A DNA stretch of 64,000 nucleotides, from contig VGVZ01000009.1 in the NCBI GenBank assembly GCA_016873805.1, forward strand, positions 1-64,000, read 5' to 3'. Source of the DNA: Ignavibacteria bacterium. GTDB lineage: Bacteria; Bacteroidota; Ignavibacteria; UBA10030. The translations under genes were made by a program, and so were the position numbers. The notes under the pieces were generated by a model. That model had not been told where the DNA came from. It saw only the letters and a program-made list of their open reading frames with translations, and ran no database searches. Positions 1 through 64,000 of this stretch are shown here, piece by piece; within the stretch, counting starts at the first letter, position 1, and each line of letters starts with the position of its first letter.

Positions 1-127
1 GATGATTGAACGCTATGTCCAGCAATACAACAAACACCCAAAACCCTTCAGTTGGACCGCAACCGCCGATTCAATCCTTGCTAAAATCGAGCGACTTTGC
101 AAACGAATTTCCGACACGCGACACTAG
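1..127 (+). mobile_element. 3' end of an IS630-family transposase gene (IS right end)
   Basis: The frame entered at base 2 encodes the last 41 residues of a DDE transposase and stops at TAG 125-127. The segment reads YNKHPKPFSWTATAD and then LCKRISDTRH before the stop, the usual C-terminal signature of IS630-type transposases, which end almost at the element boundary. The stop lies inside CTAG (124-127), matching the known IS630 preference for inserting at TA within CTAG, so the element probably ends here. The rest of the IS lies to the left of the window. The element interrupts the neighbouring ImmA gene on the other strand. The family call is firm; the exact terminal base is inferred. Confidence 0.8.
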
Positions 128-553
128 TGGAACAAGAAGTCTTCCGGCGAATTCGCGTGCTTGATATTCTGCTCTTCCCCATAATCCATCTGGCAAATCA
201 AGTTGGATTCGTTTCCATTCATCGTAACTCGATGTACGCAGTTGTTTGATTATCTCTCCATGGAGGACATAGTGTCCAACCTCATGAGCTATGGAGAACC
301 GGATTCGCGGTTCAGGGCGGGCAGGATCATATGCGATCTCGCGAAGATCTCCGGAAAGGTAGGCCTCGGTGTGAGCTTCGCTGAAGAGGTTTGCAACAGG
401 AATAATCGTGAGACGAAGGTTTCGTTCCACGATCAATTCAATATCGACAGGGATTCTGTCACCCCAATACTCTTTCCGGAACTCGTCGGCCTTTCGCCGT
501 ATCTCATCGTTATCAAGAAAGGGGATCTGAATTCTTGAGAAGTCGACCGGCAA
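71..553 (-). pseudogene. ImmA/IrrE-type metallopeptidase truncated by the IS
   Basis: The family is a zinc metallopeptidase that typically cleaves or inactivates a partner XRE repressor. The HExxH zinc motif is at residues 90-94 (HEVGHYVLH), and the usual third-ligand region (AREFAGRLLVP) is at about 132-142. Native sequence ends at residue 142, exactly at the CTAG junction with the transposase gene. The last 18 residues are antisense IS sequence. Family members normally continue for several dozen residues, so the C-terminal part is lost. The start is a TTG two bases after the stop of the XRE gene, so the two are translationally linked. The catalytic residues survive, so residual activity is possible, but I regard the gene as disrupted. 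Confidence 0.8.
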
Positions 554-555
554 GT

Positions 556-918
556 CTATCTCCGCTTGAGAAGGGCGATCAGTTTGTCTAATTCCTCCTC
601 ACTCGGTTTTTCCCCCCGCACGGTTCGAAAGAATACAGGCAAAGCGGCGACGACATCTTCATCATCGTACACATCATCCGGAATTCGTTGCTGTGAGATG
701 TAGGCGAGGTCGAAGAACGCAGACCAATCAGCACTTCCCTTTTTCAGCTTGATGAGTTTTGCTATTCCTTCGAGAACATCTCTGTTTGAAGGGGCAGGAA
801 GCAATCCCCGCTCAACCTTACTCCAGTTGCTGGGATCAAGTTCAGCGAGCTTACAGAATTCCCTCAAACTCAGGTCAACCCCAAGACGTTTGTCTTTGAC
901 AAATTCCCCGAATGTCAT
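556..918 (-). CDS. XRE-family repressor paired with ImmA
   Basis: This 120-residue DNA-binding protein has a lambda-repressor-type helix-turn-helix at about residues 16-38 (LSLREFCKLAELDPSNWSKV). The C-terminal half is acidic and probably contacts the peptidase partner. An upstream in-frame extension exists, but ATG 918 is preferred because GAGGAG lies just upstream, behind a promoter. It is followed after two bases by the ImmA peptidase gene, the standard repressor-peptidase arrangement of mobile-element and stress switches. A palindrome over its own -10 suggests autoregulation. With the peptidase truncated, the repressor may now be locked on. The targets are unknown. Confidence 0.85.
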   Translation of the reverse strand: MTFGEFVKDKRLGVDLSLREFCKLAELDPSNWSKVERGLLPAPSNRDVLEGIAKLIKLKKGSADWSAFFDLAYISQQRIPDDVYDDEDVVAALPVFFRTVRGEKPSEEELDKLIALLKRR

Positions 919-931
919 GGTTTTCTCCTCT

Positions 932-954
932 GTGTGGTAAAAAATATACCACAC
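932..954. promoter_or_regulatory. palindromic operator over the XRE -10
   Basis: GTGTGGTA (932-939) and TACCACAC (947-954) form a perfect 8-bp inverted repeat with a 7-bp AT-rich centre. It covers the -10 element and the expected transcription start of the XRE gene. Position and symmetry are as expected for a dimeric HTH repressor controlling itself. Binding by this XRE protein is inferred. Confidence 0.6.
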
Positions 955-971
955 TAGTAGACCGTTGTCAA
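943..971 (-). promoter_or_regulatory. sigma70-like promoter of the XRE-ImmA pair
   Basis: On the minus strand a perfect -35 TTGACA (966-971) is followed by 17 bases and TATATT (943-948). It sits about 25 bases upstream of the XRE start codon. The fit to consensus is very good. Confidence 0.75.
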
Positions 972-1155
972 GAGAATTTTTCGGGTGCTTGCGATGATAA
1001 GTCTCCCCCGCGACAGGCCGATTCAAATCTACAGGAAAAGGAGAGAAAATCAACGTTTGAGCACGAATTCTGGAAGCCGGGAAACATCAAGTGTGGAGTC
1101 CAAGGTTCACTGGGACCGCTAGCAAAGATTTCCCAGTTCATTTGCCCATTGGAGA

Positions 1156-1173
1156 AACTCTGGAGCCAGAGTT
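1156..1173. promoter_or_regulatory. palindrome upstream of the peroxidase gene
   Basis: AACTCTGG (1156-1163) and CCAGAGTT (1166-1173) form a perfect 8-bp inverted repeat separated by two bases, 37 bases before the peroxidase start. A TAGAAT at 1183-1188 could be a -10, but I see no good -35. Too tight for an RNA hairpin loop, it looks more like a DNA-binding site. The rest of 972-1209 shows no convincing gene. Confidence 0.35.
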
Positions 1174-1209
1174 GGGTGTTGATAGAATAGTTGTCTTCGG
1201 GAACCACCT

Positions 1210-1809
1210 TTGGAAAAAGATACTGTGATTCAATTCCGAATTCTGCCCGTCTTAGTGATTGCGCTTGTTGTCATCAGTTGCACAACCGGGAACAATATGG
1301 AAACAAATCTCAGACAAAACGACGGTAAGCTCTACACATTTTCGATGAAGACGATCGATGGAGAGACAAAGTCGCTTGAGGAATACAAAGGAAAGGTGAT
1401 GATGATCGTCAATGTCGCCTCGAAATGCGGCTATACGCCGCAATACGAAGGACTCGAAAAGATCTTTCAAAAATACAGAGATCGCGGATTTATGATCCTC
1501 GGATTTCCGGCCAACGACTTCCTGCGGCAGGAACCAGGAACCGATGAAGAGATCAAATCCTTCTGCTCACTGACCTACGGCGTCACGTTCGACATGTTTT
1601 CCAAGATCATCGTCGACGGTAAGGATCAGGACCCGCTCTACTCGTATCTGACCAACGAGTCCCCTGTGTCGGGACCGGTGAAGTGGAATTTCCAGAAATA
1701 CCTTGTCGACCGGAAAGGAAACGTCGTTGCGCGATTTACCCCGGCCACAGAACCGACAGATCCAAAGTTGATCGCCGCGTTGGAGTCCCTCTTGAGTGAA
1801 ACTGAATAA
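1210..1809 (+). CDS. glutathione/thioredoxin peroxidase-family lipoprotein
   Basis: Thiol peroxidase of the GPx superfamily, predicted to reduce peroxides in the periplasm. A hydrophobic segment ends in a lipobox with Cys24 (LVVISC). The peroxidatic Cys is Cys73 (NVASKCGYTPQY), and Trp159 and Asn160 of the catalytic tetrad are present (KWNFQKYLVD). The usual FPCNQF loop reads FPANDF (residues 99-104), so the tetrad Gln and the nearby resolving Cys are missing. Cys119 may act instead. The TTG at 1210 has GGGA upstream; GTG at 1225 is a plausible alternative giving a shorter signal peptide. It converges with the next gene at a 10-bp gap. Family call firm, reductant unknown. Confidence 0.85.
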   Translation: MEKDTVIQFRILPVLVIALVVISCTTGNNMETNLRQNDGKLYTFSMKTIDGETKSLEEYKGKVMMIVNVASKCGYTPQYEGLEKIFQKYRDRGFMILGFPANDFLRQEPGTDEEIKSFCSLTYGVTFDMFSKIIVDGKDQDPLYSYLTNESPVSGPVKWNFQKYLVDRKGNVVARFTPATEPTDPKLIAALESLLSETE

Positions 1810-1819
1810 CCACTTCTGA

Positions 1820-3358
1820 TTACCTTTGCCGCATATCGGTTGATTCATCCGCCACGCGGAACACGATCCTTCCAATCGCACACTCGCGGCACCTTCCCAC
1901 CGAACAATAGTACCTGTAAAGTTGAATAGCTCCCTGATGGAGGCGGAGGGTCTCCAGGCGGAGATTCATATCGCCGATTTCACTCTGAACGATCCGCGTG
2001 ACGGAATTCTCCGGGAGTGGGCCGAGGGTGGCATACATCTGAAGTAATTCGTCGCGCAGGATCCGATCTCTGAACACGCGTGCATACAGCAGGGCGCATG
2101 GGAGCAGCGTGTTCGCGATCATTTCGTCAATCCGGGATTGTCCAAGGGGAGTAATTCGACGACTGCTCCGTTCATCGAATCGATAATGATGCGTCCAAAA
2201 TTCCGATGGTTCCGATCTCAGCGAATCGCTCACGACTCTTCGCTTCTTCGGAACCGGAATCTGCGATTTGAGCTGCTGGATAATCCTGCGAAACAAATCG
2301 CCGGTGATACAAGCTTCGACCAGTGACGCCGCAGCGGCAATCCGGACCGTTGGAAAATTCGAGGGGCGTGTCGGAAAAAACTGCCATTCGGATTGATGCA
2401 TATGATCCCCGCGAACAAATCCTTTCCATCGGATCCACTGCTTCCGGAGTTGTGCAACATACTGGCGCGAATGAGGATCGTCCAACGTCTCGTTGGCGGG
2501 AAGCAACCCGGATACCCCGAACAAAACGGCCTCGATCGCCTCCCGTTGATCGCCGTGCAAAATGCTGCGAGCGATCTGCAGGGTGACAATCCTCGATAGC
2601 CGAAGAAACTGTTGCCGATTGTGACTATATCCAAGGCATTCCATTAATCCCTCGTACATCAGCTGATCCCACAGTTCTCGACGGGAGAGATCTCTGAGCG
2701 TGAGCTCGCGCGCCGAAGGAGGAATCTGACTCGGCAAATCCTCCTCAATCGCGCTCGCGTAAAGCCGCCACGGTTCGTGCACTCCTTGAATCCGTTCTTC
2801 CGCGAGCTGCCGCAATCGTTCTTCAAATCTCCGCAACTTCATTTCCATCCGTTCGGTCGAGAGACGATCCAGCCACTGCCGGAGCACGGCGACCTCCACT
2901 TCTTTCCATCTCCCATGACACGGGATGTGATTCTTCCCGAGCGAGGAAACCTCCGACGACGCTTTGCTCCAGAGGATGTCGATCGACTCGGTGAGATACG
3001 GTTCGAGGAGAAGAATGGGCACAGATCGTCCGCTCGCAGCGATTGTGGGCGATCGCTCGGGATGACCCCGCAACACGACATGAAGAATCACCCGATTGTA
3101 TCGCGCATCGGTGTGATGATTGTGCTGCTTCCAGGCGATGAGGTTCTTGTGGATTTCGATGTCCCCCCGGTACACAATGCCGTCAATTCTCACGATCGCA
3201 TCAAGAAAGTCCGGACCGCTTTCGCGGTTCCACGCGCCGACATGCTCGATGACAAGTCTTCGGTTGTCAGTCGTAAGAAGATTTTCCGTGCGAAAGTACT
3301 GCTGGCTCCAGATGTATCGGAGGAAACGCTCGTCGTGTCGTGAGCGTTTCCGTCTCAT
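1820..3358 (-). CDS. DUF2851 family protein
   Basis: This 512-residue protein of unknown function belongs to a family typical of Bacteroidota/Chlorobiota. The recognisable N-terminal block has SGPDFLDAIVRIDG, then YRGDIEIH and an HH-D-Y-N-VILHVV stretch at about residues 40-100. The remainder is helical and rich in Arg, Leu and Glu. A longer reading frame begins upstream at 3517, but its extension is low complexity. ATG 3358 is chosen because a GGGGAA site precedes it. It lies downstream of pyrF on the same strand and may be co-transcribed. The DIEIH block might be a nuclease-like core, but this is not established. Confidence 0.8.
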   Translation of the reverse strand: MRRKRSRHDERFLRYIWSQQYFRTENLLTTDNRRLVIEHVGAWNRESGPDFLDAIVRIDGIVYRGDIEIHKNLIAWKQHNHHTDARYNRVILHVVLRGHPERSPTIAASGRSVPILLLEPYLTESIDILWSKASSEVSSLGKNHIPCHGRWKEVEVAVLRQWLDRLSTERMEMKLRRFEERLRQLAEERIQGVHEPWRLYASAIEEDLPSQIPPSARELTLRDLSRRELWDQLMYEGLMECLGYSHNRQQFLRLSRIVTLQIARSILHGDQREAIEAVLFGVSGLLPANETLDDPHSRQYVAQLRKQWIRWKGFVRGDHMHQSEWQFFPTRPSNFPTVRIAAAASLVEACITGDLFRRIIQQLKSQIPVPKKRRVVSDSLRSEPSEFWTHHYRFDERSSRRITPLGQSRIDEMIANTLLPCALLYARVFRDRILRDELLQMYATLGPLPENSVTRIVQSEIGDMNLRLETLRLHQGAIQLYRYYCSVGRCRECAIGRIVFRVADESTDMRQR

Positions 3359-3419
3359 ATGTTCCCCTGTTTGTGATGGTGTGGATTGAGTGGATGGATT
3401 CTCCCCCCATGGAGACCCG

Positions 3420-4244
3420 TTACGTGAAGTACCTTTCCTGGATTGTTCTGATTTCGTTTCGCAGGCGGAGGGCTTCCTGCCTTGCCGCATCCGCATAGTC
3501 CGTCGATCGCGAGGCATAGATGACAGATCGACTTACGTTGATGATCGCGCCGTAACCATCTTGTGTGCATCCGTTTCGAACGGCCGACGGCAAATCACCC
3601 CCCTGTGAACCGATGCCCGGAATCAGCAGGGGCATGCGCGGCACGACCGTCCGGATGCGCTTCATCTGTCGTGGCTGGGTTGCCCCGACGACGAGGCCGA
3701 TGTTCTCGTTCGAATTCCATTTTTTGGCTGCCGCGACAACTCGCTCGTACAACGGCTTCGTGCCGATTTTCAGGTGCTGGAAATCCTTCGAGCCGCGATT
3801 GGATGTGAGGGCAAGGAGAAAAACGCCGCGATCGGGCTTCGTGAGAAACGGTTCCACAGAATCGAATCCCATGTAGGGATTGACCGTTGCGGCATCGAAT
3901 CCAAGCTGAACAAAAAGGGCGTCGGCGTACCGGGCCGACGTGTTTCCAATGTCTCCTCGTTTTCCATCGCCGATCGTGATGAGATGGTTCGGAATGCTCT
4001 CGAGTGTCTTCTTCAGCGTGTGGTACCCTTCAGCCCCCATCGCCTCGTAGAACGCGAGGTTGATCTTGTAACAGCACACGAGGTGATGCGTGGCTTCGAT
4101 GAGTGCGCGGTTGAAATCGAGAACGGCACTCTCGGAACGTTCAAGATGAGGGGGCAACAATGCGGGATCGGTATCGAGACCGATACACAACAGAGAGTCT
4201 TGACGCTGCTGAACGTGCAGCAGTCGCTCGGTGAATGATATCAT
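3420..4244 (-). CDS. pyrF: orotidine 5'-phosphate decarboxylase (type 2)
   Basis: Catalyses the last step of de novo UMP synthesis, decarboxylating OMP in the cytoplasm. The catalytic array D93-x-K95-R-G-D98-IGNT is intact, followed by the ARYADALF stretch characteristic of the longer type 2 enzymes. At 274 residues it has the type 2 length. The start ATG 4244 has no strong ribosome site. It lies between dcd and the DUF2851 gene on the same strand, with 31 bases to dcd. Confidence 0.95.
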   Translation of the reverse strand: MISFTERLLHVQQRQDSLLCIGLDTDPALLPPHLERSESAVLDFNRALIEATHHLVCCYKINLAFYEAMGAEGYHTLKKTLESIPNHLITIGDGKRGDIGNTSARYADALFVQLGFDAATVNPYMGFDSVEPFLTKPDRGVFLLALTSNRGSKDFQHLKIGTKPLYERVVAAAKKWNSNENIGLVVGATQPRQMKRIRTVVPRMPLLIPGIGSQGGDLPSAVRNGCTQDGYGAIINVSRSVIYASRSTDYADAARQEALRLRNEIRTIQERYFT

Positions 4245-4275
4245 GTTATTTGCAGAGTGAACGAGAGTTGCGAAT

Positions 4276-4812
4276 CTACCGGAAATTCTTCCACATCATT
4301 GACTCGACGGGTTTGGTGCTGCGCTTCACATACTTGGCATTCTTCTTCCGGAAATATGGAATCTCAACATCGCCGGCCACTTCAAAGTAGATCAGCTGAC
4401 CGATCGGCATTCCGGCATAGATGCGGACGGGCTGGCGAACGGAGATTTCAAGAGTCCATGTGTTGCAGTATCCGATGTCCCCCTTGCCGGCCGTGGCGTG
4501 GATATCGATCCCCAATCGACCGATGCTGCTTTTGCCTTCGAGAAACGGGACGTGTCGATGGGTCTCCGTGTATTCCTCCGTCACGCCAAGATACAGCTTG
4601 CTGGGGACAAGTATGATTCCCTCCGTCGGGATTCGGAAATGCCGGATGGTATTGTGGGCCTTACAATCGAGGATTTCCTCCGTATACATCGCCAGCCATT
4701 TCCCGAGATGTACATCGTAGCTATTCGAGCCGAGATACTTCCGGTAAAAAGGCTTGACCACGATGGAGCCTGCTTTTATCTCGGCGAGGATTTGCCTGTC
4801 GGTGAGAATCAT
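4276..4812 (-). CDS. dcd: dCTP deaminase
   Basis: Deaminates dCTP to dUTP, supplying thymidylate synthesis. The 178-residue trimeric dUTPase-fold protein starts MILTDRQILAEI, as in the family. The signature GKSSIGRLGIDIHATAG is at about residues 93-109, and the catalytic Glu122 is in TLEIS. The chosen ATG 4812 has GAGGGATC upstream; a longer in-frame extension lacks family similarity. The gene follows rodA after about 100 bases that hold a small hairpin. thyA and folA are elsewhere in this window. Confidence 0.93.
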   Translation of the reverse strand: MILTDRQILAEIKAGSIVVKPFYRKYLGSNSYDVHLGKWLAMYTEEILDCKAHNTIRHFRIPTEGIILVPSKLYLGVTEEYTETHRHVPFLEGKSSIGRLGIDIHATAGKGDIGYCNTWTLEISVRQPVRIYAGMPIGQLIYFEVAGDVEIPYFRKKNAKYVKRSTKPVESMMWKNFR

Positions 4813-4852
4813 GAACGATCCCTCTGAAGAATTGTCTGAATGTACAAAGAAT

Positions 4853-4873
4853 TGCACGGGAAGCAACCGTGCA
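4853..4873 (-). terminator. weak hairpin between rodA and dcd
   Basis: TGCACGG (4853-4859) and CCGTGCA (4867-4873) form a perfect 7-bp stem with a 7-base loop. On the minus strand it is followed by ATTCTTTG, a poor U-tract. It precedes the dcd start by about 40 bases. It could attenuate rodA-dcd readthrough; as a terminator it is weak. Confidence 0.3.
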
Positions 4874-4912
4874 TGCAATGATCGGACCATGAAATCGAGA
4901 CGGGGGAACTGC

Positions 4913-6130
4913 TTAGTACGCTTTCCGATTGGAGAAGAAGTTCATGAGCAATCCCACCATGGTCATGTTCGCAACGAGTGCCGAACCGCCGTAGCTGAGG
5001 AAGGGGAGGGGAATACCGATGACGGGCATGATTCCCATCGACATGCCGATGTTGATCAGCACATGGGTCGTGAGTGCGCCGACGATACCGATGGCTGCGA
5101 TGCCACAGAACGGATTCTTCGAGAGTCCGGCTATCTTAATTCCGCGTAGCAGAAGTGCGCTGAAGAGAATCAGCACGAGCGAGGCTCCGGCGAATCCAAA
5201 TTCTTCGCCCGGAACGCAAAAGATAAAATCGGTCCACTGCTCAGGAATAAAGTTCAATTGCGTCTGCGTTCCCTGCAGAAAGCCTTTGCCGAACAGGCCT
5301 CCCGACCCAATCGCCACCTTCGATTGGAGCACGTTGTACCCTGATCCGAGCGGATCGGCTTCCGGATTGAGGAAGGCGACAATTCTCTTCTGTTGATACG
5401 CGGGGAGACGTTCGAACACGGCCTGGACCGAGAGGCCGATGGCAATTGTCAATCCGAACACCGCGGCAGCCGTGAACAGATTCTTCTTCGTATAGTAGAG
5501 GAGCGCGAGACTGATTAAGACCGCCAGAATAAACGGTATCGTTCCTAGGAGCGCCCCAAATGCAGCCAGCATCGGAGAGAGAATGATTGCGAGCGTGAAG
5601 TTGTCGGCTCCCGACCAGTAGAGTACGGGAATCAACAGGGTAAGAAAGACCAACGAGGTTCCGACATCGGGTTGGAGAAATACCATCATCATCGGAAGGA
5701 GAGCGATGCCGATCGCGATGAAGAGGTGTTTGGCCTCGGCAAGATTGGTTGTCGGTCTCGAGAGAAATGCCGCAAGAGCAAGAACGGTCGTCACCTTTGC
5801 GAATTCTGAGGGTTGAATGCCCATGCCGCCCACACCGAACCAGCTCTTCGATCCGGAAATCGTCCGACCGACAATAAGAACAATCAGGAGAAGCACGATG
5901 GTGCCTCCGTAGAGGGGGAAGGCAATCCGCTGGAGCGTACGGAGGGGGAAGAACGTCGCAACAAGGAGCGCCACGATTGCACCGGTAGCCCAGATCGCCT
6001 GTCGCGTGAAGATCATCCCGACTCCAGCGTCGTACGTCGCGCTGTAAATCGAAACAAGTCCGATTGCCGCCAGCGCGAGTGCGATCGCAAGGATTTTGTA
6101 GTCGAAATATTCTCTGAAGTAATCAAGCAT
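4913..6130 (-). CDS. rodA: RodA, SEDS peptidoglycan glycosyltransferase
   Basis: Polymerises lipid II during lateral wall growth together with PBP2. About ten membrane segments are visible. SEDS landmarks include the IQPSEFAK block, the FLQPDVGTSLVF block and a GIPLPFLSYGGSAL motif near the C-terminus. The gene follows mrdA on the same strand, as in many rod operons. ATG 6130 gives the normal short cytoplasmic N-terminus (MLDYFREYFDYK); a TTG start at 6160 would add ten hydrophobic residues. Neither has a clear ribosome site. Function confident, start uncertain. Confidence 0.93.
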   Translation of the reverse strand: MLDYFREYFDYKILAIALALAAIGLVSIYSATYDAGVGMIFTRQAIWATGAIVALLVATFFPLRTLQRIAFPLYGGTIVLLLIVLIVGRTISGSKSWFGVGGMGIQPSEFAKVTTVLALAAFLSRPTTNLAEAKHLFIAIGIALLPMMMVFLQPDVGTSLVFLTLLIPVLYWSGADNFTLAIILSPMLAAFGALLGTIPFILAVLISLALLYYTKKNLFTAAAVFGLTIAIGLSVQAVFERLPAYQQKRIVAFLNPEADPLGSGYNVLQSKVAIGSGGLFGKGFLQGTQTQLNFIPEQWTDFIFCVPGEEFGFAGASLVLILFSALLLRGIKIAGLSKNPFCGIAAIGIVGALTTHVLINIGMSMGIMPVIGIPLPFLSYGGSALVANMTMVGLLMNFFSNRKAY

Positions 6131-6190
6131 CGGCGTCAAGACCAGCAGAACAAGCGACAAAGACTCGCGAAGGTACGGAATGTCCCTTCG

Positions 6191-8032
6191 CTAGTCCGTG
6201 CGCACCTGTGTGATTGCACGCGTTGAATCGGCCGGTTTCGTCGCGCGCGGAGCGAGGGGCGGAACATACCGCTTGAGCTCACCGTAAAGGTATCGTTCCA
6301 TTACCAATCCGGCGATCGGAGCGGCCTTTGCGCCGCCGAATCCGGCATTTTCCAGCATGATTGCGACGGCAATCTTCGGGTCGTCGAAGGGGGCGAATCC
6401 GATATACCACGCATGATCAACCCCGTGCGGGTTTTCGGCCGTTCCGGTTTTTCCCGCGGAGACAATTCCTGAGATGCGAGCGGCGTATCCGGTCCCCCGG
6501 GGATCATGGACTGCTCGTCTCATTCCTTCGCGGATCAAGTCCATGGTGTGCTGCGAGATCCCCGTCGGATTTGAGCGCTGCTCGACGGTCTCGAGCCGAT
6601 TCAGCCTCTTGTTTCGGATGTACTGAACGGCGTGGGGCTGGTGGATTGTGCCCCCATTTGCGATCGCTGCCGCATAGACCGCCATCTGAAGCGGCGAGAC
6701 GCCAACTTCTCCCTGACCGGTGGAGAGACTCACGAGATATCCCTGTGTCCATCGTCCCTTGCCGTAGACGCGATCATAGTACGACGTCGAGGGGAGTAAG
6801 CCGGAGGTTTCCTCGCCGATATCGATGCCGCTTGCGCGACCGAATCCGAACTTGCGTCCGTATTCCGTCCACTTGTCGAATCCCACTTTCATGATCAGCT
6901 GATAGAAGAACACGTTGCACGATCGCTGGATTGCTTCGACCACATTCACCGATCCGTGCGCATGCATATCTTTGAACACGCGATCTCCGAAGCGATACGC
7001 CCCGTAGCATTGAATGCGGGTATGTTCCGTAATGACCTTTTCGTCGAGGGCCGCGGCCGCCAGAACCATCTTAAACGTTGATCCCGGGGGATAGCGCGTC
7101 ATCGTGGCGCGATTGAAAAGCGGCTTTGTCGAATCGGAATTGAGTTCGGTCCACAGGTCGGCAGGCGTGACACCGCTGAAGATCGAAGGATCGAAGTCGG
7201 GCTTGCTCACCAGTGCGAGAATCCCGCCATTCGATGGATCGATGGCGACAAGAGCGCCGCGGTAGTTCGTCATGAGCGATTCCGCGAATGCCTGAACGCC
7301 GACATCGACATTCAGAATAAGGTCGAATCCATCCTTCGCGGCAATGTCATGCGTTCCCTCCTCGAACGGGCCCAGTACCTGCCCCTTCGCATTCACGGCA
7401 AAGAACGTGAATCCCTTCTGGCCGCGCAGAATCGTTTCGTAGCTCGATTCGAGGCCACCTGCTCCAATGACATTGCCAAGTCGATAGTAGTCCCCGACGC
7501 GGCCGAGCTGCGCCTCCGTGATCTCCCGGTTATACCCCAGCAGGTGTGTCGCCCTGGCCTTCGTCGGGTAGGTACGTTTCATTTCCACCTCGAACCCAAT
7601 GCCCGGGAGAAGATAGAGGTTTTCCTGTATTGCCGCGAGCGATTCATAATCGAGATCGCGCTTGATGCGTGTGGGCACAAAGCGGGAATACGCAGATGCC
7701 TTTGCAATTCGCTCGGCGAGGAGGGATTCGTTCAATCCAAGCAACTGTGCGAGAAACGGCGTATTGCGCGCATCGTACTCGATGGGCGTGAGCGTAATCG
7801 TGTAGAACGGTCCGACGTCGACGACGAGAGATCCATGGCGATCGTGAATGTATCCACGGATCGGGTCCTTGACAACCGAGCGCACACTGTTCTCCTGAGA
7901 CTTCTTGCCAAATTCGCCGTGATAGAGAAGCTGAAGCTGGTAGAGTCGAACAAAGAGCAGCGACATGATCACGATCGTTGCGATCGTCAGCACTCGTCGT
8001 CGTGAGGGATGTCCGATTTCTCGTTCGCTCAT
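6191..8032 (-). CDS. mrdA: penicillin-binding protein 2 (class B transpeptidase)
   Basis: Cross-links peptidoglycan in the elongation complex with RodA. The 613-residue protein has one N-terminal membrane anchor (about residues 13-33), a PBP dimerisation domain and a transpeptidase domain. Active-site motifs are STFK at about residue 320, SCN about 60 residues later, and KTGT near 540. It is eight bases downstream of mreD and 60 bases upstream of rodA, forming an mreD-mrdA-rodA unit. Confidence 0.95.
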   Translation of the reverse strand: MSEREIGHPSRRRVLTIATIVIMSLLFVRLYQLQLLYHGEFGKKSQENSVRSVVKDPIRGYIHDRHGSLVVDVGPFYTITLTPIEYDARNTPFLAQLLGLNESLLAERIAKASAYSRFVPTRIKRDLDYESLAAIQENLYLLPGIGFEVEMKRTYPTKARATHLLGYNREITEAQLGRVGDYYRLGNVIGAGGLESSYETILRGQKGFTFFAVNAKGQVLGPFEEGTHDIAAKDGFDLILNVDVGVQAFAESLMTNYRGALVAIDPSNGGILALVSKPDFDPSIFSGVTPADLWTELNSDSTKPLFNRATMTRYPPGSTFKMVLAAAALDEKVITEHTRIQCYGAYRFGDRVFKDMHAHGSVNVVEAIQRSCNVFFYQLIMKVGFDKWTEYGRKFGFGRASGIDIGEETSGLLPSTSYYDRVYGKGRWTQGYLVSLSTGQGEVGVSPLQMAVYAAAIANGGTIHQPHAVQYIRNKRLNRLETVEQRSNPTGISQHTMDLIREGMRRAVHDPRGTGYAARISGIVSAGKTGTAENPHGVDHAWYIGFAPFDDPKIAVAIMLENAGFGGAKAAPIAGLVMERYLYGELKRYVPPLAPRATKPADSTRAITQVRTD

Positions 8033-8040
8033 GGTGGATC

Positions 8041-8526
8041 TCAGCTTGTCGGTTTGCGTGAAAATGCAAACATCGGCAGAAGACTTATGATCGCGGTATA
8101 CACCATCGTGGTTGAACTCCAGGAACTGATGGAGAACAGGGAGGTCGTCTCCATGCCCTGCAGAAGAACGCCGAAATAGATCAGATTGTGGAGGAGCGAA
8201 AGGACGGCGACAATCACCACAAATCGATACGTTCCAAGCGTCACGGCAGTTTTGTTCTCATTGAAGAAAAATCCCCCCGCAAAGCCAGTCACCGTTTTGG
8301 ACAATGCGGCGAGTCCAAAGAACTGAGTCGTCGCGAAATCCTGGAAGAGACCGACGACAAACCCTGCAACCATTCCCTCAATCTGTCCTCGCCTCACGGC
8401 GTTGTAGATGACCCAGATCAGCAGAACGTCGGGGATCACCCCCTCCACACTGATGAGCGGAAGAAATGTCGTTTGAATGATCAGGAGTCCAAGGACGATC
8501 AGTGCGGAGCGGACGTATCGATTCAT
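8041..8526 (-). CDS. mreD: rod shape-determining protein MreD
   Basis: A small inner-membrane protein of the elongasome. The 161 residues hold four to five hydrophobic segments, including the family-typical stretch LLIWVIYNAVRRGQIEGMVA, then FVVGLFQDF. It heads the mreD-mrdA-rodA unit. mreB and mreC are not adjacent upstream; instead a response regulator on the same strand precedes it after 116 bases. Confidence 0.9.
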   Translation of the reverse strand: MNRYVRSALIVLGLLIIQTTFLPLISVEGVIPDVLLIWVIYNAVRRGQIEGMVAGFVVGLFQDFATTQFFGLAALSKTVTGFAGGFFFNENKTAVTLGTYRFVVIVAVLSLLHNLIYFGVLLQGMETTSLFSISSWSSTTMVYTAIISLLPMFAFSRKPTS

Positions 8527-8547
8527 AATCCAGGCAGTTTTTCCAAA

Positions 8548-8576
8548 AAAGTAGCCAGATTTGGAGCGAGAATCAA
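8548..8576 (-). promoter_or_regulatory. candidate promoter of mreD
   Basis: Minus strand TTGATT (8571-8576), 17-base spacer, TACTTT (8548-8553). The start codon of mreD is 21 bases downstream. The -10 is weak, so this is tentative. Confidence 0.3.
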
Positions 8577-8642
8577 GAAATCAGAGGGTCGGGGGAGATA
8601 GATGTGAACACCGTGCGAGCGGGCGGTAACCGGATTGGTTGA

Positions 8643-9032
8643 TCACTTGAATGGCGACCCGAGGTACGAACGAATCTTCTTGAGAAGAGAATCGAGATCA
8701 ACGGGTTTCACAAATATCTCATTCGCTCCATAGAGTTTTGCCTGCTGCTTGTCGTTCTCCGACCTCAACGCACTTACGATAAAGATGGGAATCTTCTTCG
8801 TGCGCTCGTTTTGCCGAATACGCCGGCATGTTTCCCAGCCCCCCATCGTTGGCATCATGAGATCGAGCAGAATCAAATCGGGGAGTTCGTTTTCGAGGAG
8901 GGCGAGTGCTTCTTCACCATTTTGGGCTTGGAAAAGATCATATCCAGAGGATTTCAATCTCATCCTCAGGACAGAGCTTATGGTCTCGTCATCTTCGACA
9001 ATGAGAATCTGTTTTCGGTTTTCTCCGATCAT
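8643..9032 (-). CDS. single-domain response regulator (CheY-like)
   Basis: A stand-alone receiver domain of 129 residues with no output domain. The acidic pair is in LIVEDDE, the phosphoacceptor Asp is in LILLDLMMP, the switch Ser is in FIVSAL and the conserved Lys is in FVKPVD. ATG 9032 follows a GGAGAA; a TTG at 9062 would add ten residues. No cognate kinase is adjacent; the only histidine kinase in the window is more than 50 kb away. It may act by protein-protein contact. Confidence 0.9.
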   Translation of the reverse strand: MIGENRKQILIVEDDETISSVLRMRLKSSGYDLFQAQNGEEALALLENELPDLILLDLMMPTMGGWETCRRIRQNERTKKIPIFIVSALRSENDKQQAKLYGANEIFVKPVDLDSLLKKIRSYLGSPFK

Positions 9033-9141
9033 GTTGCGCGTTTCTCCGGACGATACATTCAAAGGTACGTTGCTTCTTGCTCGGATTCAAACGCGGGATT
9101 GGTCCCGCGTCTTTGATTAGCGGCAGGTCTGCGTTTCAAGA

Positions 9142-9510
9142 TCATCTCTCGCGAGCATACACGATTCTTCCATCTACGATGGTATAAAGAACCTCCGTTG
9201 TCAGGTATTCCCGTGGATGGATGCTCAGCAGATTCTTTGAAAGAATTGCCAAATCGGCAAGTTTGCCGGGGGTGACTGATCTCCGGCGTCTCAGCATAGA
9301 CCCGACGGGTCTTACCGCCAGAACCATGCATCCACTGGTCGCAACAGCTTCTGCTTGTGGCATTGCAGCATCCGCCGTCTACACAAATCCGCTCTTCAGG
9401 ATTACATCCGCCGGCGGTCTTTGAGCCTTAAGCGAAGAACTTGGGAGGACGAGGAGAAAGAGAAAGATGGGCGAGGCAAAGAGACGAAACGGAAATGAAT
9501 GTCCGGACAT
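9142..9510 (-). pseudogene. remnant of an exported amidohydrolase (YtcJ-like)
   Basis: One reading frame carries both ends of an amidohydrolase family 3 gene with the middle missing. It starts at ATG 9510 behind GGGAGG, encodes a signal peptide, then PADVILKSGFV, and hits TAG at 9379-9381 where such enzymes have VYTAD. The same frame continues as TADAAMPQAEAVAT and then jumps to the C-terminal block SVTPGKLADLAILSKN and TEVLYTIVDGRIVYA. The roughly 500-residue catalytic core is absent. This indicates an in-frame internal deletion plus a nonsense mutation. Intact relatives hydrolyse amide bonds; this copy cannot. Confidence 0.8.
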
Positions 9511-9691
9511 AACAGCCTCCCTGTTGTGTGGAAGTCGGGACACGAACGGACAAAACAAGTAGCTTCATTTTTGCAGGATTATCAACAGACGCAGCAATGG
9601 AGACGTCTCGAGAAGTAACGTGTGGACACGGAATTGACACTCCGGCGAGCGTTGGGTACATTCGCCATGGTGTCGGAAAGGAAAAGAGGAA

Positions 9692-10126
9692 ATGCGTAAG
9701 ACTCTGCTCTCGATCGTTCTTGTGCTCACCATCGGGTGCTCGCCGGATTCCATAGTCAATCCGATCGACTTTCCCGCGGGAGGCAAACTTGAGTTCACCC
9801 TCAACGAAGGAGAAGAGGTTACTCTGATGCCCGACAGGTTCTCCATCACATTTGTGAGTCCTGTGGAAGAGGGGAGGTGTCCGACAGGAGTCGTTTGCTT
9901 CTGGCCGGGAGAGGCAAGATTCATACTGAGAGTCTCTCATTCCGGACAGGCAAATGAGGAGATTCGCCTTGTGATGCCGGGGCTCGTTCAGACTCCCTAT
10001 GCAAACAAACCGGTCACACACGGCAACTACTCCATCGTGCTTCGGCAGCTCGATCCGTATCCCGTTCATGGAGAGAAGATCAAAAGAGGCACGTACAGTG
10101 CTTTATTCAGAGTCGAGCGATTGTAG
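9692..10126 (+). CDS. small exported lipoprotein, unknown function
   Basis: The 144-residue protein has a lipoprotein signal ending in TIGC (Cys16). A distinctive motif follows in the middle, GRCPTGVVCFWPGEARF, with two cysteines five residues apart and then WPGEA. This block occurs in uncharacterised bacterial lipoproteins (from memory). The rest looks beta-rich. GAGGAA directly precedes the ATG. It may be co-transcribed with the SDR gene 45 bases downstream. No function can be assigned. Confidence 0.7.
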   Translation: MRKTLLSIVLVLTIGCSPDSIVNPIDFPAGGKLEFTLNEGEEVTLMPDRFSITFVSPVEEGRCPTGVVCFWPGEARFILRVSHSGQANEEIRLVMPGLVQTPYANKPVTHGNYSIVLRQLDPYPVHGEKIKRGTYSALFRVERL

Positions 10127-10171
10127 CGCCAGAAAAAAACCTGAAATCGGGAACAGAGGAAAGAAATAGGT

Positions 10172-10996
10172 ATGAAGATCAGATCATACTTCGATCGGGA
10201 GATGTTCAAGGGTAAGACCGTCTTTATCACAGGCGGGGGGAGCGGGATCAACTTGGGCATTGCCAAAAACTTTGCCGCAGTCGGCGCGAACATCGGAATC
10301 TGCGGCCGGAAACAGGAGCGACTCGATAACGCGGCGAGGGAACTCGGGTTGATAGGAGCGGAGGTTGTCGCCCACGCGGCCGATGTAAGAAAGTTTCACA
10401 TGCTGGAAGAGGCGCTTGAGAGGACGAGAAATGAACTAGGGCCGGTTGATGTTCTCGTGTGCGGCGCGGCAGGAAATTTTCCCATCTCAGCTGAAGAGAT
10501 GAGCGCAGGAGGATTCAAGGTTGTCGTTGATATCGATTTGATTGGGTCGTTCAACGCGGCGCGGGCGGCATTCCCTCAGCTCAAAGAGACAAAGGGGAAC
10601 ATTGTATTCGTTTCTGCCGGAATGTCATTCATGCCGTACGCCTATCAAGCGCACGTCGGGGCAGCGAAAGCGGGGATTGATAACCTGATGAAGAATCTTG
10701 CACTCGAGTGGGGGAAGTACGGAATCCGATCGAATAGCGTTGTTCCCGGTCCAATCGAGGGAACCGAAGGGATGAAACGACTGGCTCCCGGCGATCTGGG
10801 GGAGAAATTGAAATCAAGCATTCCTCTTGGAAGATTCGGAACCGTTGACGAGATCGGACCGCTCGTCGTCTTTCTCGCTTCTCCGCTCGCATCGTACATC
10901 ACGGGGAGTGTTGTCGTTTCGGATGGAGGACAAAACCTTCCCGGCTCAGGGGTGTTCAATCAGATCCTGGCGGAAGCGGCGAAAGAGAAGGAGTGA
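10172..10996 (+). CDS. short-chain dehydrogenase, 2,4-dienoyl-CoA reductase-like
   Basis: NAD(P)H-dependent oxidoreductase with a Rossmann fold. The cofactor motif GGGSGI is near residue 22 and GRKQERL follows beta-2. The segment AHVGAAKAGIDNLMKNLALE and the later PGPIEGTEGMKRL match dienoyl-CoA reductases, which degrade polyunsaturated fatty acids. As in those enzymes, the classical SDR Tyr four residues before the active Lys is missing (Val here). AGAGGAAAG precedes ATG 10172. Substrate assignment is by resemblance only. Confidence 0.82.
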   Translation: MKIRSYFDREMFKGKTVFITGGGSGINLGIAKNFAAVGANIGICGRKQERLDNAARELGLIGAEVVAHAADVRKFHMLEEALERTRNELGPVDVLVCGAAGNFPISAEEMSAGGFKVVVDIDLIGSFNAARAAFPQLKETKGNIVFVSAGMSFMPYAYQAHVGAAKAGIDNLMKNLALEWGKYGIRSNSVVPGPIEGTEGMKRLAPGDLGEKLKSSIPLGRFGTVDEIGPLVVFLASPLASYITGSVVVSDGGQNLPGSGVFNQILAEAAKEKE

Positions 10997-11008
10997 GAGA
11001 GAAGGGAT

Positions 11009-11659
11009 CTACTTCTTTGTTCCTGCGGCAAGAAATATGGTCACCTTCGCCGTTTCGCCTCCGCATTCGGAGGACGCGCAGCACGTTTCCTCTGCCGATG
11101 TGACGGAAATATCGATGAGACCCGCCTCCGCAAACCAACGACGGATATCGTCGCGCTTGAAACCCATCCATCGATCATGCTGCTCGGTGCGGAGGAATTC
11201 AAACGTGTGTTCGTCCAAATCGCTGAGGACAACGCGTCCCCCCGGTTTCACGATGCGTGCCATTTCCCGAATGGCGTCAGGGGGAGACTCCACATGGTGG
11301 AGAAACATGTTCGCAAGCGCGGCATCGACGGAAGAATCAGCGACGGGAAGAGAGCGATCTTCGCCGACCCGGCAATCGATGGATCCGCGGTCCCCGACTC
11401 GCGTGCGCAACGCAAGCAGCATTTTTTCCGATTGATCGACAGCAATAACATGATGCCCCCGCGTCAGAAGTTCTTCCGTGATGAATCCTGAGCCAGCGCC
11501 AATATCGGCCACGCTCGCGCCGGGTGAAAGAGATGCCGCATCGACCGCCTTCTTCCCGAGGTTCTCAGAGAAGAAACCCGATCGGATCGAATCCCATCGA
11601 TCCGAAATCCGATCAAAGTACTCTTTGCTATTCAGCCTATCTTGTCGATCTGGTCGCAT
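11009..11659 (-). CDS. class I SAM-dependent methyltransferase
   Basis: A 216-residue Rossmann methyltransferase. Motif I is VADIGAGSGFITEELL near residue 50, motif II VIAVDQSEKML, and the post-motif region ANMFLHHVESP resembles small-molecule methyltransferases. The C-terminus holds CCASSECGG, a Cys cluster. The start overlaps the end of arsM by 28 bases, implying translational coupling and a related role, perhaps with thiol-reactive metalloids or their methylated products. The substrate is unknown. Confidence 0.8.
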   Translation of the reverse strand: MRPDRQDRLNSKEYFDRISDRWDSIRSGFFSENLGKKAVDAASLSPGASVADIGAGSGFITEELLTRGHHVIAVDQSEKMLLALRTRVGDRGSIDCRVGEDRSLPVADSSVDAALANMFLHHVESPPDAIREMARIVKPGGRVVLSDLDEHTFEFLRTEQHDRWMGFKRDDIRRWFAEAGLIDISVTSAEETCCASSECGGETAKVTIFLAAGTKK

Positions 11660-12450
11660 TCACGTGGTATCCTTGCCGTTAGAGTCGCAGATGCAACAAG
11701 GTCGCGTACCTTCACTCCCGGTTCCCACTCCGCAATGGCATCGATGGTCTCTGCTTTCGGGAGAATCATGATATCCACAAACCCTGCGTCTTTCATCATC
11801 ATGACGAGTCGCTCAATTGTCTCCGCTCCGCCAACGCACGCTGAGACCCAACGATCATCCTCCTTAATCTCCTGGGGAAGCTCGATGCACGCGATGATAT
11901 CTTCGATCGCCAATCGTCCCCCTGGTTTCAGCACACGCGACACCTCATGAAAGACCTGCTGTTTGTCAGGGGAGAGATTGATGACGCAATTTGAAATGAC
12001 GACATCAACTGATTTGTCGGGAATGGGAAGTCTCTCCATCTCGCCAAGAAGAAATTCGACGTTCTTGACAGAATTCTTGGAGGCGAGTGCCCTTGCCCGT
12101 GAAATCATCCGAGGAGTGAAATCAACACCGATGACGCGTCCTTCCGGTCCAACCTGCCGAGCGGCGAGGAAACAATCAAAGCCGGCGCCGCTCCCGAGAT
12201 CGAGAACAACTTCTCCTTCTTGAAGTTGAGCGCTTTGAATGGGATTTCCGCAGCCCAGGCCGAGATTGGAACCATTGGGAGCGGAAATCACCTCCTCGTT
12301 GGAGTACCATTGCGGAGTTTTCGAAGCCGCGGGGGAGCAGCACGCTTCCTGCACCGTCGGGTCGGGCCCGCCGGCGGAACAGCATCCGGTCGATCCGGAT
12401 TGTACGATCCGCCCATAGTGATCTTGGATGTGTTGCTTTCGCTGATTCAT
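11632..12450 (-). CDS. arsM: arsenite S-adenosylmethionine methyltransferase
   Basis: Methylates As(III) to methyl and dimethyl arsenicals. All three arsenic-binding cysteines of the family are visible: Cys67 in GLGCGNP, Cys154 in NCVINLSPDK and Cys204 in ACVGGAET. SAM motif I is VLDLGSGAGFDC. Two extra CC pairs near the N-terminus (residues 23-24 and 37-38) resemble the N-terminal cysteines of longer ArsM proteins. It lies in an operon with an ECF sigma factor, trpF and a second methyltransferase. No arsR or ars transporter is nearby. Confidence 0.93.
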   Translation of the reverse strand: MNQRKQHIQDHYGRIVQSGSTGCCSAGGPDPTVQEACCSPAASKTPQWYSNEEVISAPNGSNLGLGCGNPIQSAQLQEGEVVLDLGSGAGFDCFLAARQVGPEGRVIGVDFTPRMISRARALASKNSVKNVEFLLGEMERLPIPDKSVDVVISNCVINLSPDKQQVFHEVSRVLKPGGRLAIEDIIACIELPQEIKEDDRWVSACVGGAETIERLVMMMKDAGFVDIMILPKAETIDAIAEWEPGVKVRDLVASATLTARIPRECDQIDKIG

Positions 12451-12534
12451 ATTCCGCGCTCCGATGAATGGGGTTCACTTCCATAGACGGCGCGGGTGGA
12501 AAAAAGACGCAACGGCGAGAACTCTCCAAATTGT

Positions 12535-13197
12535 CTAGCCGGTCGCATTCTGGATGAATCGCCTCACCTTATCTTTGTCGAGTTGGCCGTTGGTCCGGAC
12601 GCCGCTACAAACGTCGACGGCAAACGGTGCGACCTGCTCAATCGCGCTGCGGACATTCTCAGGATTCAATCCGCCGGCAAGGAAAACAGGGATCTTGACG
12701 GCCGCTCGGATGGAGCGGCTGATGTTCCAGTCATGTGTTCGTCCTGTTCCCCCGAGCATCTTAATCTGAGCTTTTGGATTCCCCGAATCAAGCAAGAGCG
12801 CATCGACAAATCGAGAGACCTCCACCGCTTCGTGAATTGATTGCCCGCCTGCCACGTGGATCACCTGGACCAGCGATATCCCCGGGAGCTCCGCACGCAA
12901 GGTCTTGTACGTGTCGAGGGACACCGAGTCGACTAACTGCAGGGTATTCACGCAGAAGGTCCGTTGTTGGCGGACGATCTCGGCGGCCTCCTGGCTGCTT
13001 GTAAGGAGGAATGTCGCGACGCCAGGAGGAATGGCGGACGCAATCGTACGAATCGCATCATTGGTGATGACACCCGGACCGCTGGGCATCTTCGACACGA
13101 GTCCCAGCGCGGATGCACCGCTGGTGATCGCGATCTGAGCCTCCTCGATACTCTGGATACAGCAGATCTTGATTCTCACGCGCGGCCAGGCGCTCAT
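12535..13197 (-). CDS. trpF: phosphoribosylanthranilate isomerase, atypical subtype
   Basis: TIM-barrel enzyme of tryptophan synthesis (PRA to CdRP). The catalytic Cys12 in IKICC and the Asp of DALLLDSGN are present, as are the phosphate-binding AGGLNPENV and DVCSGV loops. The usual SPR motif after beta-2 is replaced by KMPSGPGVI, and the Gly after the catalytic Cys is Cys. The start overlaps the sigma factor stop by four bases (ATGA). It stands in the transcript that begins with the trp attenuator, two genes after trpB2, which supports a real trp role. Confidence 0.85.
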   Translation of the reverse strand: MSAWPRVRIKICCIQSIEEAQIAITSGASALGLVSKMPSGPGVITNDAIRTIASAIPPGVATFLLTSSQEAAEIVRQQRTFCVNTLQLVDSVSLDTYKTLRAELPGISLVQVIHVAGGQSIHEAVEVSRFVDALLLDSGNPKAQIKMLGGTGRTHDWNISRSIRAAVKIPVFLAGGLNPENVRSAIEQVAPFAVDVCSGVRTNGQLDKDKVRRFIQNATG

Positions 13198-13811
13198 GAT
13201 TGCTTACTCCGATGACAGCAACAACACGAGACTGGATGGTAATCGATCACGGCGCCAAACCGGTCGAACTCGAAATGACAACAACGATTGAGCATATCGC
13301 GGAGGTGTGCACGTCCCCGCTGTACACGCGATTTGGCGCCGGAGAGGGAGAGACCGAGTCGTGATGCCAGTTCCTTCTGACTGATCCCCTCAAACTCGAC
13401 AAGGAGAATCGCTTCTCGGTACGGTTCGGGGAGATGATCCACCATTTCACGCAGGCCGGATGCAAGTCTGGATCCCGGCGCTTCCTCATCCACTGAGTCG
13501 GGGAGATCCTCTCGATCACCTATCGGGGAGAACGGCTTCTTGCTTCGATAGAAATCGACAATGGCATTGCGCGTGATTTGATAGACCCAGCTCTCCAGCC
13601 GCGTTTCATCCTCGAGTGTCTCCAGTTTCGCATGGATCTTGAGGAAGACATCCTGCAGGATATCGTCGACGTCAGCCGCATCTGAGACCCGACCGGCAAT
13701 AAATCGGTGCAATTGGTTGCTGAGGCGAGAGTAGATCGCGCCGAACGCATCGTCGTTATTCGAAATGCTCACAGCATACACTCCGGCTGGATATTTTTTT
13801 AAGCTATTCAT
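13194..13811 (-). CDS. SigZ-like ECF RNA polymerase sigma factor
   Basis: A 205-residue ECF sigma. Region 2 spans about 20-92 (DILQDVFLKIH, then LESWVYQITRNAIVDFYR) and region 4 about 123-175 (LPEPYREAILLVEFEGISQK, then LSLSGAKSRVQRGR). A Cys-rich tail follows: CC at 177-178, then EFDRFGAVIDY, then CCCC at 196-199. This tail layout recalls SigZ-type sigma factors (from memory). No anti-sigma gene is adjacent, so the cysteines may sense thiol stress or metal directly. It sits 46 bases after trpB2 and overlaps trpF by four bases. Confidence 0.88.
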   Translation of the reverse strand: MNSLKKYPAGVYAVSISNNDDAFGAIYSRLSNQLHRFIAGRVSDAADVDDILQDVFLKIHAKLETLEDETRLESWVYQITRNAIVDFYRSKKPFSPIGDREDLPDSVDEEAPGSRLASGLREMVDHLPEPYREAILLVEFEGISQKELASRLGLSLSGAKSRVQRGRAHLRDMLNRCCHFEFDRFGAVIDYHPVSCCCCHRSKQS

Positions 13812-13857
13812 TTTCTCTGAGAATCCCAAGACCGGGCTCGCCGGTGGAGCGGTCTCT

Positions 13858-15222
13858 CTATGCCGGAACAGGAAGTGCTTTCAGCGTTTTGAGCGATGCC
13901 TCGATGCTCTCCTGTGACAGCCCATGATCCGTGAGCCTGCCTCCAAAATAGTCGTCGTATGCCTGCATATCGAAGTGGCCGTGGCCGCTGAGGTTGAACA
14001 GAATGACGGGCGGCTTTCCGTTTTTGTCGCCGTGCTGTGCCTCATGGATGGCGGAACGAATTGCGTGGGCCGACTCTGGAGCCGGAACGATCCCTTCGGT
14101 CCTGGCAAATTCTTTCGCCGCATCAAATACCTCGATCTGTTTGTACGCCTGCGCTTCGATAATCTGATCCTTCACGAGTTGACTGACCAGGGGGGCCGCT
14201 CCATGGTACCGGAGCCCGCCGGCGTGAATCGAGGCCGGGACAAAGTTGTGGCCGAGCGTGTACATCGGCATCAGCGGAGTGAGTTCGCCTGTATCTCCGA
14301 AGTCGTATGAATATGTCCCGCGAGTCAGCGTAGGACACGATGCCGGCTCGACCGCAATTGATCGGTGCGGCGTGCCGTTCAGCTTGTCCTGGAGAAACGG
14401 AAACGCGAGGCCGGCGTAATTCGATCCTCCGCCGCACGACCCAATGACGATATCAGGATATTCACCTGCTTTCTCCATCTGCTTCTTTGCTTCGAGTCCG
14501 ATGACAGTTTGGTGGAGGAGAACATGATTGAGCACACTCCCCAGCGAGTATTTTGTGTCGTCCCGCTGTGCGGCATCTTCGATTGCTTCGCTGATCGCGA
14601 TGCCGAGACTTCCCGGATGATTCGGATTGGTTTTCAGAATCTTTCGCCCGGACTCGGTTTGTGAGCTTGGACTCGCCGTCACCGTTGCGCCGAAGGTTTG
14701 CATAAGTGCTCTCCGATACGGCTTCTGCTGGAAGCTGACACTCACCATGTAGACCTTGCATTCGAGGCCGTAAAAGCTGCATGCCATGCTCAGTGCGCTC
14801 CCCCACTGACCTGCGCCGGTTTCTGTCGTCAATCTCTTCACTCCCTCTTGAGCGTTGAAGGATGCCTGTGCCAGGGCAGTGTTGAGCTTGTGGCTTCCGG
14901 CCGGACTGGCTCCCTCATACTTGTAGAAGATCTTTGCCTTGGTCCCGAGGCGTTGTTCGAATCGGCGCGCATGGAAGAGAGGCGTTGGACGGAAGAGCTG
15001 ATACATCGCCCGGACTTCATCCGGAATTTTTATGAACCTCTCGCGACTCACTTCTTGTAGAATCAGTCCCATCGGAAAGATCGGCTGGAGATCTTGCGGG
15101 CCGATTGGCTTCCGCGTCCCCGGATGGAGCGGGGGGGGAGGATGGTTCCGAAGATCCGCCTGGATGTTGTAGTAGTGAGTCGGGATTTCGTCCTCGGTGA
15201 GCAGGAACTTGACTGGTGACAT
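13858..15222 (-). CDS. trpB: tryptophan synthase beta-like, TrpB2 type
   Basis: PLP enzyme condensing indole and serine to tryptophan. The PLP Lys is in [16 protein letters not shown] and the phosphate cup is [11 protein letters not shown]. The extended N-terminus ([16 protein letters not shown] preceded by about 80 residues) and the 454-residue length place it in the TrpB2 group, which usually acts without TrpA contact. GAGGAGAAG precedes ATG 15222. It is the first structural gene after the trp leader and attenuator. No trpA is in the window. Confidence 0.93.
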
Positions 15223-15320
15223 GGTACTTCTCCTCTGATTGGTTGATGAGAAAGAATGTGGAGCCATCGAGATGTCCCACAATTTCTATTTCGTCAACCA
15301 CAGGGAAGAAGTAAGAGAAA

Positions 15321-15357
15321 CAAAAAAGGTGGGAACACACGGGGCATTCCCACCTTT
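15321..15357 (-). terminator. trp attenuator terminator hairpin
   Basis: On the minus strand AAAGGTGGGAA (15357-15347) pairs perfectly with TTCCCACCTTT (15335-15325) across an 11-base loop, followed by a run of T (15327-15322). This intrinsic terminator lies between the leader peptide and trpB2. The preceding segment CCCCCCT, at the end of the leader reading frame, can pair with AGGTGGG of the terminator's 5' arm with one mismatch, forming the antiterminator. The GGCGC at 15409-15405, just after the Trp codons, can pair with GCGCC at 15392-15388 as the 1:2 hairpin. Confidence 0.85.
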
Positions 15358-15377
15358 GCGTGAAGATCGGACAGCAA

Positions 15378-15449
15378 TCAGCAGGGGGGCGCCTTCGGTT
15401 CGATGCGCCACCACCAGTTGATCGTTGCATATGATGTGCGGGTATTCAT
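15378..15449 (-). CDS. trpL: trp leader peptide with three consecutive Trp codons
   Basis: A 23-residue reading frame begins MNTRTSYATIN, continues with WWW (codons 12-14, bases 15416-15408) and ends at TGA 15380-15378. It stops 21 bases before the terminator stem and is followed by trpB2. Three adjacent UGG codons are the hallmark of ribosome-mediated trp attenuation: stalling at them frees segment 2 to make the antiterminator. No Shine-Dalgarno is evident, and the candidate promoter would leave only a few bases of 5' untranslated RNA, so initiation may be near-leaderless. Confidence 0.85.
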   Translation of the reverse strand: MNTRTSYATINWWWRIEPKAPPC

Positions 15450-15458
15450 ACCGGGATG

Positions 15459-15487
15459 AAACTACTCTTTTTTGTTTGACCTGTCAA
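15459..15487 (-). promoter_or_regulatory. candidate promoter of the trp operon
   Basis: Minus strand TTGACA (15482-15487), 17 bases, TAGTTT (15459-15464). The -35 is perfect, the -10 moderate. Transcription would start only a few bases before the leader ATG. Confidence 0.5.
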
Positions 15488-15550
15488 GGATTTTCTTGAT
15501 GGACTCCTTTACCCGAATAAAGAGCCCCTATTCTGGCGGTAACATGCCGG

Positions 15551-17980
15551 CTAGCGTTCCCACGTCAGATCGTAATCATCGAGGGGCATCAGCGGCATCG
15601 GTTGTCCGTTGTGCCTCAGCCGGAGCTCGATCTGCTGGAGGAGATCGTTCTTCGCCCTCTTGACTTCGAATCCGAACAGACGCGGCATGAACATGCTGAA
15701 ATCGAACAAGCCCTTCTTGGGGAGTTCGACGATCGTGACCTCATCGTCGACGGGGATGCCGGCCCGTTGTTTCGCAATGTGTATCGCCGTTTCGAGTCCC
15801 CCGAGCTCATCGACGAGACCGAGTTTCTTCCCGTCGGTTCCGGACCAAACGCGGCCCTGTGCATGCGGCTCCACATCCTCAAACTTCATATCCCGTCCTG
15901 ATGCAACCTTCTCGACGAAACTCTTGTACATGCTTCTGATGGCATGCTCCATTTTTTCGCGTTCGTCGGGATTCAGATTTCGATCGGGGATTCCAGTATT
16001 GATCAAGGGGAGGGTGAATCCAAATCCGAGATCTGCATGATCACCCCGCTTTACCAGGTCGGTAGACATGCCAAGCTTCTCTTTGACTCCGGCATCGTAC
16101 ATCCATCCGCCGATTACGCCGATCGAACCGGTGATCGTCATCGGTGCCCCAACAATCGTGTCCGCATACATCGAGAGCCAGTATCCTCCCGACGCGGCAA
16201 CGTAGCCTTGCGAAACAATGACAGGTTTCTTTCCCTTTGCCCGCTTCAGCGCCTCGGCAATATAGTCGGATGCCATTGCATCGCCGCCGGGGGAATCGAC
16301 GCGCAGAACGATTGCTTTGACATTCTTGTTCTTGACCGCTGCATCGACATCACGCACCAGACTCCGTGCATTGATCCCTTCATCCATCGCGCACACTCCG
16401 AGGGCATAAATCACGGCGATCTGCGGACGCTCGCCCCATCGATCATCCTTCGGCAGCTGCATCCGTTCGACAGCGGCCGCGCTGACAAGATTCTTCTTGT
16501 CCTTCGTCAGCGCATCGACGATTTCCTTTGCGGTGTCCCATCGTCCCAGCGTATCGACGAGGCCGGCGGCGAGCGCTTCATCCGGAAGGAAGATCATGGA
16601 CTTGTTGACAAGGTCGTCAAACTTCTCCGCCGAGATATTTCGCGCCTCGACAATATCCTTCTTGGCTTGTGCGTAATACTCGTCGACGAGCTTCTGTCTC
16701 TGCTCACGGTCGGCTTCGGACATCGACTCTCTCGAGAATGACTCGACCGCAGATTTGTACTTGAAGAACCGCCACTCGTCATATCCAATGCCGAGTTTTG
16801 CCAACGTTCCCTTCAAATAGGTCCGGCCCATGAGATAACCCTCGAGCATCACCATTCCCGTCGGATCAAGAACGACCTTATCGGCGACCGACGCGAAATG
16901 ATAGACATCAATACCCGGTCGATCAATGAAGATGATGGCCTTCTTGCCACTCGATTGAAAACTCTTTAGCTTCTCCCGGATCTCCCAAAGCTTCTCACGA
17001 TCCGTCCGGACATCAGAAGTGTTGATCACAATCCCTCCGACGGCAGGATCGGCCTCGGCGGCGTCGATCGCTTCGATGATGTCGGTGAGCTTGTTCGAGT
17101 TGTCGAACCATGCAAACTTCTGATAGCTGACCGGCCCTCGCAGGTTCATCGAGACATACATCTTCTCTTTCTGGAACCGCTTTCGCAACAGATTCCGGTC
17201 GTACGCTCCAAGCCGGATTGCGTACGAATTGTACGCATGGTTCCGATCGGCATCGTAGTGCGCCTGCGAGGCGACAGAGCCTCGGCCGAAGCTGAACTGG
17301 AAGCCGATCGTCATTGCCTTGGTATCGAAGTATCTTCCCGTGATACGAATGCCCGCCATCGGTTCAAGGACGGCGCCGACACTCCACCGCCCATCTTTCA
17401 GAGACTGGTGATCGAGAATGGCGTAGTCGCCGAAGATCGTCAGAAGCTCGGTTCCCGTCGGCCGAACGGCAAGATCCGCAACGAGTTCGCTGCCTTCGTC
17501 GCGCAGCAGCGTGGTGCTGGTCAGGCCGAGGGACACCATCGCATTCGGACGGATCAGCGCGCCGCCGGTGAGGACGCTTGCCCGATTGAAGCGCTTCGTT
17601 TCGCCGGCCGACCAACCGTACGCGAGGCCAAAGGCTCCGCTCCTCGATCCGAAACCGGTCGAAATTCTGTAATCACTCACACCGAAGTTGCCGACTTTGT
17701 AGTGCTGCATGCCGAAGCCGAATTGCGGAACCGCCACATAAAGTCCCCAGTTGTTGAAGTCGCTCCAGGTTCCTCGTGCGTCGGAAAAGGCAAACATCAC
17801 ATCGGGCTGGTGAAGAGAACTCAGGATGGCGGGATTATCATAGCCGTAGAGTCCGAACTTCATCGCGCCAGATGACGCCATCAGAAAATCGGTGCGGGCA
17901 TGGTGAGGCACGAGTTTGGATTGCCCGGGGAGGATCCCCACGAAGAGGAGCATCAGCAAAGTAATTGTCGCATGTCGCAT
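15551..17980 (-). CDS. sppA: SppA-type S49 signal peptide peptidase with beta-rich N-terminal domain
   Basis: Membrane-associated Ser/Lys protease that degrades cleaved signal peptides. After a signal peptide (residues 1-20) there are about 245 residues of alternating aromatic/Gly beta-strand sequence resembling an outer-membrane barrel. Two S49 domains follow (about 270-500 and 515-770). The general base is Lys409 in FKYKSAVESF and the nucleophile is Ser597 in YVAASGGYW, both as in 67K-type SppA. At 809 residues it is about 200 longer than enterobacterial SppA. GGAGGAAAA supports ATG 17980. The protease call is firm; the barrel nature is inferred. Confidence 0.88.
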   Translation of the reverse strand: MRHATITLLMLLFVGILPGQSKLVPHHARTDFLMASSGAMKFGLYGYDNPAILSSLHQPDVMFAFSDARGTWSDFNNWGLYVAVPQFGFGMQHYKVGNFGVSDYRISTGFGSRSGAFGLAYGWSAGETKRFNRASVLTGGALIRPNAMVSLGLTSTTLLRDEGSELVADLAVRPTGTELLTIFGDYAILDHQSLKDGRWSVGAVLEPMAGIRITGRYFDTKAMTIGFQFSFGRGSVASQAHYDADRNHAYNSYAIRLGAYDRNLLRKRFQKEKMYVSMNLRGPVSYQKFAWFDNSNKLTDIIEAIDAAEADPAVGGIVINTSDVRTDREKLWEIREKLKSFQSSGKKAIIFIDRPGIDVYHFASVADKVVLDPTGMVMLEGYLMGRTYLKGTLAKLGIGYDEWRFFKYKSAVESFSRESMSEADREQRQKLVDEYYAQAKKDIVEARNISAEKFDDLVNKSMIFLPDEALAAGLVDTLGRWDTAKEIVDALTKDKKNLVSAAAVERMQLPKDDRWGERPQIAVIYALGVCAMDEGINARSLVRDVDAAVKNKNVKAIVLRVDSPGGDAMASDYIAEALKRAKGKKPVIVSQGYVAASGGYWLSMYADTIVGAPMTITGSIGVIGGWMYDAGVKEKLGMSTDLVKRGDHADLGFGFTLPLINTGIPDRNLNPDEREKMEHAIRSMYKSFVEKVASGRDMKFEDVEPHAQGRVWSGTDGKKLGLVDELGGLETAIHIAKQRAGIPVDDEVTIVELPKKGLFDFSMFMPRLFGFEVKRAKNDLLQQIELRLRHNGQPMPLMPLDDYDLTWER

Positions 17981-18048
17981 TTTTCCTCCAGTTGAATATG
18001 TGAAAAGACAACGATGTCGATCGATGTACACAAAATCCAACATCTGGA

Positions 18049-18630
18049 CTACGGGTTGCTGAATCGTTTGTTGCGAGTCGCCGGAGCCGGAGAGAGATCT
18101 CGGTAGATCGCAAAAAGCCCGACGCCGAGGGCGGCAATGCAAGTTGCACCGCCGATCACCAGGACCACAGTCGCGATCGACTCCGCATGATGCGTGATAC
18201 CCAGCTTATCACAGATCCACCCCCAATCGTGGATTGCGTGTTTCGAAATCAGCCGGAGCTTTCGGTACGGCGCATCCGCGATGTAGATCGAAACGTTGAT
18301 CAGATTATGCCCCAGCCAGTACAACGTGAAGATCAATGAACGGAATCCGGACTTGAAAAACACGATCACCGTCGCCAGAGGGATCAGGACTTGCATCAAC
18401 GAGCCCCCGAGGAATCCGACAAAGGTGCCGAAGATACCGAACACGCCATGTCCCCCCTCATGGATGAACAGATTGATCGTGTCGACAACGAACACGACGA
18501 ACGGAAGATTGTATCGGCCGTACGGCGTGAGATAATCCGTCAGCAGGAAAGAGGTGAAGTAGCCCACGATGAGAAGTGCAATGCCCGTGAGTGATGCTCG
18601 AACGATGTTTCTTTCTTTTGCGGGTTCCAT
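18049..18630 (-). CDS. membrane protein with HEGGH metalloprotease-like motif
   Basis: A 193-residue protein with about five membrane segments. The second hydrophobic stretch contains FIHEGGHGVFG, an HExxH zinc motif inside the membrane as in M50 site-2 proteases. A later NLINVSIYIADAPYR could provide the third ligand. It precedes sppA on the same strand with 68 bases between, so the two may form a membrane proteolysis pair. No PDZ domain is present. Could be an inactive relative; function unassigned. Confidence 0.7.
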   Translation of the reverse strand: MEPAKERNIVRASLTGIALLIVGYFTSFLLTDYLTPYGRYNLPFVVFVVDTINLFIHEGGHGVFGIFGTFVGFLGGSLMQVLIPLATVIVFFKSGFRSLIFTLYWLGHNLINVSIYIADAPYRKLRLISKHAIHDWGWICDKLGITHHAESIATVVLVIGGATCIAALGVGLFAIYRDLSPAPATRNKRFSNP

Positions 18631-18656
18631 AGCGTTCCGTGCGTGTGGACAGACGG

Positions 18657-20363
18657 TCAGGTTGAAGGTGATGGGAGCTTGGGTTCGACGAACAGTACTC
18701 TCTCCCGTTCGATCACGACGGTGCCGATCGGAGATCCCTTTGGCTTGCGGACATATTTCCGTTCGGTCATTGCAACCGGGACGCTTTTTGCGTTTTTCAT
18801 TTTGCTGTAGTACGCGGCGACAGACGCGGCCTCTTCGATTGCGCGCTTACTCAATTCTCCTTTTCCTGTTCCTGCGCGAAGGATCACATGCGAACCACCG
18901 GCCCCGCGCGCATGAAACCACAAGTCGTTGGGTTTGGCGTACTTCATGGTCAGGAGATCGTTGTTTGCGCTGCTCTTGCCGGCCCATACCTCAAACCCGC
19001 CGGTTACTCTGAAGGCCCGAAACGGGACTTCCGGCTCGCTCTTGATCTGCGATTTCCGATCGATGCGGATTCCGATTTTCTCAAATTGATCCCGGTATTC
19101 CTCAGTACATGCGTGGAGAGCCTCGGTTGTGGACGCCTCTTCCAGCGCGCTCCGGAGTTTCCTGATCATTTCCGCCTGACGCCGAAGAGAGACTTTTCGT
19201 TCCATGGTTTCCTCGGCTGACCGTCGACTCTTCTTGGCCTTGTCGAAGTACCGTTCTGCGTTCCGGCTTGGTGTGAGGTTTGCCTCAAGAGAAATCTTGA
19301 CAATAGGAGAGGACGACTCGAAAACATCTTCAATCTCGACCGATTTCATTCCTTTCTCGACACGATGGAGATTTGCCATCAGGAGCTTTCCCATCTTCTC
19401 GTAGAAATCCGCACGAGACATCGTCTCGAGATCCTGGGAGATCTTTTCCAAGGCCCGCGTTGTGCGGTCATACTCACGTTCCAACCGATGGAGAAGAGCC
19501 TGTCGTGCGTCGACGAAGGCCCGATCCTTTCGGACGGTCCCCACGAAACGTCCAATTCCTTCATGGATGGAGTCGTATCGATGATACTGATGATTGCCGA
19601 ACAGCTGAAGCGGGACAATCGAGAATTCAAGCGGATGCTCCCCCTCGATGTATATCCGGCTATCGGGAGGTAAATGAAGTTCTCGGAGCAACTGAAGCAC
19701 CGCGTCGCAAAGATCCGCAAGCCGTCGAGTCGACAACTCGGCAACGTTCTGGATTGAGTCAAGGTTTGTCCGGACGAGAATCTCTCGAACAAGAAGTGAT
19801 CCAAAAGTGGGGAATGCTGACTTCAACAGCCGGCCAAGGTTGCCATCCGGAAAGCTGTGCAAGTATGTTTTGATCTCTAGAGGAGAGTCGAACGCGGTTG
19901 AGGGACGCACACTTCCGTCACCGATGCTCTTGTTCACTTCGATATCCCGGCACAGAAATGCGTCAATGACGTTTCCATTGACGTCGGCGCACACAACGTT
20001 TGCCGACGATCCGAAGAATTGGAGAAGAAGCTGAGAGGATGATTCGAGATGGATGAACATCTGTCGATCGGACGGGTGCATCGTGATCGAACGGACGCGG
20101 CTTCCGGTACACAGGGGAAAAAGGTCGATAGTGTTTTTCTTCGCTCGCGTTTGCCGGCGGCGAAGAAAACAGAAGTTCGCCGATGGTTCGCAAGACACAA
20201 TCAGGGAATACGGCGGCTCTTCTGTGCTCTGTGGGAGTGAAGGGTCGAAGGTGAGGATGAGCTGATTGCGCTCCTGGGAGTACGCCTCTCGGAGAATCGC
20301 GCCTGCGAGGCGACGATCAAGATCGAGTGCGATGTGGCGAAGCGTATAGTAGTTCGAGACCAT
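18657..20363 (-). CDS. NFACT family protein (RqcH/FbpA-like)
   Basis: Ribosome quality control factor that binds obstructed 50S-peptidyl-tRNA complexes. NFACT-N is at the N-terminus (MVSNYYTLRHIALDLDRRL). A long coiled-coil covers about 290-440 (EREYDRTTRALEKISQDLE). The NFACT-R/DUF814 domain is C-terminal, with NDLLTMKYAKPNDLWFHARG and GGSHVILR. At 568 residues it is typical. ATG 20363 gives the canonical N-terminus; an upstream extension does not fit the family. It diverges from yicC. Whether it adds Ala tails is not visible from sequence. Confidence 0.88.
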   Translation of the reverse strand: MVSNYYTLRHIALDLDRRLAGAILREAYSQERNQLILTFDPSLPQSTEEPPYSLIVSCEPSANFCFLRRRQTRAKKNTIDLFPLCTGSRVRSITMHPSDRQMFIHLESSSQLLLQFFGSSANVVCADVNGNVIDAFLCRDIEVNKSIGDGSVRPSTAFDSPLEIKTYLHSFPDGNLGRLLKSAFPTFGSLLVREILVRTNLDSIQNVAELSTRRLADLCDAVLQLLRELHLPPDSRIYIEGEHPLEFSIVPLQLFGNHQYHRYDSIHEGIGRFVGTVRKDRAFVDARQALLHRLEREYDRTTRALEKISQDLETMSRADFYEKMGKLLMANLHRVEKGMKSVEIEDVFESSSPIVKISLEANLTPSRNAERYFDKAKKSRRSAEETMERKVSLRRQAEMIRKLRSALEEASTTEALHACTEEYRDQFEKIGIRIDRKSQIKSEPEVPFRAFRVTGGFEVWAGKSSANNDLLTMKYAKPNDLWFHARGAGGSHVILRAGTGKGELSKRAIEEAASVAAYYSKMKNAKSVPVAMTERKYVRKPKGSPIGTVVIERERVLFVEPKLPSPST

Positions 20364-20469
20364 GAGATGTCCACAGTGGCGCGAGAAATTCACCAAAAAT
20401 GCAGGGAAATGCAATCGCACGAGCGGAGCGTGTTGGCGGTCATGTGAACAAGTTGTCGAGAACTTTTCC

Positions 20470-20498
20470 TTGCTCACCTGAACGATTTTCCGTACATT
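20470..20498 (+). promoter_or_regulatory. candidate promoter of the yicC-dnaB run
   Basis: TTGCTC (20470-20475), 17-base spacer, TACATT (20493-20498), 46 bases before the yicC start. A moderate match to sigma70 elements in a divergent intergenic region. Confidence 0.35.
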
Positions 20499-20544
20499 TT
20501 AGGCGATTTGACGGCTTTTTTTGATTTTCTTGGCGGAGCAACAC

Positions 20545-21426
20545 GTGATTATCAGCATGACTGGATACGGCCAGGCTGAAGTGGTCGACAACGAGACGAC
20601 AGCCATTGTAGAGGTTCGTTGTGTGAACAGCCGGTATCTGGACGTCATCGTCCGCCTGCCCAGACAACTGAACCACCGGGAGAACGAAGTGCGAGATCTC
20701 GCGCGCTCGTTCATCAGTCGGGGGAAGTTGAACATCTCGATTACGCTGAACAAGGAGAGCGGCGATTCTGCCCCTCTGACGGTGAACTCCTCGGTTGCCC
20801 GTTCGTACTACAAACTGCTCACCGAACTCCGCAAAAGCGTGAAGATCCGTGAACAGGTCAAACTCGAGCATCTCCTCCAGTTCTCCGAAATCTTTAGCGC
20901 GGTCTCTTCCGACGAAACAGAAGAAAAGGATTGGGCGATTATTCAGCGGGCGGTCAAGGACTCTTTGGATTCGCTCAATGCGATGCGCGGGAAAGAGGGG
21001 GCGGAGCTAGCGAAGGATCTCACGAGCCGCGTGCGGGCGATGGGTCAAACGGTCGCGCAGATCGAAGATCTATCGCGTGCCCGCGTCCCGGAAGAGCGCA
21101 GAAAACTCGAAGAGAAAGTGCGGCAGATAATTTCGGATCCATCGAGTGTCGACCAGAACCGTCTTGAGCTCGAGATCCTGCTTCTGTCCGAGAAGCTCGA
21201 CGTTACTGAAGAATGCGTCCGGTTTCGGAGTCACGAGAAGTTCTTCCTGGAGAGTATTGCGAGCAAGGACCCGACCGGCAGGCGTCTCAATTTCCTCGCT
21301 CAGGAAATGAACCGGGAGGCAAATACGATTGCTTCGAAATCAAGCGACACGGAAATCTCGAGATTGATCGTCTCTGTGAAAGAAGAGCTGGAAAAGATTC
21401 GCGAACAGCTGCAGAACGTCGAATAA
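20545..21426 (+). CDS. yicC: YicC-family endoribonuclease
   Basis: A conserved protein of 293 residues, in E. coli an endoribonuclease linked to sRNA decay. The N-terminus IISMTGYGQAE is the family hallmark, and the C-terminal DUF1732 part has RRLNFLAQEMNREANTIASK. GTG 20545 is chosen because GGCGGAG sits six bases upstream and it aligns with the family start. It is 30 bases upstream of gmk, the usual yicC-gmk-rpoZ order. Confidence 0.93.
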   Translation: MIISMTGYGQAEVVDNETTAIVEVRCVNSRYLDVIVRLPRQLNHRENEVRDLARSFISRGKLNISITLNKESGDSAPLTVNSSVARSYYKLLTELRKSVKIREQVKLEHLLQFSEIFSAVSSDETEEKDWAIIQRAVKDSLDSLNAMRGKEGAELAKDLTSRVRAMGQTVAQIEDLSRARVPEERRKLEEKVRQIISDPSSVDQNRLELEILLLSEKLDVTEECVRFRSHEKFFLESIASKDPTGRRLNFLAQEMNREANTIASKSSDTEISRLIVSVKEELEKIREQLQNVE

Positions 21427-21456
21427 CCCCTCCCGCGGAACCGGAACCAGTCGCGC

Positions 21457-22023
21457 ATGAACACGGGAAAACTGATCGTTGTCTCAGCTCCGAGTGGGTG
21501 TGGGAAGACGACGATTGCGCAATCGATTTTGAAAAAGCATCCGTCGTTTCTTTTTTCCGTTTCCGCGACGACTCGACCGAAGCGAAGCGCCGAAACAGAG
21601 GGAAAGGACTATTTCTTCCTCTCGCGCGGCGAATTCGAGGGCAAGATCGATCAATCGGAACTCGTGGAATGGGAAGAGATCTACGGCAATTATTATGGAA
21701 CGCTGAGATCGGAAGTCGACCGGGCATTAGCAGGCGGTCATGTCATGTTGTTTGACATTGACGTGAAGGGAGCGCTCTCCATTCGAAAGGCGTACCCGGA
21801 GGTATCGCTCTTGATTTTCATCGAGCCGCCGAGTTTCGAGATCCTGCGCGATCGCCTCCAGGGACGAAAGACAGAAGATGAAACGATGCTCGCCCGTCGG
21901 CTTGATCGCGTCCCGATGGAACTTGAATACGGTCGACAATTCAATCATCGCGTAGTGAATGACAACCTTGAACGCGCGATCGAGGAAGTCGAGTCGATCG
22001 TTCAATCCTATGTGAATTCATAA
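21457..22023 (+). CDS. gmk: guanylate kinase
   Basis: Phosphorylates GMP to GDP. P-loop APSGCGKTT is at residues 11-19, and GMP-binding residues are in SATTRPKR and ELVEWEEIYGNYYGT. The 188-residue length is normal. It lies between yicC and rpoZ, the common arrangement. The start ATG 21457 has only a weak purine stretch upstream. Confidence 0.96.
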   Translation: MNTGKLIVVSAPSGCGKTTIAQSILKKHPSFLFSVSATTRPKRSAETEGKDYFFLSRGEFEGKIDQSELVEWEEIYGNYYGTLRSEVDRALAGGHVMLFDIDVKGALSIRKAYPEVSLLIFIEPPSFEILRDRLQGRKTEDETMLARRLDRVPMELEYGRQFNHRVVNDNLERAIEEVESIVQSYVNS

Positions 22024-22062
22024 ACACACTCTAACGCTAACTCAAAAGGAGGCAGTTCGCAC

Positions 22063-22401
22063 GTGTCGGTGAAACCAGTAAATCTCGAAGGGGTTGTGCA
22101 GGATACCGAGGGAATCTATGAGGCAATTGTGATTGCATCAAAAAGAGCCCGACAAATCCACCAGGAATCAAAAATTGAACTAAACCAGCGACTCGAAACA
22201 CTCGCACAGTTGACTGTGACCGTGGATGCCGAAGAGGAGATCGATGTGACCGCGAATCCGGATCAACTGAAGATCAGTCTGGAATTCGAGCAACGGCCGA
22301 AACCCACGGAAGTCGCGTTAAATGAAATGGGGGAGAAAAAGTTCGGCTGGCGGTACAAAGAGCCGGAAAAAACTGAAAGCGAAGAAACCGACACCGAATA
22401 G
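22063..22401 (+). CDS. rpoZ: RNA polymerase omega subunit
   Basis: A small subunit assisting beta-prime folding. The core DTEGIYEAIVIASKRARQI is at about residues 14-32. The 112-residue version with an acidic tail resembles Bacteroidota omega proteins. The start is GTG 22063 with AGGAGG ten bases upstream. It is followed 11 bases later by coaBC. Confidence 0.9.
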   Translation: MSVKPVNLEGVVQDTEGIYEAIVIASKRARQIHQESKIELNQRLETLAQLTVTVDAEEEIDVTANPDQLKISLEFEQRPKPTEVALNEMGEKKFGWRYKEPEKTESEETDTE

Positions 22402-22412
22402 TCGGGATTCCC

Positions 22413-23630
22413 ATGCTGAAGGGCAAACATATCCTCGTGGGCGTCACCGGAGGGATTGCCGCGTACAAGGTCTGCTATCTCGTGCGCGAGCTCAAGAAGG
22501 CCGGTGCGGACGTTCGCGTGGTGATGACGGAGGCGGGAGCGAGGTTCGTCACTCCGCTCACCTTCTCGGCTCTCTCCGAGCACGAAACGCTCGTGGACTT
22601 GTGGGCGGACGATCAGGCCACGGGCTCATCGATTCGCACGCGACATATCGAACTTGCCCTCTGGGCCGATCTGATGGTGATCGCTCCGGCGTCGGCAAAC
22701 ACCATCGCCAAGCTGACCGGAGGACTCTCGGATAATCTTCTCACGATTATCGCTCTCGCCTGTCGGGCACCGATCGTTCTTGTTCCGACGATGGATGCCG
22801 ATATGTATCTCAATCCCATCACTCAGAAAAACCTCGTGGCGCTTCAAGAGCGTGGGTACTACGTTATCGCCCCTGAAGAGGGAGAACTTGCCAGCGGGCT
22901 TGTCGGACCCGGACGGCTGCCGGAAGTGGAGACCGTTCTGCAATACATCGGAAAGGTACTCGACGGCAGCGATCGCGATCTTGTCTCGCGAAAAATTCTT
23001 GTGACCGCCGGTCCAACGTACGAAGCGATCGATCCGGTGAGGTTCATCGGCAATCGATCGTCCGGCAAGATGGGATTTGCCATCGCATGCGCCGCGGCGA
23101 TGCGCGGAGCAGAGGTGACATTGATATCCGGCCCCGTGCATCTTGAGACGCCGCGCCATGTGCGCCGAATCAACGTTGAGTCGGCTCACGAGATGTATGA
23201 AAACGTCATGACGGAAGCGAAGGAGACCGAGGCGATCATTATGGCCGCGGCCGTTGCAGATTACACGCCGGCAAAGACCTCACCGAAGAAGATCAAGAAA
23301 ACAGTCTCCGGGGAAATCCCGCAGGTGGAGCTGCGTACGACGGTTGACATTCTCCACACACTCGGGAAAAAGAAGGATGGGAAGAAACTTATCGGCTTTG
23401 CCCTTGAAACAGACGATGAGTTCCAGCACGCTCTGGACAAACTGAAAGCAAAGAACCTCGATCTGATCATTCTGAACAGTCTCCAGGATGAGGGAGCCGG
23501 GTTCGGCGTGGAGACAAATGTCGTGACCATTATTGATGCGGCGGGTCATGCAGAAAAACTACCGAAACTCTCGAAGTTCGATGTCGCCCATCGGATTCTC
23601 GATCGGGTCAAACACCTCTTTTCCAGCTGA
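22413..23630 (+). CDS. coaBC: bifunctional phosphopantothenoylcysteine decarboxylase/ligase
   Basis: Two steps of coenzyme A synthesis. The N-terminal flavin decarboxylase (CoaC) has GVTGGIAAYK at the start, a substrate loop with NTIAKLTGGLSDNLL, and MDADMYLNP. The C-terminal CTP-dependent ligase (CoaB) begins at about residue 195 (ILVTAGPTYEAIDPVRFIGN) and has the Rossmann SSGKMGFAIA. The 405-residue length is standard. The gmk-rpoZ-coaBC order is widely conserved. Confidence 0.96.
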   Translation: MLKGKHILVGVTGGIAAYKVCYLVRELKKAGADVRVVMTEAGARFVTPLTFSALSEHETLVDLWADDQATGSSIRTRHIELALWADLMVIAPASANTIAKLTGGLSDNLLTIIALACRAPIVLVPTMDADMYLNPITQKNLVALQERGYYVIAPEEGELASGLVGPGRLPEVETVLQYIGKVLDGSDRDLVSRKILVTAGPTYEAIDPVRFIGNRSSGKMGFAIACAAAMRGAEVTLISGPVHLETPRHVRRINVESAHEMYENVMTEAKETEAIIMAAAVADYTPAKTSPKKIKKTVSGEIPQVELRTTVDILHTLGKKKDGKKLIGFALETDDEFQHALDKLKAKNLDLIILNSLQDEGAGFGVETNVVTIIDAAGHAEKLPKLSKFDVAHRILDRVKHLFSS

Positions 23631-23663
23631 GCGACACGCCAGCTTCCACGATTCTCCAACATC

Positions 23664-24473
23664 ATGTCCGGTACCGACAAAGAGCTTGCGTCACTGCTTG
23701 AAGGAATCGAGCGATTCCTCGTCGAACAACGTGAAACGACGGGAAACTACATCATGCGTACGCCAAAGAAGGTGTCCGGCGAATCCCCGGCGGAGTCCGG
23801 TCAACACGCCGGTGAACAGCCCGATTTGTTCGGCGGGAACGGATTCCGGATCCGGAAACAAGCTCCCCCGATTCATACGAACGCGTACCCGCAGGAACCA
23901 TGGGCGAATGCGACGTCGCTCGTTGAGTTGGAGGAACAGATCTGTGAGTGCGTGAAGTGTCCCCTGGGTCAGACCAGGACGAAGTTTGTGTTCGGTGTCG
24001 GAAATCCGAATGCCGATCTCGTACTCGTGGGTGAAGCTCCAGGCGCCGACGAAGATGCCCAAGGGGAGCCCTTTGTCGGACGCGCCGGCCAGTTGCTCAA
24101 CAAGATTCTTGAGGCGATTGGATTTCGCCGGGAGGATGTGTACATCTGCAACATCCTCAAATGCCGTCCTCCCAACAACCGTGATCCGCAGCCGTCGGAA
24201 GTGGAACACTGTGAGCCGTACCTGTGGAAGCAACTTGAATTAATGAATCCGAAGCTCATCCTGTGCCTCGGGAGGATTTCCGGGCAAGTTCTTCTTCGAA
24301 CGACGGCGTCGCTTGCACAGCTGAGGGGGAAGGTGCACGATTACCGCGGGATCAAGTTGATGGTGACGTACCATCCTGCGGCGCTGCTGAGGAATCCACA
24401 TTGGAAACGCCCGACGTGGGAAGATGTTCAGGAAGTTCGGAAGCTCTATGATACGCTGACGAGCAGACCGTAA
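23664..24473 (+). CDS. Fe-S uracil-DNA glycosylase (family 4-like)
   Basis: Removes uracil from DNA to start base excision repair. Family motifs are GEAPGADEDAQGEPFVGRAG, the NILKCRPPNNRDP block and TYHPAALLRNP. Four cysteines for a 4Fe-4S cluster fit CVKC, the Cys of NILKC and a Cys in VEHCEPYL. An extra 85-residue low-complexity N-terminus precedes the domain. It lies 33 bases after coaBC and 41 before dnaB. Confidence 0.9.
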   Translation: MSGTDKELASLLEGIERFLVEQRETTGNYIMRTPKKVSGESPAESGQHAGEQPDLFGGNGFRIRKQAPPIHTNAYPQEPWANATSLVELEEQICECVKCPLGQTRTKFVFGVGNPNADLVLVGEAPGADEDAQGEPFVGRAGQLLNKILEAIGFRREDVYICNILKCRPPNNRDPQPSEVEHCEPYLWKQLELMNPKLILCLGRISGQVLLRTTASLAQLRGKVHDYRGIKLMVTYHPAALLRNPHWKRPTWEDVQEVRKLYDTLTSRP

Positions 24474-24514
24474 CGAGTCTAATGGTGCACATGAGGAGCA
24501 AGGAGAATATCTCC

Positions 24515-25948
24515 ATGGCAGAGCCGAGACAGCTTTATGATTTGAACGCTTCGGGGGTTTCGTCCGCCGAGGGACGAGTTCCGCCTCAAGCGGTTGACGT
24601 CGAGATGGCGGTGCTCGGTGCGATGCTTTTGGAAAAAGAAGCCATCTCGAAGGCATTGGAGATCCTGGATGATACGGTATTCTATAAGCCGGCACATCAA
24701 AAGATCTTTGCCGCGATGATTGCCCTTTTTGAACGCGGCGAGCCGGTTGATTTGCTGACTCTTGTCGAGGAGCTTCGACGCCGCGGTGATCTTGAGAAAA
24801 CGGGCGGAGAGTTCTACCTGACCGAACTGACGGGGAGGGTCACATCGGCGGCCAACGTCGAATATCATGCGCACATCGTCCTCGAAAAGGCGCTGATGAG
24901 ACAGCTCATCGCCTCCTCCTCGGATGTGGTGAAGCGCGCGTTCAGCGAAGGGGAAGATGCGCTCGACCTTCTCGATGAAGCCGAGCAGAAGATCTTCCGG
25001 ATTTCCGAACAGCGGATGAAAAAGAGCTTCATCTCGATTTCCGACGCTGTCCACAACACGATGGAGCTTCTCGAAAGCATCCACGGCAAGCACAGCGGAA
25101 TCACCGGCGTGCCGAGCGGATTTACGGAAGTGGACAACTATACAGGAGGGTTCCAGGGTTCAGACCTGGTGATTGTGGCAGGGCGTCCGAGTCAGGGGAA
25201 AACCGCATTTGTGCTTTCGGTCGCGCGGAACGCTGCGGTCTTGCACAACTTTGCCGTTGGGTTCTTCAGCCTGGAGATGTCGACGCAACAGCTTGTGATG
25301 CGGCTGATCTGTGCAGAGGCGCGCGTCGATGCGCACAGCGTTCGGACCGGCCGGCTCCCGGAGGATGAGTGGAAAAAGCTGAGCACGAGCGTTGGACGAT
25401 TGTACAAGGCGAAGATCTTCATCGATGACACGCCGGCACTCGGTATTCTTGAGCTTCGCGCGAAAGCGCGGAGATTGAAAGCCGAACACAACGTGGGCTT
25501 GATCATTGTGGACTATCTCCAGCTGATGCAAGGACCACGGAATGCGCAAAGCCGCGAGCAGGAAATCTCCACCATTTCCCGGTCGCTGAAAGCCCTTGCA
25601 AAAGAAATCGGCGTTCCGGTAATCGCACTCTCGCAGTTGAATCGCGCGGTCGAGACACGCTCCGACAAGAGACCCATGCTCGCCGACCTGCGCGAATCGG
25701 GCGCAATCGAACAAGATGCCGACGTCGTTTGTTTCGTCCATCGCCCCGAAATGTATGGCATCGAAAAGGACGAGGAAGGACAACCAACAGACGGAATTGC
25801 CGAGCTGATCATCGGCAAGCAGCGCAACGGTCCGACGGGAAAAGTGCGACTGGCTTTTGTGCGTCAGTATGCGCGGTTCGAAAACCTTACACGGATACGG
25901 GAAGATACCTTCCTGCCCCCCGCGGCGCCTCAGGATACGCCGTTCTGA
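24515..25948 (+). CDS. dnaB: replicative DNA helicase DnaB
   Basis: Hexameric 5'-3' helicase at the replication fork. The N-terminal primase-interacting domain starts PPQAVDVEMAVLGAMLLEKE. The RecA-like C-terminal domain has Walker A GRPSQGKTAF, Walker B LIIVDYLQLM and ALSQLNRAVE. ATG 24515 is preferred over upstream ATGs (24482, 24491) because AAGGAGAA is nine bases before it. It ends the plus-strand run and is followed by a strong terminator. No intein is visible. Confidence 0.95.
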   Translation: MAEPRQLYDLNASGVSSAEGRVPPQAVDVEMAVLGAMLLEKEAISKALEILDDTVFYKPAHQKIFAAMIALFERGEPVDLLTLVEELRRRGDLEKTGGEFYLTELTGRVTSAANVEYHAHIVLEKALMRQLIASSSDVVKRAFSEGEDALDLLDEAEQKIFRISEQRMKKSFISISDAVHNTMELLESIHGKHSGITGVPSGFTEVDNYTGGFQGSDLVIVAGRPSQGKTAFVLSVARNAAVLHNFAVGFFSLEMSTQQLVMRLICAEARVDAHSVRTGRLPEDEWKKLSTSVGRLYKAKIFIDDTPALGILELRAKARRLKAEHNVGLIIVDYLQLMQGPRNAQSREQEISTISRSLKALAKEIGVPVIALSQLNRAVETRSDKRPMLADLRESGAIEQDADVVCFVHRPEMYGIEKDEEGQPTDGIAELIIGKQRNGPTGKVRLAFVRQYARFENLTRIREDTFLPPAAPQDTPF

Positions 25949-25980
25949 AACAGAACCTTCTTGTTCAGCAGTAACAGTCG

Positions 25981-26013
25981 AGGCGGAGGAGATGAGTCTC
26001 TCTCCGCCTTTTT
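25981..26013 (+). terminator. intrinsic terminator after dnaB
   Basis: AGGCGGAG (25981-25988) pairs with CTCCGCCT (26002-26009), with further pairing of the inner GAGA/TCTC, followed by TTTTT. It starts 32 bases after the dnaB stop. Confidence 0.85.
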
Positions 26014-26025
26014 GATCAGGTCCGA

Positions 26026-26054
26026 TTGCAGAGAATTCGAGAATTCGATAGATT
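26026..26054 (+). promoter_or_regulatory. candidate promoter of the DUF1460 cluster
   Basis: TTGCAG (26026-26031), 17 bases, TAGATT (26049-26054), 15 bases before the start codon. A tandem GAGAATTC repeat (26031-26046) fills the spacer. Moderate match. Confidence 0.35.
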
Positions 26055-26069
26055 GAACAACCAACATCC

Positions 26070-26945
26070 ATGAACCGGCGCGTATTCATACAGCACATCG
26101 GTGTTTCGGTCGGATTGTCGTGTCTCGGGCTCCGAACGGTGGAGGCTCAGAGCATCGGCGGCGAAACATCGGCACGAATTCTGAACGAGAAATACGCGTT
26201 CGCGACGTCACAAGCGCTTCGAACAAAACCGATCGCAGAGGTGATGGCCGTTCTCGGAACGTCGTTCATCGGTACCGACTACGCCGCCGGCATACTTGAA
26301 CAACCCGGCGATGAATCGCTCGTGGTTTGTCTTGACGGTCTCGACTGTGTGACGTTATGCGAAACGGTCCTGGCCCTCGCTCGATGCATCAAGCTCGGCC
26401 ATGAAAGCTACGATCAATATTCCCGCCAATTGCAGCGTATTCGATATCGGAACGGGATGATCAACGGATATCCGAGTCGACTCCACTACTTCTCCGATTG
26501 GATTTACGAAAACGATCGTAGTGGAATCGTTCGGGACATCACACCTTCCCTTGGCGGAAAAGTCTTGACGAAGACGATTCGCTTCATGTCCGACCACATA
26601 TCGAGCTACGCGAAGCTCAGAGAATTTCCAGAGTTCTTCGAGCAAATCCGGGAGCAGGAACGAGAGATCAGCGCGCGCAAACGGTTCTATCTCCCCAAGG
26701 AAGACCTCAAAAGCAAGGAGAAAGAGATCCGAGACGGCGATCTCCTCGCATTCACATCCTCGAAAGAGGGACTGGATATCGCCCACACCGGAATAGCCAT
26801 CCGCGCACAAGGGGAGCTGAAGCTGCTCCATGCCCCTCAGGTTGGCCAGCAGGTTCAGCTCACAAACGAATCCCTTTACAACTACCTTGCTCGTAAGCAG
26901 CAGATGACCGGTCTGGTTGTGGCAAGACCGCTTGAACCGCGATGA
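26070..26945 (+). CDS. DUF1460 family exported amidase-like protein
   Basis: Members of this NlpC/P60-like family include N-acetylmuramoyl-L-alanine amidases used in cell-wall fragment processing. The core FIGTDYAAGILE is followed by LVVCLDGLDCVTLCETVLAL with probable nucleophile Cys93. The His of AHTGIAI near residue 236 would complete the dyad. The N-terminus MNRRVFIQHIGVSVGL has an RRxF-type motif, suggesting Tat export. Its stop overlaps the macrodomain start by four bases. Confidence 0.85.
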   Translation: MNRRVFIQHIGVSVGLSCLGLRTVEAQSIGGETSARILNEKYAFATSQALRTKPIAEVMAVLGTSFIGTDYAAGILEQPGDESLVVCLDGLDCVTLCETVLALARCIKLGHESYDQYSRQLQRIRYRNGMINGYPSRLHYFSDWIYENDRSGIVRDITPSLGGKVLTKTIRFMSDHISSYAKLREFPEFFEQIREQEREISARKRFYLPKEDLKSKEKEIRDGDLLAFTSSKEGLDIAHTGIAIRAQGELKLLHAPQVGQQVQLTNESLYNYLARKQQMTGLVVARPLEPR

Positions 26946-27463
26946 GTGACCGGAGAATCCAACTTGTCAAAGGAGATATTACGCAGCAGCGGGTCGATGC
27001 CATCGTCAACGCGGCGAATACGTCGTTGCGTGGCGGAGGAGGTGTTGACGGTGCGATCCATCGTGCTGCCGGACCGGGGCTGCTGGAAGAATGCCGGACC
27101 CTTGGCGGATGTCCGACAGGCGACGCACGGATCACGAAGGGGTACGATCTGCCGGCGCGATATGTCATCCACACGCCCGGGCCGGTCTGGCAGGGGGGTG
27201 GCGTAAACGAAGATGCGCTCCTTGCGTCGTGTTACCAGAGCACGTTTGCGCTCCTTCACGATCATAATCTCAAGACGGTCGCCTTCCCTTCGATAGGCAC
27301 CGGAATCTACCGGTTTCCAATCGATCGTGCGTCAAGAATCGCGCTCCGGGAAATCCGACGGGCGTTGAACGAGAATCCATCGATTGAACGGGTTGTCATC
27401 GTTGCATTCGACGAGCGGACCTTCGATGCGTACACGCGCGCGCTGATGGAGGAGTCATCGTGA
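26942..27463 (+). CDS. macrodomain protein, ADP-ribosyl hydrolase (YmdB/MacroD type)
   Basis: Removes ADP-ribose from proteins or hydrolyses O-acetyl-ADP-ribose. Motifs are VDAIVNAANTSLRGGGGVDG, IHRAAGPGLLEEC and FPSIGTGIYRFP, the MacroD-type signature with the catalytic Asn and Asp. At 173 residues it is a single domain. It is coupled by ATGA to the DUF1460 gene and by GTGA to the DUF2911 gene, although both partners look exported while this protein is cytosolic. Confidence 0.93.
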   Translation: MSDRRIQLVKGDITQQRVDAIVNAANTSLRGGGGVDGAIHRAAGPGLLEECRTLGGCPTGDARITKGYDLPARYVIHTPGPVWQGGGVNEDALLASCYQSTFALLHDHNLKTVAFPSIGTGIYRFPIDRASRIALREIRRALNENPSIERVVIVAFDERTFDAYTRALMEESS

Positions 27464-28038
27464 TTCAATCAATGTGGCGGAATCGCGTTTTCGCCGTCTC
27501 TCTCTTGATGGCCGCATCATCACTTCTCGCGATGGCCCAGCAACCGATTCTCAGTCCACGAGACAGTGTGGAGATATCGTTCGAGGGAAGGAAGATTTCG
27601 ATCAACTACGGCCGACCGTCCATGCGGAATCGAAAGATCATGGGTGATCTCGTCCCCTTCGGCAAGATATGGCGGACCGGTGCAAATGAAGCCACCGCGT
27701 TCGTGACGGAAGTCGATCTCGAGATCGGCGGGACACGTATTCGGGCCGGCGCGTATACGCTGTACACGCTTCCTTCTATGACGCAATGGAAACTGATCAT
27801 CAACAAGCAAACAGGACAATGGGGGACGGTCTACAATCCGGAACTCGATCTCGTCCGGCTCAATCTGGAGAACCGGTCGCTGCGCAAGCCGGTCGAGAAG
27901 CTCACATTCGTGTTGCAGAAGAATGGACCTGCAAGGGGGATGCTGGTGATCGAGTGGGAACGGACGTCGCTTTCCATTCCGTTCCAGGTCGTACGGGGAG
28001 AGCGTAGTACAAACCCCTCCAACCGCCAAATGCGGTGA
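27460..28038 (+). CDS. DUF2911 family exported protein
   Basis: A 192-residue protein with a signal peptide ending near LLAMAQQ. The DUF2911 core starts VEISFEGRKISINYGRPSMR and continues with the conserved KIWRTGANEATAF and AGAYTLYTLP. The family is common in Bacteroidota; no function is established. The GTG start at 27460 overlaps the macrodomain stop; ATG at 27472 is an alternative. It is followed by the CDGSH gene after 24 bases. Confidence 0.85.
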   Translation: MIQSMWRNRVFAVSLLMAASSLLAMAQQPILSPRDSVEISFEGRKISINYGRPSMRNRKIMGDLVPFGKIWRTGANEATAFVTEVDLEIGGTRIRAGAYTLYTLPSMTQWKLIINKQTGQWGTVYNPELDLVRLNLENRSLRKPVEKLTFVLQKNGPARGMLVIEWERTSLSIPFQVVRGERSTNPSNRQMR

Positions 28039-28062
28039 GGCAATCACGAAAGGAGATATCGA

Positions 28063-28284
28063 ATGGCTCCGAAAATTACCGTGATGAACAACAGTAATCT
28101 CCGTGTCGAGGGGGAATTCGAACTTCTTGACCAATCCGGAAAGCCGTTTGACTTGAAAGGGAAGAGCGTTATCTCGCTTTGCCGATGCGGTCATAGTAAG
28201 AACAAGCCCTTTTGTGATGGCTCCCACCGACAGGCAAACTTCCAATCCGCTGTCGACGCACCGCCGTCGGACTCCAAAACGTAG
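28063..28284 (+). CDS. CDGSH iron-sulfur domain protein
   Basis: A 73-residue protein binding a redox-active 2Fe-2S cluster. The motif CRCGHSKNKPFCDGSH gives the three Cys and one His ligands. Proposed roles of the family are redox sensing and cluster transfer. AAAGGAGA precedes the ATG. It ends the four-gene cluster and converges with the SpoU gene after ten bases. Confidence 0.93.
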   Translation: MAPKITVMNNSNLRVEGEFELLDQSGKPFDLKGKSVISLCRCGHSKNKPFCDGSHRQANFQSAVDAPPSDSKT

Positions 28285-28294
28285 CGAAGACACA

Positions 28295-29119
28295 TCAGCC
28301 CCGTGAGCCAATCCTCTGACGATAGACCTCGTAGAGGAATACTGCGCTCGCGCTTGCCACATTGAGTGAATCGACATCGTTGCACATGCGAATTGCAACG
28401 GCGACGTTGCAGGTCTCCAGAACGGCTGACGAAACCCCACTCCCCTCACTTCCGAAAACGATACAGGTATCTCTCTGCAGCGATGATTCGTGAAGAGCGC
28501 TCTGATCCGCGTGCGGATGGGCGGCGATCGTGAGGATCCCGTGTGTGTTCGAAAGGGTAAGCAGCGTTTGTCGAAGATTGTCGACGTGGACAACCGGGAG
28601 CTTGAAGATCGCGCCCATGGAATTCCTCACCGCGCGCCGAAGGTACGGACTGCTGGAGGTTTCTCCGACGATCAGGGCGTGAACGCCGAACGCAACGCTG
28701 TTCCGTACAAGCACGCCGAGATTCTCCGCGTTGGTCAGTCCGTCGATGGCTACAAGAAAGTACGGACGCGGAGAGTATTGGAGAAGTTCATCGAGCGAGA
28801 CGGGTGATGGGATGCGCGCAACAGCCATGATCCCCTGGTGAAGATTGAAGCCGACGATGCGTTCCAGCAACTGTTTTTCCCCGACATAGACGACCGGGTC
28901 CTTCGACAACCCCGCGATGCGGATTTGAAGTTCGGCGTGCCACTCGGGCGTGAGAAGAAGCGACTCGAGCGTGAGTCCGCTGTCGAGGAGGCGCTCCACA
29001 ACTTTGCTCCCTTCTGCGACAAAGATTCCTTCACGAACATGATCCTGCGGTCGCTTCAGCGTCCTGTAGGGCCCGAGTCCATCCACTTCCAGAGAAGAAA
29101 TGCGTACGGTTTGTGCCAT
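28295..29119 (-). CDS. SpoU/TrmH-family RNA 2'-O-methyltransferase
   Basis: SPOUT knotted methyltransferase acting on rRNA or tRNA ribose. An N-terminal substrate-binding domain (VREGIFVAEGSKVVERLL) precedes the catalytic domain with motif 1 LTNAENLGVLVRNS, motif 2 FGSEGSGVS and motif 3 DSLNVASASAVFLYE. The 274-residue length fits 23S rRNA RlmB/TsnR-like proteins. The target nucleotide cannot be read from sequence. A good promoter lies upstream. Confidence 0.9.
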   Translation of the reverse strand: MAQTVRISSLEVDGLGPYRTLKRPQDHVREGIFVAEGSKVVERLLDSGLTLESLLLTPEWHAELQIRIAGLSKDPVVYVGEKQLLERIVGFNLHQGIMAVARIPSPVSLDELLQYSPRPYFLVAIDGLTNAENLGVLVRNSVAFGVHALIVGETSSSPYLRRAVRNSMGAIFKLPVVHVDNLRQTLLTLSNTHGILTIAAHPHADQSALHESSLQRDTCIVFGSEGSGVSSAVLETCNVAVAIRMCNDVDSLNVASASAVFLYEVYRQRIGSRG

Positions 29120-29152
29120 TGCTCCCGGTGATCGATATTCAGGATTGATTCA

Positions 29153-29181
29153 ATAATACAAGATGTCAAGGCCGGAATCAA
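29153..29181 (-). promoter_or_regulatory. promoter of the SpoU methyltransferase gene
   Basis: Minus strand TTGATT (29176-29181), 17 bases, TATTAT (29153-29158), 33 bases before the start codon. A TTGACA inside the spacer is too close to this -10 to pair with it. Confidence 0.5.
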
Positions 29182-29252
29182 TTCGGCAACTTTGGAGGGG
29201 TTTGGATTGTTGAAGGGAGTACTGAACGGCAACGGTGTCGTGGAATCTCGTC

Positions 29253-30515
29253 ATGAACCCTGAACGCAATCTGAAGGCGCCGATTTCGGAGCGCAAGCGA
29301 ATCATCGTACTCGGGTCCGGATTTGCAGCGGTTAGTTTTCTGAAGCGGATCAACCATTCTCACTTCGATGTCACCGTTGTCAGCCCGAGAAACCACTTCC
29401 TCTTCACTCCGCTACTGCCAAGTACAACTGTCGGAACTATCCAATTTCGAAGCATCATCGAACCAATCCGTGCGATATGTTCTGAAGCGCGATACTATCA
29501 TGCTTCGTGCATCGGTGTGGATCCACGTCGGAGGACGGTGGAGTGCGAGGGGGTTCTCGATGGTGTGCGATTTTCCCTGGCCTACGATATACTGGTCATC
29601 GCCGTTGGAGCGGAGAGCAATACGTTTGATGTTCCCGGGGTACACGAACACGCGCTCCTCCTGAAAGAACTCGCCGATGCGAGAGGCATTCGTCAGAGGA
29701 TCATCGAATGTCTCGAGCTTGCGGATCAGCCGCACAGAAGCGATGAAGAGCGCAAACAGCTCCTCCATTTCGTGATCGTCGGCGGGGGGCCGACCGGCGT
29801 GGAGCTCGCTGCGGAGATGCACGATTTCGTCGATGCCGACCTGAGGAAATCGTACCGCCTGCTTGTCCAGGATCTCCGGATCACGATTCTCGAAGCCACG
29901 GACAAGATACTCAGCACGTTTGACGCGGCTCTTGCCGCGTATGCTCTCATCCTCTTTCGCCGCCAGGGAATCCAGGTGCGCACGCGATCGGTGGTCTCGC
30001 ACGTTCGTCCTGACGGAGTGATTCTCTCCGACGGTACTCACGTTCCTGCGGGTCTTGTGGTGTGGTCGACGGGAATCGGACCCCGCCCGCTCATCCGCGA
30101 TATTCCGTTCACGAAAGATCATCGGGGAAGGATTGTGACTGATGAATTTCTCCGGGTTCAGTCTTCAGACGTTGTCTATGCACTCGGCGACTGTTCCGTC
30201 ATTGTGGGAAAAGACACACCGGCGACAGCACAGCTTGCCCAGCAGCAGGGGAAATATCTCTCGAGGGCATTGAACCAACAAATTGCCGGTAATCGGGTGA
30301 AGTCGTTTCGTTATGACACCTACGGCATGCTCGCGTACGTCGGAAGCGGTCGTGCGCTTGCGGACCTTTCGCAACTCAAGTGGCGCGGATTTCTCGCATG
30401 GCTCTTCTGGCGATCGGTATACATCACCAGACTCGTCAGCATCAAGAACAAGTTTCTTGTTGTGTTGGATTGGACAAAGACGGCGATCTTTGGTCGCGAT
30501 ACGAGCAGGTTTTAG
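29253..30515 (+). CDS. type II NADH:quinone oxidoreductase (Ndh-like)
   Basis: A flavoprotein passing electrons from NADH to the quinone pool without proton pumping. FAD motif VLGSGFAAVSFLKR is near residue 20, NAD motif FVIVGGGPTGVELAAEM near 175, and the second FAD contact VVYALGDCS near 310. The C-terminal amphipathic stretch GFLAWLFWRSVYITRL probably anchors it to the membrane. ATG 29253 is used; GTG 29235 would add six residues. Monocistronic, divergent from the SpoU gene. Confidence 0.9.
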   Translation: MNPERNLKAPISERKRIIVLGSGFAAVSFLKRINHSHFDVTVVSPRNHFLFTPLLPSTTVGTIQFRSIIEPIRAICSEARYYHASCIGVDPRRRTVECEGVLDGVRFSLAYDILVIAVGAESNTFDVPGVHEHALLLKELADARGIRQRIIECLELADQPHRSDEERKQLLHFVIVGGGPTGVELAAEMHDFVDADLRKSYRLLVQDLRITILEATDKILSTFDAALAAYALILFRRQGIQVRTRSVVSHVRPDGVILSDGTHVPAGLVVWSTGIGPRPLIRDIPFTKDHRGRIVTDEFLRVQSSDVVYALGDCSVIVGKDTPATAQLAQQQGKYLSRALNQQIAGNRVKSFRYDTYGMLAYVGSGRALADLSQLKWRGFLAWLFWRSVYITRLVSIKNKFLVVLDWTKTAIFGRDTSRF

Positions 30516-30603
30516 TGTCGCGTCCCAAAAACAACTTGAAAGAAGATACAATAATTCATACGGTTGCGTGTCGATCCCGTGATCCCTCGCCAATGCCCGT
30601 TTG

Positions 30604-30632
30604 TTGACATTCGATGAAAAAGCTCTTATCAT
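30604..30632 (+). promoter_or_regulatory. strong promoter of the STAS gene
   Basis: Perfect TTGACA (30604-30609), 17 bases, TATCAT (30627-30632). The 5' untranslated region to ATG 30724 would be about 85 bases, with GAGGAGG before the start codon. Confidence 0.65.
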
Positions 30633-30723
30633 TGACGGGGTTCAGTGCGACTGCACGGAAGCATCGTGATATCTCCGGTAGATGACTGATCGTTCGTCCA
30701 CACCAATTCTGAGGAGGCTTTCC

Positions 30724-31062
30724 ATGACGATAAAGGAAAAGATGGTCGGGAATGTGGCTGTGGTGTCGTTGAAAGGAAACCTGATGGGGGAGCCGGACAC
30801 GACTGAGGTGCGGGACAAGATCTACAGTCTTCTTCAGGACGATGTGAGGAAGATCGTCCTTGACCTCGGAAAAGTGAAGTGGATCAACAGTTCGGGACTT
30901 GGAGCTCTCATTTCCGCCGTGACCTCGGTCAAGAACAAGGGTGGGGAAATGCGATTGGCCAGCGTCTCCGACAAGGTCGAAAGCTTGTTCATGATCACAC
31001 AGCTGATCAAGGTATTTAAGACGTACGAGAGCGTAGACCGGGCGGTTGCGAGCTTCAAATAA
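30724..31062 (+). CDS. STAS-domain anti-anti-sigma factor
   Basis: A 112-residue SpoIIAA/RsbV-like protein. The phosphorylation loop reads KWINSSGLGALIS near residue 58, so the Ser that an anti-sigma kinase would phosphorylate is present. ATG 30724 with GAGGAGG upstream is preferred over an upstream ATG at 30682. No anti-sigma kinase or PP2C phosphatase is adjacent, so partners are encoded elsewhere. The ECF sigma at 13 kb is not a typical partner. Confidence 0.9.
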   Translation: MTIKEKMVGNVAVVSLKGNLMGEPDTTEVRDKIYSLLQDDVRKIVLDLGKVKWINSSGLGALISAVTSVKNKGGEMRLASVSDKVESLFMITQLIKVFKTYESVDRAVASFK

Positions 31063-31328
31063 CCGTCGGGAATCGTCGGTCGAAACGATCCTCTTCGGCG
31101 CGTCGCCAATGAACAAACTTCGTATCCTCTGCCTTCCATGAACCTTCGCCGCAAGCCGCCTTGCGGAATATCTGAATCAAAGAATCGTCCCGCCGCCCAT
31201 CGGTCAATGCCGGGCCCGCATTCCCGTACGTGTTGGAGAATAGAATCGGGCCGCCTTTCCCACGATCCGTTCGACCTCCCGGGCGAAACATCGGCATCAG
31301 ATCTGCCGGTGGCCTCAACATTATTCAC

Positions 31329-32198
31329 ATGCTCGAAGATCGTCTTCATTCGATTGTCGTAGCCCTCTCCAGAGACTATCCCTCACGCAGCGGCTTGAAT
31401 CCCTCGGTGCTCCGTGGATCGTCATTGTTTCTCGAACAGCAATTGCAGTCCGCGGGGTATGAGGTGTTGATCGAATCGTACAGGGCAGGCGGTCTGGAAG
31501 CACGAAACCTCTTCGCGGAAAAGAGAGGAACGGATCATCGTCGACCCATCATCATCGTGGGTGCTCACTACGATACGGTTATCGGAACTCCGGGAGCAGA
31601 TGACAATGCCAGCGGCGTAGCGGGATTGCTTGCTCTTGCCGGACTCCTCAAGAACCATCCGAACAGATCGACGATCCGGTTTGTGCTGTTTGCGAACGAG
31701 GAGCCGCCGTATTTCGGAACGTCGCAGATGGGGAGTATGCATCATGCCGCGGGGCTTCGGAAGGACCGGGTGAACGTGGGGGCGATGCTCTGTCTCGAGA
31801 TGATCGGATACGGAGGGGAGGAGAAGATGCAGAGCTATCCGTTCCCTTTCTTGCGGCAGTTAGGACGATATCCGCGCAGGGGCAACTACATCGCGCTCGT
31901 GAGCGACGTCCGTTCTCGCCGACTACTCCGGCGGGTCAAACCGGCGATGAGGAAGGGATGTGATCTTGGCGTGGAGAGCATCGTCATGCCGGGGTTTATC
32001 CCGCCGCTGAATCTTTCGGACCATGCCGCGTTCTGGAAGCACGGATTTCCTGCTCTCATGATTACCGATACTGCCTTCTTGAGAAATCCGCACTACCATC
32101 TGGCGAGCGATACCGCCGACACACTGAACTATGTCTTCCTGCGCAACGTTGTTCAGGGAGTATATGCGGCCATCCTCGCTCTCGACGACACAGACTAA
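31329..32198 (+). CDS. M28-family zinc aminopeptidase
   Basis: A 289-residue co-catalytic zinc peptidase. Metal ligands are seen in GAHYDTV, PGADDNASGV, FANEEPPYFG, and HYHLASDTADTLNY near the end. There is no clear signal peptide. ATG 31329 lacks a ribosome site; GTG 31230 would add 33 residues without family similarity. The 266 bases between the STAS gene and this start hold no convincing gene, only a minus-strand frame (31055-31321) of unknown meaning. The substrate is unknown. Confidence 0.85.
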   Translation: MLEDRLHSIVVALSRDYPSRSGLNPSVLRGSSLFLEQQLQSAGYEVLIESYRAGGLEARNLFAEKRGTDHRRPIIIVGAHYDTVIGTPGADDNASGVAGLLALAGLLKNHPNRSTIRFVLFANEEPPYFGTSQMGSMHHAAGLRKDRVNVGAMLCLEMIGYGGEEKMQSYPFPFLRQLGRYPRRGNYIALVSDVRSRRLLRRVKPAMRKGCDLGVESIVMPGFIPPLNLSDHAAFWKHGFPALMITDTAFLRNPHYHLASDTADTLNYVFLRNVVQGVYAAILALDDTD

Positions 32199-32289
32199 TC
32201 ACTCTGCCGGTCCCGGCCTGGGACAACTCATGCCGCTCCTTTTTGATTGGTAATGGAATTATTCTGCCATCAAACCTGTTACAGGTGGT

Positions 32290-32859
32290 ATGAAAACGCT
32301 TCTGTTGACGATGGTGCTGACAATTCCCGTGGGGACAATGATGCCGGATAAATCTCTGGAGAAGGCCACCCTCGGTGGCGGTTGTTTCTGGTGTGTGGAG
32401 GCAGTCTATGAGCGCGTCGATGGCGCGCAATCGGTGGTGAGCGGCTATTCCGGAGGCACAACGCGAAATCCGACCTACGATGACGTGTGCAGCGGCACGA
32501 CAGGACACGCGGAGGTCGTCCAGATTACGTTCGATCCGACGCGCGTGTCGTTTGGTCGCCTCCTTGAGATCTTCTGGGATAGTCATGACCCCACAACGAT
32601 GAATAGACAGGGCGCCGACGTGGGCACACAATACCGATCGGTGATCTTCTATCATACTCAAGAGCAGAAGAAGCTCGCCGAAGAATCCAAGCGGAAGGCG
32701 GCGTCGAAGTTCAAGAATCCAATCGTCACGGAAGTCGTTCCGCTCATGAACTTCTACAAAGCCGAGGAGTCTCATCAGGATTACTTCGAGAAGAATCCAA
32801 ATGCTCCGTACTGTGTCTTTGTTATCAAGCCGAAACTCGACAAACTGCGTTTGAAGTAG
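32290..32859 (+). CDS. msrA: peptide methionine sulfoxide reductase MsrA, possibly exported
   Basis: Reduces the S-epimer of methionine sulfoxide. The catalytic Cys is in LGGGCFWCVEAVYERV, and GHAEVVQITFDP and DPTTMNRQGADVGTQYRS are standard. An N-terminal hydrophobic stretch (MKTLLLTMVLTIPVGTMM) looks like a signal peptide, suggesting periplasmic repair. MsrB is not fused or adjacent. AGGTGG precedes the ATG. Confidence 0.94.
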   Translation: MKTLLLTMVLTIPVGTMMPDKSLEKATLGGGCFWCVEAVYERVDGAQSVVSGYSGGTTRNPTYDDVCSGTTGHAEVVQITFDPTRVSFGRLLEIFWDSHDPTTMNRQGADVGTQYRSVIFYHTQEQKKLAEESKRKAASKFKNPIVTEVVPLMNFYKAEESHQDYFEKNPNAPYCVFVIKPKLDKLRLK

Positions 32860-33013
32860 CGACGGAAGCACATCGTTGCCCATGGCCTGTTGTCAGACCC
32901 CCTGATCTTTCCCCCGCAATCCCCTCCACGATCCAGGCTCCTATTGAGCGTTGAATCGGCGAACCGAATACCAGATTCGCTTGATTCCAATCAGGAGTGC
33001 CAACACAGAGGAA

Positions 33014-33112
33014 ATGTATTACTTTGGCTTCATTTTCGCCCTGATCTATGGATTTACAGGAATCGGCATTGCGCCGAAGATTCGGGAGGACGAAACTCAG
33101 GCCGGTAGCTGA
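33014..33112 (+). CDS. candidate 32-residue membrane miniprotein
   Basis: A short frame, MYYFGFIFALIYGFTGIGIA followed by a charged tail (PKIRED...), preceded by AGAGGA very close to the ATG. One transmembrane helix fits residues 2-20. It lies in the otherwise empty 540 bases between msrA and addA and is followed by a terminator at 33256. No known family; could be a chance frame, but its hydrophobic-then-charged layout and ribosome site argue for a gene. Confidence 0.45.
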   Translation: MYYFGFIFALIYGFTGIGIAPKIREDETQAGS

Positions 33113-33255
33113 GGCAGAGTAAGAAGGAGCGGAACGCGTGCTGTTTGGACGGTAGCGAGAGTCTTCAACGCGTATTTGAATCAGTATTCAATGAAGTGTC
33201 ACTCTGTCCGGAGGAATTGATCCGGCCTGAGAGACGAAAAGCTTCGACGAAACAT

Positions 33256-33292
33256 AAACCTCCGAAATGTGATTTCGGGGGTTTTGCTTTTT
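33256..33292 (+). terminator. intrinsic terminator upstream of addA
   Basis: AAACCTCCGAAAT (33256-33268) pairs with ATTTCGGGGGTTT (33272-33284) with one G-T wobble across a 3-base loop, followed by TTTTGCTTTTT. It separates the miniprotein region from addA. Reversed, it also has an A/T flank, so it might work in both directions. Confidence 0.75.
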
Positions 33293-33402
33293 GGGCCCGA
33301 AAGAGAGCCAGCAATCATGCAGAGGGTGTGGCTCCGCCTCCCGGTGGATCTCTGATGCTCTGCCGCCGGAATTCTCCGAAGTTTTTCCGTATTTTCCCAT
33401 CG

Positions 33403-36400
33403 ATGACGGCACGACGACCTCCATCGCACGATCTGCGCCTCCCGAACTACACCCTCGTTTCCGCCTCCGCCGGTTCCGGGAAAACCACCGCCCTCACGCT
33501 TCGATTTCTCCAGCTTCTTCTGACCGACCGCGTCCCATTCAACGATCTGAAAAACATTCTCGCCATTACGTTCACACATAATGCTGCGTCGGAGATGAAG
33601 CAACGCATTCTCGCTTCTCTGAAGCTCGCATCAATGGGAGAGAGGAAAACACTCGACAAGCTGAAGGATGAAATTCGTGAGGCAGACGACACGCTCGTCC
33701 GGAAAGCGGGTGAGTTGGTGGAGACAATTCTTGACAACTACTCTGATTTCCAGATTCAGACGATCGACAGCTTCATCGCAAGGGTGATCCAGGCCTCATC
33801 TCTTGAGTATGGATGGCCTCTCGATGTGGAACTTGTGCTTGACAGCAGAGCGCTTCTTGAGAAGGCGTTTGCCCTCTTTGCCGCCGAGGCAGAACGAGAT
33901 CCGTCGCAGGTTGAATTTCTCCGACACCTGATCGACCTGGTCGGAGAGTCCCGGCAGCCCGATCAATCGTTCCAGTGGCTTCCTTATGAGGCGCTTAGAG
34001 AGAAGGCGTGCTCGCTCTATGAACAACTGGCGATGAAAACCGGCGAACCCCTTTTCCATACGAGCAACATCAGTATCGAGGAATTGCAGAATCAGATTAT
34101 CAACTTGATTTGTGAAATCGGTGACGTCGCTGAAGCGTCCGGGTACAAGATCAACAAACGGTATGCGACGATTATTGAGAGCGCCCGGAAGAACGATTTC
34201 CCGTTCGTGATCTCAAAGCGGCTGACCCAACAGGTCCTGAATCAATCGAACGATCAATCGTTCGAAGCGTACGTGCAGACGATCGATGCGATCAAGGAAA
34301 AGCTCCTCACCGCTGTCGGTGAGTACTTCTTCGAAGACTCGATCCGCCGTTATCAACCCTATGTGAGAATGCTGGGGGTTCTCGGAGAGGCCCTCGGTCA
34401 GGTGACACGAACAGAGGCTCAGATCGGTCTCAGCACGGCCACAAAGCAGCTGGCTCTTTCCCTTCAGCTCGAAGACATCCCGGAAATCTACTTCTCGCTC
34501 GGCGAGCAGATTCATCATTACCTGATCGACGAATTCCAGGATACAAATCCGATCCAGTGGAAAACACTCAGGCCTCTCGTGGAGCATTCTCTGGGAGGAC
34601 CGGGAAGTCTGTTTCTGGTCGGAGACACGAAACAAGCAATCTACTCGTTCCGAGGCGGTGACTGGCGAATCATGGCAGGAATGATCCGGCGCGATGAGTT
34701 TCCTTCGGTCCCGACGACGCATCGAACCCTCCTGCGCAACTACCGGAGCGGCGAGCGAATTCTCGCGCTCACCAAGTACGTGTTTCACGAGATTGTGCCG
34801 AAGAACGTTGAGTATGAAGAAATGGCGCATGCGAGCGGACTCTCCACATTCGAACAAGTGGTGGAAGAAAAGAAGAAAGGGAAGGGGTTCGTTTCGGTGG
34901 AATATTTTGATCCCCCCGATCGCGAGTCAGAACTTATTCCCGAAAGAGACCGCATCCTGAACATCGTCTCAGACGCTCTCAACCGGGGATATGCCCTGCG
35001 CGACATCTGCGTTCTTACCCCCCGCAATGCCGATGTGGTGAGGGGAAGCACCTGGCTCAATGCGGCGGGGATCCGATTCCTCTCCCACAGCAGTCTTGAT
35101 ATCCGAACGCGAAAGCTCACGCAGGAAATCGTTGCACTCCTCTCCTTCCTCGATTCGCCGATTGACGATCTCTCATTCGCAACCCTCCTGCTCGGTGATC
35201 TCTTTCGCGTCTGCTCCCAACGTGATTCAAGGAACATCGACGTCGAATCGTTTCTGTTCAACGCCAGGCAAGCGAGTGAAGAGCCGCTCTATGTTCAATT
35301 CCGCCGTACATACCCGGAACTCTGGAATGCATACTTCGATCGTCTCTTTTCAGTCGTCGGATACCTTCCTCTCTATGACCTGACAGCAGAGATCTACAAG
35401 ACGTTCAGGTGTTATGATATCATGCCGGAAGAGGAAGCAACACTGACAAAACTCCTGAACGTCATCCATACCTGTGAGCAATCCGGCATCCAGAATGTGA
35501 AAGACTTTCTCCAGACAGCCGAGCACGATCCCGAGAGTGATGAATGGAACATCGCGGTTGCACACGGGGAGGACGCCGTAACCATTATGACTGTTCACAA
35601 AGCGAAGGGGAAGGAATTTCCTGTCGTCATCGTGTTGCTCTATGATTCCGCGCGTCCCCCGGACAGTCTGTGGATTCACGAAGCGGCTGTGGGGGTCCAG
35701 CTGTTTCGCATGACCAAAGATCTTGCAGAACATGATCCACGATTGAAGCTCATCGTGGAAGAGCGCGCTGTCCTTGATGGTGCAGATGCCCTCAACAAGC
35801 TCTATGTGGCCCTCACCCGCGCAAAAAAAGAACTGTACGTTCTGTCGGTCAAAGCCGCAAGAGGGAAAAAGCCGTCGTGCTGGCTTCCTGAATCGGCGCA
35901 CCAGAAAGGAACAGTGGCGAAAAGAAAGGGAGACAAACGGGCGGAGCAAGAAGTGAGTGCTTCCTCGCCACTCTCCCACGTGCTCACGCAAGGAATTCGG
36001 CGATATGGGGAGGAACAGAGTATTCGGCGCGCCGAGCGCGAAAGAGGCGAACTTGTTCATCAAATCCTTGAAAAGATTCATTTGATCGACGAAAACCTTG
36101 AAGCGCAGGTCGGTGAGATCGTCGAGAAAATCGTGCGCGAAGGCGGGACTATTGCAGATCCAAAGGAAATTCAGAACACCATTATTGAGACGATCAAGCT
36201 CGAAGCCCTTCGACCATTCTTTGAACGTCGCGAAGGACGTGCGGTGCGCATTGAACAGGAAATCGTCGCTCCGGAGGGAGATCTCTACAGAATCGACAGG
36301 CTGGTCATCGACGACGATTTGCTCACGGTCATCGACTTCAAGACCGGCCGCGAGGTATCTGATCACCGAAATCAGGTGAAGCGGTACATGGAACTTGCCG

Positions 36401-36477
36401 GCAATTGCTACCCGCGCAAAGGCGTGCGCGGCATCCTTGTGTATACAGACCTACGCATCGTGCGGGAGGTGACATGA
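33403..36477 (+). CDS. addA: AddA-like helicase-nuclease
   Basis: UvrD/RecB-type helicase fused to a RecB nuclease domain, for double-strand break resection. Walker A SASAGSGKTTAL is at residues 20-31. Further motifs are LIDEFQDTNPIQW, GDTKQAIYSFRGGDW, LLRNYRSG, IMTVHKAKGKEFPVVIV and YVALTRAKKELYVL. The PD-(D/E)xK motif is C-terminal (YRIDRL, then VIDFKTGR, near 965-980). An in-frame extension reaches back to 33145 across the terminator; ATG 33403 starts directly before the helicase core. Overlaps addB by four bases. Confidence 0.9.
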   Translation: MTARRPPSHDLRLPNYTLVSASAGSGKTTALTLRFLQLLLTDRVPFNDLKNILAITFTHNAASEMKQRILASLKLASMGERKTLDKLKDEIREADDTLVRKAGELVETILDNYSDFQIQTIDSFIARVIQASSLEYGWPLDVELVLDSRALLEKAFALFAAEAERDPSQVEFLRHLIDLVGESRQPDQSFQWLPYEALREKACSLYEQLAMKTGEPLFHTSNISIEELQNQIINLICEIGDVAEASGYKINKRYATIIESARKNDFPFVISKRLTQQVLNQSNDQSFEAYVQTIDAIKEKLLTAVGEYFFEDSIRRYQPYVRMLGVLGEALGQVTRTEAQIGLSTATKQLALSLQLEDIPEIYFSLGEQIHHYLIDEFQDTNPIQWKTLRPLVEHSLGGPGSLFLVGDTKQAIYSFRGGDWRIMAGMIRRDEFPSVPTTHRTLLRNYRSGERILALTKYVFHEIVPKNVEYEEMAHASGLSTFEQVVEEKKKGKGFVSVEYFDPPDRESELIPERDRILNIVSDALNRGYALRDICVLTPRNADVVRGSTWLNAAGIRFLSHSSLDIRTRKLTQEIVALLSFLDSPIDDLSFATLLLGDLFRVCSQRDSRNIDVESFLFNARQASEEPLYVQFRRTYPELWNAYFDRLFSVVGYLPLYDLTAEIYKTFRCYDIMPEEEATLTKLLNVIHTCEQSGIQNVKDFLQTAEHDPESDEWNIAVAHGEDAVTIMTVHKAKGKEFPVVIVLLYDSARPPDSLWIHEAAVGVQLFRMTKDLAEHDPRLKLIVEERAVLDGADALNKLYVALTRAKKELYVLSVKAARGKKPSCWLPESAHQKGTVAKRKGDKRAEQEVSASSPLSHVLTQGIRRYGEEQSIRRAERERGELVHQILEKIHLIDENLEAQVGEIVEKIVREGGTIADPKEIQNTIIETIKLEALRPFFERREGRAVRIEQEIVAPEGDLYRIDRLVIDDDLLTVIDFKTGREVSDHRNQVKRYMELAGNCYPRKGVRGILVYTDLRIVREVT

Positions 36478-39320
36478 GTACCGCACGTATCGTTGCCGCT
36501 GACCGCAATCTCATCAACGAAGTCGCATCGTCTCTGCGCTCGGTTGAACGGGACTATTCGTCCACGATCGTGGTCTTCCCCGGAAAACGCCCGGCACATT
36601 TCCTGAGAAAAGAGCTGGCAAACCGGGCGAAGGGCGCGATCATCCCTCCCCGTATATATTCATTCGATCTCTTCGTCGAATACCTCTTCCGTGATCTTCT
36701 TGGCGGCTCACAAAAGCTCCTTGATCCTCTCGACGCGGTCGCCCTGCTCTACGATGTGCACCTTCGTCTCGCCGGATCATTGGGGGGGGATGCCTATCGT
36801 TCGTTCGATCAATTTCTTCCTCTCGCACTGCGGCTGATACCGGAGCTGGAGGAGGTGACGCTGGCAGATGCCACAGCGCGTAAGATACGCGAAGGCCTTC
36901 GGCCGGTGTTGATTCCGAAATTTCATTCCCTTGCGGACTATTTCGAGGCCTTCTATCAGGAAGTGGCCGATCGCGGCTTCGTTACTCGCGCGACAATGAC
37001 ACGGGTTGTGGCTGATGGTCTCGCTGGCCTCGACGTAGGGGAGTCCGGGCCCGTAATCCTGGCAGGGTTCTATGCGTTCACAAACGCGGAAGGAAGAATT
37101 GTCAGACAGCTTCTGGAACGAGAACAGTTCTCCATGATCGTTCAATCGGGACCCGGATTGAAAAGTCAACTCGCACAGCTCGGAATCGAAGCACCGGAAG
37201 CGACCGAGGAATCGCCGGCTCGCAACCCTGCTGTGCATTTCCATAAATCGCCCGACATTCATGGGCAGGTTGCCGCTCTCGCCCGATTGCTTCAGCAACG
37301 CGTGCAATCAGGAGAGAGTCTGGATGAGCGGATCGCCATTGTTCTACCCGATGCGGCATCGCTCTTTCCGACATATCATGGAGCCCTCTCCCTTTTCAAG
37401 GATGATCAATTCAACATCGCCCTCGGATATCCGCTCGATCGAACCCCGATCTGCGGGCTCTTCATGACCCTGCTGGAGCTTGCCTCGGAGACCCGGGAGG
37501 CGAAGTTCACGCCGGCATCATACCTGCGCGTTGCACTTCATCCTTACATCAAAAGCATCCGACTGAAAGACCGCACGGATCTCACGCGCATGATCATGCA
37601 TGCCGTTGAGGTGCATCTCCAGGAGTATTCGCTCGGTATGCTCTTTCGTCTTGAGGATCTCGAGCAGCATCCAGGAGTGTTGAAAACAGCAACCGCAGCT
37701 ATTCGATCAGTCCTGCCGGAAGTCATGGAGGATGATGTGTCGGTCCACCTGAAGGTCATCCACGACAGAACGATACGACCCTTTCTCTCGTGTGAGTCTC
37801 TCGGTGTGTTTGCCGACCGTGCAACGGATTTGCTGAATTTCATTTTCGACGAAAGCACCGCACGGTATCATCCCCTCTTTCTCCCCTATGCAGAGGAAAT
37901 GGTCACGCTGTTCGAGCGGATGAAATCATCGCTCTTGAGCGCTCAACGCTTTTCGACTCCTCAGCAATACCTGACATTCTTCCGTCACGCTGTCAAAGAA
38001 CATTCCGTTCCCTTTTCGGGCACTCCGCTCAGGGGAATTCAGGTTCTTGGCTTACTCGAAACGCGTAACCTCCGGTTTGATACGATCTATATGCTGGCCG
38101 TCAACGATGACGTGATTCCGGGAAAGCCGGGGCAGGATATGCTCCTTCCGCAAAAAATCCGGCGTATGCTCGGCCTGGAGACGCACACGGAGCGAGAGCG
38201 ACTGAAGGAGTACTACTTTGCGCTGGCGCTGAGCGGTACGAGCGAAGCCCACCTGTTCTACACTGAGCGGGAAGGGGGGAGAGAAGAGAAAAGTCGATTT
38301 GTCGAAAAACTGTTGTGGGAGGATCAGAAACGCCGCGGAACGACTCTCCCGTCCGAACGGGAATTCACGGTTCGGTACCGGGTAAATCTCTCCAATCCCG
38401 AACCCGGCGCTGTACGCAAGACGGATGAAATGATCGCGAAGTTCCGCAACGGACACTGGTTCGGCGCAAGCCAGCTCGATGATTATCTCCGCTGTCCTCT
38501 CCGCTTCTACTATCGTCATGTTCTCAAATTGAGTGTGCGAGAGAATGTGTCGGATGAAATTGACCGGACTGTGATTGGAACCCTGGTTCATGATGTTCTG
38601 AAAGTTTTTTTTGAGTCGGCCTGCAATGTGAGACTCAACCGCACGCATCTGGATGAGGAGCGTCTGGAGAACATCATTGATACGGTCGCGCGAGAGACTT
38701 TCGGAAAAGCGCTGCCGATTCCAATTCAGCTCTCCCTGCGACAGGTGAGCCGCCAGCTAAGGGCATTTATCAGGAATCACCAGATGTCCCTGATCGGCGA
38801 CCAGGAGGTTGTCATTCAGGATCTCGAAAAGCGTCTGCAAGTCGAGAAAGACGGCTATCGATTTGCCGGCAGAGTTGACCGCATCGAGAGGCGCGGGGAC
38901 CGGCTGTTCATACTTGATTACAAGACAGGGAACATTCGCGACAGCGGGCGTATCAGGGCTGAGAAGATTGATCCCGAAGACACCAGTACTTGGCAGAAGG
39001 GAATCGGTTCCCTTCAACTGCCGTTCTACACTCTTCTCTACGCGCAGGCACATGCGGTCTCACCGGAGCATCTCAGCCCGCGATATCTTCACCTCGGCCG
39101 AAACAAGATTGACGAGGGAATAGAGGTTGGAATGTCCATCGGGGGCGGTGCTGATACAGAGGCGTACCGTTTCGTGGAACCGCTCATATTCAAGATGATC
39201 GACGAAATTGTCGATATTGGGAGGGATTTCTACAGAACATCAGACCTGACGGCAAACTGTCCTGTTTGTCCGTATCAGATGATTTGCGGAACGCACTGGA
39301 TGAAGAGACGGGATCATTAA
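36474..39320 (+). CDS. addB: AddB-like nuclease subunit
   Basis: A 948-residue partner of AddA. The N-terminal helicase-like domain has VVFPGKRPAHFLRKEL where a Walker A would be, so it is probably not an ATPase. The C-terminal PD-(D/E)xK nuclease is GRVDRIERRGDRLFILDYKT near 815. Four cysteines of a predicted 4Fe-4S staple are present: one in LDDYLRCPLRFYY and three in CPVCPYQMIC close to the end. ATG overlaps the addA TGA, with GGGAGGTGA upstream. Confidence 0.88.
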   Translation: MSTARIVAADRNLINEVASSLRSVERDYSSTIVVFPGKRPAHFLRKELANRAKGAIIPPRIYSFDLFVEYLFRDLLGGSQKLLDPLDAVALLYDVHLRLAGSLGGDAYRSFDQFLPLALRLIPELEEVTLADATARKIREGLRPVLIPKFHSLADYFEAFYQEVADRGFVTRATMTRVVADGLAGLDVGESGPVILAGFYAFTNAEGRIVRQLLEREQFSMIVQSGPGLKSQLAQLGIEAPEATEESPARNPAVHFHKSPDIHGQVAALARLLQQRVQSGESLDERIAIVLPDAASLFPTYHGALSLFKDDQFNIALGYPLDRTPICGLFMTLLELASETREAKFTPASYLRVALHPYIKSIRLKDRTDLTRMIMHAVEVHLQEYSLGMLFRLEDLEQHPGVLKTATAAIRSVLPEVMEDDVSVHLKVIHDRTIRPFLSCESLGVFADRATDLLNFIFDESTARYHPLFLPYAEEMVTLFERMKSSLLSAQRFSTPQQYLTFFRHAVKEHSVPFSGTPLRGIQVLGLLETRNLRFDTIYMLAVNDDVIPGKPGQDMLLPQKIRRMLGLETHTERERLKEYYFALALSGTSEAHLFYTEREGGREEKSRFVEKLLWEDQKRRGTTLPSEREFTVRYRVNLSNPEPGAVRKTDEMIAKFRNGHWFGASQLDDYLRCPLRFYYRHVLKLSVRENVSDEIDRTVIGTLVHDVLKVFFESACNVRLNRTHLDEERLENIIDTVARETFGKALPIPIQLSLRQVSRQLRAFIRNHQMSLIGDQEVVIQDLEKRLQVEKDGYRFAGRVDRIERRGDRLFILDYKTGNIRDSGRIRAEKIDPEDTSTWQKGIGSLQLPFYTLLYAQAHAVSPEHLSPRYLHLGRNKIDEGIEVGMSIGGGADTEAYRFVEPLIFKMIDEIVDIGRDFYRTSDLTANCPVCPYQMICGTHWMKRRDH

Positions 39321-39368
39321 GCCGGCGCACTTTCTCGACAACCGTTCGCCCGGAGGATTTGAAGCAAG

Positions 39369-39397
39369 TTGAATTTCACTCCAACCTCCCGTAAATT
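39369..39397 (+). promoter_or_regulatory. candidate promoter of hutH
   Basis: TTGAAT (39369-39374), 17 bases, TAAATT (39392-39397), 41 bases before the ATG at 39439. Fair match to sigma70 elements. Confidence 0.4.
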
Positions 39398-39438
39398 CAT
39401 TCACAACCACACCAAACGACAATCCTTTGTCTTCCCTC

Positions 39439-41007
39439 ATGAAACCAATCGATCTTGATGGTCATTCACTCACCGTTGAGGATCTCACGCTCCTGGCGCG
39501 GACTCGGAAACCCATTGCTTTGACACCGGAGGCGCGTCGGCGCGTGCAGGCATCGCGGGCGCTGGTGGATCGATGGATTCGAAACAACGAAGTGGTATAT
39601 GGCGTGACGACCGGTTTCGGGGAATTCAGCAATGTGAGAATCGAATCGAAAGACCTGAATCAGTTGCAGGAGAACCTCATCACGAGTCATGCCGCCGGTG
39701 CCGGGGACTATCTCCCGAAACAGATCTCGCGGGGCATGATGGTTCTGCGCATCAACGCGCTGGCGAAGGGTTTCTCCGGAGTCCGGGTGGAATTGCTTGA
39801 ACAGCTCATTGCGATTTTCAACAAGGGGATCATCCCGGTTATCCCGTCTCAGGGTTCCGTTGGGTCAAGCGGCGATCTCGTCCAGTTGTCGCATCTCGTT
39901 CTTGCGATGATCGGGAAAGGAAAAGTCTGGGGGCCCGGCAAGAGCGGAGGGGATTCCCAGATTGTTCCATCGGCACAGGCACTGAAGAAGGCCGGGCTGA
40001 AACCGGTGCGGCTTGCCCCGAAGGAGGGAATTGCGCTGATCAACGGAACGCAAATGATGACGGCGTTTGCCGGTCTTGCGGTCGCGGATGCGCGCCGACT
40101 CGCGGTCCTGGCCGATATTATTGCCGCGATGAGCGTGGAAGCCCTGCGCGGGAGCGACACCCAGTTCGACGAACGCATCCACAGGTTGCGGCCGTATGAT
40201 GGGCAATCAACCGTTGCTCGCAACATGCGAAAACTGATGAAGGGGAGCGACATCCGGGAATCGCATCGGCACGGCGACCCTCGCGTTCAGGATGCGTATT
40301 CCATCCGCTGCATCCCGCAAGTCCACGGTGCATCGAGGGACGCGATCGACTATGTTCACAAGATCGTCTCGATTGAACTGAATTCTGCCAACGACAATCC
40401 TCTCATCTTCGCTGACGACGGCGTGCATCTGGAAGGGGGAAATTTCCACGGGCAGCCGATCGCGTTGGTCATGGACTTCCTCAGCATTGCCCTCGCCGAA
40501 CTCGCGAACATCTCCGAGAGACGGATCGAACGATTGGTCAACGGTTCGCTGAGCGGATTGCCAAGGTTTCTGACGACGAAAGGGGGACTGAACTCCGGGA
40601 TGATGATCGCGCAGTACACCGCCGCGTCGATCGTCTCCGAGAACAAAGTCCTCTGTCACCCGGCCAGCGTCGATTCGATCCCGACCTCGGCAAATCAAGA
40701 GGATCACAACAGCATGGGATCCATCGGCGCGCAGAAGGCGTGGCGTGTCCTGAGAAACGCTCAGACCGTTCTCGCGATTGAGCTCCTGTGCGCGGCGCAG
40801 GCGTTGGATTTCACCCGCTCCGGAAACGGAAAAAAGATTCTGAAAGCCGGACGAGGGGTCGAAGCCGCCCATCGCTATATCCGAAAACATATCCACCATC
40901 TCGACGAAGACAGAATTCTCTACGACGACATCCAGTCTGCTCTCGATATCGTTCTGGATGGAACGATACGAAAGGCGGTGGAGAATGAGACCGTTCCACT
41001 CGACTAG
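39439..41007 (+). CDS. hutH: histidine ammonia-lyase (MIO enzyme, SSG triad)
   Basis: Deaminates histidine to urocanate. The architecture matches HAL: YGVTTGFGEFSNV near the N-terminus, NLITSHAAGAGDYL with the substrate-selective His, NDNPLIF and SANQEDHNSMGS. The MIO-forming loop reads GSVGSSGDLVQLSH, so the triad is Ser-Ser-Gly (143-145) instead of Ala-Ser-Gly. The MIO could still form with a Ser side chain, or specificity may differ. No hutU, hutI or hutG is nearby; an adenosine deaminase follows after 14 bases. The lyase family is firm. Confidence 0.88.
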   Translation: MKPIDLDGHSLTVEDLTLLARTRKPIALTPEARRRVQASRALVDRWIRNNEVVYGVTTGFGEFSNVRIESKDLNQLQENLITSHAAGAGDYLPKQISRGMMVLRINALAKGFSGVRVELLEQLIAIFNKGIIPVIPSQGSVGSSGDLVQLSHLVLAMIGKGKVWGPGKSGGDSQIVPSAQALKKAGLKPVRLAPKEGIALINGTQMMTAFAGLAVADARRLAVLADIIAAMSVEALRGSDTQFDERIHRLRPYDGQSTVARNMRKLMKGSDIRESHRHGDPRVQDAYSIRCIPQVHGASRDAIDYVHKIVSIELNSANDNPLIFADDGVHLEGGNFHGQPIALVMDFLSIALAELANISERRIERLVNGSLSGLPRFLTTKGGLNSGMMIAQYTAASIVSENKVLCHPASVDSIPTSANQEDHNSMGSIGAQKAWRVLRNAQTVLAIELLCAAQALDFTRSGNGKKILKAGRGVEAAHRYIRKHIHHLDEDRILYDDIQSALDIVLDGTIRKAVENETVPLD

Positions 41008-41021
41008 AAAGAGTTGACAAC

Positions 41022-42119
41022 ATGAAGATGAAGAAAGATCTCCTCCGATCGCTGCCAAAAGTGCTTCTCCATGATCATCTTGACGGGGGCGTGCGGCCGC
41101 AAACCGTCATCGACCTGGCGAAGGACACCGGCTACAAGAAACTGCCGACGACCGATCCCGACGAGCTTGCCGAGTGGTTTCATCGCGGCGCGACGAGAGG
41201 AAGTCTCCCCCTGTTCCTCGAGGGATTCGAGCATACGTGCGGCGTTATGCAGACGGAAGAAGCGCTGAGGCGGGTTGCGTATGAGACAATGGAGGACATG
41301 AAGGACGACGGCGTGGTCTATCTTGAAACCCGCTTTGCGCCGATCTTTCACACGGACAAAGGATTGCATCTCGAGACTATTGTGAAAGCGGTTCTCGAGG
41401 GATTGGAGGAGGGGAAGCGGGACTTCGGAGTTGAATACGGTTTGATTCTGTGTGCCATGAGGAACATGAATCCCCTGATCTCAAAAGAGATTGCCGAGCT
41501 GGCAGTCGATTTTCGCGCGCAGGGAGTTGTAGGGTTCGATCTTGCGGGTGAAGAGGGGGGGTATCCTCCGAAGAAGCACATCGAGGCCTTTCACTTCATC
41601 CAGCGGGAGAATTTCAATATAACGATTCACGCAGGAGAAGCGTTCGGTAAGGAATCGATCTGGCAGGCCATCCAGTGGTGCGGCGCACATCGCATCGGCC
41701 ATGCCACCCGGCTCATGGATGATATGAGAATCAAGGACGGAGAAGTGCTGAGTATGGGGACCCTTGCGCAATACGTGCTGGACAAGCGCATTCCCCTCGA
41801 GATCTGCCTCACGAGCAATGTTCACACCGGAGCGGTGAAATCGTTGGACGATCATCCGTTCGGATATCTCTATCGATACAAGTTTCGGGTTACACTCAAT
41901 ACGGACGATCGACTGATGAGCAACATTACGCTGACGGATGAATACGATGTTGCGGCACGCGAATTCGATCTGACGCTCGACGATCTTGAAAAGCTCACCA
42001 TCAACGCCATGAAGAGCGCCTTCATTCCGTACAAGCAAAGAATCCGAATCATTTACGATACGCTCAAACCCGGATTTGCGAGGGCACGAAAAGGGGTGGC
42101 AAAAAAGAACGCCAAGTAG
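41022..42119 (+). CDS. adenosine deaminase family protein
   Basis: Metal-dependent TIM-barrel deaminase (adenosine to inosine). Zinc-site His residues are in LLHDHLDGG, proton-shuttle Glu in IHAGEAFG, with RIGHATRL, SNVHTGA and LNTDDR in order. The 365-residue length is normal. HDHLDGG is a known variant of HxHLDG in bacterial enzymes. It follows hutH closely, so both may be catabolic ammonia-releasing enzymes transcribed together. Confidence 0.88.
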   Translation: MKMKKDLLRSLPKVLLHDHLDGGVRPQTVIDLAKDTGYKKLPTTDPDELAEWFHRGATRGSLPLFLEGFEHTCGVMQTEEALRRVAYETMEDMKDDGVVYLETRFAPIFHTDKGLHLETIVKAVLEGLEEGKRDFGVEYGLILCAMRNMNPLISKEIAELAVDFRAQGVVGFDLAGEEGGYPPKKHIEAFHFIQRENFNITIHAGEAFGKESIWQAIQWCGAHRIGHATRLMDDMRIKDGEVLSMGTLAQYVLDKRIPLEICLTSNVHTGAVKSLDDHPFGYLYRYKFRVTLNTDDRLMSNITLTDEYDVAAREFDLTLDDLEKLTINAMKSAFIPYKQRIRIIYDTLKPGFARARKGVAKKNAK

Positions 42120-42157
42120 TATATCACAGGGGGTGCATCTGTCCGCCGGAGGTCAGA

Positions 42158-42781
42158 ATGAAACATGATCACATTCACTGGCTGGGTCATGCAAGCTTCT
42201 GGATTGACGACGCGGGAACAATCATCTACATCGATCCATGGAAACTCCCCGACACGTCTCCGAAAGCAGATATTGTCCTCATCACCCATCCCCACTTCGA
42301 TCATTTTTCCCTTGACGATATCAAGGATATCCAGAAACAGGATACCATCGTTGCCGGTCCTGCTGAGGTTGCCCGGCAGGTTCATGCGACGGCTCTCACC
42401 GTGGAGCCGGACAAGGAATACAGCGTGGGAAAAGTTTCGTTTCGGACTGTCCCTGCCTACAATCTTGGCAAGGAATTCCATTCCAAGAAGGAACACTGGG
42501 TGGGGTACGTCATCACACTATCCAGCGGCCAGGTGATCTACCACGCAGGCGACACCGATCCGACTCCGGAAATGCGACGCGTCGCGTGTGATGTTGCACT
42601 CCTTCCCTGCGGCGGAACGTATACGATGACGGCGAAAGAAGCCGCGGATGCCGCGAACAGTATGAAGGTCACGGCCGTCATTCCCATGCACTGGGGAGAT
42701 CTCGTGGGATCGGCGACGGACGCCCAGGAATTCGCACGTATTTTCAAGGGAGAGACGATCATCAAACAGCCCGAGGGCTGA
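42158..42781 (+). CDS. MBL-fold metal-dependent hydrolase
   Basis: A small metallo-beta-lactamase-fold protein of 207 residues, UPF0173-like. Metal ligands are in THPHFDHFS, HAGDTD and PMHWGD. It begins HWLGHASFWID as typical for the group. The substrate is unknown. A GGAGGTCAGA site precedes the ATG. It is separated by one base from the following Mut7-C gene. Confidence 0.88.
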   Translation: MKHDHIHWLGHASFWIDDAGTIIYIDPWKLPDTSPKADIVLITHPHFDHFSLDDIKDIQKQDTIVAGPAEVARQVHATALTVEPDKEYSVGKVSFRTVPAYNLGKEFHSKKEHWVGYVITLSSGQVIYHAGDTDPTPEMRRVACDVALLPCGGTYTMTAKEAADAANSMKVTAVIPMHWGDLVGSATDAQEFARIFKGETIIKQPEG

Positions 42782-42782
42782 G

Positions 42783-43241
42783 ATGCGGTTCGTTATCGAT
42801 CGCCATCTGGGTCGACTGGCCAAATGGCTTCGCACGCTTGGATATGACGCGTTCTTTCAGGTTGACTGTGACGATCGTACACTCGCTTCAGAATCCAGGA
42901 AACCAGATTCCCTCTTCATAACTTCATCCAAGCCGGTCACATCCCGTATTGATCCGATCCGCTCCATCGTTGTCGACAAAACCGATATTGGCAAACAGCT
43001 TCGTGAGATCATCTCGGCGACGGGGATTGATCTGCATGCCCAGTTGTTCAGTCGTTGTGTGATCTGCAACCTTCCGGTCAAGAAGGTCTCCAAGGAGGAA
43101 CGGAGAGAGAAGATTCCTGAACGGGTCTTTGAGATGTTTGACGAGTTCACGGAATGTTCTTCCTGCGGTCGGGTGTACTGGATGGGGACCCATACCGCTC
43201 GTTTGATCAAGCATCTTGAAGAACTCATTGGAGGGAAGTAA
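42783..43241 (+). CDS. Mut7-C RNase domain protein with zinc ribbon
   Basis: A 152-residue protein with a PIN-like Mut7-C domain (RFVIDRHLGRLAKWLRTLGYD) and C-terminal zinc ribbon pairs CVIC and CSSC. Members of the family are proposed RNases. The usual TRD after the second strand reads TSSKP here, so one acidic residue may be missing. It starts one base after the MBL gene stop and is clearly co-transcribed. Confidence 0.88.
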   Translation: MRFVIDRHLGRLAKWLRTLGYDAFFQVDCDDRTLASESRKPDSLFITSSKPVTSRIDPIRSIVVDKTDIGKQLREIISATGIDLHAQLFSRCVICNLPVKKVSKEERREKIPERVFEMFDEFTECSSCGRVYWMGTHTARLIKHLEELIGGK

Positions 43242-43351
43242 CTCCTCCGACACGGCCTGCACGGTGCATGCGGACGATGGTTCGACCCTGCCGCTCTGCA
43301 AGAAAAATCTCCTTGGTTTTCTGCATTCTGCCCCCTACCTTTGTATGCGCC

Positions 43352-43711
43352 ATGACTCTTTGCAATCGTACCATAGCGAAAATTCCTTTCGTTCGAACAT
43401 TCCATACGGTGCTCGCGTTTCTTCTTCTTATCTCCACCCTCGCAAATCCTTCATTCAATGAATTCTCTGAGCGGCAGCCGCTGGCCGCGCAGGCGATTGC
43501 TGAAGAAGGAAGTCATTCCGAGCTTCAGCTGTTCCAGCAGTTGAAATCCCGGGATGATCGGAAAGAAGGTCCTGCCAAAGAGCTCGTGCGAGGTGTCGAA
43601 TCGACGACCGCTGTTCCGGGAGGCATCGCCCAACAAATTCGATCTTCCTTCTGTACCTCGCCCTATACGGTTTCTCTCCTCTACACCCAAACCACCGCGT
43701 CCGATCTGTAG
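43352..43711 (+). CDS. doubtful hypothetical protein
   Basis: The 620 bases 43242-43862 contain no recognisable gene. The best plus-strand frame starts at ATG 43352, has a hydrophobic stretch (TVLAFLLLISTLANPS) that could be a signal peptide, and then about 75 residues without known motifs. No ribosome site is seen. A minus-strand frame (43451-43864) covers the same bases with equally plausible codons. I cannot decide between them, and both may be chance. Confidence 0.2.
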   Translation: MTLCNRTIAKIPFVRTFHTVLAFLLLISTLANPSFNEFSERQPLAAQAIAEEGSHSELQLFQQLKSRDDRKEGPAKELVRGVESTTAVPGGIAQQIRSSFCTSPYTVSLLYTQTTASDL

Positions 43712-43862
43712 CAGTCTCTTCGTGTCTCTTTCCGATGACGAGGCGTCGGCCATCGACGCCCATCCTTGACCTGTACAGGTTCTTGAGTCCGTTCTATGGA
43801 TCAAGAGCCGCGTCGCGCAGGGACGAAAACGTTCACAATTATTTGACACAGAGGAGACTATC

Positions 43863-43982
43863 ATGTCAATGCAAAAACAGGTGCCGCACGAAGCGGAAGA
43901 ATCACCACTCGTATTCTACCTCTTCATCGGAGTCCTCGGATTGGCGGCAGTTGGTGCCGTCGCGTACCTCATCTTCAGCTGA
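43863..43982 (+). CDS. 39-residue single-pass membrane protein
   Basis: A short gene with a very good ribosome site (GAGGAGACTATC before the ATG). A soluble N-terminus (MSMQKQVPHEAEESP) is followed by one transmembrane helix (LVFYLFIGVLGLAAVGAVAY) that ends the protein. It lies about 100 bases upstream of an NSS-family transporter, so it may be an accessory subunit. I know of no family for it. Confidence 0.65.
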   Translation: MSMQKQVPHEAEESPLVFYLFIGVLGLAAVGAVAYLIFS

Positions 43983-44083
43983 TATCATATTCGCGTGCAG
44001 GTTTTGCGATTGTGACTCAACATGCGCCGGAGTGTGTACTGTCGAGAGGGTCAACACTCTAACACAGGTCGAAAGGAGCGGGG

Positions 44084-45724
44084 ATGGGAAGCAGCAGTGA
44101 GCGATGGGGATCGCGGGTCGGGCTGGTGCTCGCGATGGCAGGAAATGCCGTGGGGCTGGGAAACTTTCTTCGGTTTCCGGCTCAGGCCGTGGCCAATGGG
44201 GGAGGAGCGTTCATTATTCCGTACCTCGTTTCATTTCTCGTGATGGGAATACCGCTGCTCTGGATCGAATGGGGACTGGGACGCTACGGGGGACAACATG
44301 GCCACCACTCGACTCCCGGCATGCTGGATGTGGTGGGGAGGTCTCGGTTCTGGAAATACGTGGGGACATTCGGGATTTTCACCAACCTCACGGTGATCGC
44401 CTACTATACGTACATCGAATCGTGGACGCTGGGATATGTCTGGCATACGATCGCAGGGACGTTTCAGAACGCGTCGTCGACGGAGATCTCTCATTACTTC
44501 GACCAATATCTTGGCATCAGGAACGGAGGCGTCGTCAATGTGTCGCGCCAGGCGCTCTTCTTCTTCGTGGTCACGCTCGGTTTGAATCTGTGGATTCTCT
44601 CTCGTGGATTGATGAGGGGCGTCGAAATTGCGAGCAAGATCGGCATGCCGATTCTGTTGGGATTCAGCGTGTTTCTCGCGTTCCGCATTCTGACGATCAA
44701 CGAGGGAGAACTCGGCGCAGTCAACGACGCGATTGCAGGCCTTAATTTTCTCTGGGAGCCCCAGTTCGATTCATTGACGAATCCAAAGGTCTGGATGGCC
44801 GCCGCCGGCCAGGTTTTCTTCACCCTCTCCGTCGGTATGGGCTCGATCCAATGCTATGCATCATACCTGAGAGAGAAGGAAGATATCGCCCTGAGTGCAT
44901 CGTCTGCGGGATGGATGAATGAGTTCATTGAGGTCATTCTTGGCGGCTCGATCATCGTGCCCGTTGCAGTCGCGTATCTCGGCCTCGATTGGGTGATCGC
45001 GAACGTCGGCTTTGAGATGGGATTCCGGACAATGCCGACCCTCTTCCAGCACTGGGGACCCTGGTTTGCCGCCGCCGGAGGAATCGCATGGTTCGGCCTT
45101 CTCTTCTTCGCGGGGATTACGAGCTCACTCGCGATGGGGCAGCCCGTTGTTGCATTTCTCCAAGATGAGTTTTCTCTTTCTCGTGAACGATCGACACTGG
45201 TTCTGGGAATCGCCGTTGCCCTGCTGGCCGCGCCCTGCATCCTCTTCTATGAACTTGGGGCCTTTGATGAATTCGATTTCTGGGGAGGCACCTTCTCACT
45301 TGTCCTGTTTGCTCTGCTTGAATCGATTGCATTCATGTGGGTGTTTGGACGGGGGAGGGCGTGGGAGGAAATCACGCGAGGTGCAGAGATTCGGATCCCA
45401 CGAATATTCTCCTTCATTGCAACATACATCACTCCCCTGTTTCTGATTGTGATCTTTCTCGGGGCGCTCGTCAAACCGATCGGTTCGGAGTGGACGTCGG
45501 CATTTGAATCGCTGTTCGCCGGCGACGGGTGGCCCCTTTCGCATGACAGCGTGCTGGGACGGTTGATGAACGTCGGTTTGGTGGATGCATCGGCGGGGAG
45601 TAGCGCTTCCCGCGAAATTCTCGTGCGATCTGGAACACGATTGCTGCTGACGCTGACGTTTGCCGCCATCGCCGGAGCAATCTTTGTCGCCTGGCGAAAC
45701 CGACGGAAGGAGAAATCCGCATGA
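44084..45724 (+). CDS. sodium-dependent transporter, NSS/SNF family
   Basis: LeuT-fold symporter of 546 residues with about twelve helices. Helix 1 carries the sodium and substrate site GNAVGLGNFLRFPAQAVANG. Other conserved stretches are PLLWIEWGLGRYGG and FFTLSVGMGSIQCYASYL. Substrates of the family are amino acids and amines; which one cannot be told. AAAGGAGCGGGG lies before the ATG. Its stop overlaps the next small gene by four bases, and another miniprotein gene is upstream. Confidence 0.92.
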   Translation: MGSSSERWGSRVGLVLAMAGNAVGLGNFLRFPAQAVANGGGAFIIPYLVSFLVMGIPLLWIEWGLGRYGGQHGHHSTPGMLDVVGRSRFWKYVGTFGIFTNLTVIAYYTYIESWTLGYVWHTIAGTFQNASSTEISHYFDQYLGIRNGGVVNVSRQALFFFVVTLGLNLWILSRGLMRGVEIASKIGMPILLGFSVFLAFRILTINEGELGAVNDAIAGLNFLWEPQFDSLTNPKVWMAAAGQVFFTLSVGMGSIQCYASYLREKEDIALSASSAGWMNEFIEVILGGSIIVPVAVAYLGLDWVIANVGFEMGFRTMPTLFQHWGPWFAAAGGIAWFGLLFFAGITSSLAMGQPVVAFLQDEFSLSRERSTLVLGIAVALLAAPCILFYELGAFDEFDFWGGTFSLVLFALLESIAFMWVFGRGRAWEEITRGAEIRIPRIFSFIATYITPLFLIVIFLGALVKPIGSEWTSAFESLFAGDGWPLSHDSVLGRLMNVGLVDASAGSSASREILVRSGTRLLLTLTFAAIAGAIFVAWRNRRKEKSA

Positions 45725-45843
45725 GCACAACCGCTCTCGTGATGATGTCGGCCACGTGGCTCGTCATCGCTTCCGTTGCAGGTGTTCTGTTCTATCGGAT
45801 TGTCCGGACGAAGAAATCGGGCGACAGCCCGACGGAACGGTGA
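45721..45843 (+). CDS. MetS-like small subunit of NSS transporter
   Basis: A 40-residue protein, MSTTALVMMSATWLVIASVA, then a short helix end and a basic tail. It starts within the transporter stop (ATGA). Tiny single-helix proteins encoded directly after NSS transporters, such as MetS in corynebacteria, are required for transport. The N-terminal layout (polar start then MM and one helix) fits that family. Assignment rests on position and layout. Confidence 0.75.
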   Translation: MSTTALVMMSATWLVIASVAGVLFYRIVRTKKSGDSPTER

Positions 45844-45850
45844 TCGACGA

Positions 45851-47119
45851 CTATCGAGTACCGTGAACGAGTCGGAGAAGCCGATCTTCTTCTGATTTGG
45901 GAACTCTCACTTTCAGACGAGCCACCAAATCATCGTAAAGAATTTCCTGGACTTCGCCGACGGTGTGGAGGTAAGAGATGAGCTTCTGCTCGTGCTGGGG
46001 AATGGCAACGTCAAGGACGGTGAAAGCCCGATCCATGAGCTGGAGAATACCATCCTTGAGCCCGAGGATGTTGATCCCCCGTATCGCAGAAATGAAAACC
46101 GGATTCGCATGATCCGCGGCGACGGTTTGTAGTGCACCGCGGTCAGTCAACCGGTCAATCTTGTTGAACACGATCAGGGTTGGTTTCTCGTGGGCTCCGA
46201 GCTCTTCAAGCGTCTCCCGAACGACATGAATCTGTTCGTTGTAGGTATGGGCAGAGAGATCAACGAGGTGAATGACCATGTCGGCTTCGGTAATCTCCTC
46301 AAGCGTGCTCTTGAACGAGGCGACCAGCGTGGGTGGAAGCTTTCGAATGAAGCCCACGGTATCGGTCATGAGGATGTTGATACCGGTCGTCAGGGGAACG
46401 ATGCGCGTTGTCGGATCAAGCGTTGCGAACAGTCGATCCTCAACGAACACACCTGATCCCGAAAGAAGGTTCAGCAGTGTCGACTTGCCGGCGTTCGTAT
46501 AACCGACGAGAGCGGCACGGAGATGCTTGGTCCGTCCCTTGCGCTGGGTGATGCGTTGCCGTCCGATTCTCTCCAACTTCTCCTTCAAGTGCGAAATGCG
46601 CGCACGCACCATGCGCCGGTCGGTCTCAATCTGCGTTTCGCCGGGTCCTTTCGTGCCGACCCCTCCATACTGCTTCGAGAGGTGAGTCCATTGCCGCGTG
46701 AGCCGGGGGAGGAGATACTCCAGCTGGGCAAGCTCGACCTGCGTTTTTGATTCCATTGACTTGGCGCGGGCGGCGAAGATGTCGAGGATCAACGCGCTCC
46801 GATCGATCACCTTGCACTGAATGACCCGTTCGAGATTGCGAACCTGGACGGCCGAAAGATCGTCGTCGAAGATGACGAGCGGAATATTCCGCTCGGTCAC
46901 GAATGCGCACAACTCCTCGACCTTTCCCTTGCCGATGAAAGTTGCCGGATCGATGCGATCGCGATCCTGCGTGAAGCGCCCCATGACGATCGCTCCCGCA
47001 GTATCCGCCAACAGCGTCAATTCCTCCAGGGAATCTTCGACGGTCGATCGGGACGCATTGCGCGTCGAGACGCCGACGATGACACACGGTTCTTTGACGG
47101 CGCGAACAAGTTCAATCAT
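45851..47119 (-). CDS. hflX: GTPase HflX
   Basis: A ribosome-associated GTPase that splits stalled or hibernating ribosomes. The N-terminal HflX domain has a conserved IGKGKVEEL; a helical linker carries KGPGETQIETDRR. The G domain has VGYTNAGKSTLLN, DTVGFIRKLP and FNKIDRL. A C-terminal domain follows. ATG 47119 with AGGAATC upstream is preferred over TTG 47134. It follows batA within 16 bases on the same strand. Confidence 0.94.
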   Translation of the reverse strand: MIELVRAVKEPCVIVGVSTRNASRSTVEDSLEELTLLADTAGAIVMGRFTQDRDRIDPATFIGKGKVEELCAFVTERNIPLVIFDDDLSAVQVRNLERVIQCKVIDRSALILDIFAARAKSMESKTQVELAQLEYLLPRLTRQWTHLSKQYGGVGTKGPGETQIETDRRMVRARISHLKEKLERIGRQRITQRKGRTKHLRAALVGYTNAGKSTLLNLLSGSGVFVEDRLFATLDPTTRIVPLTTGINILMTDTVGFIRKLPPTLVASFKSTLEEITEADMVIHLVDLSAHTYNEQIHVVRETLEELGAHEKPTLIVFNKIDRLTDRGALQTVAADHANPVFISAIRGINILGLKDGILQLMDRAFTVLDVAIPQHEQKLISYLHTVGEVQEILYDDLVARLKVRVPKSEEDRLLRLVHGTR

Positions 47120-47134
47120 TTCAGATTCCTGCAA

Positions 47135-49324
47135 TCACTCGGTTGACGGTTGGAGCAGTTGCTCGGTTTCCCGGCGCCCCGAACGGGCCACGAGCATCTC
47201 GATGACGGCGACGGCGAGCGCCGCGATCAGGAAGACATTCCACAATTCTGTTCCGTATCGCGATTCCGTGACTTTGCGCTGAAGACTTGAAACGTCTGCA
47301 ATCGTGGTCACCGCGGAGCCGTCGATGCCGTGTTCTTCAAGAATCCTCAGCAGGCGCGCCTCGTCTCCGCGTCTGACACGCGATTCGCGCGGATCCATAT
47401 TCACGGAAATCTTTGCAAACGGTGTTGATCCAACCTCCACCGTAAATATACCCAATTGATCATCGAGGGAAAACTGGAGTTTCCTCCCCCGACGGTCAAG
47501 AGCGGCTGGAATCACCCGCTCTAATGCCGCGTCCCCCTTGATGACGGCGAATTCGGCCTGAGAGGGGAGGTCATGCAACACAAACTCTTCCCCTGCAATC
47601 CCGTCATATCGCTGAACGCGTGAGCGGCTAAGATACGAAACGGATTGACGGATCAGCGGCACAAACAAACTTTGGCCGGGGAAATCGGACCAACTCATAT
47701 CGGCGCTCGTGGCGAATACAAGGATCCTCCCGCTGCCGAACTGTTGCTCGAGGAGAAACGTACTTCCATCTGTCAATGGAATGACCGGGAACGCCTGCGG
47801 TGACGATCGGTATCGAAGATGTTTCGTGATCACGGGGGAGACCAGGCGTGGCGGTTCTGCGTCTTCTCGACGGGGTCCCCGTTGTTCCGGCACACTGCGC
47901 TGGAACATTCCTTCGAAAAGGGGATGCTGCAAAGAGACGCGCTTAAATTCCACCGGGGGGGAATCCAATCTGGATGACGGTACGGGAGACCTTGTTTCCA
48001 TTCGGTCGACTTGAGGGAGCTGAAACGCAGCCGCGATCGTCGAGTTGTACGTTGCGATGTCTGTTCCGGGCCCCGGAAAGTACATCAATCCTCCCCCCGA
48101 TTCGGCAAAGCTGCGCAGAGAAAGAAGTTGCGTCTCCGAAAGGCGATCGGGGTCGACGAGAACGACAACATCGGTCTTCGAAAGAAGCGATGCCGAGAGG
48201 AGTCGGGATGGCGTGGTACGAACGTCAATGGATGTTGCCGTCCCCAGTCGGGTGGCGAGTGCAAGGCGCAAGTAGCGCAGATCGCTCTCGCTGCCGACGA
48301 GGAGCGTACGTATGGCGTCCGGCAGTCTCCAGGCGAAGGAGCGCCGATTGTCGAATGCGAGGTCGTCATCTTCCACTTCAACCCATCCTTCCAGGAACCC
48401 GGACTGTGAGGGAGTGAAGGCAAACGTCACATCGGCGGATGCGCCGGCCGGAATGTCGAGCGCACGCTGCGCGATTCGCGTTCCTTGAACAAAAAGACTC
48501 ACGACGTGATTGTCAACCGGACGATCGCTTTCGTTCACAATGCGGGCAATCAGCGTGATCTCTCTCCCCGGCTCAATCATGATATTCTCGGTCCACAAGC
48601 GCTCAATGCCAAGATTTCGAATCCTGTTCGATCCCACAGGGATGACGAAAACAGTCACGTCGTCATGCGAAATCGAAGCGGTCGGCATCAGGCGATCGCC
48701 TTCGAGAAGACCTTTCTGAAGATCGGAGATGATGTAGAGTTCTTTTTGGATGTGCGGGGAGGAGGAGAACAATTGCGAGCTTTTCTGCAGCGCTTCGGCA
48801 AGAGTCCCTCGAACAAGAGAGGGACGCAGCTCCTCAAGTTGGCGGGCGGTGAATGACTTCGTCCTCGGCTGTTGTGTTGCCGAATCGCCGGTCATCATGG
48901 TGCGGGAGAGGGGGAGAAGCGAGACCTCATCGCCGTCGTTGAGGAGATCCAAGAGGGTGGCCGCAATCTGCCGCGCCTGCTTCATGTATTCCCCATGTTC
49001 ATCGATATCAGTCATGCTTTGGGAATCGTCAATGATGATCATGGCGGTTGCGGCGGCGCGCGTCCCTGCCAGACCCGATCGTTCAAGCCGAATGGTGGGT
49101 CTTGCGAAGGCAAGGACGATGAGGATTACGAGAAGCGTGCGGAGGAAAAGCAGAAGGAACTGGCGCAGTTTGAGCTTTCGGATTTTCGTTCGTTGAAGCT
49201 CCTTGATATAGGTCAGGCTGCTGAACTCGATCGTTCGCAATTTCCGGAGATTGAACAGATGGAGGAGAATCGGAATCGCTGCAGCGACAAGGCCGATGAG
49301 TGCCAGTGGATTCAGAAAGGTCAT
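47135..49324 (-). CDS. BatA-type membrane protein with vWA domain
   Basis: A 729-residue protein with the BatA (aerotolerance regulator N-terminal) domain: MTFLNPLALIGLVAAAIPIL, then KLRQFLLLFLRTLLVILIVL. A vWA-like domain with metal site DDSQS follows near residue 100. A long region includes a GATase-like part (GGGLMYFPGPGTD), and a C-terminal helix closes it. Bacteroidota carry such proteins singly or with BatB-E; no partners are here. The ATG has a weak ribosome site. Role unknown. Confidence 0.82.
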   Translation of the reverse strand: MTFLNPLALIGLVAAAIPILLHLFNLRKLRTIEFSSLTYIKELQRTKIRKLKLRQFLLLFLRTLLVILIVLAFARPTIRLERSGLAGTRAAATAMIIIDDSQSMTDIDEHGEYMKQARQIAATLLDLLNDGDEVSLLPLSRTMMTGDSATQQPRTKSFTARQLEELRPSLVRGTLAEALQKSSQLFSSSPHIQKELYIISDLQKGLLEGDRLMPTASISHDDVTVFVIPVGSNRIRNLGIERLWTENIMIEPGREITLIARIVNESDRPVDNHVVSLFVQGTRIAQRALDIPAGASADVTFAFTPSQSGFLEGWVEVEDDDLAFDNRRSFAWRLPDAIRTLLVGSESDLRYLRLALATRLGTATSIDVRTTPSRLLSASLLSKTDVVVLVDPDRLSETQLLSLRSFAESGGGLMYFPGPGTDIATYNSTIAAAFQLPQVDRMETRSPVPSSRLDSPPVEFKRVSLQHPLFEGMFQRSVPEQRGPRREDAEPPRLVSPVITKHLRYRSSPQAFPVIPLTDGSTFLLEQQFGSGRILVFATSADMSWSDFPGQSLFVPLIRQSVSYLSRSRVQRYDGIAGEEFVLHDLPSQAEFAVIKGDAALERVIPAALDRRGRKLQFSLDDQLGIFTVEVGSTPFAKISVNMDPRESRVRRGDEARLLRILEEHGIDGSAVTTIADVSSLQRKVTESRYGTELWNVFLIAALAVAVIEMLVARSGRRETEQLLQPSTE

Positions 49325-49449
49325 TTGCGTCTTCGGATCGAATCGTGCCGTGGTGAATGCCCGTCTCAACGTACTCCGATATCGAAGGAAATGCAAGATG
49401 TGGATCACGACTCCTCGCGACGTTTGATCGGAGCCGTCGAGAACTCGGA

Positions 49450-49478
49450 TTGATATTCGCATCATATTTCGGTACTTT
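49450..49478 (+). promoter_or_regulatory. candidate promoter of the patatin-barrel gene
   Basis: TTGATA (49450-49455), 17 bases, TACTTT (49473-49478), 30 bases before the ATG at 49508, in the region divergent from batA. The -10 matches the one proposed for mreD. Confidence 0.4.
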
Positions 49479-49507
49479 GCCGCCGTCGTTTGATCTCACT
49501 GCTCTCC

Positions 49508-52267
49508 ATGAAGACCTCGACATCCCTCACGCTTTGTATTCTCCTCACGGGAGCTCTGACGTTCACGTCGGAATCCCAGCCGCTTGAAACTTCCTCGCGA
49601 TCGTGGATTATCAGGCCGGCGCTCAGCAATGAACCTGAAAAAATTCCCACCATCGTTCCACACAGTCATGCCAAACGTCCCAAGGTGGCGTTGGTTCTGA
49701 GCGGGGGAGGAGCCCGGGGCATTGCGGCCATCGGCGTTCTGAAATCTCTCGAGAGGAATGAAATCCCCATCGATCTCATTGTGGGAACGAGTATGGGCAG
49801 CACCGTCGGGGGATTGTATGCGTCCGGGTATTCCATCGAACAACTCGAAGCGCTGGTTGATTCGACGCGCTGGGACGATCTCCTCGCGTTCGGCGAGGAG
49901 ACCCGCCGCCGGGATTTGTTCCTCGACCAGAAGATCGCGGATGATCGAAGCATTCTGGTTCTGCGGTTCGATCGATTTCAACCGATACTCCCCGAAGCAA
50001 TCTCCACGGGCCAGCGGCTGACCGACTATCTGAATATTCTTTCCCTTCAGGGTCTCTACCATCCGAATCCATCGTTTGATGACCTGCGCATTCCGTTCCG
50101 CGCAGTGGCGACCGATCTCGTGACAGGAAGACGCGTGGTGATCGATCGCGGAAGTCTGGCGATGGCGATGCGCGCCAGCATGACCGTCCCGCTGCTGTTC
50201 AGCAGCGTCAAGCGCGATACGCTGCAGCTCCTGGATGGCGGCCTCGTGGCAAATGTCCCCGTTGACGTGGCGCGGGAGCGCGGCGCAGACGTGGTCATTG
50301 CGGTAGACGTGACCAGCCCCCTTCGCCCTGTAGCTAAACTCAATGCCCCGTGGGAGATTGCGGATCAGATTACGTCGATCATGACCCAGGCCACGAATCA
50401 ATCGCAGCTCGATCGAGCGGACGTTGTGATCCGCCCCCCGCTGACCGATCGGATTTCGTCGGATTTCTCAGACCTTGATTCACTGATCATCGTGGGCGAG
50501 AAGTCCGCAGATGCCGTCATGCCGCAACTCCATGCCATTCTCTCGAAGCGACAGGAACGCATGTTTCAACAATCGCTGACGGGGGGGGAATTTCGCAACA
50601 GCCGGTTTTCCTTCAATCGTTCCGTGGTCGGAGAACAACACGCCGCATGGATCGACTACCTCACGTTGCTGCGTCCGACGGATGAGGCGATGGTGCGGCA
50701 CATTGTCTCTACCCTTCATGCATCCGGACAGTTCGCCGAAGTATACGCCCAGATTGTCGAAGATCCGGATTCGACACTCGTGGTCCTTCGCGCCAATCCG
50801 CATCCGGTGCTCCGTTCGGTGTCGTTTGAGGGCAATCGAATCATCCCCCCGGACTCGATCCTCCGGCCGTTTCTTCCCCTGCTCGGAAAACCGATCAATG
50901 CGCACGACTGTCTTGACGCCATGGAGCAGTTGCTCGGGATGTATCGTGATCGGGGTCTCTCGCTGGCCCGCATTCGAGGGACGCACTTTAATCATGACAC
51001 CGAACATGCAACGATCTATCTGGAAGAAGGGACGATCCATCGACGAACCATTCAAGGTACTCGTCGCACCCGGGATTACGTGATCTGGCGCGAACTGCCG
51101 TTCAAACAGGGAGATGTGTTTCAGGTGGCGAAGATTGCCGAAGGGATGCGGAACATCTATAGCACCAATCTCTTCGAGCAGGTTGCGATGAGCGTGCAGC
51201 AGGAAAGTGATAGCGCCCGTTCCCAGGCGTTGATCATCGATGTGAGGGAACGATACACCGGATTGATGCGATTTGGTCTCCGCATCGACAACGAACGAAA
51301 TCTCCAGCCCTCGATCGACATGCGCGAGGAAAACTTCCTCGGGATCGGATCGGAAGTGGGATTGAGGTTCTTCGGTGGCTTGAGGAATCGTACGTACAGC
51401 GCCGAGTTCCGCGTCCCGCGCATCTTCAACTCATATCTCACGTTCACGCTGAGAGGCTACTACTCAATCCACGACGTGAACGTCTTTGAAAACGAGCCTA
51501 TCGGCAAACCGAACCGATGGAATAGAGTGCGAATCGGAGAGTTCCGGGAAGAGCGCGAAGGGGTACTTGCCGTGTTTGGAACGCAACTTGAGCGGCTCGG
51601 CTCAGTGACGATCCAGGGGAGGTATGAGAACCAAAATGTCTGGAGCATTTTCGGCACGCCGATCCCGGATCAACACTTCCGGTTCTTCACGCTGAAGTTC
51701 GGCACGACGATCGATACCCAGGACCGCTATCCCTTTCCGCGTGACGGAATCCTCATGAACTTTTCCTATGAGTACCCGCTCTTTCGGCGAAAGTCGGGCA
51801 TCGGCTACACGAAACTCTCGTTCAACTACGAGAGCTTCCAGAGTCCGCTGCAGAGACATACCATCCGGCCGCGACTTTTCTTTGGATTCGCGGATGAGAC
51901 CCTGCCCATCACCGAACAGTTCTCTCTCGGAGGACAAGATCTCTTCCTTGGCCTCCGTGAGGATGATTCACGCGGGCGCCAGGTGTTGGTGGGAAGTCTG
52001 GAGTATCGCTACTTCCTTCCCTTCAAGATTTTCTTCGACTCGTACGTGAAGCTGCGCTACGACATTGGGGCGATTTGGGGAACGCCCGAAGAAATCCGCC
52101 TCAAGGATCTCCGGCATGGGATCGGCGGTGGATTGTCTCTCGATACGCCGATTGGACCTGTGGAGATGTCCGTGGGCCAAAGTTTCTATCTGCAGAAAGA
52201 ACTGCTGGAGCATCCACTCAGCTTCGGGCCCGTTGTTGTGTATTTCTCAATCGGATATTCATTCTGA
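49508..52267 (+). CDS. patatin-like phospholipase with POTRA and outer-membrane barrel
   Basis: A 919-residue exported protein of the PlpD-like (type Vd) arrangement. A signal peptide is followed by a patatin domain at about 58-350 with oxyanion loop SGGGARG, nucleophile Ser95 in GTSMGS and Asp242 in DGGLVANVP. One or more POTRA-like repeats at about 420-570 (LRSVSFEGNRIIPPDSILRP) and a C-terminal BamA-like 16-strand barrel (about 600-919, ending IGYSF) follow. The catalytic dyad is complete, so lipase activity is expected. Confidence 0.9.
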   Translation: MKTSTSLTLCILLTGALTFTSESQPLETSSRSWIIRPALSNEPEKIPTIVPHSHAKRPKVALVLSGGGARGIAAIGVLKSLERNEIPIDLIVGTSMGSTVGGLYASGYSIEQLEALVDSTRWDDLLAFGEETRRRDLFLDQKIADDRSILVLRFDRFQPILPEAISTGQRLTDYLNILSLQGLYHPNPSFDDLRIPFRAVATDLVTGRRVVIDRGSLAMAMRASMTVPLLFSSVKRDTLQLLDGGLVANVPVDVARERGADVVIAVDVTSPLRPVAKLNAPWEIADQITSIMTQATNQSQLDRADVVIRPPLTDRISSDFSDLDSLIIVGEKSADAVMPQLHAILSKRQERMFQQSLTGGEFRNSRFSFNRSVVGEQHAAWIDYLTLLRPTDEAMVRHIVSTLHASGQFAEVYAQIVEDPDSTLVVLRANPHPVLRSVSFEGNRIIPPDSILRPFLPLLGKPINAHDCLDAMEQLLGMYRDRGLSLARIRGTHFNHDTEHATIYLEEGTIHRRTIQGTRRTRDYVIWRELPFKQGDVFQVAKIAEGMRNIYSTNLFEQVAMSVQQESDSARSQALIIDVRERYTGLMRFGLRIDNERNLQPSIDMREENFLGIGSEVGLRFFGGLRNRTYSAEFRVPRIFNSYLTFTLRGYYSIHDVNVFENEPIGKPNRWNRVRIGEFREEREGVLAVFGTQLERLGSVTIQGRYENQNVWSIFGTPIPDQHFRFFTLKFGTTIDTQDRYPFPRDGILMNFSYEYPLFRRKSGIGYTKLSFNYESFQSPLQRHTIRPRLFFGFADETLPITEQFSLGGQDLFLGLREDDSRGRQVLVGSLEYRYFLPFKIFFDSYVKLRYDIGAIWGTPEEIRLKDLRHGIGGGLSLDTPIGPVEMSVGQSFYLQKELLEHPLSFGPVVVYFSIGYSF

Positions 52268-52326
52268 GAGAAGCAGAAGCGGGCTCTGCGCGTCTCCAGC
52301 CGATACGAAAACCAAAGGAGTCTACC

Positions 52327-52605
52327 ATGGCAACAAAACCCCCGTCGTCTGTGCAGACAGCATCCGCCGCCTCGCTGGAGAAGATCGCGTACTCGCTTGT
52401 CGAAGATATCCCGCTACGCGAGACCAATGATCGCGATCGTCTTGGCTATTGTCTCTGGATCTGGTTGACAGAGGGGAAGGGTTCGCTTGAACAGGCGATC
52501 GTAAACGCCGAACCTCGAAGTTCGCTTTCAACCGAAGAAATTGCCGGGATTATTCAGAAGAAATTGAAGGAGAAAAACATTCCTTCCCCCGCGACGATCG
52601 CGTGA
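52327..52605 (+). CDS. small hypothetical protein
   Basis: A 92-residue soluble protein with AAAGGAG seven bases before ATG. The middle has LEKIAYSLVEDIPLRETNDR and RLGYCLWIWLTEGKG; the C-terminal third is a charged helix (TEEIAGIIQKKLKEKNI). No known family is recognised. It follows the patatin-barrel gene by 59 bases and converges with folA. Confidence 0.65.
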   Translation: MATKPPSSVQTASAASLEKIAYSLVEDIPLRETNDRDRLGYCLWIWLTEGKGSLEQAIVNAEPRSSLSTEEIAGIIQKKLKEKNIPSPATIA

Positions 52606-52662
52606 TCGCCTGACATGCTGGAGGAATGAATGGGGAGAGAGATGCCGGAAGGGTGGTCGGTT

Positions 52663-53148
52663 CTACGATTGTGCCGCACGTGAAACGATTCGAACATAAT
52701 CGACGAACGTGTATCCGTCGCGTTTGTCCGCGTTCTTAACCGCAAATGTTGTCCCGATGAGGTGCTCGTACTCCGGGAAGTACGTATCTCCCTCCACCTC
52801 GCGATCAATAAGAGTCAAGTGCATTTCATCTGCGAGCGGAAGAATCTGCCTGTAAATTTCCCCGCCGCCAATCACAAAAATCTTTTCCTCTGACGCCAGG
52901 TTTTTTAGCACCTCCGCAAGCGAAATGTACGATTCCACTCCGGAGAGGGGGCGCGACGAAAGGACCACATTGCGTCGTCCCTCGAGGGGTTTCCCGATCG
53001 ATTCATATGTGCGCCGTCCCATCAACAGCGTGTGTCCCATCGTCAGCCGCTTAAAACGCTTCAGATCTTCCGAAATATGCCAAGGCATCTTCCCTGCCTT
53101 GCCGATGACCCGATTCTTCGCAACCGCGGCGATGATGATGATCTTCAC
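52663..53148 (-). CDS. folA: dihydrofolate reductase
   Basis: Regenerates tetrahydrofolate with NADPH. Motifs are IIIAAVAKNRVIGKAGKMPW, GRRTYESIGKPLEGR, VLSSRP and FVIGGGEIYR. The 161-residue length is typical. The ATG overlaps the thyA stop by four bases, so the two folate-linked enzymes of dTMP synthesis are coupled. Confidence 0.96.
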   Translation of the reverse strand: MKIIIIAAVAKNRVIGKAGKMPWHISEDLKRFKRLTMGHTLLMGRRTYESIGKPLEGRRNVVLSSRPLSGVESYISLAEVLKNLASEEKIFVIGGGEIYRQILPLADEMHLTLIDREVEGDTYFPEYEHLIGTTFAVKNADKRDGYTFVDYVRIVSRAAQS

Positions 53149-53957
53149 ACCGCAACCTCAAATTTGATTGGCTCGGCACATTCGTACCCAATCAATCGGA
53201 AATCATCGAACTGTAATTCGTCCAGTGGCTTCCGAGCGATTTCCAGTCTGGGGAGCGGGAGAGGTGCTCTCGTGAGTTGCTCCCTCAAACCGTCGACATG
53301 ATTGACATACACGTGTGCGTCCACAATGGTATGGCTGAAGAATCCCAGCTTCAGGCCGACCTCCTGAGCGATCGCCTGTGTCAGGAGGGAGTACGCAGCG
53401 ATGTTGAAGGGAATGCCGATGGCGATATCCCCCGAGCGCTGGGTGAGATGGCAGTTGAGTTTGTCTTCCTGAACGTTGAACACGAACGCAAAGTGACAGG
53501 GAGGCAGTTTGCTGAACAGCGCATTCCCCGGCTCCCATGCCGAAACCACCATCCGGCGCGACGTCGGACTGGTCTTCAGAAGATGGAGAATCTTGCCGAT
53601 CTGATCGACCTCGACAACTTCATATCTGCCGGTGGTTTTGTTGATTTGCGCGCTGGGAAACCGGCGCCAGTACCTGCCGTATGCCGTTTCGAGGTTTCCC
53701 TCTGCGTCGGCCCAGGCATCCCAGATCCTGGTCTGTTTCCGCAAGTTCCGGATGTGATCATCTCCGGAGAGGTACCAAAGGACTTCGTGGAGGATGGAAT
53801 TGAAGTTCATCTTTTTCGTTGTCAAGAGCGGAAATCCCTTGCTCAGATCGATCTTGTAGTGCTCCGCAAAGAGGGAGATTGTGTCGACTCCTGTGCGATT
53901 CTTCTTCAGAGTGCCTTGCGTCAGGACTCGTTCAACAAGATCATGATACTCTTTCAT
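53145..53957 (-). CDS. thyA: thymidylate synthase (ThyA type)
   Basis: Converts dUMP to dTMP using methylene-THF. The nucleophile Cys is in LPPCHFAFVF; other signatures are RTGVDT, FPLLTTKKM, QRSGDIAIGIPFN and HVYVNHVDGL. The 270-residue length fits the bacterial form. It precedes folA on the same strand; dcd at 4.3 kb provides dUTP. The 187 bases upstream (53958-54144) hold no convincing gene. Confidence 0.96.
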   Translation of the reverse strand: MKEYHDLVERVLTQGTLKKNRTGVDTISLFAEHYKIDLSKGFPLLTTKKMNFNSILHEVLWYLSGDDHIRNLRKQTRIWDAWADAEGNLETAYGRYWRRFPSAQINKTTGRYEVVEVDQIGKILHLLKTSPTSRRMVVSAWEPGNALFSKLPPCHFAFVFNVQEDKLNCHLTQRSGDIAIGIPFNIAAYSLLTQAIAQEVGLKLGFFSHTIVDAHVYVNHVDGLREQLTRAPLPLPRLEIARKPLDELQFDDFRLIGYECAEPIKFEVAV

Positions 53958-54144
53958 GGTACCCTCAGTTTGTACAAACTCCCGTCATGCGGCGCCGCGG
54001 GTGGGATCTACCGGAGGAGCCGCTGGAGATGATGTCCGAGATGAAACGGAGGAATTCGGCAGATGATGAACTGCGCAAACATACGAGAAAGATCGGGGAG
54101 ATGCAATCGGTTGAACCGGGCGACCGACGGCATCCGCCCGTTCA

Positions 54145-55044
54145 TCATAACGCGTAATTCAGGATTTTCGAGACGAGCTTCGCTGTGGTCAGGTTCGGAT
54201 GGGAAAGCCCCTTCATCGGCGCGAGCTCAACGACATCGAATCCAACGATGGTCTTCTTTCTGGCCACCTGACGCAGGCACTGGAGCACTTCATTCCAATA
54301 CAGCCCATTCGGCTCCGGTGTTCCCGTGGCAGGCATGATCGAGGGATCGAACGCATCAACGTCGAACGTGATGTAAACATGATCGGTCAGTGCTGCGACT
54401 ACAAAATCGTCCCACGTTTTGAGGAAGCGCATATACGTGCCGTCTCTGATGCCGTGCGCATAGAAGGTCTTCACTCCACGTGTGCGAATGAAGTCCGCCT
54501 CCTCCTTGCACTGGGCACGGATCCCGACCTGAACGACCCGCTGGGGATCAAGCATGTCGCAGATCCGCATCATCACGCAGGCGTGACTGTACTTGCTTCC
54601 CTGGTATTCGTCGCGCAAGTCGGAATGGGCATCGAACTGAAGGATCGAGAGATCGGGGTACTTCTGAAGATACGCTGCCACGGGAGCCGACGAGATGGTG
54701 TGCTCGCCCCCAAGGGTCACGACAAACTTTCCCATCGAAAGAAGGTCCTCGACCGCCTGCTGGATGAGACGGAGCGCGTCGGCATCTTTCTTTCCTTTGA
54801 AGTTGATCGGAGGAAGAGTCGCAATGCCGGCGTCTCGAAAGATCTCGCGTGTGGTCTCTTCGTCATAGAATTCGACGTACTGGGATGCCTGGAGAATTGC
54901 CTTCGGCCCCAGTTTCGTTCCACCTCCGTAGCTCACGGTGTGCTCATACGGCGCGGAGACAATCGCGACCCGTGACGTTTCAAGCGATGAAAACTCTTTT
55001 TCAAGGCCGAGGAAGTTCGATCGTTTCGGAAGGGTCTTTGCCAT
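54145..55044 (-). CDS. speB: agmatinase/ureohydrolase family protein
   Basis: Mn-dependent hydrolase releasing urea from agmatine (putrescine synthesis). Metal-binding motifs are GGEHTIS, QFDAHSDLRDEYQGSKYSHA and FDVDAFDPSIMPATGTPEPN. The 299-residue length is typical. ATG 55044 with AAGGAACAGG upstream is chosen; an upstream extension of 40 residues is not family-like. Agmatine versus related guanidino substrates cannot be separated by eye. Confidence 0.88.
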   Translation of the reverse strand: MAKTLPKRSNFLGLEKEFSSLETSRVAIVSAPYEHTVSYGGGTKLGPKAILQASQYVEFYDEETTREIFRDAGIATLPPINFKGKKDADALRLIQQAVEDLLSMGKFVVTLGGEHTISSAPVAAYLQKYPDLSILQFDAHSDLRDEYQGSKYSHACVMMRICDMLDPQRVVQVGIRAQCKEEADFIRTRGVKTFYAHGIRDGTYMRFLKTWDDFVVAALTDHVYITFDVDAFDPSIMPATGTPEPNGLYWNEVLQCLRQVARKKTIVGFDVVELAPMKGLSHPNLTTAKLVSKILNYAL

Positions 55045-55147
55045 ATCGCCTGTTCCTTTTGCTGAAAATCCAGACCCCAATATATCGCATCGAGGGAGGA
55101 TATTCAAGTCGGCGTACGTCTTGACAAACATTTCAATTGTCGCGATA

Positions 55148-55675
55148 ATGACGCACCGCAGCAATTCTATGAAACGGACCTCGATAAGCTATCTCATATT
55201 TGCACTCCTCGTTCTTCTCTGGTGCATATTGATTGTGACGGCACCTTTCCTGCGCGCGTCGGACTTGAACAACCCGATTTCGGGCTTGCTCTACGACGGT
55301 TTTGGAACCATCTGCCATCAGATTGATGGGCGGTCGTTTCATGTTGCAGGAGAAAAATTCGGCGTCTGTGCCCGATGCGCGTCGCTCTATTTCGGATTCT
55401 GTTTCTCGTTGTTCCTCCTTCCCCTGGTGGCGAGATCTACCGACCGCATCGTACCGCCAAAAGCGGTCCTTGTTCTTCCTGCATCATTGATGCTGGCAGA
55501 CGTTGCGTTCACGCTTCTCGGTGTCTGCGAGAGCACGATGCTGACGAGAACGCTCACCGGTGGATTGCTCGGGATGGCGCTCCCATGGTTTATCGTCCCT
55601 CCGCTGATAGATTCGCTTGATCGAGTACAAATTCAAATCCGCGCCCGCCGTTCACACCTACAACCCGGAGAATAG
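55148..55675 (+). CDS. DUF2085 membrane protein
   Basis: A 175-residue protein with about four membrane helices. The DUF2085 core is GTICHQIDGRSFHVAGEKFG, then VCARCASLYFGF, with a CHQ and a CxxC that could bind metal. Start may be ATG 55148 or 55169; neither has a clear ribosome site. It is three bases before another Cys-rich membrane protein gene, forming a small plus-strand unit. Function unknown. Confidence 0.82.
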   Translation: MTHRSNSMKRTSISYLIFALLVLLWCILIVTAPFLRASDLNNPISGLLYDGFGTICHQIDGRSFHVAGEKFGVCARCASLYFGFCFSLFLLPLVARSTDRIVPPKAVLVLPASLMLADVAFTLLGVCESTMLTRTLTGGLLGMALPWFIVPPLIDSLDRVQIQIRARRSHLQPGE

Positions 55676-55678
55676 CTG

Positions 55679-56215
55679 ATGGAAGAAAAACCGAACAAAA
55701 TACGTGTTGCCCTCATCGCGGGAGCCCTGATCGGCGTCGTTTCGGGCGTTCCCGGACTGAATCTCGTCAACTGCTGTTGTTGCGCCGGAGTGGTGATGGG
55801 CGGACTTCTTGCGACGTATCTGTACCTGAAGGAGTTCACTCCTCAGATGCCGTCGCTGGAGTCATCCGATGCGTTGATTCTTGGCATCTTCACGGGCGTG
55901 GCGGGAGCTTGCTCCGTGACTGTGGTTGAGCTTCTCATCCGCTTGCTCTTCGGAGGCATCGGAGATGAGTTCGCCATGTCGTTTATGGAACAGCTGATCG
56001 GGTGGATGGAAGAGAGCGCGAATGTTCCGCCGGAAGTGGTTGATGAGATGCGGAATCAGGTGCAGCAGTCCCTTGAAGGGTCCGATTCGTTCTTCGGGGT
56101 CCTTTCGGGACTCTTCATAACGTTGATTCTCTATCCTATTTTCGCCACGCTGGGAGCAATGCTCGGATACGCGATCTTCAAACCAAAACAACCTCAGACA
56201 ACACAGACGACGTGA
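55679..56215 (+). CDS. membrane protein with a CCCC motif, unknown function
   Basis: A 178-residue protein with four or five hydrophobic stretches. The N-terminal helix pair reads SGVPGLNLVNCCCCAGVVMG, with four adjacent cysteines between helices. A soluble acidic loop (about 105-135) follows, then a final helix and a Gln/Thr-rich tail. I do not recognise the family with certainty. It lies three bases after the DUF2085 gene and seven before an exported NTF2-like gene. Confidence 0.75.
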   Translation: MEEKPNKIRVALIAGALIGVVSGVPGLNLVNCCCCAGVVMGGLLATYLYLKEFTPQMPSLESSDALILGIFTGVAGACSVTVVELLIRLLFGGIGDEFAMSFMEQLIGWMEESANVPPEVVDEMRNQVQQSLEGSDSFFGVLSGLFITLILYPIFATLGAMLGYAIFKPKQPQTTQTT

Positions 56216-56222
56216 GGGTGAC

Positions 56223-56660
56223 ATGACACGTAGACTCCAATTGCTTGTCCTGATGCTTCTCTCCTTGACCGTGGTCCGCGCGCAGTCGGATAGTGAGCTC
56301 ATCCTCGAGGTGCTCAATAATCAAGCGACGGCGTGGAACCGAGGAGACATTGAAGGGTACATGAAGGGATACTGGAACTCGCACGAGACGCTGTTCCTGA
56401 GCGGAGGAAAACTCACGGCAGGATACCAGCAGGTCCTGGAGCGCTTCAAGAAATCGTACGACACAAAAGACAAAATGGGGAAGCTCAGTTTTGAGGAGGT
56501 CACTGTGAGGATGCTCTCGGCGAACGCCGCCCTGGTTCATGGCATGTGGGTGCTCCACCGGCGGGTCGATCAGCCGTGGGGGAGATTCACTTTGATCTTC
56601 GAACGCAAACAAGGGGATTGGAAAATCACACACGATCACACATCATCCGGAGATGAGTAG
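56223..56660 (+). CDS. exported SnoaL/DUF4440-like (NTF2-fold) protein
   Basis: A 145-residue protein with a signal peptide ending VVRAQS. The NTF2-like core starts ILEVLNNQATAWNRGDIEGY and ends FTLIFERKQGDWKITHDHTS, as in DUF4440. The family folds as a cone with a pocket but has many unrelated roles. It closes the three-gene plus-strand unit. The following 217 bases to the TonB receptor hold nothing recognised. Confidence 0.82.
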   Translation: MTRRLQLLVLMLLSLTVVRAQSDSELILEVLNNQATAWNRGDIEGYMKGYWNSHETLFLSGGKLTAGYQQVLERFKKSYDTKDKMGKLSFEEVTVRMLSANAALVHGMWVLHRRVDQPWGRFTLIFERKQGDWKITHDHTSSGDE

Positions 56661-56877
56661 CGGATCTGCTTCCACGACGCGTCGAAATGATCTTCCACCG
56701 GCTCAACGGATACGCGACGCCGGAACGCACTGCATCCTGCCGTGGGCACGCGGCCCGGTACACCCCTGCTTCCGCATCCCAATCCTGATGTTGTCTCGAC
56801 ACCGCCATGGTACTCCAAGTCTCTGTCGTGGTTGCCCCGTGTCGTGCCGCAATGATCATGCCAATTGAGGCCTCCGT

Positions 56878-59217
56878 GTGAACGACCTGAAGAACACACT
56901 TGTGCTTGCCATTGCTGTGTGGCTCGTTCATTCGGCGGTGTATGCACAGCCGAAGTCCGATCATGGTCTGATCGTCGGCACGGTCCGGGATCAAGAGACG
57001 CACGTCCCCCTTGGGGGAGCAAATGTCCGAATTGTGGGTTCGAACATCGGAGCGGCGACCGCAACGAGCGGTGCGTTTCGGATTGAAGGGATTCCCCCCG
57101 GAACGTACGTTGTACGGGCGAGCATGGTGGGCTACGCTGACGTTCTGAAGACCGATGTGGTGGTGACCTCAGGGAGAGGGACACAGCTGATGATCGAGCT
57201 CTCTCAAATCGCGCTTGAGCTTCGTGAGATCACGGTGCAATCTTCCTATTTCTCAAGGCCTCAGGAACTTGCCACAAGTTCCCACATCCTCAATTTCGAG
57301 GAGATACGGCGTTCCCCGGGCGCGTCGGAAGATGTCAGCCGCGTCATGCAATCGCTTCCGGGTGTCGTGCTCAACACCGATCTGCGGAACGATCTCATCG
57401 TAAGGGGCGGAAGCCCATTCGAGAATTACACCTCGATCGACAATCTGGAGATCCCGACAATCAATCATTTTGCCACGCAGGGGGCGACCGGCGGTTCCAT
57501 CGGGATGGTCAACACCGAACTGATTCGCGATGTCACGTTTCTGACCGGCGGCTTTCCCGCGAAGTACGGCGATCGGCTCTCTTCGGTGATGGACATCGAA
57601 CTTCGCGAAGGGAATCGGGATCGCACCGGCGGCAAGGTCAACCTCAACGCTGCCGGATGTTCGCTCATCGGCGAGGGACCACTCGGCTCGAATGGATCGT
57701 GGCTCGTCTCAGCGCGAAGAAGCTATCTCGACTTTCTCCTCAAGAACTTTCACTTCGCCGGCATCACCATCGTCCCGAACTATATCGACGCCCAGCTCAA
57801 GCTGACTCAGGATCTCACCGCCAGCGACAAGCTGATGGTGCTGTTCGTCGGAGGAGTCGACGACGTCAAGTTCCAGAATGTGGATCCCGAAAACATGGGG
57901 ATCAATCCCGATATCTCCGGGCTCGACAAGGTGGAGAGCGATCTTCATCAATGGATGGTCGGAGGCACGTGGAAACGGCTCTGGGGAACGTCGGGATACT
58001 CGATCGTGGGACTGGGCATGACGGAGAACTACTACTTCACCGATATCGATGACAAGGATGGACGGAAGACGTATCGCAACCGATCTGTTGAGCGGGAATA
58101 CGGCATGAAGATCGATGCGTCGTTCAATCTGGCAAAGGGAAACCAGGTTTCATTCGGCGCGGGGATGAAAGCGATTGCGATTGACCATGAGATCTTTCTG
58201 AAGGCAGACACGAGCCGATGGGCGAACCGAGCCACCGGTTCCGGCATTTTCCCTCAGCTGAGTTATGATAAACGCTTTCCCGCTCTCAAACTCTCCGGCT
58301 ATGTTCAATACAACCGATGGTTCTTCAACCGCTGGTCACTTGTCCCGGGTCTCCGCATCGACTACTTCAACCATGTCAATCACGGTCTCAGTATCAGCCC
58401 AAGACTTGCGGCGAGGTTTCATGTGTCGGAGAAATCATCCTTCAACGCCTCGTACGGGATTTACTTTCAGACGCCCGCGTACATCTGGCTCACGACGGAT
58501 GAACGAAACCGGAAGCTCAAACCCATTCGCTCAGACCATTACATCATCGGCTTTGAACATCTCGTCCAGGATGATTTCAAACTCACTGTTGACGTCTACA
58601 GGAAAGAGTATCGGGATTATCCGGTCAGCGGATACATCCCATCGTACATCCTTGTCAACGGGGGATCAGATGCCGGCGCCTTCATTGCGGGGGATTTGCG
58701 CAGTCAGGGGAGCGGAGCCATCAACGGCGTGGAGATCTTTCTCCAGAAGAAGCTGACAACAGACTACTACGGCACGGTGAGTTATTCATACTCCGTGGCA
58801 CGCTACCGCGCACTCGATGGAATTGAACGACCCGGCCGGTTCGACTACGGCCATGTCTTCACCTTCATCGGCGGATACAAGATTTCTCCGACTCTGGAAG
58901 TGAGCCTCCGGTGGCGCTATGCGGGGGGAAATCCGTACACACCGATCGATGAGTCTCTCTCCCGATTGCTCGGGCGTGAAGTCATGGATCTCAATCGCAT
59001 CAACTCGTCGCGCTTTCCCGCCTACCATCGGCTTGACGTGCGAACCGACTATCGGTTTTCGCTCGCGTCACTGCAGTGGGTGGCCTACATGGATCTTCAG
59101 AATACATACAACCAGAAAAACGTCTACCACTACATCTGGAACAAAAGGGACCAAAAGGTCGTCACCGTCCATCAGTGGTCCTTTCTCCCCGTCATCGGAT
59201 TAAGCATGGAGCTTTGA
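56878..59217 (+). CDS. TonB-dependent outer-membrane receptor
   Basis: A 779-residue receptor. After the signal peptide a carboxypeptidase-like domain (about 30-115: GTVRDQETHVPLGGANVRI, PPGTYVVRASMVGY) precedes the plug (about 130-240: DVSRVMQSLPGVVLNT, DLIVRGGSPFENYTSIDN) and a 22-strand barrel. The start GTG 56878 has GAGG seven bases upstream. No SusD partner follows, so a carbohydrate role is unsupported; the cargo is unknown. A REP-like pair sits just after the stop. Confidence 0.9.
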   Translation: MNDLKNTLVLAIAVWLVHSAVYAQPKSDHGLIVGTVRDQETHVPLGGANVRIVGSNIGAATATSGAFRIEGIPPGTYVVRASMVGYADVLKTDVVVTSGRGTQLMIELSQIALELREITVQSSYFSRPQELATSSHILNFEEIRRSPGASEDVSRVMQSLPGVVLNTDLRNDLIVRGGSPFENYTSIDNLEIPTINHFATQGATGGSIGMVNTELIRDVTFLTGGFPAKYGDRLSSVMDIELREGNRDRTGGKVNLNAAGCSLIGEGPLGSNGSWLVSARRSYLDFLLKNFHFAGITIVPNYIDAQLKLTQDLTASDKLMVLFVGGVDDVKFQNVDPENMGINPDISGLDKVESDLHQWMVGGTWKRLWGTSGYSIVGLGMTENYYFTDIDDKDGRKTYRNRSVEREYGMKIDASFNLAKGNQVSFGAGMKAIAIDHEIFLKADTSRWANRATGSGIFPQLSYDKRFPALKLSGYVQYNRWFFNRWSLVPGLRIDYFNHVNHGLSISPRLAARFHVSEKSSFNASYGIYFQTPAYIWLTTDERNRKLKPIRSDHYIIGFEHLVQDDFKLTVDVYRKEYRDYPVSGYIPSYILVNGGSDAGAFIAGDLRSQGSGAINGVEIFLQKKLTTDYYGTVSYSYSVARYRALDGIERPGRFDYGHVFTFIGGYKISPTLEVSLRWRYAGGNPYTPIDESLSRLLGREVMDLNRINSSRFPAYHRLDVRTDYRFSLASLQWVAYMDLQNTYNQKNVYHYIWNKRDQKVVTVHQWSFLPVIGLSMEL

Positions 59218-59231
59218 GTTCGTCTGGCTTT

Positions 59232-59287
59232 GTAGAGCGACAAGTTTCGGCGCTTTTCATTTCGTAGAGCAACCGATCTGGTCGCCC
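59232..59287. repeat. pair of REP-like GTAG hairpin elements
   Basis: Two 24-base units in the same orientation, 32 bases apart: 59232-59255 and 59264-59287. Both begin GTAGAGC, continue with A/G-AC, an inner loop, and a GGCGC or GGTCGCC arm that folds back on the AGCGAC/AGCAACC arm (with G-U pairs on the minus strand). A GTAG head before a short imperfect hairpin is the pattern of REP elements mobilised by RAYT transposases. They sit between convergent stop codons, a typical REP location. Confidence 0.5.
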
Positions 59288-59293
59288 GACAAC

Positions 59294-60640
59294 CTACTTC
59301 TTTAGCAATTCCAACGCCGCCGTTGTCAATGTCTTCACTCCAGCCCGGATCGAGGGTTCGGCCAAAGGGGCAAACTGACTCGAGTGCAGTCCGGGAAGCG
59401 GGACCCCTTCCGTCACATGGCGCTTCATGAGGGCCGGATCGACCGTTCCGAGCCAGAAGAGACAAATCGGAACGGATTGGTCTTCGAGACCGTATCTCCC
59501 AAAATCCTCAGCACCCATCACGGGGTCCTTCTTCACGACGTTCTCTTTCCCAAGAGCCGGCCGGAGCGCCTCAGCAAGGCGAAGGGTAAGTGCGGGATTG
59601 TTGTACGTGGCAGGAAGAAAATTGTCGCGGTCTGTTGTTACGATTGGCATCCGATCGGCAGGGATGCCCGCGGCTTGGGCTGTCCCATGCGCAATTCGTT
59701 CGACGGCATCGAGAATCGCGAAATGAACTTCACGTTTGTACGATCGTACCGTAAGCTGAAGGTGAACATCATCCGGGATGATGTTGTGCTTCGATCCTCC
59801 ATGAATCGAACCGACGGTGACGACAGCCGGCTCAAGAGGAGAAATCTCGCGGCTGACGATCGACTGGAGGTTGACGACGAGTTGAGACGCGACAAGGACA
59901 GGATCTTTCGCGCCGTGCGGATACGCGCCGTGCCCGCCAACTCCCCTCACAACGATATCAACTGACGAGACATTCGCCAACGCGTAGCCGTCGCAATATC
60001 CCACTTTTCCGGCCTCCGTCAACGCATCGGCATGCAACGCGATCGCGTAATCGGGTTTCGGAAATCGTTGATACAATCCATCTTCGAGCATCGCCTGCGC
60101 TCCGGTCCCCGTTTCTTCTGCAGGTTGGGCGACGAGCACAAGTGTCCCGCGCCATCTGTTCTTCAGTGCGTAAAGCGATTTTGCCGCGCCGAGAAATGCG
60201 GTCATGTGGAGATCGTGACCGCAGGCATGCATCACTCCAACCTCTCTTCCAGCCTCGTCCTTTGTCGTCACTTTGCTAGCGTATGGGAGTCCCGTATTCT
60301 CTTCGAGAGGGAGGGCATCCAGATCCGTTCGCAGCAAAACGGTCGGGCCGGTGCCGTTCTTCAGCACGGCGACGATGCCGTAGGAGGTGTATCGGGGATT
60401 GCGATATGCTCCAACCCGCTCGGTGACATCGTACCCGATTGCGCGTAGTTCACGAGCAACAAAGGATCCCGTTTTTTCTTCGAAATGAGAGAGCTCGGGA
60501 TTCTCATGGAGGTATTTGTAGGTTGAGAGGAGTGCGGAGATCTCTGCATTGAGAAGGGTGTTGAGATTGTCCTGAGTGTGTGCGGGGTGAACGGAAAGCA
60601 AAAGCGCGACAAGGGTGGCGGCAAGAGATCTGATTCTCAT
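59294..60640 (-). CDS. exported M20-family amidohydrolase
   Basis: A metal-dependent N-acyl amino acid hydrolase-like enzyme of 448 residues with a signal peptide ending AHTQ. Metal-binding and catalytic stretches are LLRTDLDALPLEENTGLPYA, MHACGHDLHMTAFLGAA and QPAEETGTGAQAM; GAEDFG provides the last ligand. The dimerisation domain lies at about 200-320. ATG 60640 has AGGAGCATC upstream. It is 23 bases after an M28 peptidase, likely a joint peptide-scavenging pair. Confidence 0.9.
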   Translation of the reverse strand: MRIRSLAATLVALLLSVHPAHTQDNLNTLLNAEISALLSTYKYLHENPELSHFEEKTGSFVARELRAIGYDVTERVGAYRNPRYTSYGIVAVLKNGTGPTVLLRTDLDALPLEENTGLPYASKVTTKDEAGREVGVMHACGHDLHMTAFLGAAKSLYALKNRWRGTLVLVAQPAEETGTGAQAMLEDGLYQRFPKPDYAIALHADALTEAGKVGYCDGYALANVSSVDIVVRGVGGHGAYPHGAKDPVLVASQLVVNLQSIVSREISPLEPAVVTVGSIHGGSKHNIIPDDVHLQLTVRSYKREVHFAILDAVERIAHGTAQAAGIPADRMPIVTTDRDNFLPATYNNPALTLRLAEALRPALGKENVVKKDPVMGAEDFGRYGLEDQSVPICLFWLGTVDPALMKRHVTEGVPLPGLHSSQFAPLAEPSIRAGVKTLTTAALELLKK

Positions 60641-60663
60641 GATGCTCCTGTGTTGGATCACGT

Positions 60664-61542
60664 TTAGTTCGTGCTGTCGAGAAGAATGAGCACGCGTTTG
60701 GTGAATTCGAATGCGAGGGCCAGAGCGCTGGGGGAAAGATGGGACGAATTGTCTTGAGGCGTGTGCATTGTGCGGAGGACGATGGGGAGGTTCTGTCGAT
60801 CGATCGTGTCTCCCCGTACGAATGCCGCAAGCCGATCTGCATCTCCGCGTGGAACGACGGAGATCGAAATATTTTCCAGCCCTGCATCGGCAAATGAAAG
60901 ATGATCGGATCCCGGATAGAACGCATGTTCCTGGAATCGCGCGCCGAGCTCTCGCGAAGCTTTCCGGACAATCGGCATAATCGTATCGTCATCCCCTTCC
61001 CCAACCGGACCGACAAAGATCTCATCCCCCACTCCAACAACGTCAAGATTGATCATCGCGCGGTGTCGTTCCCGGCTCGTTGCACGCTGAACGTAGAAGA
61101 TCGAACCGAACAGACCCTCCTCTTCCTGGTCAAAGAACACAATGTCCACTCGATGATTCCATGACCTCTTGTGCATCGACTGGATCAATCCTAAGAGAAC
61201 AGCCACGCCGCCGCCGTTGTCGTTGGCCCCGGGGGAGCCCGGCACGGCATCAAAATGGGCTCCGAGAACGATGGTGCGTCTTCCGCTTCCAAGCGAGACA
61301 ACGATGTTCTCCCCCGTAATGCGGGTCTTCCTGCGCGGGGTGACGAGCGTGGTATCGAATGTCATTGTGCGATAGGGGACGTCCATCGCCCTGAGCTGAT
61401 ACGTGATGTACTGACGCCGTCCCTCCGGAGATCTTCCCTCGATTCCGCGAACCAGCTCAAGTAACCATGGCCCGACGGCCTCGGGGTCATCAGGAGGAGA
61501 AAATCCGACGATGAACGTAATGAGGAGAGCCAGAACAATCAT
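60664..61542 (-). CDS. exported M28-family aminopeptidase
   Basis: A 292-residue co-catalytic zinc peptidase. A hydrophobic N-terminus (MIVLALLITFIVGFS) is a signal peptide or anchor. Ligands lie in VLGAHFDAVPGSPGANDNGG, FFDQEEEGLFGS, MINLDVVGVGD and PGSDHLSF. It is 30 bases after the sensor kinase and before the M20 hydrolase on the same strand. Confidence 0.88.
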   Translation of the reverse strand: MIVLALLITFIVGFSPPDDPEAVGPWLLELVRGIEGRSPEGRRQYITYQLRAMDVPYRTMTFDTTLVTPRRKTRITGENIVVSLGSGRRTIVLGAHFDAVPGSPGANDNGGGVAVLLGLIQSMHKRSWNHRVDIVFFDQEEEGLFGSIFYVQRATSRERHRAMINLDVVGVGDEIFVGPVGEGDDDTIMPIVRKASRELGARFQEHAFYPGSDHLSFADAGLENISISVVPRGDADRLAAFVRGDTIDRQNLPIVLRTMHTPQDNSSHLSPSALALAFEFTKRVLILLDSTN

Positions 61543-61572
61543 GATTGTTGCACGCGTGCCCTTCGACCGGTT

Positions 61573-62790
61573 TTACTTTTTCAGTTTGATGCGGAAGGTC
61601 GTTCCGTGTCCCGGTCTGCTTTCTTTGAGCGAAAGCTTTCCTCTGTGGTAGGATTCGATGATGCGTTTTGAGAGACTGAGCCCGAGTCCCCATCCGCGGG
61701 TCTTCGTGGAGAATCCCGGTCGGAAGACGTCTCGCCGATGAGAGGGATCAATCCCTTTTCCGTTGTCGGTGACATCGATGATGACCGAATGCGCGGTCTC
61801 GTCGATCGAGATAGAAATCCATCCAAGCCCCTCTTCGATTGCATCCAGGGCGTTCTTGATCAGGTTTTCGATGACCCATTCGAACAATTCACGGTTGAGC
61901 ATGCAGCGAGCCGACTGCCCATCCTTGAGGATGAGCGAAACTTTCTTGCCGGTATTCGGAATTCGCCGCTCGAAGTACTTCAGCACGCGTTCGATCACCT
62001 CGGTGACATTCTCCTCCCTCAGATCGGGTTTTGAGCCGATCTTCGAGAAGCGGTCTGCGATCTTGCTCAGCCGGAGAAGATCGTTTTCCATGTCGTGAAG
62101 CGTTTGCGCGAATTCCGGATCTCGCGATCCTTCATCGGACTTCAGAAGTTCGATCCATCCCATCATGCTGGAAATCGGCGTGCCGAGCTGATGGGCGGTT
62201 TCGCGTGCCATACCGACCCAGATGTTGCTCTGCTCATGCCTCTTGACGTAACTGAAACTCACGTATCCGATGAAGATAAACAGCGCGACGAGGGCGATCT
62301 CCACGTACGGAAGCCACCGGAGCGTGGTGATCAGCGGAGATTCGCCGTAGTGGACGACGGTGAGAACGACCGAATCCTTGTGCGTAACATAGATGGGCTC
62401 GTTCATCATGTCCATCTCGGCGACAATTTGTCGCAAGAGCGCGCGTTGACTCTCCGGACTTGCCGAACTGTCGATATCAATGTTTCGATACGCACTGGAG
62501 AGAGGGGAGATCGGTTCGTTCTGCGCGTCGGTGAGGATCATCGGGAAATCGATGGCCCAGATAATTTCGTCGAGGACGAAGCTGTAGTCACCGGTCTGAA
62601 ACTCGTCGCTCGCAAGATATTGAAGCGATTTCGCGTAGAGATCGGCGACCTGCGCTTCCCGCGCCTGAAGCGCCTTGACGATCGTGTGGGTGTACCACAG
62701 CGTTCCGGCAACGAACAAGAACGCGAATGCCAGGAGAAAGATCTTCGTCTTGCTCGATCGGGGAAGCGTGCTTGTCGAAAAGGTCTTCAT
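61573..62790 (-). CDS. membrane sensor histidine kinase
   Basis: A 405-residue kinase with two membrane helices (about 17-38 and 165-185) flanking a periplasmic sensor of about 125 residues. The H-box is ARETAHQLGTPISSMMGWIE, where His follows Ala instead of the common SHE/AHE. The N-box is NLIKNALDAI, G1 is DNGKGI, and G2 is GWGLGLSLSKRI. No response regulator is adjacent. It lies 18 bases after purA, an unusual position for a kinase. Confidence 0.92.
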   Translation of the reverse strand: MKTFSTSTLPRSSKTKIFLLAFAFLFVAGTLWYTHTIVKALQAREAQVADLYAKSLQYLASDEFQTGDYSFVLDEIIWAIDFPMILTDAQNEPISPLSSAYRNIDIDSSASPESQRALLRQIVAEMDMMNEPIYVTHKDSVVLTVVHYGESPLITTLRWLPYVEIALVALFIFIGYVSFSYVKRHEQSNIWVGMARETAHQLGTPISSMMGWIELLKSDEGSRDPEFAQTLHDMENDLLRLSKIADRFSKIGSKPDLREENVTEVIERVLKYFERRIPNTGKKVSLILKDGQSARCMLNRELFEWVIENLIKNALDAIEEGLGWISISIDETAHSVIIDVTDNGKGIDPSHRRDVFRPGFSTKTRGWGLGLSLSKRIIESYHRGKLSLKESRPGHGTTFRIKLKK

Positions 62791-62808
62791 GGGAATATCG
62801 CCTCTGAC

Positions 62809-64000
62809 TCAACGCACGAACAGCGTTTGATCCCTGCGTGGGCCGACGGAAACCATTGAGATCTGAGCATTGAGGTGCTTCCGGAGGGCACGGACGTACG
62901 ATCGGGCGCGGGCGGGGAGGTCCGAGAATCTTCGGGCGTGCGAGGTCTTCGTCTTCCATCCCTTGAAAGTCTCGTAGACCGGCACGACCCGCTGGAGTTT
63001 TGCGAGATCTGATGGAAAGCCCTCGAGCCGTTTTTCGTCGAGGGAATAGCCGGTGCAGACATTGATCTCCTCAAAATCGTCGAGGACGTCGAGCTTTGTA
63101 ATGGCAAGCTTCTGTATGCCGTTGACGCGGATGGAATACCGAAGAGCAACAAGATCGATCCAGCCGCATCGGCGGGGCCGTCCTGTTGTCGCTCCGTATT
63201 CGCTCCCAATAGCACGCATGCGCTCGCCGACCTCGTTTTCGAGTTCCGTGGGGAATGGGCCGTGACCGACACGAGTCGAGTAGGCCTTCGCGACTCCCAT
63301 GATGGACGAAATCGCAGTGGGGGGAACGCCGAGGCCCGTACACGCGCCGCCGCTGGTCGGATTTGAAGAGGTGACGTAGGGGTAAGTTCCGTGATCGACG
63401 TCGAGCAGCGCTCCCTGTGCCCCCTCGGCGAGTATCTTCTTTCTTCTTCGGAGCGCCTCAACGAGATAGCGGGAAGTGTCCGTCACGTATTCATCGATGA
63501 GCTTGTCGAATTCCTGATACTCGGCGATGATTTGGTCGACGTCGAGCTTCTTTGAGCCGTAGACCTTGGAGAGAATCTGGTTCTTCTCCTCGATGTTCAG
63601 TCGGAGTTTTCGGCATAGCGTGTCGCGGTCGAGAAGATCCACAACGCGGATTCCAATTCGTTGGTACTTGTCGATGTACGCCGGTCCGATGCCGCGGCCT
63701 GTCGTCCCGATCTTCTGTTCTCCCTGTTCGCGCACGGAATCAAGGAGTTTGTGATACGGCATGATGAGATGGGCGTTGTGACTGATGAGCAGTCGACCGG
63801 CGATCGTGATTCCCGATTCGCGAAGCTGACGGATCTCATCCATGAGGGCAACGGGATCAATCACCACACCGTTTCCGATCACGCACGTAACCCTCGGATG
63901 AAAGATCCCGGAGGGGATGAGGTGGAGAACAAATTCCTTGTCGGGATCTCCTTTCCTGGCCGGAGGGAGAATGACGGTGTGTCCGGCGTTGGCACCTCCC
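62809..64000 (-). CDS. purA: adenylosuccinate synthetase (N-terminus beyond window)
   Basis: Joins IMP and aspartate with GTP in AMP synthesis. The frame runs off the right edge. The first visible residues, GGANAGHTV, are the IMP/GTP-binding loop near residue 36 of the family, so only about 35 residues are missing. Further signatures are IGTTGRGIGPAYIDK and EGAQGALLDVDHGTYPYVTS. The C-terminus ends normally (SVGPRRDQTLFVR). It appears to head the operon with the sensor kinase and two peptidases. Confidence 0.95.
   Translation of the reverse strand, partial: GGANAGHTVILPPARKGDPDKEFVLHLIPSGIFHPRVTCVIGNGVVIDPVALMDEIRQLRESGITIAGRLLISHNAHLIMPYHKLLDSVREQGEQKIGTTGRGIGPAYIDKYQRIGIRVVDLLDRDTLCRKLRLNIEEKNQILSKVYGSKKLDVDQIIAEYQEFDKLIDEYVTDTSRYLVEALRRRKKILAEGAQGALLDVDHGTYPYVTSSNPTSGGACTGLGVPPTAISSIMGVAKAYSTRVGHGPFPTELENEVGERMRAIGSEYGATTGRPRRCGWIDLVALRYSIRVNGIQKLAITKLDVLDDFEEINVCTGYSLDEKRLEGFPSDLAKLQRVVPVYETFKGWKTKTSHARRFSDLPARARSYVRALRKHLNAQISMVSVGPRRDQTLFVR

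Follow-up and report, generated by a model that had tools for sequence, protein, structure and literature searches.

A tryptophan-codon leader element predicted to attenuate transcription of trpB2 in an Ignavibacteria bacterium and its relatives

The trpB2 locus and its leader element

We analyzed positions 1-64,000 of contig VGVZ01000009.1 of the Ignavibacteria assembly GCA_016873805.1 (hereafter, the window); the element described here is read on the minus strand (Table 1). At positions 11632-15222 of this strand, genes for TrpB2, a SigZ-like sigma factor, a phosphoribosylanthranilate isomerase (PRAI)-like protein and an arsenite methyltransferase-like protein are arranged head to tail with short gaps. 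The canonical trpB model scores far below its cut-off on this TrpB2 (158 vs 392 bits). Co-transcription of sigZ with trpB2 is possible; a sigma factor within a unit subject to Trp attenuation would be unusual.

Upstream of trpB2, positions 15487-15321 contain, in this order, a sigma70-type promoter, a 23-codon leader, segments capable of forming the 1:2, 2:3 and 3:4 helices, and an intrinsic terminator. The 23-codon frame with three adjacent Trp codons and the GGCGC/GCGCC 1:2 hairpin that had been proposed in the first-pass annotation are both there, the hairpin in the sequence as well as in the minimum free energy (MFE) fold. The terminator, originally described as an 11-bp stem with a T-run, is real but longer, with 14 contiguous pairs (6 GC) and a T-tract (1 observed vs 0.3 expected). 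The proposed antiterminator, CCCCCCT/AGGTGGG, is present as well and is extended by GGCG/TGCC to an interrupted helix of ~10 bp; it is weaker than in the relatives and, taken alone at this locus, pairs no better than composition shuffles of the C-rich sequence (p 0.39), yet the pairing is present. The fold of the whole leader at this locus beats 199 of 200 dinucleotide shuffles (z -2.63). The terminator starts 20 nt past the leader stop codon, and the trpB2 start follows ~100 nt further on. All the named parts fall within the boundaries initially assigned to the element, 15321-15487, but the conserved unit extends further downstream because the stretch between the terminator and the trpB2 start (15326-15217) is structured, too (z -3.42 at this locus).

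Table 1. Features of the trpB2 locus and its leader element (positions in the window)
Feature	Position	Strand	Basis or remarks
-35 box TTGACA	15482..15487	-	Sequence; TTGACA-17-TATACT-like promoters kept in relatives
-10 box TAGTTT	15459..15464	-	17-nt spacer from the -35 box; leader ATG 9 nt on
Leader peptide ORF MNTRTSYATINWWWRIEPKAPPC*, 23 codons	15378..15449	-	ATG 15449, TGA 15378; Trp codons kept in family members
Three adjacent TGG codons, predicted stall site, also within segment 1	15408..15416	-	Sequence; alignment A2
Segment 1 GGTGGTGGCGC	15405..15415	-	MFE fold; 1:2 pairing across 22 genomes
Segment 2 GGCGCCCCCCT, partner of 1 or 3	15383..15393	-	Duplex test and covariation
Segment 3 AAAGGTGGGAATGC, terminator 5' arm or antiterminator partner	15344..15357	-	Terminator search and covariation
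Segment 4 GTGTTCCCACCTTT plus U-tract (intrinsic terminator)	15322..15338	-	Terminator search; 3:4 double changes
Segment 5 TTGTGGGACATC, complementary to segment 4	15271..15282	-	ATCGTGGGAACCTCC in relatives; p 0.076 at this locus
Post-terminator hairpin burying the trpB2 Shine-Dalgarno AGGAG (15234-15230)	15225..15313	-	z -3.42; anti-SD p 0.037
trpB2 (TIGR01415, NF009057), predicted target gene	13858..15222	-	TIGR01415 643 bits vs cut-off 519
SigZ-like sigma factor	13194..13829	-	28-nt gap after trpB2
Divergent PRAI-like gene, overlapping sigZ	12535..13197	-	Under NCBIfam cut-offs

No Shine-Dalgarno (SD) sequence was found upstream of the leader ATG, and a transcript beginning the usual number of nucleotides past the promoter would leave no room for one. 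At most of the loci, the ATG lies 6-11 nt downstream of the -10 hexamer, leaving 0-4 nt of 5' untranslated RNA under the assumption of the usual start site. Given the conservation of this spacing, near-leaderless initiation, which had already been suggested for the window, appears to be conserved in the relatives, and since no SD sequence precedes the leader, its translation would depend on this mode of initiation.

Conservation of the element and covariation of its helices

We searched for relatives of TrpB2 and scanned the respective upstream regions for leaders containing three consecutive Trp codons (WWW leaders). Many loci of Bacteroidota and of other FCB bacteria have such a leader upstream of trpB2; few trpB2 loci of Actinobacteria, Chloroflexi, Firmicutes or Proteobacteria have one (candidates L074 and L077), and in some genera of the order the scan detected no recognizable leader before trpB2 (e.g. 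L099, L100, L102 and L103). When 98 genomes of the order were searched with a covariance model built from 17 loci, 22 strong hits were obtained, of which 20 are located directly 5' of trpB2 and two (G012 and G030) at contig ends, with trpB2 found at the end of another contig. The E-value is 2e-14 in the window and as low as 4e-22 in relatives. Weak hits (L189, L190, L192, L193 and L194) are possibly chance terminators. In the family to which the genome belongs, the element is present in all 16 genomes that encode this trpB2 ortholog (14 linked, 2 across contig breaks), the two unlinked cases being counted because both the element and trpB2 are at contig ends; it was also identified in genomes that belong to a different family (f14) within the class. 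At most loci, the leader stop codon precedes the terminator by ~18-24 nt. Independent loss of the Trp codons or of the stems in relatives, which would have spoken against an attenuator, was looked for, and no such loss was seen within the family.

Because plain MAFFT (alignment A1) put the terminator arm of some genera in the wrong place, the 1:2, 2:3 and 3:4 helices were analyzed on a 22-sequence covariance-model alignment (A2), whose fitting used 1:2 and 3:4 and left 2:3 out. On A2, 80.4% of the 2:3 cells are paired and 8 of the 15 pairs show double changes; for example, pair 27-90 is CG in 13 sequences, GC in 8 and UA in 1. The comparison of trpB2 upstream regions that had been proposed as a check yields covariation of the antiterminator (30 cells vs 10.1 in shuffled alignments, the score being reached in 0 of 500 shuffles), and when the helix is slid along the alignment, pairing drops to 37-47%. 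In the 3:4 terminator, 6 of the 14 pairs have changed on both sides. The 1:2 helix, with 95.5% of the cells paired, contains no such pair because the Trp codons (UGG) fix one side. In an independent duplex test, 2:3 pairing exceeds the shuffle means at 25 of 26 loci and the means of cross-lineage swaps at 24 of 26, the genomes of one lineage being correlated in these comparisons. The antiterminator, weak when the locus in the window is taken alone, is mutually exclusive with the terminator. This anatomy, conservation and covariation agree with the original proposal of classical trp attenuation upstream of trpB2 in an FCB bacterium.

Very probably, the locus is a classical ribosome-mediated transcription attenuator that would respond to charged tRNA-Trp and induce TrpB2-dependent salvage. 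Under the mechanism that we infer from the arrangement of the segments, transcription would begin almost at the leader ATG, so that the ribosome would load at once and trail RNA polymerase. With charged tRNA-Trp abundant, the ribosome would reach the stop codon and occlude segment 2, and the 3:4 terminator would halt transcription ahead of trpB2. When tRNA-Trp is uncharged, the ribosome would stall at the Trp codons over segment 1, leaving segment 2 to pair with segment 3, and polymerase would read on into trpB2 and possibly into sigZ and the PRAI-like gene.

The region between the terminator and trpB2

A further segment complementary to segment 4 (segment 5, ATCGTGGGAACCTCC) is common to the relatives, usually 15-30 nt past the terminator. 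Compared with dinucleotide shuffles, 4:5 complementarity is in excess over 33 loci (Fisher 3e-16; 15 loci with p<=0.05), although related genomes are not independent in this test; when each genus contributes one pessimistic value, the combined probability is ~1e-8. Covariation of 4:5 on alignment A3 is modest, with pairing at 88.6%, double changes in 7 cells and a score that 1 of 500 shuffles attained. In several relatives, segment 5 opens a second terminator-like hairpin (5:6), and in G036 (L186) the first hairpin lacks a T-run that the 5:6 hairpin has. At some loci, segment 5 is complementary to the ribosome-binding site of trpB2. Complementarity between the post-terminator region and the SD sequence reaches p<=0.05 at 10 of 28 leader-bearing loci compared with 0 of 49 leaderless control trpB2 genes.

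Two accounts of this region have to be weighed, each of which includes the classical attenuator. One, which we consider a serious possibility although short of probable, extends it to a relay of six segments, in which 4:5, formed when 2:3 forms, would block the 5:6 hairpin or terminator, or else the masking of the SD sequence. With 4:5 set by 2:3, a single stall would govern the second checkpoint as well. The conservation of segment 5 downstream of the terminator, the excess and covariation of 4:5, the 5:6 hairpins, including the one that alone bears the T-run in G036, and the SD complementarity confined to leader-bearing loci argue for this extension, and relief of a second checkpoint by 4:5 would make sense of the tandem terminators. 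It is countered by equilibrium folding, in which freeing segment 4 does not expose the SD sequence (mean unpaired 0.246 vs 0.236), by the weakness of the locus in the window, where 4:5 has a p of 0.076 and 5:6 lacks a T-run, and by the possibility that segment 5 is a duplicate of segment 3 that has no switching role.

The same folding result, namely a hairpin that is folded irrespective of whether segment 4 is free, fits the other account, along with the strength of the SD-masking hairpin at this locus (z -3.42). Here the classical attenuator would be accompanied by an independent SD-masking hairpin that sets translation or senses something else. This arrangement is conceivable but somewhat doubtful, since the complementarity between segments 4 and 5, conserved together with the attenuator, would require another explanation.

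The same scaffold, combined with a Phe/Tyr leader such as MSMFKRYYLYYYPWARDSALSLR, was found no more than ~300 nt 5' of the DAHP synthase gene in three genomes (L187, L188 and L191 in G033, G052 and G006, respectively) and is a probable aromatic amino acid attenuator; these loci also carry the segment 5 motif. Only tentatively, the relay may be generalized to a family of attenuators in Ignavibacteria-like Bacteroidota, in which stalling at Trp codons (or Phe/Tyr codons, in the case of DAHP synthase) in a near-leaderless sensor ORF would choose between an off state, 1:2-3:4-5:6, and an on state, 2:3-4:5, with control over a first terminator and, after it, over a second one or the ribosome site of the gene.

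TrpB2, the tryptophan pathway and known attenuators

In the draft genome that contains the window (99.1% complete), no trpA, trpC or trpE was detected, and neither trpD nor canonical trpB was found above the cut-off; the controls of these searches were positive in 14 of 14 genomes each time (for trpB, 13 above the cut-off). The genome retains TrpB2 and PRAI-like genes, two of each. The PRAI-like genes are divergent (12535-13197 and G000:C5:69001-69582) and are accompanied by no other recognizable enzyme of the trp pathway; a similar gene stands alongside canonical trpF in many relatives whose trp pathway is complete. On contig C36 (L130:3-2833), the second TrpB2 gene, 48% identical to the first, lies immediately downstream of a tryptophanase-subfamily gene; an apparent in-frame TGA in this copy was rejected, the alignment having merely run beyond the stop codon.

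Likewise, trpA, trpC and trpE were not found in G012, G052 and G033 (99-100% complete). A different context is seen in G001 and G003, where trpB2 heads a cluster and is directly followed by trpE and the remaining trp genes (trpE...A). Six other genomes (G007, G024, G026, G028, G036 and G132) have a separate trpE operon with its own, different WWW leader; in these, the leader of trpB2 would therefore regulate independently. At the trpE operons of six relatives (L211, L212, L213, L215, L217 and L221), the separate WWW leader is followed by an unrelated, AACCCTTCC-type terminator.

Given that trpE, trpD, trpC, trpA and canonical trpB are not recognizable in the genome under study, the switch would control an orphan TrpB2. 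PMC11085991, citing Hiyama 2014, reports participation of TrpB2 in indole salvage. Conversion of indole to tryptophan is probably the role of the orphan enzyme as well; with tryptophan as its most likely product from indole in this genome, the switch would induce salvage under Trp starvation.

The undetected remainder of the trp pathway, together with the 2:3 and 4:5 helices that are weaker here than in the relatives, might also suggest a decaying relic, that is, an attenuator inherited after the loss of the trp operon and having little present function. However, the promoter, the Trp codons, the position of the leader stop, the 14-bp terminator and TrpB2 itself are all intact, and near-complete genomes with no detectable trpA or trpE (G052, G033, G056 and, across a contig break, G012) have kept the WWW leader before trpB2, so we regard a relic as highly unlikely. 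A chance Trp-rich frame adjoining an ordinary intergenic terminator, favored by nothing other than the fact that short Trp-rich frames can occur randomly, is refuted by the conservation and the 2:3 covariation in 22 genomes and has practically no probability left.

Attenuation in response to Trp is known in Proteobacteria. The first-pass annotation described the ribosome-stalling type as best known from this group and pointed to an apparent FCB bacterium and a TrpB2-type gene as its setting here; outside Proteobacteria, however, trp attenuation has already been reported in Actinobacteria (PMC1262725) and Bacteroidetes, in the latter as the Bacteroid-trp motif (RF01692; PMC2864571) and a Trp leader in Flavobacterium (PMC6414381). 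With Bacteroidetes trp attenuation already described, the present element is a variant rather than a new kind of regulator. An Rfam scan of the window detected no trp leader family at the gathering threshold, and neither RF01692 nor the other Rfam trp leaders gave a covariance-model match at E<=1 to this locus or to any of 14 related loci.

Like the Escherichia coli trp attenuator with its TrpL peptide (Rfam Trp_leader), the element combines Trp codons in a short ORF, alternative 1:2, 2:3 and 3:4 helices, a U-tract terminator and a downstream trp gene; unlike it, the ORF is apparently near-leaderless, the target is trpB2 rather than the trp operon, segment 5 is added and no Rfam model matches. 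Leader-peptide trp attenuation in Bacteroidetes is shared with Bacteroid-trp, which, however, does not match by model and was described before the trp operon, not before trpB2. Actinobacterial attenuators, including that of Corynebacterium diphtheriae trpB2A (PMC1262725), similarly have tandem UGG codons in leaders outside Proteobacteria, but in C. diphtheriae trpB2 shares an operon with trpA, whereas the present TrpB2 belongs to the COG1350/TIGR01415 type and trpA is not detectable in its genome. Two terminators in series within one leader are also found in the rimP-leader (PMC2965389), which, in contrast to the present element, is not an amino acid leader-peptide system. In the open-access literature, we found no paper linking TrpB2 of this type to attenuation. 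At the sequence level, the element displays the testable features of a textbook attenuator and would work like one; it is a distinct family acting on a different gene.

The role of stand-alone TrpB2, including the reason why some genomes keep only trpB2, has been a standing question, according to the portion of PMC1854888 concerned with this gene. As described there, Pyrococcus horikoshii has likewise kept trpB2 alone after losing all other trp genes, with its selective function unassigned; that portion reports no leader for P. horikoshii trpB2, whereas the regulation by Trp codons predicted here points to Trp synthesis. A conserved Trp-codon switch before an orphan trpB2 indicates that selection ties the enzyme to the charging of tRNA-Trp, and therefore its cellular product is most likely tryptophan. 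The relay, if true, would add an extra stage to the textbook mechanism. The element places a deeply conserved attenuator family, with an apparently near-leaderless sensor, in a lineage of Bacteroidota that has received little study.
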